Shown: one piece after another, positions 1-64,000 of the stretch
Numbering within the stretch: the first letter of the stretch is position 1
Layout of the letters: each line of letters opens with the position of its first letter
Assembly: GCA_949152475.1 (NCBI GenBank)
Contig: OX424570.1
Location: forward strand, 17,914,694 to 17,978,693
Reading direction: 5' to 3'
DNA length: 64,000 nucleotides
DNA from: Terebella lapidaria
Lineage: Eukaryota; Annelida; Polychaeta; Terebellida; Terebellidae
Translations under genes and position numbers: made by a program
The notes under the pieces: generated by a model
The model's input: only the letters and a program-made list of their open reading frames with translations
What the model was told of the DNA's origin: nothing
The model's database searches: none

Positions 1-504
1 CTTGAGCACAGTGTCATCCCTTACTACCGCAAGCGTGTAGGGAACACATTATTTATCTTGCGTGAAACAAATGGTTTCAACGAACTTTGTACAACAAATT
101 CGTATATCAAACTTCGTAACCACAAATGGTACCTCACACCCTCACGGAGGAGGTCGTTGTCTTTGCATTGTTCAGCAAGAACCAAAAGATGACTGACAGC
201 ATGAAGCAAGACATGCCTAGTTGATTGTTGGCGATGTCAGTACCAGAAGAAAAAACACTTTGGCCTCGGTAAGCCAGTCTTCCGAAAATTTGCCCATGAC
301 ACAAATTTTAAGGACTTCTCTTCACTGCGCCAGGTTCTGGGAGTGAAAACAGACTGGCCCACCAAATCCATTGAGCAGTGGTCAGCGGATCATGACTTTG
401 TCATTGCTCAACAACTTGTAGTGAAGCAACCAGTTCTTCAGGAGAACTTGATGCTCTCAACTGCGATTTATTCTTGTGTCATTGACTCATTTGGATTGTG
501 GTAA
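1..504 (+). pseudogene. Possible lipoxygenase-like 3' coding fragment
   Basis: From about 259 to the TAA at 502-504 there is an open frame of 81 residues with protein-like composition. It contains a W-S-A-D-H-D-F stretch followed by A-Q-Q-L and a proline. This resembles the W-x2-D-x2-F ... NP region of animal lipoxygenases, which oxygenate polyunsaturated fatty acids. The first 190 bases are open in another frame, and stops near 190 break continuity, so the piece is either an exon with unrecognised boundaries or a relic. No iron-binding histidines are visible, because that part of the protein would lie elsewhere. The lipoxygenase label is an inference from one short motif; another family is possible. 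Confidence 0.3.
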
Positions 505-639
505 TTTGAAGTATGAGTGTCAATTTGTCATGTTATGGAGCTGCTTAGTCACTTAATAATGTGGAGTCACAGAAGTGTCTCATCTGTGACAGAACATATT
601 TTGTTGTACATTAATTGTCTTTATCAGGCATTTGATATT

Positions 640-1325
640 AACAATGAAATTCCCCCAATATCTACAAAATGCACAGAAAAAGCGAAAACGTTTTTGAGGG
701 AACTCGGGATAAGCTGTTAAACTTTGTAAAAAAATGGTTATATCTATACTATGAAGAATATAATGGGCAAAATACACCAAGACGTCAAAAAGACGAACAA
801 ATGAAATTCCCCCAGTATCGACGAAATGCACCGGAAACGTGAAAACGGTTGTTATGTTCAGAGGTTTAGAGGGACCTCAGGATGAGTTGTTAAAATTCTA
901 CAAAAAATGTTTCTATGTATAAGATGCCTACTTTAATGGAAGAATAACATCAAGATGGTAAGTAATGCACATAAATTGTATTATTAAACTTATGCGACTA
1001 ACAATGAAATTCCATCAATTTCGACAAAATGCACGAAAAACGTGAAAACGGTAGTTATGTTCAGAGGTTTTGAAGGACCTCAGGATGAGTTGTTAAAATT
1101 CTGCAAAAAATGTTTTTAGGTGTAAGATGCACAATTCAATCAGAAAAAAGCATCAAGATGTCAAGTAATGCACATTAATGGTCTTATGAAACTTAGGAGA
1201 CTGACAATGAAATTCCCTCAATTTCGACAAAATGCACGAAAAACGTGAAAACGGTAGGTATGTTCAGAGGCTTTGAGGGACCTCAGGATGAGTTGTTAAA
1301 ATTCTGCAAAAAATGTTTCTAGGTA
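640..1325. repeat. Degenerate tandem repeat, about 160-205 bp, four units
   Basis: Four units start near 641, 797, 1003 and 1205. Each holds AATGAAATTCC, then a stretch around AAAATGCACGAAAAACG, then GAGGGACCTCAGGATGAG and a GTTAAAATTCTGCAAAAAATG-like end. Units three and four are the most alike; the first is the most diverged. No coding function is supported. Confidence 0.75.
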
Positions 1326-1430
1326 TATTAGGAATAGTATAATGGGAAAAACTTCAATAGGCATGGTTTTGTGAGGAACATTATTTTCTGAACAACCCTA
1401 AAGTGTGATTGTGTGACAAGTGCTTTTTTT

Positions 1431-2455
1431 AGGTTACCGAACCCATGGTCTGATAACCTATTGGCATGGTGTTGTGTCCGTCGTCTACGTCAGCGTCGTC
1501 CGTCCACATTTTTATCTTTAAAGTTTACAGGTGAATCTTTCTGAAATTTTGCACAAAAATGCCTAAAAATATTTTGAAAAGGAGGTATTTTTTTGTTTTT
1601 TGATTTTCGCATTTTTTTTCAAAATGGCGGCTATTTTCGAAGAAAAATGGCTGATTTCTGACTTTGGCAGCCATTTTCTCAAAAACTGTTCAGACAGTTC
1701 AGATTTTTGTTTCAAAAGATTGCCCTCATATACCTCTGTGATGTGTATTAGTTCCTTTGCCCCTAAATCGCCGGTCTGCGTGTGGCGGTCAGTTTCATTT
1801 TCTCGACTGGTCCCAAATGGGACTTTCTCATGTTAAATTCTCCTATGCTGTATAATGGGGCACATCTTTCAAAATATCTCACTTAATAATAAAATTAGAG
1901 ATTAGGAATCAATTGTGGACATATAGGAAAAGATATATGCTGAATATTCTCATGACATTGAATTTGACCTTTGACCTCATTTTCAAGGTCAAAGGACAAA
2001 ATGGCTAATATCTTGCTTATTATCGATTTTACAGCTTAGGAATCAATTGTGAACATATAAGAAACGATATATACAGATTATTCTTTTGACCTTGAATTTT
2101 ACCTTTGACCTAAATTTCAAGGACAAAATTATTAATATCTCGCTTATTGTCGACTTTACAGCCTAGGAATCAATTGTGAACAGATAGAAAATGATATATG
2201 CTGAATATTCTCATGACCTTGAATTTGACCTCTGACTCACTTTCAAGGTCGAGAGCACAAAATGGCTAATATCTCGCTTATTATCGATTTTACAGCTTAG
2301 GGATCAGTTGTGGACATACTATAAACATGATAAATGATATATGCTGGATATTCTCGTGACCTTGTATTGACCAACAGCATTACTTTTGAGGTCATGGGAC
2401 AAAAGGCTAATATCTGAAATATTTTCCGGTAACCTTTCTTAGCCCTTGGGCTAAT
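1431..2455 (+). mobile_element. Non-autonomous element, copy 1 (TIR AGGTTACCGRA, internal tandem repeats)
   Basis: It begins with AGGTTACCGAACC at 1431 and ends with TCCGGTAACCT at 2425-2435, an imperfect terminal inverted repeat, followed by the small palindrome TTAGCCCTTGGGCTAA. The interior from about 1850 to 2420 is a degenerate 120-130 bp tandem array marked by CAAGGTCAAAGGACAAAATGG and ATATCTCGCTTATTATCGA. An inverted, longer copy lies at 12172-13847, and a stub of the palindromic end lies near 8366. It encodes no protein. The superfamily is unresolved. Confidence 0.6.
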
Positions 2456-2552
2456 TTTACAAATATATGTATCTGATTCCAAATATTTGACATGCACATG
2501 TTAATAATTAACTCTGAAGTATACCTCAGAAGTGTTCTGTGAGCAAACAAAT

Positions 2553-2712
2553 TCAAAAATTTTCTTGGGGGGCTTACGCCACCCCCCGAACCCCCAGAGC
2601 GCGTATGACGAGCGCTCGCTACGCTCCCTTCGCTTTTTCACATGCAATATTAAGCCTTCAAATTTTTTTGGTACCCCCCCCCCCCCACCCCCCTGCAGAA
2701 ATCCTGGCTACG
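2553..2712. repeat. GC-rich repeat fragment with poly-C run
   Basis: A GC-rich island (GGGGGGCTTACGCCACCCCCC near 2564) is followed by GAGCGCTCGCTACGCTCCC and a C-run with an A interruption around 2673-2691. It looks like a remnant of a dispersed transposon terminus. Frames open here are short and not gene-like. Confidence 0.4.
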
Positions 2713-2949
2713 GGCCTGTTGGTAATGCATGAAAAACTACCATGTTCAGAGTGACTTTCATCGAATTATGCACATTTCCTGTATATTTCTGACATTCTTG
2801 AGATGTTCTTACTAGTAGTCTAGGGAAAATAGGGTTCCACCTCAAACAAATTGCTATACTTACAATTCATGTTTTTTTTATCACTCTTCAGAGGGAATAC
2901 AACAATCAGTGAAGAATCTACTCGAATCAACAAAGTGGAAGAGTGTCTA

Positions 2950-3625
2950 ATACCATATCTCGGCTTTTATTCATGCTATTGACACGATTTTGGTGTCTAA
3001 ACAAATGGTTTTCAGGTCAAGGAATTCAACTGGCACATTGAAATTTATCATTAATGTCATTTGTTTGAGTTATTGAACTTCTTCATGTGATTTATATGAC
3101 GATTTTATGAAACACGATATGTCTGACACACAAAAACGGATCACGTTCTTGCCTTCCAGAATCTCCAATGTGGCAATAACATATATTTCCAATGTGACAA
3201 TAAAATTTCAAAATCTTGAGCAATGATGCGACACATTAGTATGTCTTGATTGGGTGAGTGGAAGTGGAAGAATGACTAATCAGCATAAATCCAAGATGTC
3301 CGCCATGGATTTGTCGGAAATACTGAAATCACCATAAATATCTCGGCTTCTATTCATGCTATTGACATGATTTTGGTGTCAAAACAAATGGTTTTCAGGT
3401 CAAGGAATTCAACTGGCACATTGAAATTTATCATAAATGTCATTTGTTTGAGGTATTGAACTTCTTCATGTGATTTATATGACGATTTTATGAAACGTGA
3501 TATGTCGGACACACAAAAACGGATCACGTTCTTGTCTTCAAGGATCTCCATTTTGGCAATAAAATATAGTTCCAATATGATAATAAAATCACAAAATCCT
3601 GAGCAATAATGCAACACATTAATAT
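2950..3625. repeat. Two direct copies of a ~270-bp repeat, offset about 385 bp
   Basis: The stretch starting ATATCTCGGCTTTTATTCATGC near 2955 recurs near 3340 with about 90% identity over some 200 bp, including GGTTTTCAGGTCAAGGAATTC and ACAAAAACGGATCACGTTCTTG. A related sequence in inverse orientation is tandemly doubled at 6604-6805. This is a dispersed family, not a gene. Confidence 0.7.
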
Positions 3626-3839
3626 GTCCTATTTGGGTGATTGTTGTGGTGTTTATGTCTCAGTGTGTCAGAATATGTTACACGATTTTGGATACATGTC
3701 AAACTTTTCTATTTCGTCTTGCTGACCCCCAAAATTCTTGCATGTACCATACTTCAGTGGGTAGTGCATCTCGCACCTACCGTAATATCCTGAATATATC
3801 AATAAATATTTCCCTTTTTAGAACAAAATTGAAAGGTCT

Positions 3840-5690
3840 GGAGGTTTTGACATTCTGGAGGAACTCCGGACAGGAGGTCGGTCTGCTGATGTGTCCTCAT
3901 CCATGGTTCTGATGGGGTCTGGATAGCTTATTCGCTACTCTGGAATTTGTTGGAGTCATCATCTGATCCCTTAAAGCAACATCGTTTGCCACAGATGTGT
4001 CCTTCGATTGCAGCGAGTGTCGACGATTCTGGATATAATTGGCACCATTTTGACTCGTCGTCACCTGATAAGAAAGTGGTGCGACTCATGACCATGATGG
4101 CGTGACTGTAGCGTTAGACTTCCATCCATCCTCAGACCGAATGCAGACTTTATCCCCAGCAGGTCATTCTTTTAGTGAGTTTGTAGTTCTGTCATAGAAG
4201 CGTTTCTGTTTGCAACTTTCCTTTCGGTGACAGTTTCTTCTGTCTGGAAGTCTACTCCGTAACTGTCTGTTTATTAGGAGCTGAGACGGGACTTGCCACA
4301 TTCCAATGGTGCAGTGCGGTATGCCAAAAAAGGCAAGGTATGGGTCCACATTGTTCTCTTTGCACTATTTCCACAGTCTCTTAATAATTTACGCTCTTTT
4401 TTATACCTTGCAATTCGATTGTGCACAATGTGGTTAAATGTTCAAAGGCATAGTGTTCTGCGAACTGCTGAAACTCAAATCTGGCAAACTGTGGCCCATT
4501 GTCACCCACAACTTGCATGTATGCCATTTCGACCGAATAGAGATTTCATGTGAGAGATGCTTCTTTTTAGTTGTGTTTTTGAGATGAGCAACATCAAAGT
4601 AATTCGAATGATAATCAAACACAATCAGATGATATCGGTCTTCCAGGTGGAATAGATCCGTGTCCACTTGTGCCATGCTGTGATGATGATGCTGGTGTGT
4701 AGGACAGTTAAAAGTCTTACCGTTGCAGCCTCAGCATCAAACGTTGAATTCTTGAATTCATATCGACCACGTTTATTTTGGCTATGCTAACGAGCGGCTT
4801 GTGGTCTGTTTCAAATTGTAGTTCAAGTCCGTCCATTCCTGATCATGGATATGGCAGCCAATTCCATTCAGTGCGTTGTTGGGGTGATGATATAAGCGTC
4901 GATATTTGAGATGCCAAGTTGTGGTCCACGTAATTGGCCATACCCATGAAGTGTTGTAGTGCATTATTGCCAGTAGGCTTTTCCGTTGATATGACAGCTG
5001 ATACCTTCTTTTTGTCAGGTGGTACCCCGTTTGAAGACAACTAGTATCCAAGAAATGCTTTCTCCTCACTTGCGATGGCATGCTTGTCTTTATTGAGCTT
5101 GAGGTGGTGCTTGCAAATTTATTGCATTACTGCACGCAGTCTAGTGTCATGTTCTTCCAGTGTCCTCCCCCACACAAGGACTTCATTCATATACACTCTA
5201 ACGCCTTCCAGACCTTCAAAAATACCTTCTATCACTCTGTGGAAAGACTCATATGCTAAATGGCAATCTGTTTCAACAATAGCGTTCAAATGTTGTATTG
5301 AATGTACATAATCGAGCACTAGAAAAAGGACTTTATCTCCAATCATTTCACTAAAAATTTCTTCCTTCTATGGGAGTTGAAATTATCTCAAGCAAATGCC
5401 ATGTTTAGTCACCTGCAGTCTATATTTTCCTTGCGTTTTAATCTCTGTGCCACTGTAGGCTGTCATTTTTTTAATTTCTGAAATGTGACGTGGCTGCACA
5501 GCCAACTGTATGAAATCATCATCCAGTATCAAGTTACCTTCGGCCCCAGTGTCTAACCTGACAGGCAACAAACTCTCATTCACAATTAGGGGTGCGACCC
5601 ATTTCAGTGTTACATCATTACAATTCACATCACCATTATTCCATTCTAGAAGTTTTGAATTAGGAAAGAATAACATGAAATTAGTAAATT
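3840..5690 (-). pseudogene. Ty3/Gypsy-type LTR retrotransposon pol relic
   Basis: Reading down the minus strand, the pieces follow pol order. A retropepsin-like segment with L-D-T-G-A lies near 5560-5540. A reverse transcriptase segment (5346-5119) has the pattern E-S-F-H-R-V-I-E then V-Y-M-N-E in place of the usual YMDD box. An RT connection piece (G-V-P-P-D-K-K-K-V-S-A, about 5040-4843) follows. An integrase core (D-L-F-H-L ... D-Y-H-S-N-Y, about 4676-4590) comes next, then integrase C-terminal sequence (Q-L-L-I-N-R-Q-L-R-S, near 4270). The pieces lie in different frames with stops between them, and the catalytic Y-x-D-D is altered, so the copy is dead. No LTRs were recognised. The family is secure; exact ends are approximate. 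Confidence 0.75.
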
Positions 5691-5699
5691 GGTAATTTT

Positions 5700-7495
5700 C
5701 TACAAAGAAAAACGAATTTCATGGACCAAAATAGCGGTACATTTCTTCATCCCCTTGTGGGTCAATGATGCATCGCCTAGTGGGTCACATCTGCATCTCA
5801 GATGGGATTCGGCAAACCACAAAAACAAATAGATTTTGTCAAAATCAGAGGAACCCCCATGGTTGTAGCGTATGCTTACGATAAAATGTTGAATCGCTCA
5901 TCTGATGTCAAATTTGATGCGTGACACAGTCAAATTTAACGGAGCAATTGATACGTTTGGGTGTGAAATGGGTGATAAATGGGGAATGTTTACATTGTGC
6001 TCGCTCTGCATCAAAAAGTATCTGCTTTCATGTTGCTTAATCGCCGTTAATAATCCGTTTTGAGTATATTGAACGTAACTACAGTATTATATTGAGTAGT
6101 TCTCCGGATTTAGTATGCATTTGCATCACCAAACTGAACTGCCTAAAATGTACCTTGCTTGTTTTCCGCGAAATTTGCAGAAAAGCACCACCTCCAGTCA
6201 CCAAATCTTCAAACTGATTGCGCACTGTGATATTGCAGATCTTTGCTTTCAAACGTAAATCAGTCACGAACGGATCGGAAGGCTAACCATGTTTTTGTTC
6301 ACGGCAGCGGAAAATATACCGCTCATACACCTCGTTCTTTTTGGGCGAGCAATATTAAATCGATGTGTCATATTCCTCAATTTGTGCTTGAGTCAGATTG
6401 AGTCAGGTGTTGGAAATGTTGATGTCCCCATGGCCGGCAATCGAAAGAATGATGTCCCAGGAACAAAGTACAACGAGTATAAACTAATCAGTGGCAGCAT
6501 GGGTGAAAGGCAACATTTGACCTGTGGAATTAAAAAACAGTAAAAAAATGGAAATATGTGAAACTCAACCAAATGTCACCCAGTATTAATTTGAGTATGG
6601 TAATTGACTTCCTTGACATTGGAAACATATGGTTACACATCAAAATCATGTTAATAGCATGCATAGAAGATGTGGTGATTTGAGGATTTACGAAAAACGA
6701 GTCTTAATTGAATTCCTTTACCTTGGAAATATATGATTAGACATCAAAATCATGTTAATAGCAGGCATAGAAGATTAGGTGTGGTGATTTGAGGATTTAC
6801 GAAAACGTCGATGGTGGCCATTTTGGATTTGAGTCTATCAAACTTTCTTCCACTATGATATACTTCAACCAAAAATTTAGAAATTACCTGTCTTGTATTG
6901 TAGAAATTCCAAACACGTCAATGCTATGTAATGAGTTCTAAACGAAGAATGACATTTATAAACTAAATGCAAGTTAGATTTTAAATGGAATAAGCAATTT
7001 AAAACTAAATACATATACAGTGTTGAGGTAAAAAAAATCTGAATATTTAACATGGCACTTAGTAGCTAAATGTTGCTTAGATTTTAAGTGTAAAAAATCT
7101 GAACACAGGAATCCTAAAGTTCAGCATTTAATATCTATATGCCGACATATGGATTGTGTCAAACGCGAGACTGGAAATATACCCTTTATACATTCCAACC
7201 TAATACAGCATCGCTCTTGACCATGAAGGTCTATAAAATAGTCATTGGCTTATTAGAAGCGGTACACATTACGTCGCTGCCATAAATAGTTACGGAATTA
7301 GTTTTATAATATTGAAAAATTTATGACCTGGTATAGAAGAACATTTCCTGTCCGACCGAAATGGGAAAACGGTTTTCGTAACTGTATACAATGGTTTCAA
7401 TACTTGGAAACTGATTTTGTAACTAGTTATAATGATTTGTAATATATATGGAAATATTGGGCACCTGTACAATGTAAACACGTGAATCATAGTTC
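5700..7495. other. No gene seen; contains a ~105-bp tandem duplication (6604-6805)
   Basis: Open frames are short and without recognisable motifs. At 6604-6695 and 6710-6805 two adjacent copies share ACATCAAAATCATGTTAATAGC and GTGGTGATTTGAGGATTTACG. They match, in inverse orientation, the repeat at 2950-3625. Confidence 0.6.
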
Positions 7496-7497
7496 AT

Positions 7498-7705
7498 ATG
7501 ATGTTGAATGTTTAACTATATTCAATCATGATCTTGTCAAGTTCTTCTGGAAAATGTACGAATTTTACTGAATTCTGGCGAACGAATGGTTCGGAGACAT
7601 TATGATGTTGGATGCTTAACTATATTCCATCATGAGCTTGTCAAGTTCTTTTGAGAAATGCACGAACTTTGCTGACTTCTGGCCAATGAATGGTTCCGAC
7701 AGAAT
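7498..7705. repeat. Tandem duplication, ~104-bp unit, two copies
   Basis: Copies begin near 7498 and 7602 with TATGATGTTGRATG and share ATCATGAKCTTGTCAAGTTCTT and CGAATGGTTC. Divergence is roughly 15%. Confidence 0.7.
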
Positions 7706-7738
7706 GAATTGCTGAAGTAAACCCAGAAATTTACCGTA

Positions 7739-7950
7739 TTGCCTTGGATAGGCGATCCAAGTGAGACGATGGCTTTTGAAACCGATGATGAAAGCGCGAA
7801 GAGACGACACTCATCAGCTTCGATAAAAGCATCAACGAGATGTGTTCCATCTGTTACCAGAACGAGCTTGGGAGCGATCTCAGAAGGGGTGAAATCGTAC
7901 AGCTTGTCCACAGCCTTGCTGGACAGATCCTGGAGAAAACATTTCTCTGC
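7739..7950 (-). CDS. Possible exon of unknown gene
   Basis: On the minus strand there is an uninterrupted protein-like stretch with residues such as K-L-V-L-V-T-D-G-T-H and D-A-F-I-E-A-D-E-C. Its composition looks more coding than its neighbourhood. I do not recognise the family. A plausible acceptor precedes it (GGTATGGCAGAG, around 7950) but no convincing GT donor closes it near 7740. It may be an internal exon, a relic, or chance. Confidence 0.22.
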
Positions 7951-8364
7951 CATACCAAATGCACGTATCATGTACATAAAAAACAATAATAACAATACTG
8001 TCCTTCATTGAGTGTTCACTCATATCAGTAATACAAGTTGATCTATAAAATGTAAAATCTACAAAATGATTCAATAGTGCAACAGATTACAATACTCACA
8101 ACACTCAGTATTTAAACAGTTAAAACTGGTTATGAAAACAGAGTCTCTCCCAGAGCAAATTATTCCCGCCAGGCCCAACATTCAAGTACGGTTTCTGCTT
8201 GACAAATATTTTTTGCTTGCCCGAAGCAACCTATTTCTGTCGAACGTGTCTTACCCTAGCAAAAAGGGACAATGTTGTTCCGAGTGGTAACCGGTTCGCA
8301 CTGGACAAATATAGTTTAATGCCAGTGAAAACATTTTGCACCAAGCGGAAAAAAAAAACGTAAT

Positions 8365-8402
8365 GGAGAAATTAGCCTCGGGGCTAAGATAGGCTACCGA
8401 AC
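8365..8402. repeat. Terminal stub of the 1431/12172 element family
   Basis: TTAGCCTCGGGGCTAAGATAGG followed by CTACCGAACAA matches the outer end of the copies at 2425-2455 and 12172-12202. Only the terminus is present. Confidence 0.5.
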
Positions 8403-8564
8403 AATTTTGGTTTTAGGCATTGATTTACCGATCCAGGTCTGATCTTTTTGAATTTCTTTTACGACTTTCTTTTACGACTTCCTGTATGCTGATAATGCTA
8501 ATTTAAGCTGTATCTACGAGCACTTAACTGCAGAGGCAAATTTTGGCATTTTTAAAACCCCATA

Positions 8565-8780
8565 ATGGCTGTTTTGACCCTTCAACGTCATCGAAGACGG
8601 AGTCGGAGGGCGCCGCAGAGGCTAGGAGACTGGGCGTATTCGGCTTCCACTCTGAGGGAGGTGGCTGTACAGCCTGCACTTCCGAGGCTTCCTGCATGGC
8701 TTCCGTGGCTGATGTACCTCGGGGGAGCTCTAGCTATATTTTTTGTATGGCTGGACATACTCTTTGGGAAGGCCGGATGA
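8565..8780 (+). CDS. Short basic, possibly membrane-anchored reading frame
   Basis: A GC-rich open frame of 71 codons starts at ATG 8565. The N-terminus is arginine-rich (R-H-R-R-R-S-R-R). Residues 46-66 are hydrophobic (W-L-M-Y-L-G-G-A-L-A-I-F-F-V-W) and could span a membrane once. The local rise in GC compared with the AT-rich surroundings suggests a real exon or an inserted sequence. The family is not recognised. It lies 250 bp upstream of the zinc-finger frame on the same strand, so both could belong to one gene, but no splice link could be shown. Confidence 0.25.
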   Translation: MAVLTLQRHRRRSRRAPQRLGDWAYSASTLREVAVQPALPRLPAWLPWLMYLGGALAIFFVWLDILFGKAG

Positions 8781-8894
8781 CATCGGGAATAGTAGAAGCT
8801 CGATGCCTTTAGAGAAACGGGTGCCAATATTGGAAATTGTTTTCAATATCACAGAAGTTTGGTGCCGTCTGCAGAGGGCAACGTACCTCTGCAG

Positions 8895-8996
8895 ATGCGG
8901 AAGACCAACCTCCGCCGTGCGAAGGACCTCCGCAGTGCGGAGGACCCTACCTCCGCAGTGCGGAAGACTACCTCCGAATTGCGGAGCCAAACAAAC
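8895..8996. repeat. Four tandem short hairpin units around CTCCGCAGTGCGGAG
   Basis: The run holds CTCCGCCGTGCGAAG, CTCCGCAGTGCGGAG, CTCCGCAGTGCGGAA and CTCCGAATTGCGGAG, spaced about 17-24 bp apart. Each is a near-perfect dyad. Together they could fold into several small stems. The last is followed at 9000 by TGACGTCATGAC, a palindromic CRE-type sequence, and 33 bp further by the ATG of the zinc-finger frame. Confidence 0.75.
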
Positions 8997-8999
8997 GAT

Positions 9000-9010
9000 A
9001 TGACGTCATG
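9000..9010 (+). promoter_or_regulatory. CRE-like palindrome TGACGTCA
   Basis: TGACGTCA sits about 25 bp upstream of the start codon at 9033. It matches the consensus full cAMP-response element. The position is suggestive of promoter or 5' UTR use; function is inferred only. Confidence 0.3.
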
Positions 9011-9032
9011 ACATAAAAAGACAATCCATGTC

Positions 9033-9431
9033 ATGGAGATTATTTGGAATTTGGGGAAAAATGTTTTGGGAGTCTATAAAAGAGCACCACCTCCCCAAAA
9101 CTGTGCGGAGTGTGACAAGCTGTTGAAGGAAAGAAAAGACGACGACCTTAGGAAGATGTTGATGGAAGACTACCATGACTTCGCTCGCCACTGTCGCGAA
9201 GTCCACGAGAGGCCGCGCCTTCTCATCTGTGAGAAACTGGGCTGCGACTACGGCACTTCTCGATATGCAGACCTGCAGCGGCACCTGCTGGGCCACGACC
9301 GGAAGGCGAGGGAACGGTGGCGGAGCAGGGAACGACATGTGAAGCGGCCTCAGAAGTCGTATGGGGACCGAGATGCCGGCAAAATACACAGCCTTATCAC
9401 TTGGAACTCTTATATGTATGGTTCATTATAG
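9033..9431 (+). CDS. Small C2H2-type zinc-finger protein frame
   Basis: This is an open frame of 132 codons in a GC-rich patch. At about residues 66-88 there is C-x4-C-x12-H-x3-H (C-E-K-L-G-C ... Q-R-H-L-L-G-H), which fits a classical C2H2 finger. Before it, C-A-E-C followed by a long charged loop and H-C-R-E-V-H could form a second, irregular finger. A basic tail (R-K-A-R-E-R-W-R-S-R-E-R) follows and could contact nucleic acid. The last 20 residues, beyond about 9370, look less protein-like, so the true C-terminus may be spliced or truncated. This may be a single-exon gene or an exon of a mobile-element protein. No orthologue is recognised. Confidence 0.45.
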   Translation: MEIIWNLGKNVLGVYKRAPPPQNCAECDKLLKERKDDDLRKMLMEDYHDFARHCREVHERPRLLICEKLGCDYGTSRYADLQRHLLGHDRKARERWRSRERHVKRPQKSYGDRDAGKIHSLITWNSYMYGSL

Positions 9432-10010
9432 TGATGGGAACCCAAATGTTTAGTTTGCTTTTTTGTGCTGCAAATAACGACGATTTCGGGAAATTCATAT
9501 CTTTGTTTATGTTAGAGCAGATGTAAAAAATCGTTCACATCGTGCTTTTTTTTCATATGTTCAAACTCCACTGCAGGGTCATGCGGACGTATTTTGGTGG
9601 TTGTACCGGTGCTGTATCATTCAGTATATGCTAGCCAATTGATTGATTACATATTTCAGAAACCGATTATTCCACTCTGATGCAAGAAAACCCCCAAAAC
9701 ATTGAAGACATGAGAATAATGTTCTTAGTAACGTTTGATCGACACATGATCGTTGCAGCAGATTTTAATAAAACACTGGAAATATCACTATTGCAACATG
9801 ATCAATGAGTTTTGATATGGATTTTCCCTTTGAAACCAGTAGTTTCGGTAATATATCAAGTGCAGTCCAAATAACTGTATATGCTATTAAAATACACCTG
9901 TGACGTCACAATATTGTTTGTGCGCTCCATTATTTTTCAAGAATGGACAGAAAGAAAAGAATGTAGTCCATTCTTATTGAATGGACAGTCTGGGTGGTGT
10001 ATTTTAAGTC

Positions 10011-10106
10011 AGAGAAAGCACTCGTAAACTGTTCATTCGTAGATATGAAAAGCCTCGGCCCTTGGCCTTTCAGATCTACGAATGGACAGTTACTCGTGCT
10101 TTCTCT
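10011..10106. repeat. Near-perfect ~43-bp inverted repeat (hairpin)
   Basis: AGAGAAAGCACTCGTAAACT at 10011 pairs with the sequence ending AGTTACTCGTGCTTTCTCT at 10106, and pairing continues inward to AGCC/GGCC, leaving a loop of under 15 bases. This is a typical core of a small foldback or MITE-like element. The surrounding GAATGGACAG motifs also repeat (9942, 9979, 10079). Confidence 0.75.
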
Positions 10107-10389
10107 ATTACTGAATCGCCCGGCCATATCAAGGAGACATTGGATAAATTGTACAGGTCATCTCTAGTCAATTAGGTGAAATCTGCTAATAAATTGCAGA
10201 ACATGCTACCAAATCAGTCATACATGGACAGGTTGTTAGCTTTGCAGTCGGGTTCAGCGCCATTCAAGGGAACGAACAGCTCGGTGGTCCCTGCATTGTC
10301 CTTACGCGTCTCTGAAAATCAGCACAAGATCAGCCAACGCTGGTGACCAAGTACTTAAAAACGATGATCCACAGAATGAGTAGTATACG

Positions 10390-10527
10390 TCTAAAGCTGT
10401 TCAAAACGAACTAATCAAGCTTGTCGGACGCCATATCCGAGATGAAATTGTAAATGAGGTAACTCAAAATAGGCTTTTAGCGGATGAAGCCACGACCATT
10501 GCCAACCAGAAACAGCTTCCTGATTGA
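10390..10527 (+). pseudogene. hAT-family transposase relic (DUF4371-like segment)
   Basis: A short frame reads Q-N-E-L-I-K-L-V-G-R-H-I-R-D-E-I, then L-L-A-D-E-A-T-T-I-A-N-Q-K-Q-L. This matches the DUF4371 and early catalytic part of hAT transposases, which join the first catalytic acid as a D-E-x-x-D/T motif, and the related ZMYM-type proteins. The frame stops at 10525-10527, and the sequence just upstream (10200-10390) is related but frameshifted. Only about 45 residues survive, so this is a decayed copy. The family is fairly clear; function is lost. Confidence 0.5.
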
Positions 10528-10529
10528 CA

Positions 10530-12170
10530 ATGGTCAGGGGTGATTGTCAGCTGGTCAAGTGGTCACAATGGTCACATGGTCAGATAGTCAAATGCAGCCT
10601 TTTGATGTTAAGATTCAGAAATACCCACCATTTTTTGTGTAGCACAGTAAATATGGCAGCATTGAATATTACTGAATTATTTTTATCAAACCCAATATGG
10701 GGAAAAAGGCCTAGAAATAGCATTTGAGCAAGCAATATTATATTAAAGAAGAATTTTGAAGTATTCAATCAAATTTTAGGATGCCAAATGACAAAGTTAA
10801 ATTACACAATTTTACGCGTCACCGTTCATATAGAAATATACATTAACAAATCTGCTAACTATTTTTCCAACAATTGCAACATACCCAAGTCTATGGGCCG
10901 AGCCTTACTTTTTTAGATTTCCCCCTCAAAACCATACAATGGATTTTTGAAGTTGACTCTGCTGTGAGAACTGAACAACAAATCCATCATGGCCACATGT
11001 TCACTTCCAAGGGGACTACTTTTTTAACCCTTGTACACCTATGGAACATTCATTCATTGTCTGGAAGGGGAAGATGTATGACAAATAAGTTGAATAAGTG
11101 AGAACAGGCAGATATACTTTGTTTACAGGAATCTTGTGTGCCACATGCTACAGGCACCTGCCTGGACTGTGTGTGCAGTCATGTGTAACACACCTGCAAG
11201 GTGCACACTGCTTTCCTCATGTTCATAGAAGCTCAAATACTAGTACATGATGTGCATGTCAAGAACAAGTCAGTATACTGCTCAAGCTGTCATATTAATC
11301 TGCAATACTGAGGTTAAATACTACTAATAAATATCTGAATACACAACATATTTTCAGAACATATATATTTTTCATTATTGATATTGTAAATGATTCAATT
11401 CTGCCATGCCAACACATACAAGAACATGTACAAGTGGAATTTATAAAAGTGATTAATTAAAAATTTTTATTTACAAAATTCAGTAAATTAATATACCTAG
11501 TATTACCTACCAGGCATGAAACACAAGTATTAAAACCATCGTTAATTTAATTCTTGATTACAAGTTGTTTGACATTAGTTTCATTTATTGATTCACTTTT
11601 GTCATAGGCACACACACTTATCCAATTGGTCAGTTCATTCTTTTCTCTATATTAGTTGCCAAGAAAGTGGCTCAGAATAACTGACATAAAAAAATACCAG
11701 CATTTGTACATAACCATAATGACAATATGCTAGGTCATGATGCAATCAGGCTGTTTCTCAATAAATGTATTTATTATATATGTTCAATATTTCAATAGTT
11801 TCCTGTATAATGAAAAAAACAGTACTCAAATGCTCATATGAAAATTGTATACTATGGGAAGAAGTACATATAAATTACCATGGTCACAAAAAGTTAAATG
11901 AACATGGTCAGACATCTAATAACTAACATACTGTACATGTTTCACAATACTTTTTGTTTTGGCCATACACACACCAAAGAATTAAATGTATGAACTATTT
12001 TGGCCTTCATCTGAGTGTCCCTGTCACCATGGTTACTGTACATCATGATGAATTTGCTCAAGGAATACCAGGACTGGGCCACCATCAAACCCTACTACAG
12101 ACATTGAATGTGCATGGAAATACATGTACATCCAAAATACAGGGATCAATTTACCCAAGTATGTAGAAAA
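10530..12170. other. No gene seen
   Basis: AT-rich sequence with only short frames. I found no recognisable protein motif, RNA gene or clear tandem array. Confidence 0.6.
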
Positions 12171-12171
12171 A

Positions 12172-13847
12172 AATAGCCCAAGGGCTAAGATAGGTTACCG
12201 GACAATATATAATACTAGTACTAGCAGCTATATTTTGTCCCGTGGTCTTAGAAATAAGGTCACTGGTCAAACTTAAAGTCACGAGAGTGTTCAGCATATT
12301 TGATTTCCTATACGTTCACAATTGATTACTAAGCTGGAAATTCAATAATGAGAGAGATAATAATCATCATGTCCTGTGACCTTGAAAATCAAATCAAATG
12401 TCAAATTAAAGGTCTACAGAATATTCAGCATTTATCATTTGCTGTATGTCAACAATTGATTTCTAAGATGTAAAGTCGATAATAAGCGAGATAATAGCCA
12501 ATTTGTGCTTTGACCTTGAAAAGTAGGTCAAAGGTCAATTTCAAGGTCATCAGAGTATTCGACATATAACATTTCCTATATGTCCGCAATTGATTCCTAA
12601 GCTGTAAAGTCGATAATAAGCGAGATATTAGCCATTTTGGGCTCTGACCTTGAAAATGAGGTTAAAGGTCAAATTCAAGGTCACGAGAATATTCAGCATA
12701 TATCATTTCCTATATGTCCACAATTGATTCTGAATCTCTAATCTCAATATTAAGTGAGATATCTAAAACATTGTGGCCCATTATAAAGCATACTCTTACA
12801 TCCCGAATAGTAGTACAGGCCGGAATAAGAGTATAGGATGCCAAATTTGTAAAATGTATGGAAACGTATAGACCGGAATAGGAGTATAGGGTGCCAAATG
12901 TGTACAAAAACATCCAGATCATTTGTACAGTACTAGTACTATATGTGTATGCTAGTACCAATATAGATAACAAGAAAGTTATCTCAAATGGTTTCATTAC
13001 CCCATGTTGAAACAGTGACTGCATTTCCTGATTTTCTATTGTTGTTGTTTCTCGCCAACTCGCCAGAGGCGCTGGGGTGCAAGCGGCACCCAGCGCCTCT
13101 GGTGAGTGATCACAAAACAAAATAAAATAGGTTTGGCTGGCGCGCAAATCTGCTGTTTTTCCACGTAAAAAAGACACCCAAAAATACATTTCTCGATGGT
13201 GATAAAAACGTATAGGATCACAATAAATGTATAGGCTGCGCATTTTGTCTTAATTTAATAAGCGTACAGACCGGAATAAGGCCGTACAGGGTGCATTTTC
13301 AGAGCAAATTTAATTGCCGTACATGTACCCTTATTCGGGATGTGAGAGTAGGAGAATTTAACATGGGAAAGTCCTATTTGGGCCCCGTAAGCAACATCAA
13401 AATGGCCGCCGCACGCAGGCCGGCGATTCAAGAGCATCAAAACTTATAAACATTATAAATATACATGAGAGGAACATTTTGAAACTAAAATCTCAAAACT
13501 GATCAGACAGTTTTTGAGAAAATAATTTTTAAAGTTAAGAACATGCAAAAACAGCCATTTTCGGCATAAAAATGGACCCCAAAACTGCATAATCGATTCA
13601 GTCAAAAAAATGAAAAAAAAACATCTGGGGGTATTGACCCAATACATAGTCACACAAATTTATGGACAAATTCATCAGCCCGAAAAAAAGATAAAAAATG
13701 TTAACAGATAATGTGGCGTATGACGACGACGGGCAACGCACGAAAAACCACGACAATAGCTTATCGGCCCTTATGGGCCGGTGAGCTAAAAATGTGGACG
13801 GACGGCGCCGACGCTGACGCTGACGCGGACCATAGGTCCGGTAACCT
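12172..13847 (-). mobile_element. Non-autonomous element, copy 2 (inverted relative to copy 1)
   Basis: It is bounded by TAGCCCAAGGGCTA plus AGGTTACCGGA (12172-12202) and by TCCGGTAACCT (13837-13847). The interior 12240-12790 is the same degenerate 120-130 bp tandem array as copy 1 in inverse orientation, and 13340-13847 matches 1431-1850 inverted. It is longer than copy 1, with additional sequence at 12790-13340 that includes a 14-bp-stem hairpin at 13063-13102. A 177-codon frame on the minus strand inside it is not supported as a gene. Confidence 0.6.
13063..13102. repeat. GC-rich hairpin inside copy 2
   Basis: CCAGAGGCGCTGGG at 13063 pairs perfectly with CCCAGCGCCTCTGG ending at 13102, with a 12-base loop. 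It is GC-rich in an AT-rich context. Confidence 0.7.
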
Positions 13848-13849
13848 AA

Positions 13850-16430
13850 AAACATTGTCATTCAATTCAGCCTATTTGCAAAAGTTCATGCAACTGCTGG
13901 AGGCATAGCATCCCAGGTCCAAACATGATATTGTCAGGCATTACATGGGAATACAAACTCTCCACATGATATCTAAACCAGATAATAATGCTCACATCTC
14001 GGTATGCAAGCCACATTATATCTATGTAAATTAGTACTCACAGTATATCTGCAGCACAGAGTAGGTCTTTTAGCACATATCGACTTGCCGATATGTCCAA
14101 TTTGGGTAGATACACATGACACAGTTTTCTTCGTCGCTTCGGAGACGATGTTGCTAGTCAGACCCACAATTTCAATCTCTGTAGCAGCACACACTTATCC
14201 AGCTAGTGAGTATATCCAACTGGGGATCCACTTCATGTGGCACCAATCAAACAGCTAAATCACATCACAGTGATTAGCTGTTATCAACATCATCAATAAT
14301 ACGGGTAAAACACGTAGCAACACATCCATAATATCCATTCTGTCATCTGGTGACAGAATCTGTAATCTGGTGCTCTGGTGATTGCATGTGTTCACATGGC
14401 ATGATGCAAGATGCAGGATTTAGAGACGTGGGTGGGGTTCATTGTCCTCGGGGGGGGGGGGGGGGGAGGGGGGCCTGAACACCCCCCCTTCCCCTAATTG
14501 TCATGTGGTAGAAGCCTGCAAATAAAAAAGTAAGTGAACATGTAATTTGTGAAATATTCATAAGTAAATTTTGGGTGTACAGTATGCTAGACTGGGTACA
14601 TGTAGGATTGAAACCTGCAACCTCTGGCACGCCAGTGGAATATTGACACACAATTTTGACACACAAAACTTGACACACAATTTAAGTAGTGGCGGAATGA
14701 CTGAAGTAGGAACCAATTATTCGTGTCATGCGAATCAAACCGAACAGGTACTCGTCTGTGATATTAGATAATTAGTTAGAAAGTTTTGGCTGTTTTCTAT
14801 GCTGGTACTATGTTGTAGGAACTAAGTATCGGCAATAACGAGAAGTACAGTTAATTTCAACAGCATTTTCCATGGAGTCGATGAAGCTGTTGTAGTTTAA
14901 TGTCAATATTTCATGACACATTTCGGGCCAATTTTTTGTCCATAACGAATGTTCAAATAGTGAAATATGAACCGAATAATAGCAATTTTGGATGCATCAA
15001 CGAATGATCCCTAAGTACTAGTTCTGGAAATAAATTTAAGACATACTAGTACCAGTAGATGGTCTACCCATATACTGTATTTTACCGGCAATTTAAATTA
15101 TCAACAACATGTTCATTATTCAGTTCCTGTGCTTTTCTGTGTAAACAGACCGCCTGTCCTAATCAGTATCAATAATAAACAAACACTGTTTGTTGGTATA
15201 AAAAATAAACAAATACTAACCTGTTGCACTGGCCATAATGTGTGCATGTCCCTGAGTTGACAGACCAAATTCTACAAATGACTGGCATCGGACCTTCCCA
15301 TGTGCCGGACATGGCAAATGATAGGGTTAACCACACACGTGACCCGCATATCAGTGTTGTTTACATGCTGGTCAGCTGTTGATGGACATGGGCTTGCATG
15401 TGATTTTTGTGACAAATGTTTACTTCCGATCGGTTCCGAGTCGGATTGAAGGGCAAAGCACATGTGTCCTGGAATGGGTTGCGTACGTGATATATTCACC
15501 TGCAGACGTTGACAGTTGTTGGATCGTTGTAACTCATTGGCGTATAAAATTCCTGTATCTAAATCAGTCATTTTGGACTAGCTCAAGTGTTTTGATTGAC
15601 GACAGTGCCTCAAAACTTTTTTGTTGTTTGGGAAATTCCTGGAAACATTCAATGCGCCATCTGGCGAATAGAAATTCTGAGTCATTCCTTGCCCAATTAC
15701 GTGTGCGGCAGCAATGTAAATAGTCCCAGATTATTCGGTATTGTGGCATTGAAGAAATGTTATTTATCTGTGCATTACTTGAATTTACTTAGAGCATCTC
15801 CATTACAGCTCGAAAAGTCGATTATTATACTATTATTATTCCTGTTATAATGAGGCACCGATCAGCTGTTGGGATGTGTAATGATACAATGACGTATCAT
15901 CTTGATCACGTGATTTAGGAATACAAACATGCCGTTTTGCCAAAACTGTTTTGAAATGTTATCATTTGGATTGTGTTTTTAGAACAAAATAACGGAACAA
16001 CTGTTGTAATGGATATGTACAGATGAAGAATACATCCCAAGGATTAATAGTAAGTGCCACAAACTATGCATTGTCGCCTATTTCAATGCAGATTTGTTAC
16101 AGCAATGTTGCCCCCAAAACGTGCTGAAAATGAAAAATGGCGGTTTTCTTGAAAATGCAGTGAGAACGATGACAATTTCTCACGTACCTATAGAGAAAGT
16201 CAAAAATGTAAGGCTCGGCTCGAATATTACACAGATATAACTTTCTAAACACTGAGGTCCCTAGGGACCTGTCTTCACTCAGTTTGAGAATCGCTACGCG
16301 TAAAATTGGGTTTTGATCCGGATGGATCCAGACCCACATGGGTTACCAACATATTTTTTAAATGTTGAGAACTGACTAATCTGCTACCACAACCTGAAAT
16401 TTTAGACCTAGTATTACTCAATAATTCATA
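13850..16430. other. No gene seen; poly-G tract at 14449-14476
   Basis: Frames are short and lack motifs. A run of G with one A at 14449-14476, followed by a C-run at 14481-14487, is the only striking composition. I saw no recognisable RNA gene. Confidence 0.55.
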
Positions 16431-16509
16431 ACAAATGACTCCTTTTTGGTGCAGTTCTGCCCTGAGCAAAAAATGGCTTCCAAGATGGTGGGTCTCACTG
16501 CATCTTGAA

Positions 16510-17219
16510 GGCGACTCTGATGCCTCATACAAATATACTGAAATAGATGTGGTAAAGATGGTTAATTTTCTGATTGATAATATTTTTGTGGAATTTGGTG
16601 GTCGAATATTTCAACAAACTATTGGTATTCCCGAGAGGGTACAAACTGTGCACCATTATTGGCAGACCTGTTTTTATACTCATATGAATCATATTTTATC
16701 CAACATTTACAACAAGGAGGTTCTATATGTAACTTTAATTTCACTTTCCGATACATAGACGATGTATTGTCGCTGAATAATCCCAAGTTGAGTGATTATT
16801 TGGATGTCATATATCCTAAGGAACTCGAAATTAAGGATACTACAGACTCCGCTAATTTTTCCAACTATCTAGACCTCAGGTTGGAGATTGATAATGATTC
16901 TAACCTGTCAACTAGATTATTTGACAAACGTGATGATTTCAATTTTTCCATAGTCAATATCCCTTTTCTAAGCAGCAACATTCCTGTGTCACCAGCATAT
17001 GGCGTGTTTGTCTCACAACTCATACGCTATTCCAGAGCTAGTTGCAAATATGAGGACTTTGTTTATCGAAGTGCCCAGCTAGTCTCTAAACTGCTGCGAC
17101 AAGGATATGTTTTACCAAGACTTATTGCTGCCTTTAAGAAATTCTATGGACGTCATTATGATCTGGTTGATAAATACACCAAATCCATGTCTGCCATGCA
17201 ACTAAATCTATTTTCATGA
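16510..17219 (+). pseudogene. Penelope-like retroelement reverse transcriptase relic, copy 1
   Basis: Two overlapping frames give one RT. The upstream frame (from about 16510) reads through F-Q-Q-T-I-G-I-P. A small indel at about 16640 then shifts the continuation G-T-N-C-A-P-L-L-A-D-L into the frame that runs to the stop at 17219. The catalytic box F-R-Y-I-D-D-V lies near 16752. Downstream are Y-L-D-L and D-K-R-D-D-F-N-F, then S-N-I-P-V-S-P-A-Y-G-V, all characteristic of this metazoan RT group. I assign it to Penelope-like elements by resemblance. No GIY-YIG nuclease is seen here. The frameshift and missing N-terminus make it inactive. A second copy is at 55343-56440. Confidence 0.7.
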
Positions 17220-17406
17220 TATTTTGGGGGAATTCATGATGGCCATTCCTAATGGCCATTTTTGGGGGTTCATGAGTTTTTTTGTCATTTTTGTTTTCTC
17301 TCACTTCGTATGCCTGATATGACTTTCTGTCCCCAGACTATGAGATTGGATAACGGACCCTGTTTTGTTTGCTCGGAATACTTAATACTGGGTATTGATT
17401 CTACGT
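17220..17406 (+). repeat. 3' tail of the Penelope-like family (uninterrupted reference copy)
   Basis: The sequence from the RT stop to TTGATTCTACG at 17406 recurs elsewhere in the window: 18302-18378 (-), 41893-41998 (-), and 56440-60270 (+), where it is broken by two insertions. The core reads CTATGAGATTGGATAACGG, then TGTTTTGTTTGCTCGGAATAC and TTAATACTGGG. Its constant position after the RT in copies 1 and 2 suggests it is the element's 3' region. Confidence 0.7.
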
Positions 17407-17409
17407 ATG

Positions 17410-18300
17410 TTCCTCTGATGATTCGCTACGTGGATCCTGACAACGTCATAAAAGAGATGTTTTGGGGTTCCATGAGTGTGCTGAAGGTGTTTGGGGACAA
17501 GCAATTGCTGATCTGATCTTGCGATCTGTGCAAACTGTTCAGTCGTTCCAGCAAATGTCACCACCAGTCCTTATCACTAGAAACGTCATTCGCAGCATTC
17601 TGCACATCACATTCTGAAGACTTCGGTAGCGTTCATCTCGGCGCATTATCGGTGAGATGGACGTACATTTATAGAGTATCACTGGGTATTGCGAAACACC
17701 GCGGGCGAGGACCTGCCACAGTCACTCTTATTCCCCATCATCAACGTAGCACTGATTATCTTGGCGGTTGTCCCCGTCATAGCGTTCTGAGTGAGAGCGG
17801 TGAATTTCGGCCCTCAGACACCCTCGGTTCACGTTGTCAAAGGACCTGTTCACGGTGCTGGTTCTAATGCACGTTCTTCACGAGCGGCCATTACACATAG
17901 AGCACATCCTCTCAGGATGGAGCCTGTCAATGTTTTTGTTCGATGGTTCTGATGATGACAATGACACAAGTTAATTAATGCCAAAAACTTGGTACATGTG
18001 CTTCAAATGCCAAATCTCATGAGAATACGATTCTGATTTTGCTTTTAATAATATTTCAGTATCGTTTGGCCGATACATAGCATTGTAGTAAATTTAGAAT
18101 AAAACACTGGGAATATCACTAGTTTCAATATGATCAATAAATTCTGTTATGGATTATTCCATTCGGAACCGATCGTTCTGGTAATATCTCAAGTGTCCAA
18201 AAAATAGATGCTCAGAATCGCTTAGAACCCACCACAGACCGCCTAGGAACTGCCAGCTTCTGGGGCCCTAGGAGGGCGTCATCAGGCGCGGACATTGTGT
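17410..18300. other. No gene seen
   Basis: Short frames only; no motif recognised. Confidence 0.5.
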
Positions 18301-18301
18301 G

Positions 18302-18378
18302 AAATAGACGTAGAATCAACACCCAGTATTAATTGTTCCGAGCGAACAAAACAGGGTCCGTTATCCAATCTCATAGTC
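18302..18378 (-). repeat. Truncated 3' tail of the Penelope-like family
   Basis: It matches 17337-17406 in inverse orientation and ends abruptly after CTCATAGTC. No RT is adjacent, as expected for a 5'-truncated copy. Confidence 0.7.
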
Positions 18379-18889
18379 ACAGTACATGGAAAGTGAAAAT
18401 AGCACACAGTTCTTCCCAACCACCTCCGCAGAATAGATATGATAACGGATGTCATTTGCTTTCTCAAGTACATGTGTATTGCTTAAATGTATCTTTTTTC
18501 GATAGTTGATATGAGAAGCTTCTACCTATGTGTTTGAAATTTCAAGAAATTGTAAGGCAGACAAAACTGACTTGAGATTTGCAACAGAAAAATACGGGAA
18601 TTTAGATACCCAGTGCATGTTAAGTGGCAGAAATCAAGAGAACTGTCACAGTACTTATGTACTTTCTGGTTATGTGATCATATGCTTTGTATTCACTATG
18701 TTTGATAATAATAATGAAAGCAGGGGCGCCGGAAGCAAATTTGAAGGGCCAGGACAGCTTTGATCAAAAGGACATAGTTTGTATAATAAAGGAATGCCGT
18801 GTCATGTTGTTGTCAACGCTGTCATGCTAACTTTTTGGCAGCAGATGCCGATACATTGGGAGTAAAATGTTTTTTCTGTAAAATACTTG

Positions 18890-19415
18890 TGGCCCATTAA
18901 CAGCAACACTGTATGAACTAGAGGTTTCAAATACTTCAAACTTCAATTGTGAGCAACATAAAGGTCCAACGTCATCTAAATAGGGCTCTAATAATTTATT
19001 ATGGAATCGCTTGTGGCGTGTCAACGCTCTAAGGACATGGTGTACCCTCTAAAGCTGCCTTGTCAATGTTAAGAGTTTGGATTTGTTTGCAGTAATGGGT
19101 AGTCTTTGGGTGGAATATCCAGAACGGGTTCATGGAAACTTCACATAAAACGCTTCAGAAAATGGTTACTTGTTCATCAAAACAACTAATGAACAAGACT
19201 GTTTATACTTCTTCATGTAGAAGGTCATGTAATTGACCAGGCAGCGTTAGAGTATAGACCATGTCTTTAGAGCGTTGACACACCACAAGCATTAATGTAC
19301 AATTATAAATTATTAGAGCCCTATTCAGATGACGGTGTGCATTTATATCGCTCACAATTGAAGTTTAGAGTATTTGAAACCTCCAGTTCATACAGTGTTG
19401 CTGTAGGCGGGCGGT
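18890..19415. repeat. Long inverted repeat, ~155-bp arms, ~205-bp loop
   Basis: The left arm (about 18890-19045) and right arm (about 19250-19415) are inverse complements at roughly 85% identity. They share AGCAACACTGTATGAACT, GAGGTTTCAAATACT and TGTCAACGCTCTAA. It looks like a foldback or MITE-type element; the outer boundary is not certain. Confidence 0.7.
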
Positions 19416-19429
19416 AAGTATCGAATACA

Positions 19430-21100
19430 TTGCGATCAATATTTGGACACTACATATTTGTGGGATACATCCGTGGGCGAGGGCCTATTTCTTAACAAAA
19501 ACAGACTCCATTGGATAAATTGGACACCACAGGATTGTACATTTGTATCTCGCCCACTGAATCGGAAGCTCATTCTAAAGTAATATGGTCAGTATATCAC
19601 AGAAAAAAATATTTTACTCACCATGTGACGTAATCAGTTCAGGAAAATTTAGCCTTACATCGTTGACAATAACATGACCAGACCCCTAAACAAAAGAACT
19701 AGGTCAGTCAACGTTCGATGCCATTTGGTAGGGTGTGTACATAATAATCATTGTTAATGATACAAATTGGTGAGGTATACAGAATTTGCCATAAACCCGT
19801 TTCTGGCTTACTACACTAAATTCGATGTTTTGACCAATTTGATTGAAGGTCAAATTCAAGGTCACCAAACGATCCTCTCACGTGGCCGCCTATATGTTCA
19901 TAATACAAGCTGCAGCGGCCAATTTACACATTTCAGGTCAGAAGTGACGTTGGCAAGTGACGTTTGAACACAGGGCCCAGTTGACACATTCCACCACATC
20001 AGACTCATATAGAGTCGGGTTATAATTAAATCATTGACGAATCACTTGCGATTTGGACTTGCTAAACAGAAACGCTATACGTCTTTAAGGTGTCACAGTC
20101 AAAGAGCCTGGTCACAGTAGTAAATATATTCTGTTATGAAGAAATTTCAAGATCATCGTCCAAATATCATCGTTTTACTGCATGTCAAAATTTCCTGATC
20201 CATTAGTGTAATATATCATCGGAAATCTGTACTCTGTGGCATATTTCTTAAGTTCAAGATATGTTATGTGATTCGTTTTCGAACTATGGACTGTAAGATG
20301 AACCGCACTAGAATTTGCCGGTGAGAAAAAAATTTGTAGAAACAGACACCATATGCGATTATTGGTCAAATGCATATTTTTCTAGCATTTTCCACATCAA
20401 AACGCCCATGTATCGCTTAGTTATGCTGTGTGCTTTCCAAACAAATACACAAACGTGGAATTTTTTCTGTTTTAACCACTTTTCGAAAATACGCATGTTT
20501 CACAATTTTGTTTATTTACCATTCATCCCGGATGTGACGCAATTAGTACTGTGACACCATAAGGGTTGAATATTTGCACGTCACGAAAAATATTATACAC
20601 TAAGGTGCAGTCGCCTAATCTAGCATATTCCTTTAACCTGGAGCCTGAATTCCCACAGCAAAATGTATACATAGGTCTTTGATGGACAAAAATCACGAAG
20701 ATAGATTTCAGGTTGAAACATGAACAAAACGAAATAATATGTGCTCTTTCTCTGATATTCTTGACCTTGACTAGGGTGACCGCGACTATCCAAACTCAAG
20801 ACTATGACCATCACAAAATGTATGAAGTGGGCTTCGGAGGCGAAAGTTTCGAAGGTAGAGCTGAATGGGAAATATTTATGGTGCATATCTTTTTTTTTTT
20901 AGATATTTTGAGGCAAAACTCTTAAAGATAGAGCTCAGTAATATGTTTGTATTATGATCCCGTTGGAAAGAGTGCATCTTTCGACATTCTCGAACTAAGG
21001 TGGCTTCTGAGACTAAAAATCATGACCACCACAAAGTGGGCCCATGTAGCGTATCTTACTCTACAAATTTCCAGTAGTACTTCAATACTGGTTCAGTCAT
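19430..21100. other. No gene seen
   Basis: AT-rich sequence with short frames and no recognised motif or array. Confidence 0.5.
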
Positions 21101-21104
21101 ATGG

Positions 21105-23775
21105 TACATGATGGGGGTATGTTTTCTGACCGTCCGACAGTCCGACTGCAGACATCTCAATACTAAAGGGTGCACTGATTTCTTTCCGCGAGCATCCGAC
21201 TGCAGACAATGATATACTACATGATGGGGCACGTTTTCTGACCGTCCGACAGTCCGACTGCAGACAGCTCAATACTAAAGGGTAAATTAATTTCCTTCCG
21301 CGAGCATTCGACTACAGACAATGATATAGTACATGATGGGGGCATGGTTTCTGACCGTCCGACCATCCGACTGCAGACATCTCAATTCTCAATACTAAAG
21401 GGTACATACATTTCCTTCCAACCTTCCGACTGCAGACAATGATATAGTACATGATGGGGGCATGTTTCTCTACCGTTTGACCATCCGACTGCAGACATCT
21501 CAATACTAAAGGGTACATACATTTCCTTCCAACCTTCCGACTGCAGACAATGATATAGTACATGATGGGGGCATGTTTTCACACCGTCCGACCATCCGAC
21601 TGCAGACATCTCAATACTAAAGGGTACAGGGATTTCGTTCAGACCATCCGACTGCAGACAATGATATAGTGCATGACGGGGGCATGTTTTCAGACCGTCC
21701 GACAGTCCGACTGCAGACAGCTCAATACTAAACGGTGAATTGATTTCCTTCCACGACCAACCGACAGTCCGACTGCAGACAATGATATAGTACATAATGG
21801 GGGCATAATTTCACACCGTCCGACCATCCGACTGCAGACATCTCAATACTAAAGGGTACAGGGATTTCGTTCAGACCATCCGACTGCAGACAATGATATA
21901 GTGCATGACGGGGGCATGTTTTCTGACCGTCCGACAGTCCGACTGCAGACAGCTCAATACTAAACGGTGCATTGATTTCCTTCCACGACCAACCGACAGT
22001 CCGACTGCAGACTATGATATAGTACATAATGGGGGCATGTTTTCACACCGTCCGACCATCCGACAGCAGACATCTCAATACTAAAGGGTACATACATTTC
22101 CTTCCAACCTTCCGACTGCAGACAATGATATAGTACATGATGGGGGCATGTTTTCAGACCGTCCGACCATCCGACTGCAGACATCTCAATACTAAAGGGT
22201 ACATACATTTCCTTCCAACCTTCCGACTGCAGACAATGATATAGTACATGATGGGGGCATGTTTTCAGACCGTCCGACAGTCCGACTGCAGACAGCTCAA
22301 TACTAAACGGTGAAATGATTTCCTTCCACGACCAACCGACAGTCCGACTGCAGACAATGATATAGTACATAATGGGGGCATGTTTTCACACCGTCCGACC
22401 ATCCGACTGCAGACATCTCAATACTAAAGGGTACAGGGATTTCGTTCAGACCATCCGACTGCAGACAATGATATAGTGCATGACGGGGGCATGTTTTCTG
22501 ACCGTGTGGCAGTCCGACTGCAGACATCTCAATACTAAAGGGTGCATTGATTTTCGCCCGCGACCATCCGACTGCAGACAATGATATAGTACATGATGGG
22601 GGCATGTTTCTCTACCGTTTGACCATCCGACTGCAGACATCTCAATACTAAAGGGTACATACATTTCCTTCCAACCTTCCGACTGCAGACAATGATATAG
22701 TACATGATGGGGGCATGTTTTCACACCGTCCGACCATCCGACTGCAGACATCTCAATACTAAAGGGTACAGGGATTTCGTTCAGACCATCCGACTGCAGA
22801 CAATGATATAGTGCATGACGGGGGCATGTTTTCAGACCGTCCGACAGTCCGACTGCAGACAGCTCAATACTAAACGGTGAATTGATTTCCTTCCACGACC
22901 AACCGACAGTCCGACTGCAGACAATGATATAGTACATAATGGGGGCATAATTTCACACCGTCCGACCATCCGACTGCAGACATCTCAATACTAAAGGGTA
23001 CAGGGATTTCGTTCAGACCATCCGACTGCAGACAATGATATAGTGCATGACGGGGGCATGTTTTCTGACCGTCCGACAGTCCGACTGCAGACAGCTCAAT
23101 ACTAAACGGTGCATTGATTTCCTTCCACGACCAACCGACAGTCCGACTGCAGACTATGATATAGTACATAATGGGGGCATGTTTTCACACCGTCCGACCA
23201 TCCGACAGCAGACATCTCAATACTAAAGGGTACATACATTTCCTTCCAACCTTCCGACTGCAGACAATGATATAGTACATGATGGGGGCATGTTTTCAGA
23301 CCGTCCGACCATCCGACTGCAGACATCTCAATACTAAAGGGTACATACATTTCCTTCCAACCTTCCGACTGCAGACAATGATATAGTACATGATGGGGGC
23401 ATGTTTTCAGACCGTCCGACAGTCCGACTGCAGACAGCTCAATACTAAACGGTGAAATGATTTCCTTCCACGACCAACCGACAGTCCGACTGCAGACAAT
23501 GATATAGTACATAATGGGGGCATGTTTTCACACCGTCCGACCATCCGACTGCAGACATCTCAATACTAAAGGGTACAGGGATTTCGTTCAGACCATCCGA
23601 CTGCAGACAATGATATAGTGCATGACGGGGGCATGTTTTCTGACCGTGTGGCAGTCCGACTGCAGACATCTCAATACTAAAGGGTGCATTGATTTTCGCC
23701 CGCGACCATCCGACTGCAGACAATGATATAGTACATGATGGGCATGTTTTCTGACCTTCCGACCATCCGACTAAT
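21105..23775. repeat. Satellite array, ~114-bp monomers, with 1142-bp higher-order unit
   Basis: Monomers of about 110-120 bp carry two copies of a CCGACTGCAGAC core (PstI site) with CAATGATATAGTACATGATGGGGGC and TCTCAATACTAAAGGGT segments between them. From about 21430 the order of variant monomers repeats almost exactly after 1142 bp. For example, the variant GGGGGCATGTTTCTCTACCG is at 21455 and 22597, and GGGGGCATAATTTCACACC is at 21799 and 22941. Ten monomers therefore form one higher-order unit, present twice (about 21430-22571 and 22572-23713). Monomers near 114 bp (38 codons) keep the minus strand open over long stretches; I do not regard this as coding. A related array in opposite orientation is at 37560-38805. 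Confidence 0.9.
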
Positions 23776-24107
23776 TAATGTCATTAAAAATAAATCTGCA
23801 GTAGGCCCATGTTGTACGGGAGCTCACCTTGTGTCATTGCACATATTACATCCATATAAGCATACACCATTTATAAATGTATTTTACATTTCATCACACA
23901 ATATCGATGACAAAAGGCCATATGTCAAAGTGTATGACACTTTACACAGTTTTGGTACCCTACTGAAGTGTACATTTAGTACCTCCTGAAAATCTGACTA
24001 TCCGACAGCAGGCAATCATATGACGCTGGATTTCCTGTCACGCATTATTTCGTTACATCTGACTAATAGCAAAAAACATGATTTTCTTGATTTTCATCTT
24101 GTTTGTG

Positions 24108-24123
24108 TTAAAGTACTAGGAAA
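24108..24123 (+). repeat. Left TTAA target duplication and 12-bp TIR
   Basis: TTAA at 24108-24111 is followed by AGTACTAGGAAA at 24112-24123. It is the exact inverse complement of 32882-32897. The match extends one base outward (G at 24107, C at 32898), which may be chance. Confidence 0.8.
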
Positions 24124-24264
24124 ATCGCTCTGTAACTGCTTCTGTATTGAAGCATTTTATTATTAAAGAAGCAATCATGCAGGTGTGACAATCGTATGAA
24201 GCATAATTAATTAATTAATTAGGAAAATAAAGGCAATTTCCGATGTTTGCCGAACCACACTTCC

Positions 24265-24311
24265 GAGCGCGGGGAAAAAGCGTCACGTGACCTGTGACGT
24301 AGCGGGGGGAA
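24265..24311 (+). promoter_or_regulatory. Promoter-proximal module of the ballast gene
   Basis: Within 90 bp upstream of the ATG lie GCGCGGGGAAAAA (24267-24279, E2F-like), the E-box palindrome GTCACGTGAC (24282-24291), and TGTGACGTAGCGGGGGGAA (24293-24311). The last matches 17 of 19 bases of the sequence upstream of the THAP start codon on the other strand, at almost the same distance from that ATG (44 versus 45 intervening bases). Transcription-factor names are inferred from consensus only. Confidence 0.5.
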
Positions 24312-24355
24312 GAGAGAAGTTTGACAGCAACATTTTCCAACTAGCTGTCAACAGC

Positions 24356-26288
24356 ATGGATTCAGACAATGACTCGGCGCTTTGCGAGTTGCAGCTTGAG
24401 TGTGACGTTGAAGAATTTGAGTCTGGGGCTGGTCATGGTAGATCTAGTGAAGAAACTGCTGGTCGATCATACGAGATTGAACCATATCGATTTGAGCCTG
24501 TTGATGATGATGTTTCGAGTTCGGTCGGTACCACTGTCACTACCAGTGAATCGAGTGAATCAGAAGAGTCCGGGTCTACAGACGGTCAGATTGCCCAGGG
24601 ACAGATCAACGAAGTCCATCGACAAGACCGCAGTGTGGATGGTCACGCAGTGGATTCATGGTAGGCACTTTGCAGTATTCACAATACAGCTGGCCAGTCC
24701 ATGGCTTTGGTCCACTGTCATGTGAGTGTGTCAGTGTGGGTTGCTCGGTAACAGGTAACAGCAGTTGGTAACTGTGACTGTGTGTTGAGAACAAAATCAT
24801 CATCAGATTTTATTCCATTTTTAATACCAAGTTTTTATTTTTACAAATAAGTCAAGAATCTAGATATCCCAGATTTAGAGACTTGTAAAGTAATAAACTG
24901 ATAGCTACAGTATTGAATCAATTTCAATTTTGCTAGTCCATAGTTGTTCTCCCAGCAGGATGCGGTAGATGTATGGAATAGACATGTCTACTCATTAGCT
25001 GCTGCTCTCTATCAGTTGTCTATGCACCAATATCGTCCACGATGCCAAACAAGCCTATATTTGTGTGTGGCTAACCAGTGTAACCCCATGCTAATGCTGT
25101 ATAAACATGGTTTATACTTTACGACAATTAAAAAAATTGAGATATTTAATCAAAATTATTAGATTTCGATAGCATGGTCTAGTGTGATAGCTTGTTTTTT
25201 CAATGTCATGCACATCATGTGTAGTAACAAGACAATGACATATCAATGATTGACAGTTTTTATTGGTGGAAAAATCTTTTGTATATATAAAATTACATAC
25301 AATCATAATTATCATACTCGTGTGTCACTGAACTGTTCATACGGTCTCTGTACAACAACAACCTACCATGAACATGAATGAATACTTGATGAATGGTATG
25401 CATAGTAATACCGTCTTCACTGGTACTTATCACATCAGTTCAATTGCTTAATTGCCTAAAACAAGGCAAGCAAGTCTGTTGCAAGTAGTATTTTTAAAAA
25501 AAATACAATCTAGGCATGTATGATGAGATGACAATGGAACTGTCTCTGTACAATGAATGAACATGATGAATGATCCATTTACTACATATATGTTTACAAA
25601 ATTACTGGTACCAATCACATCTAACATGCATTCTTTCACTTCTAACACATGTGATGCACTCGACCAGTAGATCACACATCATTAACATACCAGTTCCATG
25701 GGAGAATGTTTTATTGTTGTACATTGAACATGATGAATGCTGAACACAAAGTCCGGACACTGACCAATACCTATCTTGATATATATGAATTAGTATGTCA
25801 CATTCTTACATAATTTTTACACACATCATGATCTGTAGGATTGCATTTCTCTACAATATCTGTAACCTATTTACAGGTGCACGTGTGGGAGCTGTGAAAG
25901 GATGGCCACAAACAGGGAGTGTGTGTGCTGCCTGGAGATTCCCCAGGTGGTACATGAGCTCGAGGAAGTTGCACGCGAGACTGGGGGTCCTGTGCCTGGC
26001 TGCATCACTAACCATCCGGGATTTGATGGCGTCTGCCTCAATGTGTGGGTGCTGAGGAACGCCTGGCGGGAGTATAGGAGTCAGTACCGGAACCCAGAAC
26101 AAGGCCCACAGCACAAGAGGTACCGGCACATAGCGTACCGCCAGCTAGTCCGGCTGGTGTGGAAGTATTTGGGGAGGTATGTACGTGTGCCGCTACCTTC
26201 TTGTGCTGTAACAAGAATCAGGGCCAGGTTTCCCAACCCTGATCCTAACGACAGCGATAGAGGCTTCCAGGATCCAGTCCTCAACTGA
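24356..26288 (+). CDS. P2X7 C-terminal (ballast-type) domain protein, two exons
   Basis: Exon 1 is 24356-24660 and exon 2 is 25877-26288. The donor is ATG|GTAGGC and the acceptor TTTACAG|G. The two exons join inside a TGG codon, giving 238 residues. The N-terminal ~100 residues are acidic and serine-rich, with a Y-R-F-E-P motif. The junction creates W-C-T-C-G-S-C (residues 102-108), followed by E-C-V-C-C-L-E (116-122), C-I-T-N-H-P (144-149) and a basic Y-R-H-I-A-Y-R-Q-L-V segment ending near R-I-R-A-R-F-P. These are the hallmark cysteines and blocks of the domain that forms the intracellular ballast of vertebrate P2X7, which binds zinc and guanine nucleotides. There is no channel part and no membrane segment, so this is a stand-alone soluble protein. 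It lies convergent to a transposase within one element. Its role there is unknown. The first ATG was chosen; no earlier in-frame ATG exists. Confidence 0.85.
24661..25876 (+). other. Intron of the ballast gene
   Basis: This GT...AG interval carries no recognised gene. It holds three loose copies of a CTGTACAA...GAACATGATGAATG motif near 25345, 25545 and 25715. Confidence 0.7.
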
Positions 26289-26365
26289 AGCACAATAATG
26301 TGATACATTCATATATTCTCCCGTTTGGTACTCTGACAACAATGCATGTCCGTCAAATCGCAGGC

Positions 26366-27055
26366 CACCAAGTATCTACGGGACATTGATCCAGTCAGGA
26401 CCCCCTGTGTGCTAGGGACCACCAAGTATCTACGGGACATTGATCCAGTCAGGACCCCCTGTGTGCTACGTACCACCAAGTATCTACGGGACATTGATCC
26501 AGTCAGGACCCCCTGTGTCCTAGGGACCACCAAGTATCTACGGGACATTGATCCAGTCAGGACCCCCTGTGTGCTAGGGACCACCAAGTATCTAAGGGAC
26601 ATTGATTCAGTCAGGACCCTCTGTGTGCTAGGGACCACCAAGTGTCTACGGGACATTGATCCAATCAGGACCCCCTGTGTGCTAGGGACCACCAAGTATC
26701 TACGGGACATTGATCCAGTCAGGACCCCCTGTGTGCGAGGGACCACCAAGTATCTACGGGACATTGATCCAGTCAGGACCCCCTGTGTGCTAGGGACCAC
26801 CAAGTATCTACGGGACATTGATCCAGTCAGGACCCCCTGTGTGCTAGGTACCACCAAGTATCTACGGGACATTGATCCAGTCAGGACCCCCTATGTGCTA
26901 GGTACCACCAAGTATCTACGGGACATCGATCCAGTCAGGACCCCCTGTGTGCTAGGGACCACCAAGTATCTACGGGACATTGATCCAGTCAGGACCCCCT
27001 GTGTGCTAGGTACCACCAAGTATCTACGGGACACTGATCAAGCCAGAACCTCCAG
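26366..27055 (+). repeat. 54-bp minisatellite, about 12.7 copies
   Basis: Twelve full units run from 26366 to 27013 with a partial thirteenth. The period is exactly 54 bp (18 codons), so one frame stays open on each strand. On + the unit reads KYLRDIDPVRTPCVLGTT. Units differ by one or two bases. The array begins about 78 bp after the ballast stop codon and ends about 55 bp before an AATAAA at 27110, so it probably lies in that gene's 3' UTR. Coding use is possible but unsupported. Confidence 0.9.
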
Positions 27056-27109
27056 AATGCGGCTGATAATCTAAAGCTCTCATTTGTCAACATTGTCAAT
27101 GTCAACATG

Positions 27110-27115
27110 AATAAA
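27110..27115 (+). terminator. Candidate polyadenylation signal AATAAA for the ballast gene
   Basis: AATAAA lies 822 bases after the stop codon, just beyond the minisatellite, in the ballast gene's orientation. No transcript end is known. Confidence 0.4.
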
Positions 27116-27119
27116 ACAA

Positions 27120-27960
27120 TTGTTCACTTGACTAAATATTTGTTTTACAATACTAGTATCCTTTGCATCCTGTGCAACAGTGCAAGTATATACCAGTAAA
27201 TCACAATAACTCCCACTTGATTATTTCCCGGCTTAGTTTCCATACAATCAGAGATTTATCTTGTTCACTACATTTTGCCAGTATTGCCAGCAAACACAAT
27301 TTGGTCGAAATTATTGAACTGGATACATGTACAAACGGTGCAGTGCAAAACCGAACAATGCTATCGTGAAAATATTCACTCTGCACGAAAAACTTCCTTT
27401 TAGCATTGTTTGTAGACAGACAAATGACTTCTTATACACAATAATACTTGTAATACAAATCATGAATATTCATATGCACTATCGAATGACCTGACCTCCA
27501 TATTGCTCACTAGAAGACAATAATCATCTAAGGTCAATTCAGTGTTTTTCCAAGCGTTATGTCTGTAGATACCATATTACCAATTTACATCTTTCAGATT
27601 TGATATGACCTTATTAAATGTGAATTACTGATCAATGTCATCTGATGTAAAGTTGAATTTTCACCAAAAAAATCGGTCCTAGATATACGAATGTAAGCTC
27701 TCATGGCTGGGAAACTGAAAATTAGTAATCGATCAGGTAACATAATGCATGTACATTGAAAAATGTTGATTGAGAAAACAACTTACTTTAATACGTTCCA
27801 CAAAACATTGTTTTGCTCAGAACTTTACTAAATGTTAAATAGTCACTAGCACAAAAAATGAAAAGCAGACTAAAACAAATATTAAGTGGCGGAATAAGTC
27901 CAAGTGAAATAATGAAAAAATTATTAAAAGGTGAAATAAGTCTTATTGGAATAATGGCAA
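27120..27960. other. Convergent intergenic interval; no gene seen
   Basis: This lies between the 3' ends of the two convergent genes of the element. It is AT-rich with no motif recognised. Confidence 0.6.
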
Positions 27961-27963
27961 TGT

Positions 27964-30900
27964 CTAAGTTCTTGGGTATCTTGACACGTAATTGTTGACC
28001 AGGTCTTGTTTGTTTGCTCGCTCGTACTGGTCTGCCAGTGGCTTTGGTGAGGGATCCAGGGCATCACGTTCCCGGCCAATTGAGTCCACAACTTCCGTCA
28101 GAAGAATGTTTGTGTAATCTGGGAAGAAATAAGAAAAATTACGAAACAAATTTGAAGGGACATCAAGGACCTGGCAACCAAAATTAATTACTCATACTGT
28201 AAAAAGAGCGTATCTTCAAAATGACTGGAAAGTCATGCATACATGTAATTTTTGGGATAATTTAAAGCCAATAATTATTGGTCAGGGTTGTATTGAAAAT
28301 ATTAACAAGTAATGATCGTGTACAACAAACCGTAGTTGGGCTCAGCCATGATCCTGGACACAGCAGGAGCACCTCTCTTGTATTTTGGGTACTTGAGGAC
28401 AAACTCGAGAGCACCGTCCTTGTTCCTGGCCTGTGTCCTGGCACTGTTAAAGTTGTGGTGGATAGCAGCAAGCTGTAGTCTGAAATTGCAATGAATTTTT
28501 TACATGAATCCTGCGAATCTCAAGTTTCATTCTGTTGTGGTTATTTACAAAATGGAAAGTTATTTTTGGTAAAAGTTCAGAATTAATATTAAAGTGACCA
28601 AAATTTGATGACTGATGTGAATTGTACGGCATATACAGTCACAACAGTCAAAAAGGTGTAGGACACTCATTTCTCCTCATAAAATTGTTATGAAAATTTT
28701 GATACCAGTAGCTATTCGCAGGCTTACCTGCTAAGCATTGCCTGGTACCCAAAATGGTACATTTTGGGTGCAAAATGATTAAGGGTACTGTGATACCCTT
28801 CCAGTATAGCAGTTTGGCCTGAAGGTGACAGCTTCCTAATATCTTTCAACAACAGCGTTGCGTCCAGGATATCGGTCACTTTCACATACACATCCGATCC
28901 TGCAATTAAAATTTATATATTATATCTTCAACTGTCGAGCAAGTTATGTGCAAAGTGAAACGTACATGGTGTCACCGGAGTGCATGTTTACATTTACATT
29001 TGTATTACCGGGATCAAACCAAGGTTTCCTTGTTTGGCCGTCCAGGTCTGGGTGGAGACACCGGGGAAACAGTGGCCCGAAGTCCTCGTGGATGTTCGCC
29101 AAGTGCTGGCTGAGGCTCTTCCACTTGGCCACGGCGAGCTCACTGTCCCCATTGCTGCTCGTGGCGACCCAGTACATGTGGTTGATTATGCCTCTGATCC
29201 ACCGCGACACCAGTGACATGCCACTCTTTTTGGCCAAAGCCTCAAGCTTCTTCAATAAACCTGTTATAACCAAATAATCAATGAGGCTGATGATGAACCT
29301 GTCGTATGTGTTTCAGACAGAAATTTCCAATTATTCAAGGACCCATGAAACCGAAGACAAACTACACATACACGTAATATGTGTAGTTTTACGTGGGAAC
29401 AGCTTTGTTTTCACTATTACCCAGCACTAAACATCTACAAAATATATATGATTATGATGTACATCTACACTTAATGCCACCTTTTGCAACGTGCCAGATG
29501 TCGTAGTAGTGGGTCACGTCTGCCCACTTCTCCCTGACCCACTTCTGTATTTGGACGTGGCGATCTGTCACCAGGACCTTGACCTTCACGTTGTTCTCAT
29601 CCAGCAGAGCCTTCGTGCGTTTTAATCCCTCCAGCTCCATGTGATATGCCCCGCCAACTTCGTTGCTCTTAGAAATTAGAATTTTACATGTACATTTATA
29701 CATGATGCACAGAAATACTTCATTTCAATTACATGACATAAAAGATCCACAAAGAAACAAATCTCTAAGCATTCAGTTACATGAACAATCTAGGTCACTG
29801 CTGAAAGTATCAAGGCAGCTTTGTTGAGGGTCAATAGTACACTAGTGTAACATATTGACTTGAAACCTCAGGCCTCCAATCACATAGTTAGTAGAATGAA
29901 AATGTAACTGAATGTCAAAGGGTAAATATTCTCCTACCTGATCAATGTTCTCATTTAATCAATATCACCTGAGCGTTGAACTAAGCAGTAGTTACCGCCC
30001 AGCTAAAAATATAGGCCGAAGGACTCTCTCGAGACGATGACCCAACGAAAGATGGCAACACTGTTAGATAAAAGAAAGGCAACAATAAAACAAAGAGAAC
30101 AGTCAAAACAAATCAACAGGTGTATTTACCTGCACAAGCTGCACATGAACGATCTTCTTGGAGTCGAGGTTGATGACAGTGTAGCTGCCATACTTGGCAG
30201 AGTGGCCCATCGAGTCACACCGCCCGTCTCCACCTAAGACCATCCCTTCGCCAGGAGCACTGGAGAGGAGATTCTGCTGTTCCCGGGTCCAGACCTTTCT
30301 CACTGCCTGGTTCAGGTGCAAGCGCTGGTGTCGGTAAAAGGTCTGCCTGCTGGGAACTGGAATACGGATCATCTTAAACATGCGCAACGTCATGCTGGGG
30401 ACAGAGCCTGAAAACAGGATGGCAGCCGACAACAAGAGGTTCCCTGCTGGCATGTCTCCCAGGAAAGGCTGGCTGCTCCACTGGTTTGTCGCACCACACA
30501 GATCGCAGAGCTGGCTGATACAAACAAAAGTTCCAACCACACTGGTGACTGTTCCCTTGGCAGTGGCTCTGCCACAACCCATGCACAGCCGGAACAGGGC
30601 CAGGAGCATGCTCTCGAACACAAGAAACTTTCGTTCCTCGTGTGGCTTGGTCACGTCTTCCCTAAAAAGCGACAGACAACTGTTCTGTTGCAAATCTTGC
30701 AATCATTGATAATTTTTCTATTCTTGGTCTGTTGCAAGTAGTGAAAGACCGCTGAAACCTGAATTATTACATTACCTTACAACGAAGTGGTAGATTTCAG
30801 TTACATCAACAGAAATAAAGATAGCTCAGATCAGCTTGAAACTACATTAATTTAGTACATGTACTAGCATCTACTGCGCACAGATTCCAACAAAATTTGA

Positions 30901-31170
30901 ATTGGCATAAATTTGTCTGTTGCTGAGTATTAAAATATACATTTCTGTGGGAAACTGCAACTGCCATATATTTGTTATCTGGAATTTATTGGAAACACAG
31001 ACTGCAGGCTACAAGATATACTCACCTGACACTCTCATCATCAGAATCTGACTGTTCTACGTCTGATTCCTCGTAGTCCATGTCTGAGTCTGAGTCCTCA
31101 TCTTCTGGTTCGTCAGGGGCCTCAGACCCCATACTGTGGTCCTCCAGCTCATCTTGGTCTGTTCCTCGGT
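27964..31170 (-). CDS. Kolobok-like transposase, multi-exon
   Basis: Exons, in minus-strand order: about 31170-31026, 30661-30130, 29667-29481, 29260-29009, 28899-28728, 28479-28331 and 28118-27964. Every junction is GT-AG and every phase fits, leaving one frame to the TAG at 27966-27964. The first exon is very acidic (D-S-D-S-D-M-D-Y). The second has a C-x2-C pair (C-M-G-C ... C-D-L-C-G-A) and the block G-D-G-R-C-D-S-M-G-H. The third has V-T-D-R-H and D-I-W-H-V-A-K. Later exons give L-E-G-Y-H-S, F-A-P-K and A-A-I-H-H-N. I read D of G-D-G-R and D of T-D-R-H as the first two catalytic acids and D-x2-H as the signature shared by several cut-and-paste superfamilies. The last acid may be E of L-E-G-Y-H. 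The role would be DNA cleavage and strand transfer at the TIRs. The 5' limit of the acidic exon is uncertain. Confidence 0.82.
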
Positions 31171-32404
31171 CTGTTCCGATCGTGGACGCCAGAAAAAAAA
31201 GATATTTCTTTTCTAAAACCGCTAGAAATCTTAAATTTCAACACCCAGCCCACAACTCGCTCACTCGGAACTCGCAACAGGCAACTCGCAACACGCATGT
31301 CCTATAACGCATGTCACCATGGTCACAGCACGCATATCGCAACTTGTAAGACGCATGTCGCAAGTCGTGGCGCTTCACGCAAGTCACATCACGCAAGTCG
31401 CATGTCGCCACTCGCAAGTCGTGGCCGCACCGGAATTCCATAGGAGGGGTGACCGATCGTTGTGCCTTATATTCACCTATTCAGGAGCAGGCCCAGTTCA
31501 ACCGCAGGTCAAGTTCAACCGCCAGCAGGCCAAAATCAACCGCCCATGTAATCTTGCATAAACACAGGCAATCAAGCATGATACATGATATCTCTTCTAC
31601 CATGGGCCATTGCTTCAATCATCAATGATTATAATCTAAAACATGGACCCGGGCAATTGATGCAAGATCATCACGCTGGATGCAATTAGAAATGTCACCA
31701 GTTTCGATGGAGCAGGCCCAGTTCAACTGCAGGTCAAGTTCAACCCCCAGGTAAAAAAATGAGTGTTAATGTCAATTAATGTGGCAGACAAGTCATTTCT
31801 CCCAAGCAGACTGATCATGATCCCAGGCAGAGATGTCAAGTGTGTTTGTTCTATACCCTTTAGCATGTTCAGTAGGCTTTACTATCCAGCTACAAGAACC
31901 CAGCACACCAAACCTTACCCAAACACACTTTATTTCTAAAGTAATTCACAAAATCATTGAATTGCAATTGTACCCAAACACACTTTTTTTCTAAAGTAGG
32001 CCTAATTCACAAAATCATTGAATTGCAATTGCATCCAGCCCAAAATTGTCAACATTTTGTATGTGCTTGCATGTTGTGATAACATGTATCATGCCTGATT
32101 GCCTGTGTTTATGCAAAATTACATGGTCGGTCGAATTAGGCCTGCCGGCGGTTGAACTTGGCCTGCGGTTGAACTGGTCCTAAAGACCTAACCCTATATT
32201 CAGGGCTAAGGGCCTAAGGTGCTCCCTAAATTTTGTTGGATGCATGGAACTTTTAGAGCAAATCAGTTGGTGAGCGATAATGGGGGTCACTTTTATTACG
32301 TATGCCTATGGATGCGTCCATGTTAATCAAATATTGGCTAAAGTTCATCTATAGAACATATAATTATCATTTGTAGGTATTTTCCAATAAATTTCGAGAA
32401 AAAC
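31171..32404 (-). other. Presumed intron between THAP exon and acidic exon
   Basis: A nested inverted-repeat element occupies 31482-32187. At 31250-31430 there are loose repeats built from CGCAACTCGCAA and CGCATGTCGCAAGTCG. The donor at 32405 leaves a phase that does not match the simplest acceptor near 31170, so a small exon or another donor may be missing from my model. Confidence 0.5.
31482..32187. mobile_element. Nested inverted-repeat element (~100-bp arms)
   Basis: The left arm (about 31482-31590) and right arm (about 32085-32187) are inverse complements at roughly 90%. They share CAGTTCAACCGCAGG, CAAGTTCAACCGCC, CATGTAAT and TTGCATAAACACAGGCAATC. Inside are a third partial copy of the arm start at about 31710-31750 and a ~55-bp tandem duplication around ACCCAAACACACTTT (31917-32040). 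It encodes nothing. It is probably a MITE-like insertion in the transposase intron. Confidence 0.75.
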
Positions 32405-32637
32405 CTGGTTTTGAAGCCTATTTCTAGGCCGACACTCGTGTTCTCTACGAAGCAATCCGATGCGAAGTGGGCACTGCAAATGGTCGAGTGCTCCGTGTTT
32501 GTCAGCCAATCCTTCCTGCTTGTGGCCACAAAACGATTCCACGCACGGTTAGCAAGCGTTTCTTTTGGGAACAAATGCATTGACACGCCATTTTTGTGCG
32601 TATTTCCGCATCCAAACACGATGCAACGTTTCCCCAT
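32405..32637 (-). CDS. THAP-type zinc-finger exon (probable transposase N-terminus)
   Basis: From ATG 32637 the minus strand encodes the start of a THAP domain, a sequence-specific DNA-binding C2CH zinc finger. The zinc ligands fit: C5, C10, then C54 and H57 (C-S-A-H-F). Conserved neighbours are present: H-L-F-P-K at 21-25, W33 and F36-V37. The usual AVPT-type end of the domain is not in this exon, so it must be supplied downstream. The likely donor is ACCAG|GTTTTT at 32405. In Kolobok-type transposases a THAP domain precedes the catalytic core, and this exon lies 1.2 kb upstream of that core on the same strand, so I join them by inference. It could instead be a separate small THAP gene. Confidence 0.75.
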
Positions 32638-32682
32638 TCTGGCTGCAGAAGGGGAACCACCGGAGCTGTTCGAACTGAATCG

Positions 32683-32743
32683 TTCCCCTTGCTACGTCAC
32701 ACTGGCGGAAACAGCCGAAGGCGAATAAATTTGGCGGGAAAAA
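32683..32743 (-). promoter_or_regulatory. Promoter-proximal module of the THAP/transposase gene
   Basis: Upstream of ATG 32637, on the minus strand, is TGTGACGTAGCAAGGGGAA (32701-32683), matching the ballast promoter in 17 of 19 bases. Further upstream, on + at 32730-32743, is TTTGGCGGGAAAAA, a consensus-grade E2F-type site. Function is inferred. Confidence 0.5.
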
Positions 32744-32881
32744 CAGCATGCTTGTATTTCAATCAATTAGCTAGGGATAATTACCATTAACTCTTAATCA
32801 GATTTGTTTCTATGTGCGGTTTTCGTCAGAAACGACAAAAAATACATTATTTCGTCATTTTTCACCGCAAGTTCGGCCAAG

Positions 32882-32897
32882 TTTCCTAGTACTTTAA
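32882..32897 (-). repeat. Right 12-bp TIR and TTAA target duplication
   Basis: TTTCCTAGTACT (32882-32893) then TTAA (32894-32897). It is the exact inverse complement of 24108-24123. Confidence 0.8.
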
Positions 32898-33011
32898 CTG
32901 AACTATCGAATGGAACTATTAAACACTTCAACGCTCATCTTGTTCTGCATGAAAAAAGATAATTACGCACCAATGAGCTATAGAACAATATCTTATACAA
33001 GTAATTTGGTC

Positions 33012-34939
33012 AGACGTAACATGACACCGGAACAAAGTTTGCAGCTCTTATTTGAAGAATGATGTACCTATTTTAAATTCAGTTATAACTCCTTCTATAT
33101 CTCCGCTACATATTCTGTGAAAATGTGCATAACGAAACACATTTTTCGTTATGTACACAGGTGAAGTACATCAAAATAAGTGACAGATGTAACAGGACGC
33201 TAAAATACTTTTTAAAGTAAATATATGTGCATACAAAATCTTTTTAACCATGAAATGTAAGTTTGAATCTATTACCTCCAAAATACAGCCAAATTTTGAT
33301 GATTTCAATAATAAACGCAAAACACAACATTTTGCAATAGAAACAAAGCCCGACCAAATACTTTATCAAAAGACACACTGGCGTCATCAGGGGCAGACAG
33401 TGTGGTAAATGTAGTTGTTTCTACTGTACACCTGATGGTATTAGTATACAACTGCCCAACAACCTATGAATATAATTTGGAAATCCGAAACAAACCCCAT
33501 GGAATAGATATATGACAAGTACATAAGTACCTAATCACAAGCCAAAAGGCTATGATGGTTTTTCTTGACGAAATCAAGCGTAATATTATTTTCAAACACA
33601 TATGGCAATTATATTTCAAATGAATTTCAGGGAAAAGGCCCATAAAGAAATTCGCGTCCACGTTACGTCTAATGATGGGGACGACATAACGAGGATAACA
33701 CATTTTGGAGTCTTCGTTACATCTGCAAATGTCACACCAGTTTATGATTCTTTGATCATTTATCATGAATATAACAGTGTGATATGTAGGATTCACAATA
33801 CAAAAAGTCAGAAGGTGTAAAGAAGTGGATAGAGCGTGGAATGTTGAAAATACAATAAAATAAATAAATTGTCCAGATGTAACCATGACTCGTTGTGTCC
33901 ATGTTACGTCGAAAATGAAATATTCCATGTTACGTCTTCGCATAAAAAACATGCAGGCAGAACAGAGAATACGTCTGATATTATACACATTCAGAAAGTC
34001 GAGATGTAACAAGGACACCAACATCGTGTCTCTGTTACGTCTTGTGGCTGATTTCACATAGTGGCGTGAACACTCCCTATGCCCGATGACTAGTTACTGG
34101 CAATGGGATCCATTTAATTCATATAGCGTGATGTGATTCTGAATGCGCATAACACACAATCGGATGCTGGGATATAATGATAAATATGGCTAGATGTAAC
34201 ACGGACGCAAACGACTGCACAACCCATCGTTATTTCAAGCGAATTTGGTCAGATGTAACTATACTATTTCGGCCCTTTTGGAGGGCACCCTCACCGGGTC
34301 GATGTGCTCGTAGTTCGCAGAGGAAAGAAGGCAAGTGGGTCGCATGTATTCAAACCCATTGCTGGCAGTCGGAACAGTTGTAAAATACATTGATGATAAT
34401 AATAAAAAGTTAAGTAGTGTTTGTGGTGAACCATCACATAATATGAACTTATGTGATTGTGTAAAGATCTGTCTGGCCATATTTTGTGTATAAGTGATCA
34501 ATATCCTCTATATTTCTTTTCAGTGGATTTGAACTTATTTATATTTCCATTTAAATCGTCTGTTTTGATGCAATTGTCAGACGTAACACGAAGGACACGA
34601 AGCGTTACGTCTTAGACATTGGCAAATAATATCTAAATTTTATATTGAAAACTATCCACGTGTAAATATTACCTCGAAAACCAAAAAGTATGTCTACACT
34701 GCTACATAAGTCTTATTGAACAAAGCCTGAAGGAAGGCACTATTGAAAAGACACGAAAAAAATAGCCATTGTCCTATAAATTTCCTAGGTCTTATGACGT
34801 TCTTCTTCATATGCCTCGACAATTTTATTTATAAGCATGGGAAGTTATTTCCCAATAATTTTTTTACATTGTCAGAAACTGAATCAAGATAATCTGTGTT
34901 GTAGATAACAAAATGGCACGCATTTTACACAGACGTAAC
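33012..34939. repeat. Irregular cluster of AGAYGTAAC motifs, 14 sites
   Basis: AGAYGTAAC occurs on + at 33012, 33185, 33875, 34002, 34192, 34251, 34579 and 34931. Its inverse GTTACRTCT occurs at 33662, 33716, 33929, 34034 and 34604, with a one-mismatch site at 33903. Several sites extend to AGAYGTAACANGGACRC. Spacing is irregular (25 to 480 bp), both strands are used, and the sequence between sites is not repeated, so this is not a tandem array. It starts about 120 bp outside the right end of the Kolobok-like element. Confidence 0.8.
33282..33500 (-). repeat. Partial copy of the 364-bp dispersed repeat
   Basis: AACATTTTGCAATAGAAAC, AAGACACACTGGCGTCATC and CAACTGCCCAACAACCTATG match the 58268-58995 units with scattered changes. 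It lies inside the motif cluster. Confidence 0.7.
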
Positions 34940-34984
34940 GAAATAATGCCTGAAAGTAAATCCCTATCCATAGCTATATGATGG

Positions 34985-35045
34985 GCATAGCTATATGATG
35001 GGCATATTTTCTGACTGTCCGTCTTTCAAAGTGCAGACAATAATA
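34985..35045. repeat. Isolated degenerate satellite fragment
   Basis: GATGGGCATATTTTCTGACTG followed by GTGCAGACAATAATATA resembles the monomer of the 21-kb array in the same orientation as that array. Confidence 0.45.
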
Positions 35046-36124
35046 TAACAATAGTATGTTTTATTAAGATTCTTAAAAAAAACATGCTAAATATCAGAAT
35101 GTCAATTGATTGTTTTCGGGCCGTGGGGTCACGTCAAGCACATTTGTCTTACTTGATTGACTGGATTTCTTACTTGATTTCTGCAAACTCCGTTCTACAT
35201 CTCGAATCACACAGTTTGCAATAGACCAATCCAGATTATGTGCCAGAAAACAACCTCGTCAGTCTGCGCACATGCCTTAATTACATGTATAATTTGCGTT
35301 TACACAAAAATGAACAAAACGTCATGCATGTACTGGAATGTCACGTCACGCAGCCCTGATAAATTTTTGCCTCCATAATCAGTGAGAGCCTTATAGTTCA
35401 CATCATAATGGTACTGATATAGTATACAACCTTCCTATAGCCTCGGGATGTGACAGTGTCAATGAATATTGAAGCTACGCCCGCGGGAAATATTTCGCTC
35501 ACACTAGCACATCTATAGAGTGAAATGTTTTGGTTTGTTGTCCAGGACAACAGGCAACAGATGTTCCATTATTATACTGGGTAAATGAATTAAAGCCAAT
35601 TCAACCTCGATGGCGCACGCTTACAATTTCACATTCCCCAAACTAAATATTATGCCTCCTTTCAACTCCAGAGATATTATGAATACCGTTAATAATACAC
35701 CATTGAACAGTATGAATTTAAATTTTGTTTGCACAACACAAATAAGAAAATGGGGACATGGAGTAGAATGTTTTAAGTCCACTGTTGTGCCACACAGTTG
35801 CTGCGTCCATTGTTAATATTGCTACGTGTGGTGACCAGGACTTTAGGGGTCTCACGATCGAGGGATAGTACCAACCATGACAGATCGTAATGTCACAAAA
35901 TATACAAATATATCGTTTGATCACGTGATGGGTTTGAAACAGCTATATGGTCCTTAAATTTTACCCAGTCCATAATAATGCATAATGATTGCATATTTTG
36001 TGGTCGTCCAATTTTCGGCAGCAAACACCAGGGAATAACACTCAGTTGTGAACATCCGATAGTCCAACTCGCGATAAACCATGTGGTACAAACTGTACTA
36101 TCGCACTGTGGGATAGATCGTGAG

Positions 36125-36210
36125 TATCAGAGTATTGGGCTGTCGGAAAGTCGGACTGTCGGACGGTCAGAAAACATATCCCCATCATTCCCGGCCCCTC
36201 AGGGCCGGGT
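36125..36210. repeat. Isolated satellite fragment and GC hairpin
   Basis: GTCGGACTGTCGGACGGTCAG and AAAACATATCCCCATCATT match the inverse monomer of the 37.6-kb array. It abuts CCCGGCCC-CTCA-GGGCCGGG (36190-36209), a perfect 8-bp stem with a 4-base loop. Confidence 0.65.
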
Positions 36211-37515
36211 ATATGTGATTGTCGTTGACCTCACCCTATGTATCTCCTGTCTTCCGATTTCTCCGGACGACTCTCTTAGATTCAGCATACACTGGTGTGG
36301 GTTTCGCAAATTTGCGATAAAACCCGGTACATCCCGTTAAACTGATCGAAGAACACTGCTGGCTTTAATGTATTAATAACAGTAATTGCATGACAATGGA
36401 GAGCGCTGTTTTGAATTAGTTTGCGGCTGGTATGCGCAAGTGCAATTACCGAATCTCCTACCAGTTATCTTGGAACTCGCATAAGTCTGACCTGGTTTAA
36501 TTACTATAATTACCTATATTACTACGCCAACACGTAACCAGTAGAAATATGTTGTATTGCAGCGATGGACAGTGATACATTAGTTGTAATCATTTCAGAC
36601 AATAGTTTGAAATTCTCTTTCCGAATTGATTTCATTGTATCAGGCCTATTAGGCTACTTCTCTGAATATCACTGGGGATTATTTGTAGGCAATGAGCTTA
36701 GTCTATAGCATAATGAATGTGAAGCATGAAAATTGCTTTACAAGCGCGACCGCATTAAATAGCCAAGACCACCGTGACGAAGCCGAGCTTTTACCGTACC
36801 CCAGTCGTTGAAATAATTAGCTAATAAAGGCATAATTTTCCTATTTTATATGAACCCTATTATATAATTTTATTATTCCCAGGGGCCTAGGGTGCAGAAA
36901 CTACACATCTATTCATTGTAATAGGCCTAAACGTATTCATCAAATCCTGCCACCTGTTTATAAATATTTAAAGGGAGTGGAAATTCGTTTTTGTGCATCA
37001 TTCATGATAGGCTGTTATGCCCTATCGATAATTTTCTTGCATATCTACGGGAAGGGGTTAGACCCGACCAGATTGCGGAAAGTGTTAAGAAGATTATAAA
37101 GGCGCTTTGTGTATACCCATAGTGATGTTTGGAGGATATTGGTAATGCGGGATTTTAAACTAGAAGGTTCAGAGTTCTGGGGCGACTTATGGAACTGGAA
37201 TTCAGTGGGATGTTTTTAACAGAGCCCGGCTAGCAATCTTGGTATCTGACAAAGATACAGTACATCTAAATAGACTTGGGGGAGATGAATTGGCTGAGGA
37301 TGCACACAATTTCAACACAATTTCCCATATCATTTACTTTGATGTGACTGATTGTCTGACTTTCTATATGAACTGCATACATATCGGTATGACTTATTCA
37401 TATGGAAATAAAATGTGTACCCAAGTTTTATGGGACATCTTCTTACAATGTGAACTCGACATTGAGTATTGTGAGTCCATAGAAAACATGTAAATATAAA
37501 AGGGCCGGGTTTTCT

Positions 37516-37539
37516 GCCATGTTTTTCTAAAAACATGGC
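37516..37539. repeat. Perfect 11-bp-stem palindrome at the array border
   Basis: GCCATGTTTTT and AAAAACATGGC are separated by two bases, 20 bp before the satellite array starts. A GGGCCGGGT sequence lies just upstream, as also at 36203. Confidence 0.7.
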
Positions 37540-37559
37540 GTTATACTTGTATACTATAT

Positions 37560-38805
37560 CTTTGTCTGCAGTCGGATGGTCTGAACGAAATCAATGTACC
37601 TGTTAGGTTTGCGATGATTGCAGTCGGACTGTCGGACGGTCAGAAAACATACCCCCATCATGTACCATATCATTGTCTGCAGTCGGATGGTCTGAACGAA
37701 ATTAAAGTACCTTTTAGTTATGAGATGTCTGCAGTCGGACGATCAGAAAACATGCCCCATCATGTTCTATATCATTGTCTGCAGTCGGATGGTCTGAACG
37801 AAATCAATGCACCGTTTAGTATTAAGCTGTCTGCAGTCGGACTGTCGGACGGTCAGAAGACATATCCCCATCATGTACTATATCTTTGTCTGCAGTCGGA
37901 TGGTCTGAACGAAATCAATGCACCCTTTAGCATTAAGCTGTCTGCAGTCGGACTGTCGGACGGTCAGAAAACATGCCCTCATAATGTACTATATCATTGT
38001 CTGCAGTCGGATGGTTGCGGAAGGAAATCAATGCACCCTTTAGTATTGAGATGTCTGCAGTCGGACGGTCAGAAAACATACCCCCATCATGTACTATATC
38101 ATTGTCTGCAGTCGGACGGTCTGAACAAGATTAAAGTACTTTTTAGTTATGAGATGTCTGCAGTCGGACTGTATCATTGTCTGCAGTCGGATGGTCGCGG
38201 AAGGAAATCAATACATCCTTCAGTATTGAGATGTCTGCAGTCGGACTGTCGGACGGTCAGAAAACATACCCCCATCATGTGCTATATCATTGTCTGCAGT
38301 CGGATGGTCTGAATGAAATTAATGTACTTTTTAGTTATGAGATGTTTGCTGTCGGATGGTCGGACGGTCAGAAAACATGCTCCCATCAGGTACTATATCA
38401 TTGTCTGCAGTCGGGTGGTCTGAACGAAATCCATGTACCCTTAAGTTCAGTATTGAGATGTCTCCAGTCGGACTGTCGGAAGGTCAGAAAATATGCCCCC
38501 ATCCTTTACTATATCATTGTCTGCAGTCGGATGGTCTGAACGAAATCAATGTACCTTCTAGTTATGAGATGTCTGCAGTCGGACTGTCGGGCGGTCAGAA
38601 AACATATCCCCATAATGTACTATGTCATTGTCTGCAGTCGGATGGTCTGAACGAAATCATTGCACCCTTAAGTTTAGTATTGAGATGTCTGCAGTCGGAC
38701 TGTCATGACTGTCGGATGGTCAGAATACATACCCCCATCATTATTATATCATTGTCTGCAGTCGGATGGTCGCGGAAGGAAATACATGTAAATGCACCCT
38801 TCAGT
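37560..38805. repeat. Satellite array 2, inverse orientation to the 21-kb array
   Basis: About eleven monomers of 100-120 bp with GTCTGCAGTCGGATGGTC and GACTGTCGGACGGTCAGAAA. They are more diverged from each other than those at 21-24 kb, and no higher-order period was noticed. The long plus-strand open frames correspond to the minus-strand ones of array 1 and are treated as a by-product of the repeat. Confidence 0.85.
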
Positions 38806-38852
38806 ATTAATAATAATAATAATATTAATAATAATAATAATATATATATATA
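38806..38852. repeat. AAT/AT microsatellite
   Basis: Runs of AAT units pass into (AT)n immediately after the satellite array. Confidence 0.85.
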
Positions 38853-39381
38853 TTACATTTTTAAAATGTGTGGAGTAAGATACGCTACATGGGCCACAAA
38901 GTGTAACTAGATTAATCCGTTGAGATTCATGAAGGTGAAGTCTAGGTTCATGTTTTGTCAGTTTCGGGAATCACATACGGTGCATTTTTGGTGACCTTCA
39001 ACTTGGCCTATTTTCATATGCAAACCAGTGCGAAGGTGATGACTACGTAATCAAACATCACCGAAACTCGGTAGCACTTGCCAAAATTAGGTGGCCTCAA
39101 TAGTTATCACCCCGAATGTCACCCAACACGAATACCAAACTGTCGAAATATGAAAAATATAATTTTGATGTGTCCATATGTGAGCGTACGATCTCGGCCC
39201 CTAATATTATACTTCTCTAAATTCCAAGATAATTTTTTGAAAAATCACCGTCAAATGCTTATTACTACAAATAATTCAGATCAATGATACACATGGTTTA
39301 TATAACAGCCCTAAAAGAAACGTGAGACTATTCCATGTCTAAATTGTACTGAATATCCAGTCAATCCGAATCAGATCTCAA

Positions 39382-40565
39382 TTAGATCCCTTGGATGTCG
39401 ATTTCTCGTAGACCAGGGTTTCCTCCTGTTGAGCAGCTGTCATGTAGATCCAATCTCATGAGAGTTGACTTCACATTTGGTATTGTCATTCTATTGACAG
39501 CTAACCCGACACATGTCGAAGGATCGTCCCCGTTGGGTCCAATTACTGGTCCATCACAGGCAAATGGCATCTGAAATATAAGCGTTACATTGAAAATACC
39601 ATTATGAATCATAAAGTCTGAGGTCTGAAGCAAATTTCATCAATACTGAAGCAGCAAAATGCGACCATGGGCATCAGGAGAGCATTCAACGGCAGCCACA
39701 TTCAAGACAAAAATATTAAATATTACACACCATGGTCTCACCGTAAGCGTGGCGCCATTGCTGAAGGTGATGTCAGTGCCTGTGTACTGGTCCCTGCGAA
39801 TACATCTGCTCCATATCGATACTGATATAAAAAGAATCTCATCTTGGAAGTTTATAACCAACCAGGCACCGGAATTCTCGCCAACGGATGCCCATGCAGC
39901 ATTGATTCCAGGTTCGTAATTCTTATTATATACAGCAGAACACGGATATCCGGAGATAGCAGATGAAGCAGTGCAAGTCGTGCCCGGTCTCAGAATGACA
40001 TTTTCAAATGGGGATGCTGAAAATTGTAATAACATCAATCCTAGTAACGATACTATTGCTGAAAAAGATCATATTATCCTTGCATCATATAGAAGAGTGA
40101 TGAATGCAAGAAACTATTCAATGTACGTTTGTAATTTGATTAAACATGTCCATGATTAGTCTAAAATTATATAAATCTCCTCGAAAGGAGTATGGTCTGA
40201 TTTGGACATTTGGAAGTACATTATATACCTTGAAATATTAAATAGTCCATACCTCTTTGTCGGATCATGGATTGGCTGGTGGCTGAAGACACCAAGTCGC
40301 TCTCTTCAGCGTGTACCAACAATTCACAAATGTATGGTGTATATGGTTGATTATTCAAAACATTTGCTCCCTGACATTCAAACAAGGAACTACAGAGTGT
40401 CGCACACTGTCTAGTACTGGTCACGTCCAGTGCAACAATAGGTGGCATCGACATTAATCTCTCATTCTTACGAATTTTGAACTTGTCAGAATTAAAATCT
40501 TTCATGGCATATCCACTGCTGATTTGTGTCCATATAATAATCCAAGCTATAAACGGCGGATGCAT
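39382..40565 (-). CDS. Secreted PAN plus discoidin-like protein A, three exons
   Basis: Exons are 40565-40253, 40016-39742 and 39570-39382, all with GT-AG introns in matching phases (1, then 0), giving 258 residues. Residues 1-20 form a signal peptide (hydrophobic I-A-W-I-I-I-W). Residues ~42-104 look like a PAN/apple module, with cysteines at 54, 58, 64 and 80 and the block F-E-C-Q-G-A-N-V. From ~105 a beta-sandwich domain of discoidin (F5/8C) type follows: C-T-A-S-S, G-A-W-L-V-I-N-F and the terminal G-L-R-E-I-D-I-Q-G-I. Such domains bind sugars or phospholipids outside the cell, so a secreted lectin-like or adhesive role is likely; the ligand is unknown. Two paralogues lie at 48.4-49.8 and 51.7-53.2 kb on the same strand. 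Confidence 0.8.
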
Positions 40566-40569
40566 TGTT

Positions 40570-41890
40570 GAGATCTTGATGTACTCATCACAATGAATTC
40601 CTCAGCGATGCGGTGGTTCCTTCCCGTTCTTTTTTGACCACAATCTAAACCCAGGATATGATTGTGTATGATGGCAAGTGTTGGGTCGGTACCTCAGGTG
40701 TAATATGCAAATTTTTCATGCACATGCCTCCTCTCCTGTAGCGTAAATCCTGCTGTGATTACCACAAGTAAAAATCATAAAATATTCATCGGTAATGATT
40801 GTTCTCAGTTGATCCCCGTTCACACATTGATCTCCTTTACGCCCCATAGCGAGCGACGCCTCCCATATTGAAGTAAAAGTTATTGACCACGTCGAAGTCA
40901 GTAGCCAACTTACCTTATACCATCTTCCTGTAGCTATGTGTGAGATAATGCACAGATACAGACCAAGTGATATCACTATCTGTTAGAGGGCGTAGCCGAG
41001 AACATATGGTGATATATCTATCGAGTGTCACCAGTGTATAATCTCCCATAAATCTCGAGATCATGACAACAAAATAATTAGTGATATCAATGGCGACTAT
41101 GTGAGATATCACACGTTAATCCTACGCTAGGCACACCATGACCGAATAACCATTTTCGAGGCATTGTATTATTCTCTGACATTTTTGGCGCATTGTTTAA
41201 TGGCTCATTGTTCCATTTATTTCACAAGAATGCCGTATTTTATATCATTATTTAATAAATCCCCATTCAACACACCACAATGTACTATTTGACCCTGAGT
41301 CATTTGATAGATGTTTATCATGGAAACTAGCCCCCATTCGCTGCAGAATATAGTTTCTTTTTGAAGTTGTTAACTTCAGAAGCTGCCTGTAAAAAAGATC
41401 ACAAACGTTTCACGATTGTTCTAATGTTGTTCCATGTTGATAAGAGTGACTTTGACATATAACCCCTCCCCCCCCCCCCCTCCGAACTCCATTCCAACAT
41501 AAATGGCTGTTTATTGGCAAACCAACCTCACAAAATCGGGGTTATTATAGGTTACATTTACTAACAATGAAACAACTTGCAGCATATAACACATACCATG
41601 TTTCATTGAGGAATTTGCAATACTCTCACGTGGCCAGTTTACGCCCCAAGTTTCACAGACACAAGATCAGTTGGATATACTAGATACACGCAAAATGCAC
41701 TAAATATTATAAATGCATATACGACAATCAAGCACAAGTGTTATGCCATACGAACGAAAATATACATGTCCTATCGTTTTGGGACATGCTAGCATGTTGG
41801 TCATCATACTATAGGTACGGTTCCATCCTGTTGCTGATGTCTCGCATGATTCGCACACATGTTTATTGAATCACATATGATCCGATTTGG
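40570..41890. other. No gene seen; upstream region of gene A
   Basis: Short frames only. It includes a C-run near 41470. Confidence 0.5.
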
Positions 41891-41892
41891 GA

Positions 41893-41998
41893 AATACAGC
41901 TGAGACGTGGAATCAATACCCAGTATTAAGTATTCCGAGCAAACAAAACAGGGTCCGTTATCCAATCTCATAGTCCGGGGACAGAAAGTCATATCAGG
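41893..41998 (-). repeat. Truncated 3' tail of the Penelope-like family
   Basis: It matches 17300-17406 in inverse orientation, including CCCAGTATTAAGTATTCCGA and GGGACAGAAAGTCATATCA. No RT is adjacent. Confidence 0.7.
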
Positions 41999-42105
41999 CA
42001 TACAAGCTGAATTTCATATTAAAATAATACCGTGATACTGAACAAGACCGTAGAATAATAAAATATGATTCTAAGTTGTCTAAATTGTACAATACGATGA
42101 CAAAA

Positions 42106-42210
42106 CGGAAAAGATCGAGTTTGAACTGGCGGAAGAATACAAGGGAGCTCGAGACCGAAGGTCGAGTGCTTTCTGATGTTCTTCCGCCAGTTCAAACGAG
42201 ATCTTTCCCG
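42106..42210. repeat. Inverted repeat with perfect 18-bp core stem
   Basis: TTTGAACTGGCGGAAGAA (42120-42137) pairs with TTCTTCCGCCAGTTCAAA (42179-42196). Weaker pairing continues outward over GGAAAAGATC / GATCTTTCC. The loop contains the dyad CTCGAGACCGAAGGTCGAG. Confidence 0.75.
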
Positions 42211-42219
42211 TGTGCTGGA

Positions 42220-44140
42220 AAACACACGAAACAGGTTTTGTTTTAATCACATGCTATGAATTTATGATTCTGAAATATCTGAAAAGCCAACCCCTGTAAA
42301 TCAGAGTGAAATTGTACCAAAGATTGCTAAAACTTCTTACCATCTTTGATTGTACTCAAGGACCCCTTCTACTCATGAGTAGAAGATTTGTGAATATGTG
42401 CGTTGCTAGGAAACAGTATAAACAATGCAGATCACCAGGTCGTCAAATACGTATTATGACGTCACAGTGGTTGTACGTTTTCTGCATGGTTATATGTTAC
42501 TAAGGCTTAATCGGGTGAAGTTACATTGTCACGTCATAGAACACTCGTGCTTTCATTGTTGTTTCACATAAAAAAAGCGCATGTGAATATGTGAAATGTG
42601 AAGCAAAAATGTGAAGAAAAAAAATAGTGCAAACATGATGTTTCCGGCAAAGGTTAGATCTATCACACTGTTGGAAATCACTGTCTGTTCCTACTGTTTG
42701 TAGTTTGAGATAAATTCATAGCATGTGATAACATAAGGTGCAATGCAATTGACATCTGTCCAGTGGGTTTTCTTCTTTCACCATTCAATTCATTCTATTC
42801 AAGTGCCTGCGGCTAATCATGCGCTCTTATCTCTATTCTTCCATGAAAAGCTACAATATGCAAGTGACAATCGACCACAATGGCATTTCCAGACGACTGA
42901 TTGATAAAGGCACAGTCTTGTAACTCATTTATCAAGTGTAAATGTATGGTTTGATTGGGAATTCATTGTGTGACATTCAAAGCACATCCGTAAATCCCTC
43001 AGCCCAATCATCGACCTGGGACCATTTACTCCGTATTAATAATTATATTATCTCCATAAACAACATTATTCATGGTGTTTTTACTTGTTCTGCGTTGATA
43101 GGTGAAAAAAATCCATACTTCCTGGAAAATTCCACTCATTGTTTACATTATTATATTATCTCCATGAACAACATTGTATACCACGTTATATAACAGTTAC
43201 CATCAACTCCGTGGACTATTAACTTTGATTAGTAAAAACGCCAATATCGATATATTATGTTCACACAAAATAAACTTCGTTTTCGAAAAATGACTCGATT
43301 GCGCAATGTAGATATACTGTAGTAGATGATGTGAATGTGGTTACATTCCTTTCCCATTGGCGATTTTTTGGTGGGATTTGGTGATATTTCATTAATTGGT
43401 ATCTCAATTGGTATGAATCGGGCACCATTGTATACATTTTTAATTGCAACGAGGTAGATCAGATAAATAAACTTGAAACTTTAATTTCACTTTGCGACTG
43501 CATGGATTTCACGTATATTGTGGCTAAATTATCCCCACGTTGGAGATTATCTGGATGTCGTATATATTTTAATATTTGGAAATTAATTATGTAAATCGGA
43601 GATTGATTGTTCTAACATGAGATAATATAATAAGCTTGATATACTTCTCCCGTATTCAATTTTAAAGCTGCTGCCTTCGAATGTATGCAATATTTTTTTT
43701 CAAAACCAATTTTTTGTTAAACACATCTAATGCAATATTACAAAAAGTGTGCTCAATGATTTTGACGATTACACTCCGTCCGAGTTGTCTTTTCTTCCGT
43801 TTTAGTGCCCATTTTGTACCGGTTTTGTAAATAAACAAACGAAGTGTATCCATCAAACCGGAATGTAAACAAATGCACAAATCGCGCTTAAAAGTCCACA
43901 TCGAGTACATTTTCCAGCTCGTATGTACATATATAGTGTAGTTGTGAGAAAATAATCAGTTTTATACCATGATGTGCGTGGAATTGTCAGTCTATCTCGC
44001 ACTTCTATGCTTCGTTTACATCTGCTTGTGATGGATACAGTTCATGTATTTACGCGATAACCGCCTGTTCAAATGAGCAAAATTTCCCTGAGAACTGGTT
44101 ATTTTCATACATTTGATGTATGTTTCATTCAGTTAGCTTA
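42220..44140. other. No gene seen
   Basis: AT-rich, short frames. A ~25-bp motif around ATTATATTATCTCCATRAACAACATT occurs twice (43042 and 43148). Confidence 0.5.
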
Positions 44141-44179
44141 GCATGTTTAGTATGAAATATAAAACTTGTTTAACTGATT

Positions 44180-45090
44180 TCGAAGGCTGCTGCTTTAATT
44201 CCCTCAGTAGCATGACACCAGTGTCGCAAGCATCTGGTGTGTCCGTTTCACAACTCATTGTGCAGCACATGAGCACAACATGGCTAACCACGCCTATACA
44301 GATGATCACCAGGTGTAGCTGCGCTGCTTCATCTCTGACTGACAACGCTCCTGCCATGGAAAGTTGCGTCAATGACATTTTTACCTGGATGAAAAAGACG
44401 CGCTTAAAAATGGATGATGCAAAAACTGAATGCATTCTGTTCGGTACTCGGCACGTGTCGAATAGATAGTTATATCACATCTCCATCCAGCTACCTGGGT
44501 TAGAAATTTAGGAGCTTTATTTGACTAACACTAGTTTGTCTATGAAATATCAAATGAAATCCAACTGCCAAGCGAACTTTGGCCAGCTCTACAGCAAGAT
44601 CCGTAAAATTCCAGACGATCGCAGTGCTGAGACACTTATTCTCCATGCCTCGGTACACAGCGATCTAGATTAAGGAAATGAAATACTCTTCGAACTCGGA
44701 GTACCAGAACACTTCACGGATGCAAATGGTCCAAAATACAGCAGCCAGGATACTGTGTAGTATGCTGTATATACTGGGCAAAAATACGATCATATCAGGA
44801 GAGCTCTTCAACTTTTACACTGGTTACCTGTAGTCTTCCACATCAGGTACAAAATCGCAGCCATACCTTTCAAGCCATGAACGGCATGGACTTCGGCATA
44901 TGTCAGACTTCATCTCCATTAAAAGAAACATTCGGCCCGACGCCATCTTTCTCTGCGTTCCCAGGACTCAGTAACACGGCGTTTCCGGCAGCTGCTCTTG
45001 TTGTATGGAACTCACTACCTGCAGACTGGCGTAATGTGATTGACTTTTCTTTGTGAAAAAAGTCTTATAACACATTATTTTATTTGTGTT
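44180..45090 (+). pseudogene. Non-LTR (LINE) retrotransposon RT relic
   Basis: One frame carries H-N-M-A-N-H-A-Y-T-D-D (about 44268-44300), a changed Y-A-D-D box. A second continues with C-V-N-D-I-F-T-W-M then L-K-M-D-D-A-K-T-E-C-I-L-F-G (44365-44450), the thumb region typical of CR1/L2/RTE-like LINEs. Farther on, broken frames show L-H-W-L-P-V-V, F-Q-A-M-N-G-M and A-A-L-V-V-W-N-S-L-P (about 44810-45030), the usual LINE C-terminal end. Stops and frameshifts occur throughout. The clade cannot be fixed by eye. No target duplication or tail was found. Confidence 0.7.
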
Positions 45091-46339
45091 AATTCTTAAA
45101 ACCATGTCTAGTAGTAATTGTCTTATATCAACGCATTCATGTTCACTGTACAGCACTATATAATATCGTCCAATGTATAAATATGGTGCTTATAACAAAC
45201 ACGTAAGCGTCAGCAGTACTCTCAGCAGTACATAGCTCGATTCCACTGTGGGGAATGGGAAGTATATTTAAGTCTGCATTGCTGTAGTTTTGACAAGTGC
45301 AATTATGGTCACATAGTTTTCACTATTCTGTGAATAACAAGATCAGGGACTTTGCAGACTCAAAATGGAACAATTTCCATACCTTTTCCAGACCCATATC
45401 AATTCGAAACACCTATGCACGATAGCTCGTTAATATAAATTTAACATGCTACATAAACTTAACTTGTACGCTAAGGCTCCATTATTCACATCTATACATA
45501 TAATATTCGACCTGTAAAACAACAATTTTTTGGGTGAAATATTTCGTCAAACTGCATCGAACGAGGAAATTCGCTATAGAACATATTTCCGCAAAGCATT
45601 GTGCACCCTGTCACCAGTACCGAGTACAAAATCGATACAGACACAGCGCCGTGTCAGGGTTTTTGATCACCCGTCCCCTTTGGCCTGTTTTTACCTGACT
45701 GTCTTATCAATATAATTCCATAACGATTGTGTAGATTTGAAGAGATTCCTATAAGTACAAATGCCTGAAGTTCTCGTTAAATGCTGCAAAATTATTGCCC
45801 ATTCAATCATGTTCAAAACTTCATGATCGCAAGTATACTGGGTTCATCGGTTGATAAGAAGGGAACCGGTACGTGCATGAATATTTTTTGACAAACTTTT
45901 TCCCCGACAATTTGAATGGTGGGCAATACGTTCTCATTCAAGAATGACATCTTTCGGAACAGTGCTCAAGCCATGATGATCAACAAGCCATCTCTTCGGA
46001 GTCGGGGAATTCCAAGGAAGCCGCTGTCTGATCGGTCAAATCAATCGAAGTACTCGCAATAAGTTGCGGTTGTCAGGCATGAAGAAAATTTGAGAACTTT
46101 TCATAATCTAACTGGAATATTTTTTTTAGTGATTGTCTCCATCTGCTTGTTGACCCTGAAAATTTTAAAACAAATGCTGCGGTACTATTGCAGGACCGGA
46201 CCAACGCATCTATCCATGGGCCGTTTTAATCGTATTTGAGTATGTCGCCTCCTGATGGAGGCGATAATAAACATAAAACGTATACATGCACGCTGTTCCG
46301 GATCAGATATGACGCCATTGTTTACCTATGTATCATGCT

Positions 46340-46720
46340 AAACCTAAACACTGTTGTCTGAGTATATTCGAACTCAGACAACACTTGTTGTCCAGAGCTC
46401 TTGAAAGGAAATTTAATAGGGCTAGATTCAACTTGTGTATACCCCATTCAGAGTCTCAGGGACACGATGGAGTATATTTCGTAACGCCCTACCACTCTGT
46501 TGAGCCTGATATCAAGGGAATCTTGACTCAGTATTTCCCAGTCCTACATCACAAAACTAGGCTCAATTCAGAATAGTGGGGTCAAATAGACTCATAGTCT
46601 CCAGGAACCCATCCTCCCAAGAAGTCGATTAATGCCGAGGTTTCTGGCACGCTCAACCCCCAACAACTGTTACATGGGCGATTGTGGGGCAGAAAGGTGT
46701 CAACTTTGTGATGTTACTAT
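46340..46720 (+). pseudogene. Penelope-like element relic, post-RT linker
   Basis: The frame at 46328-46576 contains V-Y-F-V-T-P-Y-H then I-K-G-I-L-T-Q-Y-F. This resembles the segment following the RT in Penelope-like proteins. About 100 bases later a different frame reads C-G-A-E-R-C-Q-L-C, the cysteine knot that precedes the nuclease in these elements. Stops separate the pieces. A worse copy is likely at 50395-50490, where similar bases (GGCAAAAAGGTGTCACC) are seen. The family assignment is moderate. Confidence 0.4.
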
Positions 46721-46775
46721 TATTATTGTTGTTATCACACCAGTGTATTTATGGTGCCTTATCAATTTGTAAAAT

Positions 46776-47165
46776 TTGGTGGTAACAGATTGATACTTAC
46801 ATTCATACCACTGACCCGGTGTCACTGCTGGTGGACGTTAATTCTGTCCCCGAGGATACCATCAACTTGGTAGCCTTTTTGGCTTGTGATTAGGTACTTA
46901 TGTACTTGTCATATATCTATTCCATTGAGTTTGTTTCGGATTTGTAAATTATTTCATAGGTTGTTGGGCAGTTGTATACTAATTCCATCAGGTGTACAGT
47001 AGAAACAACTACATTAACCACACTGTCTGCCCCTGATGACGCCAGTGTGTCATTTGATAAAGGATTAGGTCGGGCTTTGTTTCTATTGCAAAATTTTGTA
47101 TTTTACGTTTATTTGAATCATCAAAATTTGGCTGTTTTGGTGGTAATAGATTGATACTTACATTT
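46776..47165 (+). repeat. 364-bp dispersed repeat, one unit with repeated ends
   Basis: GATTGATACTTACATT occurs at both ends, 364 bp apart. The interior matches 58268-58995 inverted, including CACACTGTCTGCCCCTGATG and GACGCCAGTGTGTC. Confidence 0.75.
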
Positions 47166-47169
47166 CTCA

Positions 47170-48430
47170 GGACATTGCAATGAAAGGTTTTTGATATGAA
47201 TGAGTAGTAAATTTTCTAGGCGAAAATAATTAAAGTTACACATTGGAACATTACCAGTAGAAGTGAGCCTTGAATTGCCTCATGAAGGCCCTGGGGTTTA
47301 GGTCTTCAGCTTCCTGGATAGGTATTCCGGAGCTTGACGATTGAGGCATTTGAATGTAAAGACCAGACTACGGAAGTTAATCATATGACAGGTATATTTG
47401 TGGTAATTGACGTGTAAAACTGTAGACTGTTAAAAACAATGAGTATCTTTAACGAAGTCACAGGGCTGAAAGCCATTGTCACTTCATTTTAATACATGTA
47501 GTTAGTAGCATATAAAACAAACCATGAAATACAGAGCGACACCTTCCAACGATTCAAAAACATACACGAAGATAGCCCAAACGTAAATAAACCATCGATG
47601 ATCAAAAATCAACAACCAAGTTCTTGTGATTATGGCACACATGTGCCATTCATCAATAAGCGTCCATATACTAACATTTATTACTAGGCATATGTGTTTC
47701 ACCAGGTCTGTCGAGTACGCCATCTGTCTCCTCGATTCTCTCATTCCAAGGTGCTCAGTTACTTACACAAAACAACAATAATGTAATGTCAAACACACAA
47801 ATAAGTATATACATATACTTTCAAAACTTACAGTACAGATCAGTTCCTTCCCTACAGAGCTACTAATAATGTTTCACCTATACACATACATATAGATGTA
47901 ACATGTGGTACACAATTTTACACAATTATAAATTGTTATCAGAACGAAACTATTTACTAGTACTTACCATAAGTGAACCTAGTGAACTTGAAAATAACAT
48001 TGAGGTTCGGTGCCCGAGTTCAACAGAAAAGTAGTGCATCCCATAACATGATATATATTGCCAAACACTGATATTGTATACTGATATTTCAATTCTTGGT
48101 TTGAACATGTAGCGTTTTATACATTCCCTAAACCTATTTCCTAAATTTTCCATCCAGTGTGAGGATACCATATTATAGCTCCATTATATGTACAAGTGTA
48201 GATAAATGGCTTGATGATGATCATATCCTTATTTGCTTTCGAAATAAAAACGAAAGTGAAAGTGAAAGCGCTTGTATTTCGAGCAGGTTGTATCAGACAT
48301 TAGACATTATTACACCAACTCAAGGTTATGTGTTGTACTGTTGCGAATTGTTTGTACCGGGCTCAGTAATCGGAGCGCGTAACAAATGATCAAAATATAT
48401 CCATTCAGTATGTAACAATACTATAAACTA
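47170..48430. other. No gene seen; (GAAAGT)n motif at 48252-48268
   Basis: No coding motif recognised. GAAAGTGAAAGTGAAAG matches the GAAANN repeats of interferon-regulatory-factor sites and lies about 170 bp beyond the 3' end of gene B. Confidence 0.4.
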
Positions 48431-48439
48431 AATGCGCAA

Positions 48440-49846
48440 TTACACTCCCAGAATGTCAATCTCTCGCAGGCCAGGGTTGCCTATTCGGCTACAGCCATCG
48501 TGGAGATCCAGTCTCAGGAAAGTCGTCCTTATATTTGGTACCGTCATTTCGTTGATGGCTAACCCAATGCACGCTGCAGGATCGTCTCCGGGAATATTCC
48601 ATGGTCCATCGCAAACGAACGGCATCTAGGAAAGGGAGTGAATCATGAATGTTGTGGTTTCCAACGACAGCATACGATCGTAATATCTGATCAAATTGCA
48701 ATATGGAGATGGTAGGAATGAACGACTCGAAATTGCTCTCAACATAGTGACTCATAAAAAATGTAGAGATCATGTTCTCACTGTCAGAGTAACTCCACTG
48801 CTGAAGGTAAGGGTAGTGCCTCTGAACTGATCAGCCTGGTGGCATCTGTTCCACACCGACACTGATACAATCAGAGTTTCATCTGGGAAGTTTACCACCA
48901 ACCAGGCACCTGCATTCTCTGCAACTGATGCCCAGGCAGTTTCGAAACCGGGGTTATAATTCCCGTCATACACGGCAGAGCAAGAGTAACCAGGGTAAGT
49001 TGACGAAGCATTACATGTGATGCCTCGTCTCTTGCTCAAATCATCCAGGATGGATGCTGAAAGGTCGAATAATCATTACGATAATTAAATGCTAAATTCT
49101 TATAAAAAAAGAAACCAAGATGAACTAACAAATGTTCAATGCATTATCAAGATGAATCAACAACGATTCCAAGACGCAGTAATAAATCGATGCTAGTACT
49201 AAATTGAAATTCATTTCAAGACATATATTTCGTTTCTTTAATGGGAGCATTCATATTATCCATGAAGTTATGTACACGTATAGAAGTACGAATATACATT
49301 GTTTCAAAAGAAAAATATTCTGGATTGAATCAACAAATATCATCCATAGTTACTTGCATCATTTAAATAGGCATTCAACAGCGCCCATGATTAGCTTCGC
49401 ATCATATTTCTTTGAACCCAAAAAGTTCTCATCTTGGATATTTGATGTTTTTGGAGCTGAATGGTAATGAATAGCCCTGAATTGAAGAACATACCATGGA
49501 TATAATTCGTGTGATATATATAAATACCTCTTTGTCTGATAATAGCCCGACTGCCTGCGGAAAACACCAAGTCCTTTACTTCAGCCCGTAGAAAAATTTC
49601 ACACACATACATGTATGACCCTGAAAGTTGAGTATTCAGAAAGTTGGCCCCCTGGCACTCGAACACAGAGGTACAAAAAGCCGCACAGTGCGTTGTACTC
49701 GTCACATCTATTGCAACCATCGATGGCTGCGTAGAAAATATTTCATCTTTGAAAACTTGAAACATGTCAAAATTAAAACTTTCCACACCATATCCTAAAT
49801 TAATTTTCAGAACCAGAACAACTCCACCTATCAACGGCATATACAT
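48440..49846 (-). CDS. Secreted PAN plus discoidin-like protein B, three exons
   Basis: Exons are 49846-49528, 49056-48782 and 48625-48440 (259 residues). Intron positions and phases are the same as in gene A; exon 2 is again exactly 275 bp. It has a signal peptide (G-G-V-V-L-V-L-K-I), PAN-like cysteines around F-E-C-Q-G-A-N-F, then the discoidin-like domain with C-N-A-S-S, G-A-W-L-V-V-N-F and G-L-R-E-I-D-I-L-G-V. The exon-2 start is set by the TTTCAG acceptor, not by any ATG. No break is seen, so it is probably functional. It is 1.9 kb from paralogue C. Confidence 0.8.
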
Positions 49847-49899
49847 TGTTGAGATTTTGATGCAAATACAGACTGCGATGTGCTGTGGACTGTTTTAAA

Positions 49900-51185
49900 G
49901 GCTCAACAGAAAGAAAAGGTGGTGCGCAGTTATCATCATGACAGTTTTCAATGGGAGCATCTCGTCCTGTTCTGTTTCCTAGCCAACCCCAGTAAATATT
50001 TCGTTTATACGCTATAAGGATGATGTATAATCATTGAGGCATTCGATAGGATTGTAAGAGGACATAATCATTATTTCTAGCACAAAACATATGTGGCAAG
50101 TGGTCTTGCTGTTTGGGTTATGAAATATTGAAGTTGAGCAATAACAATCCATACCTCGTTGTGACTTTCAGATGTATACACATTAATAATAATAGCAATA
50201 ATAATATTTTGAATTTAATTTTTACAACGTTGGCAAGTACCACTCGCATATATCCACAGGGAGGAACCATTTGTCTGATTCTATGTGCATTATTCTGATT
50301 CTATGGGCAAAAATTCTGATTCTATGAGCAAATGAGTAAGTAAGCGGTGGGGCACCAGTAAAACATGCTGGATCAACGACAAATTTCTCAACACAATCTG
50401 AAGTTGATTAGTGCCAAGGATCTGATATTCCCCCGGCCCCTCCCCCGTCCCACTGGCAAAAAGGTGTCACCTATGTGATATTTTTTGTGTTAAGGCATTC
50501 GATCGTGATGACTAGAATGCGGTATGATACGGCGGGACTTTTTGTGGTAGCTGACCTGTACAACTGTAGATTCACTCTGCTAAGAACAGGGAATATCATC
50601 AACAGAGTTCCGACCGAGGGCTGAAATACTCAATTCACTTTAATAATTTTAAAGTGACATTGTGAGAACGTTATAAACTTTACCATGCAATTCTGATGAA
50701 AAATCTTCCCTCGGTATAAGTAACTCGGTATAGAGGGCAAGAGCACCGGAGTTCAACTTGAGTTTGTTCCTGAGTGGAATTTGTACAGCTACATCTACTA
50801 GAACCATGAGTGCTTCTTGCTCCTGTTTTTTTCTGTAACAGCCATTGCTTTTCGTGGATGAGAGAATTTCACCAACGTAAACTCCATCAACATGCTCATA
50901 GATCATTATTTTTCAATGGTGGGTTACTAAGCAGCACCATTTGGTTTTCAAGAGCATGGATAGATTCTCAGCACGAACCACATCATATGGTTGCATGCAC
51001 AAATGCGGAAAGTCCTGTTTTCGGAACCCGGTCATGGGCTGTTCTGATATACATGTACATCAACTCATTTCATAGCTAATGCGTCGTTTCGTCTGAAAAT
51101 GATAAATCTGCCATCTGTTTCAGGTCACACAGATCTCGCATCATCTGTGTTGCAATGTTATGATATGGTTAAACCATTGCCGCAT
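49900..51185. other. No gene seen; degraded repeat at 50395-50640
   Basis: The stretch 50395-50640 resembles 46680-46720 and 47330-47500 (GTGGTAGCTGACCTGTACAACTGTAG-like), suggesting a decayed copy of the same retroelement region. Otherwise no motif. Confidence 0.4.
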
Positions 51186-51189
51186 TTTT

Positions 51190-51612
51190 ACACACTGTCT
51201 GCCACTGATGACACCAGTGTGTCTTTTGATAAACTCTCTGGTGGACTGTTTCTATTCTAAAATGTATTTTACGTCTACCATGTCATCATAAAAATCTGTT
51301 TGTTTTGGTGATAATAGGTTTGATAGTTAGATTCATACCACTGAGCCGTTTTCACTGCTGGTGGACATTAAATTTGTCCCCGAGGATACTATGAACAGTC
51401 TTTTGGCTTGTGATTGGGTAGCCATGTACTTGTCATACGCCTATTTCATGGGATACAACAACTGCATGTTCCTGATGACGCCAGTGTGTCTTTGGATAAA
51501 ATATTGGTACGGCTTTATTTCTATTCCAAAATGTTGTATTTTAGGTTTGTTATAGGCATCATCAAAATCTGGTTGTATTGGTGGTAATAGATTGATAGTT
51601 AGGTATTTGCTT
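51190..51612 (+). repeat. 364-bp dispersed repeat, diverged copy
   Basis: CACACTGTCTGCCACTGATG, GTCCCCGAGGATACTATGAA and CTGATGACGCCAGTGTGTC match the family; it is more diverged than the copies at 46.8 and 58.3 kb. Confidence 0.65.
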
Positions 51613-51724
51613 AACAACGGTCAACATTGATACATTTTTATTTTACATTTCTCTCACTAGTTACTATGTCTGATTTCTTTCCGGCTGGCCGGTACTTTTC
51701 GAGAAAAAAAAGCTACATGGGCAA

Positions 51725-53222
51725 TTAGACCCCTTGGATGTCAACCTCTCGCAGGCCAGGATTGCCTGATTGGTTACAAGCATTGTGTAGATCCAGTCTC
51801 AGGAAAGTCGTCCTAATATTTGGTACCGTCATTTCATTGATGGCTAACCCTGTGCATAGTGCAGGGTCGTCTCCGTTACGGACATTCCTTGGTCCGTCGC
51901 AAACAAATGGCATCTAACAAGAGAAAGTTAGCAAGGAATAGGTATCACGTTTAAAACATGTGTTCCACTACTGTGATGTATGATAAAATGACAGGTATCG
52001 TCTCCCTACCGTCATAGTAACCCCCGTGCTGAAGGTAAGGTTTGTGCCTCTAAACTGGTCAGGCATTCCGCATCTGTTCCACACCGACACTGATATGATC
52101 AGGGCCTCTACTGGGAAGTTTATCACCAACCAGGCACCAGAATGTTCGCGAACTGACGCCCAGGCAGCATTCTGGCCAGGTCCATAATCCCGATCATAAA
52201 CATCAGAGCAGGCGTAAGCATCGTGGGCTGACGAAGCGGTACATGTGATGCCAGCTCTCAGGTTGACATTTTCCAGGATGGATGCTGAAGTGTTCATAAA
52301 TCATCGCTATACTGACTGTTGCATATGCTAGTGATCCGGTTTTGCCAGTGCTGTAGGCACAGTAGTTTGCATTAGCAACACGCGTCGTGATATAAACACA
52401 TCAGGCTAGATTGAAGGCAATAACAGAAATTGTTAACCCACCCCAAAGAAAAAGCGTAATCATTGCTGGGGAGTAATACTCAGAATTATGTCAGATAGAA
52501 GCCACCGTAGAACCTTGTATCTCCATAATCAAATATTTTATTACCATGGACACGCCGGCGAATCTGAGCAACACCTGCAAGTGTTTGCTGCGAAAATCAA
52601 CATCAACACTCACCTGCGCCAGATTGTCATGTTGAAGGCAAGTATTCACTGGTGAGGTTAATTAACTATGAAGTTTATATGCAATCAGAAATTAAAGTAT
52701 GGCTAATTGTCATATTTCCTGTTTGCATGACAACCATTCCAACCGATGTATACTAAAAACAGAGAAGGTAAGCAATGCTGGCTAGAAAACATTCATAATA
52801 AGTTTCGAGTCGATTGATCATTTCTGCCTGATTTTTATGGGTATACAGAGTGACGAACAATCATAGAGACATATTTTAACAATCTGAGCAAATACCAACA
52901 AACTCGTACCTCTTTGTCTGATTATGACTTGATTGCCTCCAGAAGACATCAAGTCGTTTGCTGCAGTTCGTGCAAGTAACTCGCATCCATATAAACCAGA
53001 CGTTTTGATTCCGTTGACATTTGCTCCTTGACATTCATACATCGAGGTACACTTTACTGCACATTCTATTACACTTGTGACTTCCAACGTCACCAAAGGT
53101 GGTGGGGAAATGACTTTTTCATTCTTAAGAACTTGGTTGTTTTCTGTTACGAAATTCTCCGCAGCACTTCCATAGTATATTTGTATTATCAGAAAATGTC
53201 CAACTATCATTGGGAAAAGCAT
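51725..53222 (-). CDS. Secreted PAN plus discoidin-like protein C, three exons
   Basis: Exons are 53222-52910, 52284-52010 and 51913-51725 (258 residues). Architecture, phases and exon-2 length (275 bp) are identical to A and B. I place the start at ATG 53222, because it opens directly into a signal peptide (M-L-F-P-M-I-V-G-H-F-L-I-I); the frame is open farther upstream but from a GTG. The PAN part has C-A-V-K-C ... Y-E-C-Q-G-A-N-V. The second domain has C-T-A-S-S, G-A-W-L-V-I-N-F and G-L-R-E-V-D-I-Q-G-V. Likely a secreted or surface lectin-like protein; the ligand is unknown. Confidence 0.8.
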
Positions 53223-53289
53223 TGTTCTGATACTGCCACACAACGAAACTCCACCGTTCACAGTATTCAGAGCTCACACGAGAAGAGTT

Positions 53290-55320
53290 GTTGAGTTTCG
53301 AGGGTTCAATATTTATGACAGGTGTAATGATGTTCCCTCCTTAGAATAATCGGCCCAAGTAGCGCACCTTACTCTGTTAATACTACTTTCCCAGTGAATG
53401 TATATCATATTTAATCCGTGTGGGACATTTTTAGTCTTCATTGAATTTAGAAGAAATAGTACGCCACATGGACCGAATAATCCATATAACTCATTAGCGG
53501 TGTTCCATTTTAGGTGCGTATGTGAAATGCGCACCTCATGTACTCGAGACAGGGGTCGTATCAAAAACCGCTATCAATAGCAATATTTACCTGGACACAA
53601 TTTTTTCTGGAACATCGCACACATTAAATGTACAAATCTATTGCGGATACCATTGTCAAGTATCGATATCAGTGTTCTGTTGAACCAGAATGGTGCATGG
53701 GGCTACGTTCCGTTTTGATGCTAAATGGAAAGCCAGTGAAGCACGGTTGGGCTCGAAAATTGCAGTCACATGGCATGCCTTATGATGTGAACCATCTTAA
53801 AATATGTGAGTAAATGAACAACATATGCACTGGAATCACTGCAAGAAATACGTCAATTTTATTTGTAGTTGATCAAATTGAGTATTATTCAGGTCATATG
53901 CATACGCGTCGCCTTCACACAGTAGGGATCATCGCATCTGACCAAAAACTAGCCTATGTTGGCTCTGTCTATCCTGGTCACTGGAATGACCAGAGCTGAT
54001 ACAACTTAATGCCAGATATTCCATATCACCAGGACCAGCACAGCGTCTCCGATTGAGGATGTTACAACTTAATTATAGTTAATAGCAATTCACATTCATC
54101 AAAATAGAAATATACAAAACATGTCTTATGTGTCTACTTTTGACATAATTCAATCAGAACCAGTTTTCCACTTTTGATACGATCCCCGTCTTTATTCGAC
54201 CTGTGTACGTACTTTGGCTATTTGCACGGGTGCATAAGGTGCGCATTTCATATAACCACCTAAAATGAAACACCGCGTTTACCACGCTTTGTTGGACATG
54301 TAGAATGTGAAACATTATCTAAGGTGAAGAGGGTTAGGAAATAAATTAATCACCATGACGAATTATTACATGACATGGTTGTTTTCCGATAATATCGCAT
54401 TGCATTCGGTTTGTGTTTTTCAGGAAGGTAGGCCTATCCATTCGTTTCATGATTTGGATGGAAGCTCTGCCGATAATTTTTTTCCTTGAGAGTGCATTTA
54501 CCTTTCACACCAATGCGAACGCATACAAAGTTATAAATGCGTACTCACTGGATGAAACAGTTAACAAGGCAACATATTTTGCGGCTATCAACAGCCTGGG
54601 CATACATTTGTTGTTTGCCACCAGGATCGCCACCATGTAATTCGGGTATAGACAAACCATAGGAACAGTCTACTTCCCAAATTCATACAGAAACGAAATA
54701 ATGTTATATTAAATTTGTTTGTTGTTGCATAATACAAACAATGGACATGACGTTTTTTGTACTTCTTGGGCATAATAGACTGTTTTAGAGCCCCAAAAGC
54801 ACATGGCATCAGCAGGTACAGTAGTATAAACAGGTTGGCAACATCACGATTATAAATTCGTTCATTCAATCATTTTATTTACAATCTCTTCCGTGTACGA
54901 ATGAATATTCAATTTGTCATGTACCGAAAGTGCCATCAAAGAGTATGAGGCTGCGCTTCCACAAAACTGTGAGACTGAGCGCTTTACAATTATTACTCAG
55001 ATATTATGATCTGATACCCCCTATCTCACCATGTCAGTGTGGGCATTGTAAAACTGAATCTCATATGCCCACTGGGGCCCAAGTATCATGCCCTGCGCCT
55101 TAATACTACTCGCTCAAGTGATTTAGGGTAATTTCATACATTTTTTTCGTGCATGCCACTGGTAATTTACACATTTTATCCAGATACATCCTAGTGAGAC
55201 GTCCATTTGTCAGATTCTTGTAGTTTCGATATAAATTGAACCCCTCAAAATTTTTGTCTCCCATCTGACCCCCAAAACAGCCCATTGAAGATATAGGTAC
55301 CACTATATTGTAGTTAAATA
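53290..55320. other. No gene supported
   Basis: Several 60-90 codon frames exist, for example 53628-53813 and 54413-54640, but none shows a recognised motif or splice context. The stretch 53500-53575 (ATGCGCACCTCATGTACTCG) hints at a dispersed repeat shared with 54240. Confidence 0.45.
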
Positions 55321-55342
55321 TAATACCACTTATTTTGTTAAA

Positions 55343-56440
55343 GGCGACTCTGATGCCTCATACAAATATACTGAAATAAATGTGGTAAATATGGTTAAAT
55401 TTGGAATCAATTTTAAAATCAGCCAAATATAGCATTCTTGCTTGTCACGCAAACCTGAAAGTACATCTCGAAATAGTCTGGAAAATGTAGAAAATATGCA
55501 CAGTTCGACAACAGATACTCAGAAAATTCCCCTTAATCATGCATGAAAACAGTGGATAGAGAATGATCGGCCTGTCTACAGTGCCGGTTGCCACGATATC
55601 TAGACAAATACCAATGACCTCATGAGACTGTGTGTGTACAACTCGCCCACAAGGCGGGTCGCTTTGAGGAAGAAAATGATGCGAGATTGACTGGCCCGAA
55701 TTTGAATCTTGATTTGGAAACTCAATTTAGGCACGTAATACACATCTTCAGAATACACATTTTCTATAGACAAAGTAAAGCTATCGCAAAATGAATAAAT
55801 TTTGTCAATTCTAAAAGTGATTATAGCTTTAATTTTCTTATTGATAATATTTTATGGGATTTGGTGGCAGACCTGTTTTTATACTCATTTGAATCAGAAT
55901 TCATCCAACATTACAACGACCAGGTTCTAAGAAACTGACATGTAATTTCAATTTCACTTCCTAATACACAGACGATGTACTGTCGCTAAATAATCGCTAA
56001 ATAAACGTTTGGTTTTTATTTGGATGTCCTATATCCTGAGGAACTTGAAATTAAGGACACTACAGACTCCGCTAATTTTTCCAACTATCTAGACTTGAGG
56101 TTTGAGATTGATAATGATTCTAATCTGTCAACTAGATTAAATGACAAACGTGATGATTTCAATTTTTCCATAGTCAAAGTCCCTTTTCTAAGCAGCAACA
56201 TTCCTGTGTCACCAGCATATGGTGTGTTTGTTTCTTAACGTATACGCTATTCCCGAGCTAGTTGCAAATATGAGGACTTTGTTTATCGAAAGTGTCCAGC
56301 TAGTCTCTAAACTGCTGCGACAAGGAGTTGTTTCACCAAGACTTATAGCCGCCTCTAGGATATCTATTGACGTCATCATGATCTGGTTGATAAATACACC
56401 AAATCCATGACTGCCATGCAACTAGATCTATTTTCATGTT
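55343..56440 (+). pseudogene. Penelope-like RT relic, copy 2
   Basis: The sequence parallels 16510-17219. GGCGACTCTGATGCCTCATAC opens it at 55343. An unrelated insertion of roughly 430 bp occupies about 55400-55830. The G-I-P block is deleted. A frameshift falls near the Y-T-D-D-V box (about 55968), and D-K-R-D-D-F-N-F with S-N-I-P-V-S-P-A-Y-G-V survive at about 56145-56225. It is more decayed than copy 1. Its 3' tail continues to 60270 but is split by two later insertions. Confidence 0.75.
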
Positions 56441-56644
56441 AATTTGGGGGAATTCATGACGGGTACCACTAATGGGGCAGGATATGATCACTCTTTCCGG
56501 AACACCAGATTTCACTTCCTAATGGCCATGGGGGGGGGGGGGGGGCTCATGAGCTCACTTCGTATGACTGATATGACTTTCTGTCCCCGAACTATGAGGG
56601 TTATCTATAAAACGCTGGTCGCTGGTCACTCATGAATTATGTTG

Positions 56645-57615
56645 TCAATGCAAAATTCATCTTATATTTCGGAAAAGGCTGTTCATATTTCAGGGTAGTA
56701 TCAACTAAAACACGGAACATATACACCAAAACCCGATCATGTAGGTTCAATTCAATTCAATTTATTGGCTCCGTTATACTAGGCATATAACGTGACCAAG
56801 GATGGAGATAAAAAATAACAAATGGGTACATACAAATAAACATGATGCCCAATAATACACAATAGATACATACTAGTATCAGCGTCTGAACCTCTCTGAT
56901 CATATTTATGAACGCAGCGAATACCAGGAACCAAGAATATTCATAGAGATGGTAAATCCAATGTTCCAAACCAGCTCATTGCTGGGTATATCATTGCTCA
57001 TTCATTTTCCCTCTCCCATTGTACATTTCTTTTGACAAATGAGGTAATGGGAATTAGTAGATCGTTTTTGTACTTTTATATCCTGCTACAGGGATTTTCA
57101 TATTCAGGAGTATTTTTATCTCAAAATAAATGATATATGTATCGGGGCCTATATGTCACTTGACTCCCTCTGGTTTATGAGTTTTATTGCTAGAAGATGT
57201 GCTCCCCTTAGCATAATATCGAGCTTGTGCCCACCCTGTTTTGTCTTGATTTCAGGCTATTTTGAATCACGCTCATGCAGCACCATTTAGCAGTGTTTAT
57301 AACGATGATGGGTACAAGGATTGTCAATGACTAGCCATAGCATGGAATACGGATACAGCTCTACCGATAGTATCATCATTGTATTGTATCCTGTATATTT
57401 CATTTTATGTGAACAGATTGCGGTGATTTTGCCCAAAGATCGCGATAGATCTGTTCAATGTTTACACTGAAACAGTCGTAAACTTGAGTTGGGTCAAATT
57501 CCAGATTATGTTTCTCAGCTTCTGCCGGAAAATGCAGAAATTGCATGCATGGAGTAGATCTATGGAATGCCCTGGGTGAAATTTATATTAGGCTGAAACC
57601 AATGGTATATCGTTC
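56645..57615. other. No gene seen inside the 2.7-kb element, left part
   Basis: AT-rich, short frames without motifs. Confidence 0.5.
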
Positions 57616-57617
57616 TC

Positions 57618-59249
57618 TTAAAGTAAAGTGCAAATATAATGTTGAGTTATATGAAAGATCTCATTAATCTGCTGAGCAAAATGGTTTTTTCGGTATATCA
57701 ATATCACTATCCGTTCAAAAGTTACAGCCATTTGAAACTGCCATTCCGGCACTACATTACAGAAGCCACTTTTTAGCCACTCATTAATATGCAAATTAGA
57801 TGCTAATGAGTATTCATGACGTCATGAGGGGAACAAATTTTGATTAGAATATCTTAGGACAAGATATAAAAGGACATCTTATTGAAGGTTCTGAAAATCT
57901 GACCAGTGCATATAATTATGTTCCATACATAGTCAATATCCACACAAACTGTACTGTTGCTATGGTTACCAATCATTCTCTAGAGCCGAAGTTACCCATG
58001 GTTGCCATGGCCGTTAACTGCCAAGTCAACCTATCCACAGACTTCCTGTCGATTATTTATGAATTAAATGAATATAGAGCTCAAGTTGGCACCATTTTCA
58101 TTTGTGCATACCCTGTTCTAAGTGAGTTTCTGGCCCTAGCAACCATGGTTGCTATGGGCCGTACCTGGTCACTGGTTGCCTTGACAACAACAGAAAAAGT
58201 TAAAACACTGATTATTCATACTGAAAACTGTATGGAATAAGTATTGATGAATAATCATAACATTAAATGGATGAATGTAAGTATCAATCTATTACCACCA
58301 ATACAATCAGATTTTGATGATGCCAATAAGAAACGTAAAGAACAACATTTTGCAATAGAAACAAAGCCCAACCAAATAGTTTATCCAAAGACACACTGGC
58401 GTCATCAGGGGCAGACAGTGTGTTAAATGTAGTTGTTTCTACTGTACACCTGATGGAATTAGTATACAACTGCCCAACAACCTATGAAAATAATTTAGAA
58501 ATCCGAAACTAACCCCATGGAATAGATACATGACAAGTACAAAAGTACCCAATCACAAGCCAGAAGGCTACTGAGTTGATGGTATCCTCGGGGACAGATT
58601 TAACGTCCGCCAGCAGTGACACCGACTCAGTGGTATGAATGTAAGTATCAATCTATTACCACCAATACAATCAGATTTTGATGATGCCAATAAGAAACGT
58701 AAAGAACAACATTTTGCAATAGAAACAAAGCCCAACCAAATAGTTTATCCAAAGACACACTGGCGTCATCAGGGGCAGACAGTGTGTTAAATGTAGTTGT
58801 TTCTACTGTACACCTGATGGAATTAGTATACAACTGCCCAACAACCTATGAAAATAATTTAGAAATCCGAAACTAACCCCATGGAATAGATACATGACAA
58901 GTACAAAAGTACCCAATCACAAGCCAGAAGGCTACTGAGTTGATGGTATCCTCGGGGACAGATTTAACGTCCGCCAGCAGTGACACCGACTCAGTGGTAT
59001 GAATGTAAGTAATATCACATATCAAAGTACCTAATTAAAACAGCTTCCCCGGATGATGTAATGAATATCTCATTTGCATACTAATTAGCTAAATTGTTTT
59101 GAAAAAGCAAATTTGCCGATTTCAGTCTTTAAAGTGCTGTAACTTTTGAACGGATTGTGATATTTACATGCCGTAAAAGCCATTTTGCACAGATCAATGA
59201 GATCTTTCATATAAGTCCACATCATATTTGCACTTCACTAGTATTTTAA
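57618..59249. repeat. Inverted ~105-bp arms bordered by TTAA
   Basis: 57628-57735 and 59130-59239 are inverse complements (AAGTGCAAATATRATG, TATATGAAAGATCTCATT, ATCCGTTCAAAAGTTACAGC-like). TTAA stands just outside each (57618-57621, 59246-59249), but the terminal bases differ (AGTAAAGTG versus AATACTAGTGAAGTG). It may be a TTAA-type MITE nested in the 2.7-kb element and itself interrupted by the 364-bp dimer. Confidence 0.5.
58268..58995 (-). repeat. Perfect or near-perfect tandem dimer of the 364-bp repeat
   Basis: Units start near 58268 and 58632 and appear base-for-base identical over most of their length. The junction sequence GTGGTATGAATGTAAGTATC occurs at the end of the first unit. Identical units imply a very recent duplication. 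A 61-codon frame inside occurs twice and is not considered a gene. Confidence 0.85.
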
Positions 59250-59357
59250 CTCAGCAGGCCAGTGACCAGCAGACCAGCGACCATTGACCAGCGTTTTATA
59301 CATAACCGACTATGAGATTGGACAACGGACTCTGTTTTGTTCTCTCGGAATACTTAA

Positions 59358-60239
59358 AGCCTAACTAGAGTGAAAAAATAACTTTTTTAGTTTAGTGTCA
59401 ATATCAAAGACGGAAGTCTGGGGATCATTTCTGTTTTTACGAAAATTAAATATCTTGAATAGTCACTAATTTACGGAGGTTTGTTTATGACATGTCCTAT
59501 TGACCTTTCGATGTCATTTGCAAATATGCAAATGAGCAATGATGACGTCATGAGTCACTGAAAGATAATGAGCTCATTGAAACCAGTACTGCACAATATT
59601 GAAGAGCATAAAAATAATTTTTGTTCCACAAAATGACTCCATACAGAAAATATTCAAATTTTGAGAAAATTTTGTTGTTGTCATGGCAACCAGGGCCGGA
59701 ATATGGCCCATAGCAACCACGTTGCTATGGAGATTTTGTTGCTAATCACTGATGATTCCACATTATTAGGACCTCAACTTTTGTTACATTATGATCCTTT
59801 GTGAAAATGTTAAAAGAAAGTAGCACTTTCACATGTCCTAACAGTTCAATTGTCCATAGCAACCCACCCAACAACTGGTTGCTAAGGGACGCTAGCTCTG
59901 ATTGTGTAGCCTTGACAACTGCTGGCATAACAAGAGACTGACTATGCATTACCACAAAACATATCAGTCTCTATAGGAACCTTTATCTACATTATAACCC
60001 TTGCATAAATGAGGTTTAGATAGCTAATTATAGTACTTGACTCATATGACGTCATGAATATCTAATTATAATAATTAATGAGGTCCTGCAAATTGCTGAT
60101 AGATTGGAAAAAAGTAATTCACGAAAATTTAAATATCTCAGGGTGTGATTGAGATTTTCAAGTTCTGTAAAAACCAAAATGATCAGGGAAACCATCTCCA
60201 CGGTATAAGAACATAAAAATGATACACTCTAGTTAGACT
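59358..60239. mobile_element. 882-bp TTAA-target MITE
   Basis: The ends are AGCCTAACTAGAGTG (59358-59372) and, inverted, AGTCTAACTAGAGTG (60239-60225), matching 14 of 15. TTAA flanks both sides (59354-59357 and 60240-60243). The intact tail at 17390 reads ACTTAATACTGGG with a single TTAA, so the insertion and its 4-bp duplication are directly visible. It encodes nothing. Inside is GTTGTCATGGCAAC (59677-59690), an RFX X-box-like dyad. TTAA targeting fits piggyBac or Kolobok mobilisation. Confidence 0.85.
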
Positions 60240-60269
60240 TTAATACTGGGCATTGATTCTACGTCTTTT

Positions 60270-62030
60270 ACCAAAAGGTTTTAGCATTCCCCACAGCGCA
60301 GGCGAGTTTGTTGTTGATCCATCAAAACAGAACGAACGAATGTTTTCATGGTAACGATTTATTCATACTCGCTTTCACACGCATCCTAAACATAATACAC
60401 AGCACAGAAGAATGTACAAAATTACAACAACCGATACCAACTATCACTATTTATGTGTATACAAGAGTAAAATAACAACATTTTTATGTACAAATCACCA
60501 ACAAAATGAATGAATTCATCACTGAAGTATGCAAGATGATCTCGATACAATGACGCACATAGGCGGAAGTCTTAAATTCTCTTGAATTTGTCAAACGACG
60601 GTTTTCGTGCAACTTTCGTGCAACCACATCCAAACAGGAACAACCAACATATATTTCATCACAAATAAAATATTACACCAGGCAATATTATATGTAATAA
60701 GAATATAATTGTTTTCTCGGTACTGACGAAAATAATGTTGTGCTAGATGATAACAATGATCACCACCTGATATCGCACTCGTTTGTGCAACTTTTGTTTT
60801 CTATTTTCGTTGATCACTAGTAGGCCTTAATTTAGAAAATAGTGTGATCCTACCCGAATGGCAATACTTCCTCATATACATATCAAGGTAGTTCTTAAAT
60901 GAACCTCGGATGAAAACATTCGTGTATAATACTGCACTGATTTCGAGATATTGGTAATACAAATGTACAAAATGGCGGCGGACAGCAATCACTGTAATGT
61001 GCTACATTTCACAATATCGACTATAACAAAAAACATATTCATTTGCTTGACGTCAGTGTTGATTCGTGTTCAGCATATAGGGTTTATGAACAGTGTGTAG
61101 CCATGGAACAAACACAAGTTAGCAGCGCGCTTCGTTCGTGATTATACAAATCAGCACGAATTAATACATTCGAAATAATACATACATTTAACCATCCTTC
61201 TTTCATTTACACGGACATCAGCTAGCATTATTTGTAGCTATATGTCAACACATTCTCCGAGGCGGCGATTGACTGCCTGACGTCACGGCTATAGGTTTAC
61301 TAGTTGCACTCATGCCCATAGCATGTATCAGTGCCCGATCGATTACATTATCCTCGTTATTCTGATAGCAGATGCCCCAGATCAGCCTCGCTAAGTACTG
61401 TATATAACTGTTAACACTTGGGTAGGGAACCCCCTTCCACAACTAACGCCCTGTTTTGCCCAACAACTACGAAAACATAACAGTTCAATAAACGATCGAT
61501 ATTCACACATACACAAATATACGTCATATTTTTCAGAGCTTTGAATCGCAACTAGCCTGTTCTACACCATACAGTAACATCTGATGTGGCTTTTGTTCAT
61601 TGAACAAGATTACTTTCCATTTCAGATATGGAGTCTTGAAACACAAAAAATGAATTTTTATTATTAAAATATGAAAAGACATAACCCCTCTTCAAATTTG
61701 ACACAGTCGAAACTTTCTATGAACGTTTCATCATTGATATGATATGGACACCAGGCATATTATATGTTGGCCAATACGTGTAGTGTATTGCAATGGTGAA
61801 TGAAATTGAATATATTAAATCTCAATAAATTCACGAGTAGGACCAATATATTATATCTTAAGACTTAAAATCAAAATCGAACAGAGTGTTTACGGGGTCA
61901 AACTATAACACTGAAAATGGAAGGCCCGTCAAATTGGTCATACCTGAGAAAGGCCAATTAAAGTGGCTATACCTCTTCCACATCAAGCCACGAGCTGTAA
62001 AAAGGAAACTAAACTCCAAAATTATTATGC
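60270..62030. other. No gene seen; presumed 3' flank of the sulfotransferase gene
   Basis: AT-rich with short frames. AATAAA on the minus strand at 61662-61657 lies 372 bases beyond the sulfotransferase stop codon and could be its polyadenylation signal. Confidence 0.45.
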
Positions 62031-62033
62031 TCC

Positions 62034-63148
62034 TCACGCAAATTTTCCATCTTTCGTGGGATCGTCACGCATAAGAGTCAAGTTATAGAAGGGCCACTGA
62101 TACTCAAATAGGTACATGTCCAATGAGAAATCATCATAGAGTCGCAACATTTCCCACTCGGTCACGTTCTTATAGTTGTGAGACATATGCTGCTGAAGCT
62201 CAGGTTCCTCCCGCATCTCCATGTCGTCCGCCGTGGCGTTATGGCTAGCTGCGGTCTCACCCTCCACTGCTTTGATGATGTGGGTCACATCTCGATCATA
62301 GGTGTCTGTCTTCCCAATGTAGTCCCAATTCATGTCACACACGTGACACATGTCGTAGTAGATCATGAAGTCGGAGATGGTGCCCTTCTTCTTGAGGACG
62401 AAGTTCATGTACTCGTGGAAGTAGACGGGGGAGTCTGTGACTTCTTTCCATTTAGCTTGAGGTCTGGACATTCGGATGATAGCCCGACCGAGCGTTGTGC
62501 CGATTTCGTCGGATCGATTCGTGAACTTCTGGTCGAAGACAGCGAGTAGTCGCTCGTATGGGTGATCTGGGAACATGATCTTAACGTAGTGCTGCATCAT
62601 GTAGTCCACTTGTTCCTGGGTGTAATTGTGTCCAAATTCCAAATCATGAGCTGTAACTGGACCAGTCCCATTGCCTCCACCCGCACCTCCTTCACCAGTT
62701 GCCGCTCCACCTCCTGCAGCCGACGACTCGCTTTTGGCTAGATCCTGGAGGAATGCTGGTGGTGGTGCCTCTTCCATCGAACCTAGGTAGCTTTCAGACT
62801 TCTGGTTGACGCGCAGTGAACTTTGAGCTACCCACGACAGTGCACGCTTGTAGTTGTTCGTCTTTGCAGCGCCTTGGTATGGACAGTGTATCACTTTGTG
62901 GACGTGGTCGACGGCCATGTACTTGAAGAGTACATCTGGAGGTGGGAAATCAACATCGGCGTGCTCTCGAATCTCGTGGCAGATCTGCACCTGGTTGTGC
63001 TTTCGGGCAGCTTGAAGAACTTCCCAGTCATGGATCTCCTGTTCCTCTGGAGTCTCAGGACGAGGGGGTATTTGCGCGGCGAGGTCTGGGTGGGGTTCTA
63101 CTGGGCCCGGAGCCACGGCTGGGACATCAGGGGGCGACGGTGGGGCCA
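62034..63148 (-). CDS. Divergent carbohydrate sulfotransferase (HNK-1/CHST8-14 type), terminal exon
   Basis: The exon starts after the acceptor CTCTTCTAG at 63148 (phase-1 intron) and runs open to TGA at 62034, giving about 371 residues. Upstream exons with the membrane anchor are outside the window or unrecognised. Order: a proline-rich stem; then a block in the place of the 5'-PSB motif (Q-G-A-A-K-T-N-N-Y-K-R-A-L); a glycine/alanine-rich insert; Y-V-K-I-M-F-P-D-H-P-Y-E-R-L-L-A-V-F in the place of the 3'-PSB motif; V-Y-F-H-E-Y-M-N-F-V-L; C-H-V-C; and W-D-Y-I-G-K-T-D-T. The family moves sulfate from PAPS to sugars in the Golgi. Here the usual P-K-x-G/A-C/S of the first motif and the R ... S of the second are replaced, so catalysis may be lost or altered. 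The family is secure; activity is doubtful. Confidence 0.78.
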
Positions 63149-63261
63149 CTAGAAGAGAGTACGGTAAATTGGTCAGAACGAGAAACAAGGATTATGATAA
63201 TCGGGTGTGTGGTGACGAATGCATATTAACTAATGAAAAAGGTGTGCGAAACTATGTAGAT

Positions 63262-63720
63262 GTAAATATATTTGTGTGCAAGTATCAAACTATTACTACC
63301 AACACAACCAGATTTTGATGATGACAATAAAAACATACACCATATTGGAATAGAAAAATAGCTCGCCCAAATATTTTATACAAAGCCTCACTCACAGGTC
63401 ATCAGGGGCAGGCAGTGTGTATAATGTAGTTGTTATAATGTACACCTGATGGAATTAGAATTCAATTGTCCAACAAAAATATTTTATAAATCCGGAACAA
63501 ACCCTATTGACTAGGTGCATGACAAGAACAAACCCAACCACAAGCCAAAAGACTACTGAGTTTATCGTACAACGCCTAATGGTACCTATTCCACACGTTT
63601 CAGGATTGCTTTGATAAGTCAGTGGGCAGTTGTGCACTGACTTAATCTGGAGTAAATTGGAAACAATCTTATTCGGACACTGTCTGCCCCTGATGACGTC
63701 TGCCACAGTGTGGCTTCAGA
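63262..63720 (-). repeat. 364-bp dispersed repeat, diverged copy
   Basis: CAGATTTTGATGATGACAATAA, GTCATCAGGGGCAGGCAGTGTG and GTACACCTGATGGAATTAG match the 58.3-kb units. The inverse segment CACTGTCTGCCCCTGATGACG recurs at 63679, so the copy carries partial inverted ends. Confidence 0.7.
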
Positions 63721-64000
63721 TATCTTTCTTCGATTTCATTCCGGAAGTGTTTAGACTTTGGAATGGTATCACCAAACTCCTATCGTACTAGCGGTTTGCA
63801 ACAAGCGCATACATAAACTATATATTTTGTACTTTTTAGTGACAAGTAATTTAATTGTATAATTACATAGGTTTATCGGAGAAACTAAATGTCACAAACA
63901 GCTCTGGTGCCCTTTCATTTTCTTTCGGAATATCTCTGCTATATATTATCATTAAAAGGTAGATCGATAGCCCTAAAATATATATTAAATCGAGTTGACA

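Follow-up and report, generated by a model that had tools for sequence, protein, structure and literature searches.

A Kolobok transposon, probably of the Kol0 kind, in Terebella lapidaria, with a stand-alone ballast-domain gene as its probable cofactor

The occurrence of a stand-alone ballast domain, akin to the cytosolic tail of P2X7, beside a transposase gene in an annelid genome raises the question of whether such a gene belongs to the mobile element and, if so, whether it contributes to transposition or is simply carried along. The window analyzed here (64,000 bp of Terebella lapidaria contig OX424570.1, positions 17,914,694 to 17,978,693) holds both genes between TTAA-flanked inverted ends. 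The first-pass annotation had proposed that the ballast gene travels in a Kolobok element as cargo or helper, had pointed to empty sites and further copies as checks, and had named copies that leave the ballast gene outside their ends as counting against it. The reading put forward here, which we regard as very probable, is that the element is a Kolobok transposon of the Kol0 kind and that its second gene, KolX, encodes a stand-alone ballast protein, which probably acts as a cofactor and not as a passenger. The features of the element, in window coordinates, are as follows:

24108..24111, left TTAA target-site duplicate, adjoining the left end; single TTAA at uninterrupted sites
24112..24123, + strand, left 12-bp terminal inverted repeat AGTACTAGGAAA, beginning with AG, the 5'-RR of Kolobok
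24356..24660, + strand, KolX/ballast exon 1, acidic N-terminus, without Pfam match
25877..26288, + strand, KolX/ballast exon 2, ballast domain with seven conserved cysteines, stop at 26286-26288
26365..27050, tandem array of a 54-bp minisatellite unit (12.7 copies) following the ballast gene
27964..28118, - strand, last transposase exon, with stop
28331..28479, - strand, transposase exon
28728..28899, - strand, transposase exon, predicted third catalytic residue E (LExxHSxxNHFAPK, near 28800 by hand count)
29009..29260, - strand, transposase exon, H2CH zinc-finger-like motif between D-x2-H and E
29481..29667, - strand, transposase exon, predicted second D (VTDRHV, near 29564) and D-x2-H (DIWH, near 29501), by hand count
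30130..30661, - strand, transposase exon, predicted first D (GGDGRxDSxGHSAK, near 30227 by hand count)
31026..31160, - strand, acidic transposase exon, 5' part missing in the window copy
32405..32637, - strand, transposase exon encoding the THAP domain, start codon at 32637, end from splice context
32882..32893, - strand, right 12-bp terminal inverted repeat
32894..32897, right TTAA target-site duplicate, adjoining the right end; single TTAA at uninterrupted sites

The element spans 8,782 bp (24112-32893). The perfect 12-bp inverted termini with TTAA outside both, as originally described, were recovered as two window matches of AGTACTAGGAAA, at 24112-24123 (+) and 32882-32893 (-), and two matches were seen in none of 100 shuffles. 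When the flanks of the window copy are joined, 13 of 42 matches span at least positions 2-304 of the 304 in the query, in one piece and at 87-99%, in a search that scored 40 of 52 candidates; for a second copy, on C13, one of eight joined-flank matches covers 304/304 at 99%, 54 kb away. These uninterrupted sites, available for both copies with a search result, carry a single TTAA each, and hence the element moves as a whole, together with its ballast gene. The end-to-end unit, with both genes inside, inserts at TTAA and duplicates it.

Two further full copies with the same ends, of 11.7 and 12.0 kb (on C1 and C13), make three in all; their ends are identical, they sit at unrelated sites, and both genes lie inside each of the three, so that no full copy has boundaries excluding the ballast gene. 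Ballast exon 2 is identical to that of the window in both other copies (140/140 residues) and exon 1 reaches 97-98%, while the 54-bp array is longer in the window copy than in either. The ballast gene of the window copy is still an open frame. In the C1 and C13 copies, the acidic exon is longer than in the window copy, and extra exon-like open stretches, one with an AVPTL box, lie between the THAP and acidic exons; these stretches are absent from the window copy, where the sequence in common breaks off within the acidic exon, near 31160. The window copy is incomplete, part of the 5' half of its transposase having been lost. Both genes of the proposed two-gene element are present, the transposase gene in damaged form, and because internal transposase exons are missing, this copy, if still mobile, would need protein from another one.

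The two genes are convergent and multi-exon, as annotated at first, with in-frame GT-AG junctions throughout the ballast gene, whose two exons yield a 238-aa frame, and, in the transposase, between the acidic exon and the stop. The ballast exon, as the stretch 25866-26288, matches the Pfam P2RX7_C family (PF20478; E 4.3e-8, 33.7 bits against a cut-off of 23.5), and the THAP exon, as the stretch 32338-32691 (-), matches PF05485 (E 3.7e-10), which together with a conserved D-x2-H agrees with the initial identification of a THAP/D-x2-H transposase beside a stand-alone ballast domain. The D, D, D-x2-H, E and H2CH residues of the transposase are conserved in the one sibling family compared. In KolX, the seven cysteines at zinc-ligand positions are invariant in all 11 aligned sequences, among which identity to the ballast protein of the window is only 27-60%. 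Furthermore, KolX shows signs of purifying selection in most pairs measured, dN/dS being below 1 in eight of the ten pairs that gave a value (15 tried) and above 1 in two close pairs with 5 and 6 changes; few changes likewise underlie several of the values below 1.

The pairing of the two genes extends well beyond this family. The host genome contains at least 65 ballast loci after merging, and a transposase core of the window type lies within 12 kb of 30 of these 65, convergently in every case (0.22 expected). With a second, divergent transposase query added, 48 of the 65 are paired within 12 kb (0.27 expected), 45 in convergent layout and three on the same strand, the expected counts coming from a uniform null that ignores the clustering of repeats; the other 17 lack a transposase match at that distance. 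The association recurs across eight or nine families; for family G, a single match at E 0.009 makes the connection. The alternative in which the ballast gene is a passenger, caught between Kolobok ends and of no help to transposition, draws on the Kolobok-like transposase loci, since of 134 after merging 84 lack any ballast match inside 12 kb, meaning that KolX is not near every Kolobok, and on a sibling element on C5 that keeps its transposase core well and its ballast gene in barely recognizable form. We consider it unlikely in view of the number of families sharing the pairing, the divergence of the paired ballast proteins, the prevalent convergent layout, the constraint on KolX and the presence of KolX in Kol0 elements described in the available text of Kojima and Bao (2022, PMC9587614). 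Since several families retain the ballast gene alongside their transposase, and most pairs measured show constraint on it, helper fits better than cargo; of the original proposal, travel with the element stands, as seen in the three full copies and the empty sites, and the helper role is favored as a putative one.

In the cofactor model, the transposase would bind the element ends through its THAP domain and cut with its DDE site, and KolX would join the transposase-DNA complex as a transposition cofactor, its zinc cluster serving as a scaffold. Such a role for KolX is likely, and is read from conservation and linkage only. The three nearly identical copies, the empty sites and the constrained KolX proteins provide material for testing it, which also bears on the role of the P2X7 tail.

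That the two are adjacent host genes, framed by a TTAA-flanked inverted repeat that is coincidental or derived from a smaller element, has the multi-exon, gene-like structure alone to recommend it and is wildly improbable given three copies with identical ends at unrelated sites, the empty sites of two of them and shuffles that never yield both ends. A piggyBac element would likewise leave TTAA duplicates, but this identity is rejected as highly improbable, given differing ends and catalytic motifs: the AG...CT termini are of Kolobok type (5'-RR ... YY-3', contrasted with piggyBac in the accessible portion of PMC9587614), a D-x2-H lies between the second D and E, a THAP domain is present, the transposase also has a Mutator-like Pfam match, and the KolX-like proteins of piggyBac, according to the same portion, lack most of the seven cysteines, all of which are present here.

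Other traits agree with the Kolobok identity claimed at the outset, which the 4-bp TTAA target-site duplication, the AG...CT ends and the D-x2-H bear out. The DDE triad and the C/D-x2-H between the second D and E are matched by the predicted GGDGRxDS, VTDRH, DIWH and LExxHS motifs, and the zinc finger expected between C/D-x2-H and E by conserved H, H and C-x-H residues in the 29009-29260 exon, which may bind zinc. Kolobok THAP domains are characterized in the available part of PMC6004289 by C2CH, P/W/F residues and an AVPTIF box; the Pfam THAP match occurs in the window copy, and the AVPTL-bearing stretch, missing there, is found in the C1 and C13 copies. The Kol0 (Kolobok0) lineage, represented by Kolobok-1_XT, is described in the text available from PMC9587614 as combining a DDE transposase with the accessory protein KolX, and the element, judged by its predicted proteins, fits this lineage. 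Set against the published description, it shares the two proteins, the TTAA duplicates, the AG...CT ends and a KolX with seven cysteines resembling the P2X7 tail, the ballast fold being indicated by sequence profile, with a weak 3-D model that adds little, and it differs in its 54-bp minisatellite and in the internal deletion of the window copy.

One KolX family of the host genome has both genes on the same strand; the accessible text of PMC9587614 contains no statement on KolX gene layout. Its 8.6-kb region holds one perfect 12-bp TTAA inverted-end pair, supported by other copies and unlikely to be a chance pair, since control shuffles gave none in 20 of one 9-kb stretch and two in 50 of 19.7 kb. 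No TTAA inverted-end pair was found within 19.7 kb in a nine-copy sibling family (C17:7.57 Mb), nor in four stretches of 9 kb, possibly too short to include both ends. A ballast-only copy at C3:11.35 Mb was rejected as a domesticated gene, having an in-frame stop, a 10-residue gap and a frame break. The ballast gene at C9:26.85 Mb, a 180-aa open frame for which no transposase match was significant and 15 kb of sequence yielded no TTAA inverted-end pair, could be a stand-alone gene, a domesticated gene or an element relic. Nanor-like proteins are regarded in the available text of PMC9587614 as host genes domesticated from KolX. The link may also account for the scattered stand-alone ballast domains of animals, as transposon genes.

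The association of ballast gene and transposon, and a route by which the domain could be captured by a channel gene, had been suggested at first; the association is supported, and both are already in print, the available text of Kojima and Bao (2022, PMC9587614) linking KolX to Kolobok, assigning it the ballast fold and proposing that P2X7 arose by fusion with KolX. The locus hence adds a member to a known Kolobok-KolX class and the conceptual news is small, the new elements being the empty sites, the genome count, the same-strand family and the signs of purifying selection in KolX.

Profile comparison shows homology of the ballast domain to the P2X7 cytosolic tail: a ballast protein profile matches P2X7 alone among PDB sequences (all four hits with E of 10 or less, the best at 8e-25), and the window sequence by itself reaches P2X7 at E 0.9 only. 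The AlphaFold ballast model is of low quality (mean pLDDT 63, pTM 0.55); compared by fold, it matches P2X7 weakly, at E 0.083 for the best hit and with no hit at E 0.001. Compared with the ballast domain, or zinc-coordinating cysteine domain, of P2X7 (Rump 2020, PMC7016195), KolX is not fused to a channel, and the cysteines of W-C-x-C-x2-C, CC, C-I-T and P-S-C align, together with R-H-x-A-Y-R and R-I-R. A ballast-P2X fusion was rejected for the host genome, where the one P2X locus found (six exon matches, C1 at 30.90 Mb) is separated from the closest ballast match by 3.6 Mb. In the tree, P2X7 falls between KolX groups with support too weak (59/59) to decide which KolX was its donor. A tentative extension, to which we give rather less than even credence, is that a deep Kolobok set (eight or nine families and two layouts here) has long depended on KolX as an obligate cofactor, and that P2X7 took over its ballast ready-made from such a protein, with the zinc cluster and part of the guanosine-nucleotide site, in which case transposition could reveal what the P2X7 tail does biochemically. 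Among the residues given for that site in the literature available to us (R546, H547, R574, R578 and K583), the equivalents of R546-H547 and R578 are kept in the window KolX and those of R574 and K583 are not, in an alignment read by eye.

Exactly two matches to the 12-bp end AGTACTAGGAAA occur in the window, in opposite orientation (24112-24123 and 32882-32893), and TTAA adjoins the outer side of each, delimiting an element of 8,782 bp between the TTAAs. The first-pass annotation had described such ends enclosing two convergent multi-exon genes, and both features are borne out. The identity of the element is near certain.

24356-24660 and 25877-26288, forward strand: ballast gene, two exons, GT-AG, 238 aa
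Reverse strand: transposase gene, with a THAP exon, then an acidic exon, then six more exons (Pfam THAP and splice reading)

Exon 1 of the ballast gene is acidic, and exon 2 scores over the cut-off of Pfam P2RX7_C. The transposase has in-frame GT-AG junctions from the acidic exon to the stop; its core falls under Pfam cut-offs when scanned exon by exon and, once spliced, matches Mutator-like transposase at 27.8 bits, marginally over the cut-off of 26.5. The THAP, H2CH and DDE criteria derive from the Xenopus Kolobok paper (PMC6004289). Directly behind the ballast stop lies a 54-bp minisatellite (26365-27050; 12.7 copies, 95% match), much of which is spanned by open frames of 245 aa (forward) and 193 aa (reverse). 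Two 104-bp inverted arms (31489-31592 and 32078-32181; 90% complementary, 485 bp apart) lie between the THAP and acidic exons and are perhaps a nested non-autonomous element.

The association of Kolobok with the ballast domain is already known, because Kol0 Kolobok elements have been reported to encode a transposase and a second protein, KolX, with a ballast fold and seven cysteines, in a study presenting ballast-like proteins as a previously unrecognised Kolobok component and deriving P2X7 from a P2X4-like gene fused to KolX (Kojima and Bao, 2022; PMC9587614). Kolobok and P2X7 both occur in a further paper (PMC9319628). No KolX gene layout or empty site of a KolX element was seen in the parts of this literature consulted, and the main text of Rump (2020; PMC7016195) makes no mention of transposition.

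A 293-bp left-end query hits the 761.6-Mb host assembly at six places, with 98-100% likeness over its full length at three. The search for further copies with the same termini, as the earlier annotation had proposed, yielded two, each holding both genes.

C13 31928699-31940429: full copy, same ends, TTAA on both sides, both genes
C1 93433213-93445230: full copy, same ends, TTAA on both sides, both genes

The flanks of these two copies are unlike those of the window copy, and their ballast genes are identical to it at 140 of 140 residues in exon 2 and at 97-98% in exon 1. The 16-base string formed by TTAA and the end is found in exact form at 21 genomic positions (one for a reversed-pattern control), and the three full copies account for six of them. 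Between the THAP and acidic exons, the C13 and C1 copies contain additional putative exon-like open stretches, one bearing an AVPTL box at the expected continuation of the THAP domain, and their acidic exon is longer; the window copy is without these stretches, and the sequence common to the copies ends near 31160. A stop interrupts the catalytic exon of the C13 copy, and none was seen in that of C1. The window copy is thus damaged and its transposase gene is not whole, so that the in-frame reading claimed initially stands for the resolved junctions and not for a complete gene. Counterparts of the 104-bp arms are found in all three full copies, and the minisatellite is shorter in C13 and C1 than in the window.

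Empty sites were sought with the joined flanks of a copy (304 bases, one TTAA). The window copy sits within a repeat, and its joined flanks have at least 42 genome matches (40 of 52 candidates scored); at least 13 of the matches span at least query positions 2-304 unbroken at 87-99% identity. The joined C13 flanks have eight matches, one of which, 54 kb distant, spans 304 of 304 bases at 99% and is either a duplication or an allele left unmerged. Because these uninterrupted single-TTAA sites match the joined flanks of both copies queried (window and C13), the ballast gene lies inside a unit inserted whole at TTAA in two of two cases, and it travels with the element, as had been proposed. Both flanks of the window copy (23958-24111 and 32898-33047) come from a single repeat family, to which the 13 or more near-full unbroken matches belong. 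A long tandem array (22000-23772; periods 111, 232 and 343) lies immediately outside the left end, and repetitive open frames of similar kind are seen at 21385-23527 and 37500-38907.

Pfam P2RX7_C matches at least 69 places in the host genome (at least 65 once merged), and the window catalytic exon at least 144 (150 of 211 candidates scored; at least 107 once merged). Among scored matches, a window-type transposase lies within 12 kb of 30 of 65 ballast loci (at least 65 in the genome), all 30 pairs being convergent, against 0.22 expected under uniform placement, a simple null, as repeats cluster, of which the strand bias is independent. Adding a divergent transposase exon as second query (46 further matches, E up to 0.01) raises the count to 48 of 65 (0.27 expected), with 45 convergent and three same-strand pairs; conversely, of 134 merged transposase loci, 50 lie within 12 kb of a ballast match and 84 do not, among scored matches. 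Thirty fetched ballast loci fall by DNA likeness into seven families and singles; the window family and its sibling of nine copies bring the total to nine families. Eight of these include one or more copies with a transposase match close by (in family D, at E 5e-4); the ninth, family G, has its match at E 0.009. No transposase match to either query was found among scored matches within 12 kb of the remaining 17 loci, at least six of which belong to families where another copy has one. L018 (C9:26852247-26855633) is a ballast gene whose frame is open for 180 aa and whose P2RX7_C score ranks second in the genome. Neither a significant transposase match nor, in 15 kb, a pair of TTAA inverted ends was found for it, and it is a candidate stand-alone or domesticated KolX.

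One KolX family (C2, C8, C273) carries both genes on the same strand, possibly a new variant; in its C408 copy the closest transposase match lies at a distance of 41 kb. The C2 copy (L051 with L029, about 7108541-7115850) has TTAA and perfect 12-bp inverted ends AGCTGAACTGTC, about 7.3 kb apart and different from those of the window element, and its right end is found again beside two further flanks, one shared by L030 and L031 and the other in L034. For the nine-copy sibling family, TTAA with inverted ends was not found in 19.7 kb. A sibling element on C5 (29.04 and 30.06 Mb; L009, L010, L014, L015), with left end AGTACTAGGAAC, has two copies sharing one flank, which may reflect a segmental duplication; the ballast gene of this element is barely recognisable, and the transposase core is 78-79% alike.

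An alignment of eleven KolX exons from this genome has 17 invariant columns, of which seven are cysteines, the number given for KolX and P2X7 (Kojima and Bao, 2022; PMC9587614). Their profile retrieves four distinct sequences from the PDB, P2X7 in every case, with a best E of 8e-25; on its own, the window sequence gets no better than E 0.9 against P2X7. In a single pairwise alignment, with our own numbering, R546-H547 and R578 of the P2X7 guanosine site have counterparts in the window protein, but R574 and K583 do not. H547 has been described as absent from invertebrates (Rump, 2020; PMC7016195); R-H, with the H547 equivalent, is present in 7 of the 11 aligned KolX sequences. The AlphaFold model is poor, and the top eight matches of a fold search with it are P2X7, all weak and none at E 0.001. 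P2X7 is 37.8% identical to another KolX family of this genome versus 28.1% to that of the window, and its position among KolX families in the tree is weakly supported (59/59). No ballast match was found near the single P2X locus found in the genome.

KolX may be merely carried by the element or may aid its transposition. Among 15 pairs of KolX exon 2, NG86 gives a dN/dS value in ten: 0.05 to 0.63 in eight, some low values resting on few changes, and above 1 in two (2.4 and 1.5, on 5 and 6 changes); of the other five, two are without change and three are saturated at synonymous sites. The value between window and sibling KolX is 0.14, itself close to saturation, and for the transposase core it is 0.09 between window and C5 sibling and 0.58, on 9 changes, between the two C5 copies. 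The decayed appearance of the C5 ballast gene runs counter to constraint on KolX, but on balance constraint has acted on both genes, a result that favours a helper over a passenger; KolX is likely to be a transposition cofactor. Elsewhere in the window, two reverse-strand open frames (49394-49894 and 52821-53273) are alike by eye, with matching cysteines.
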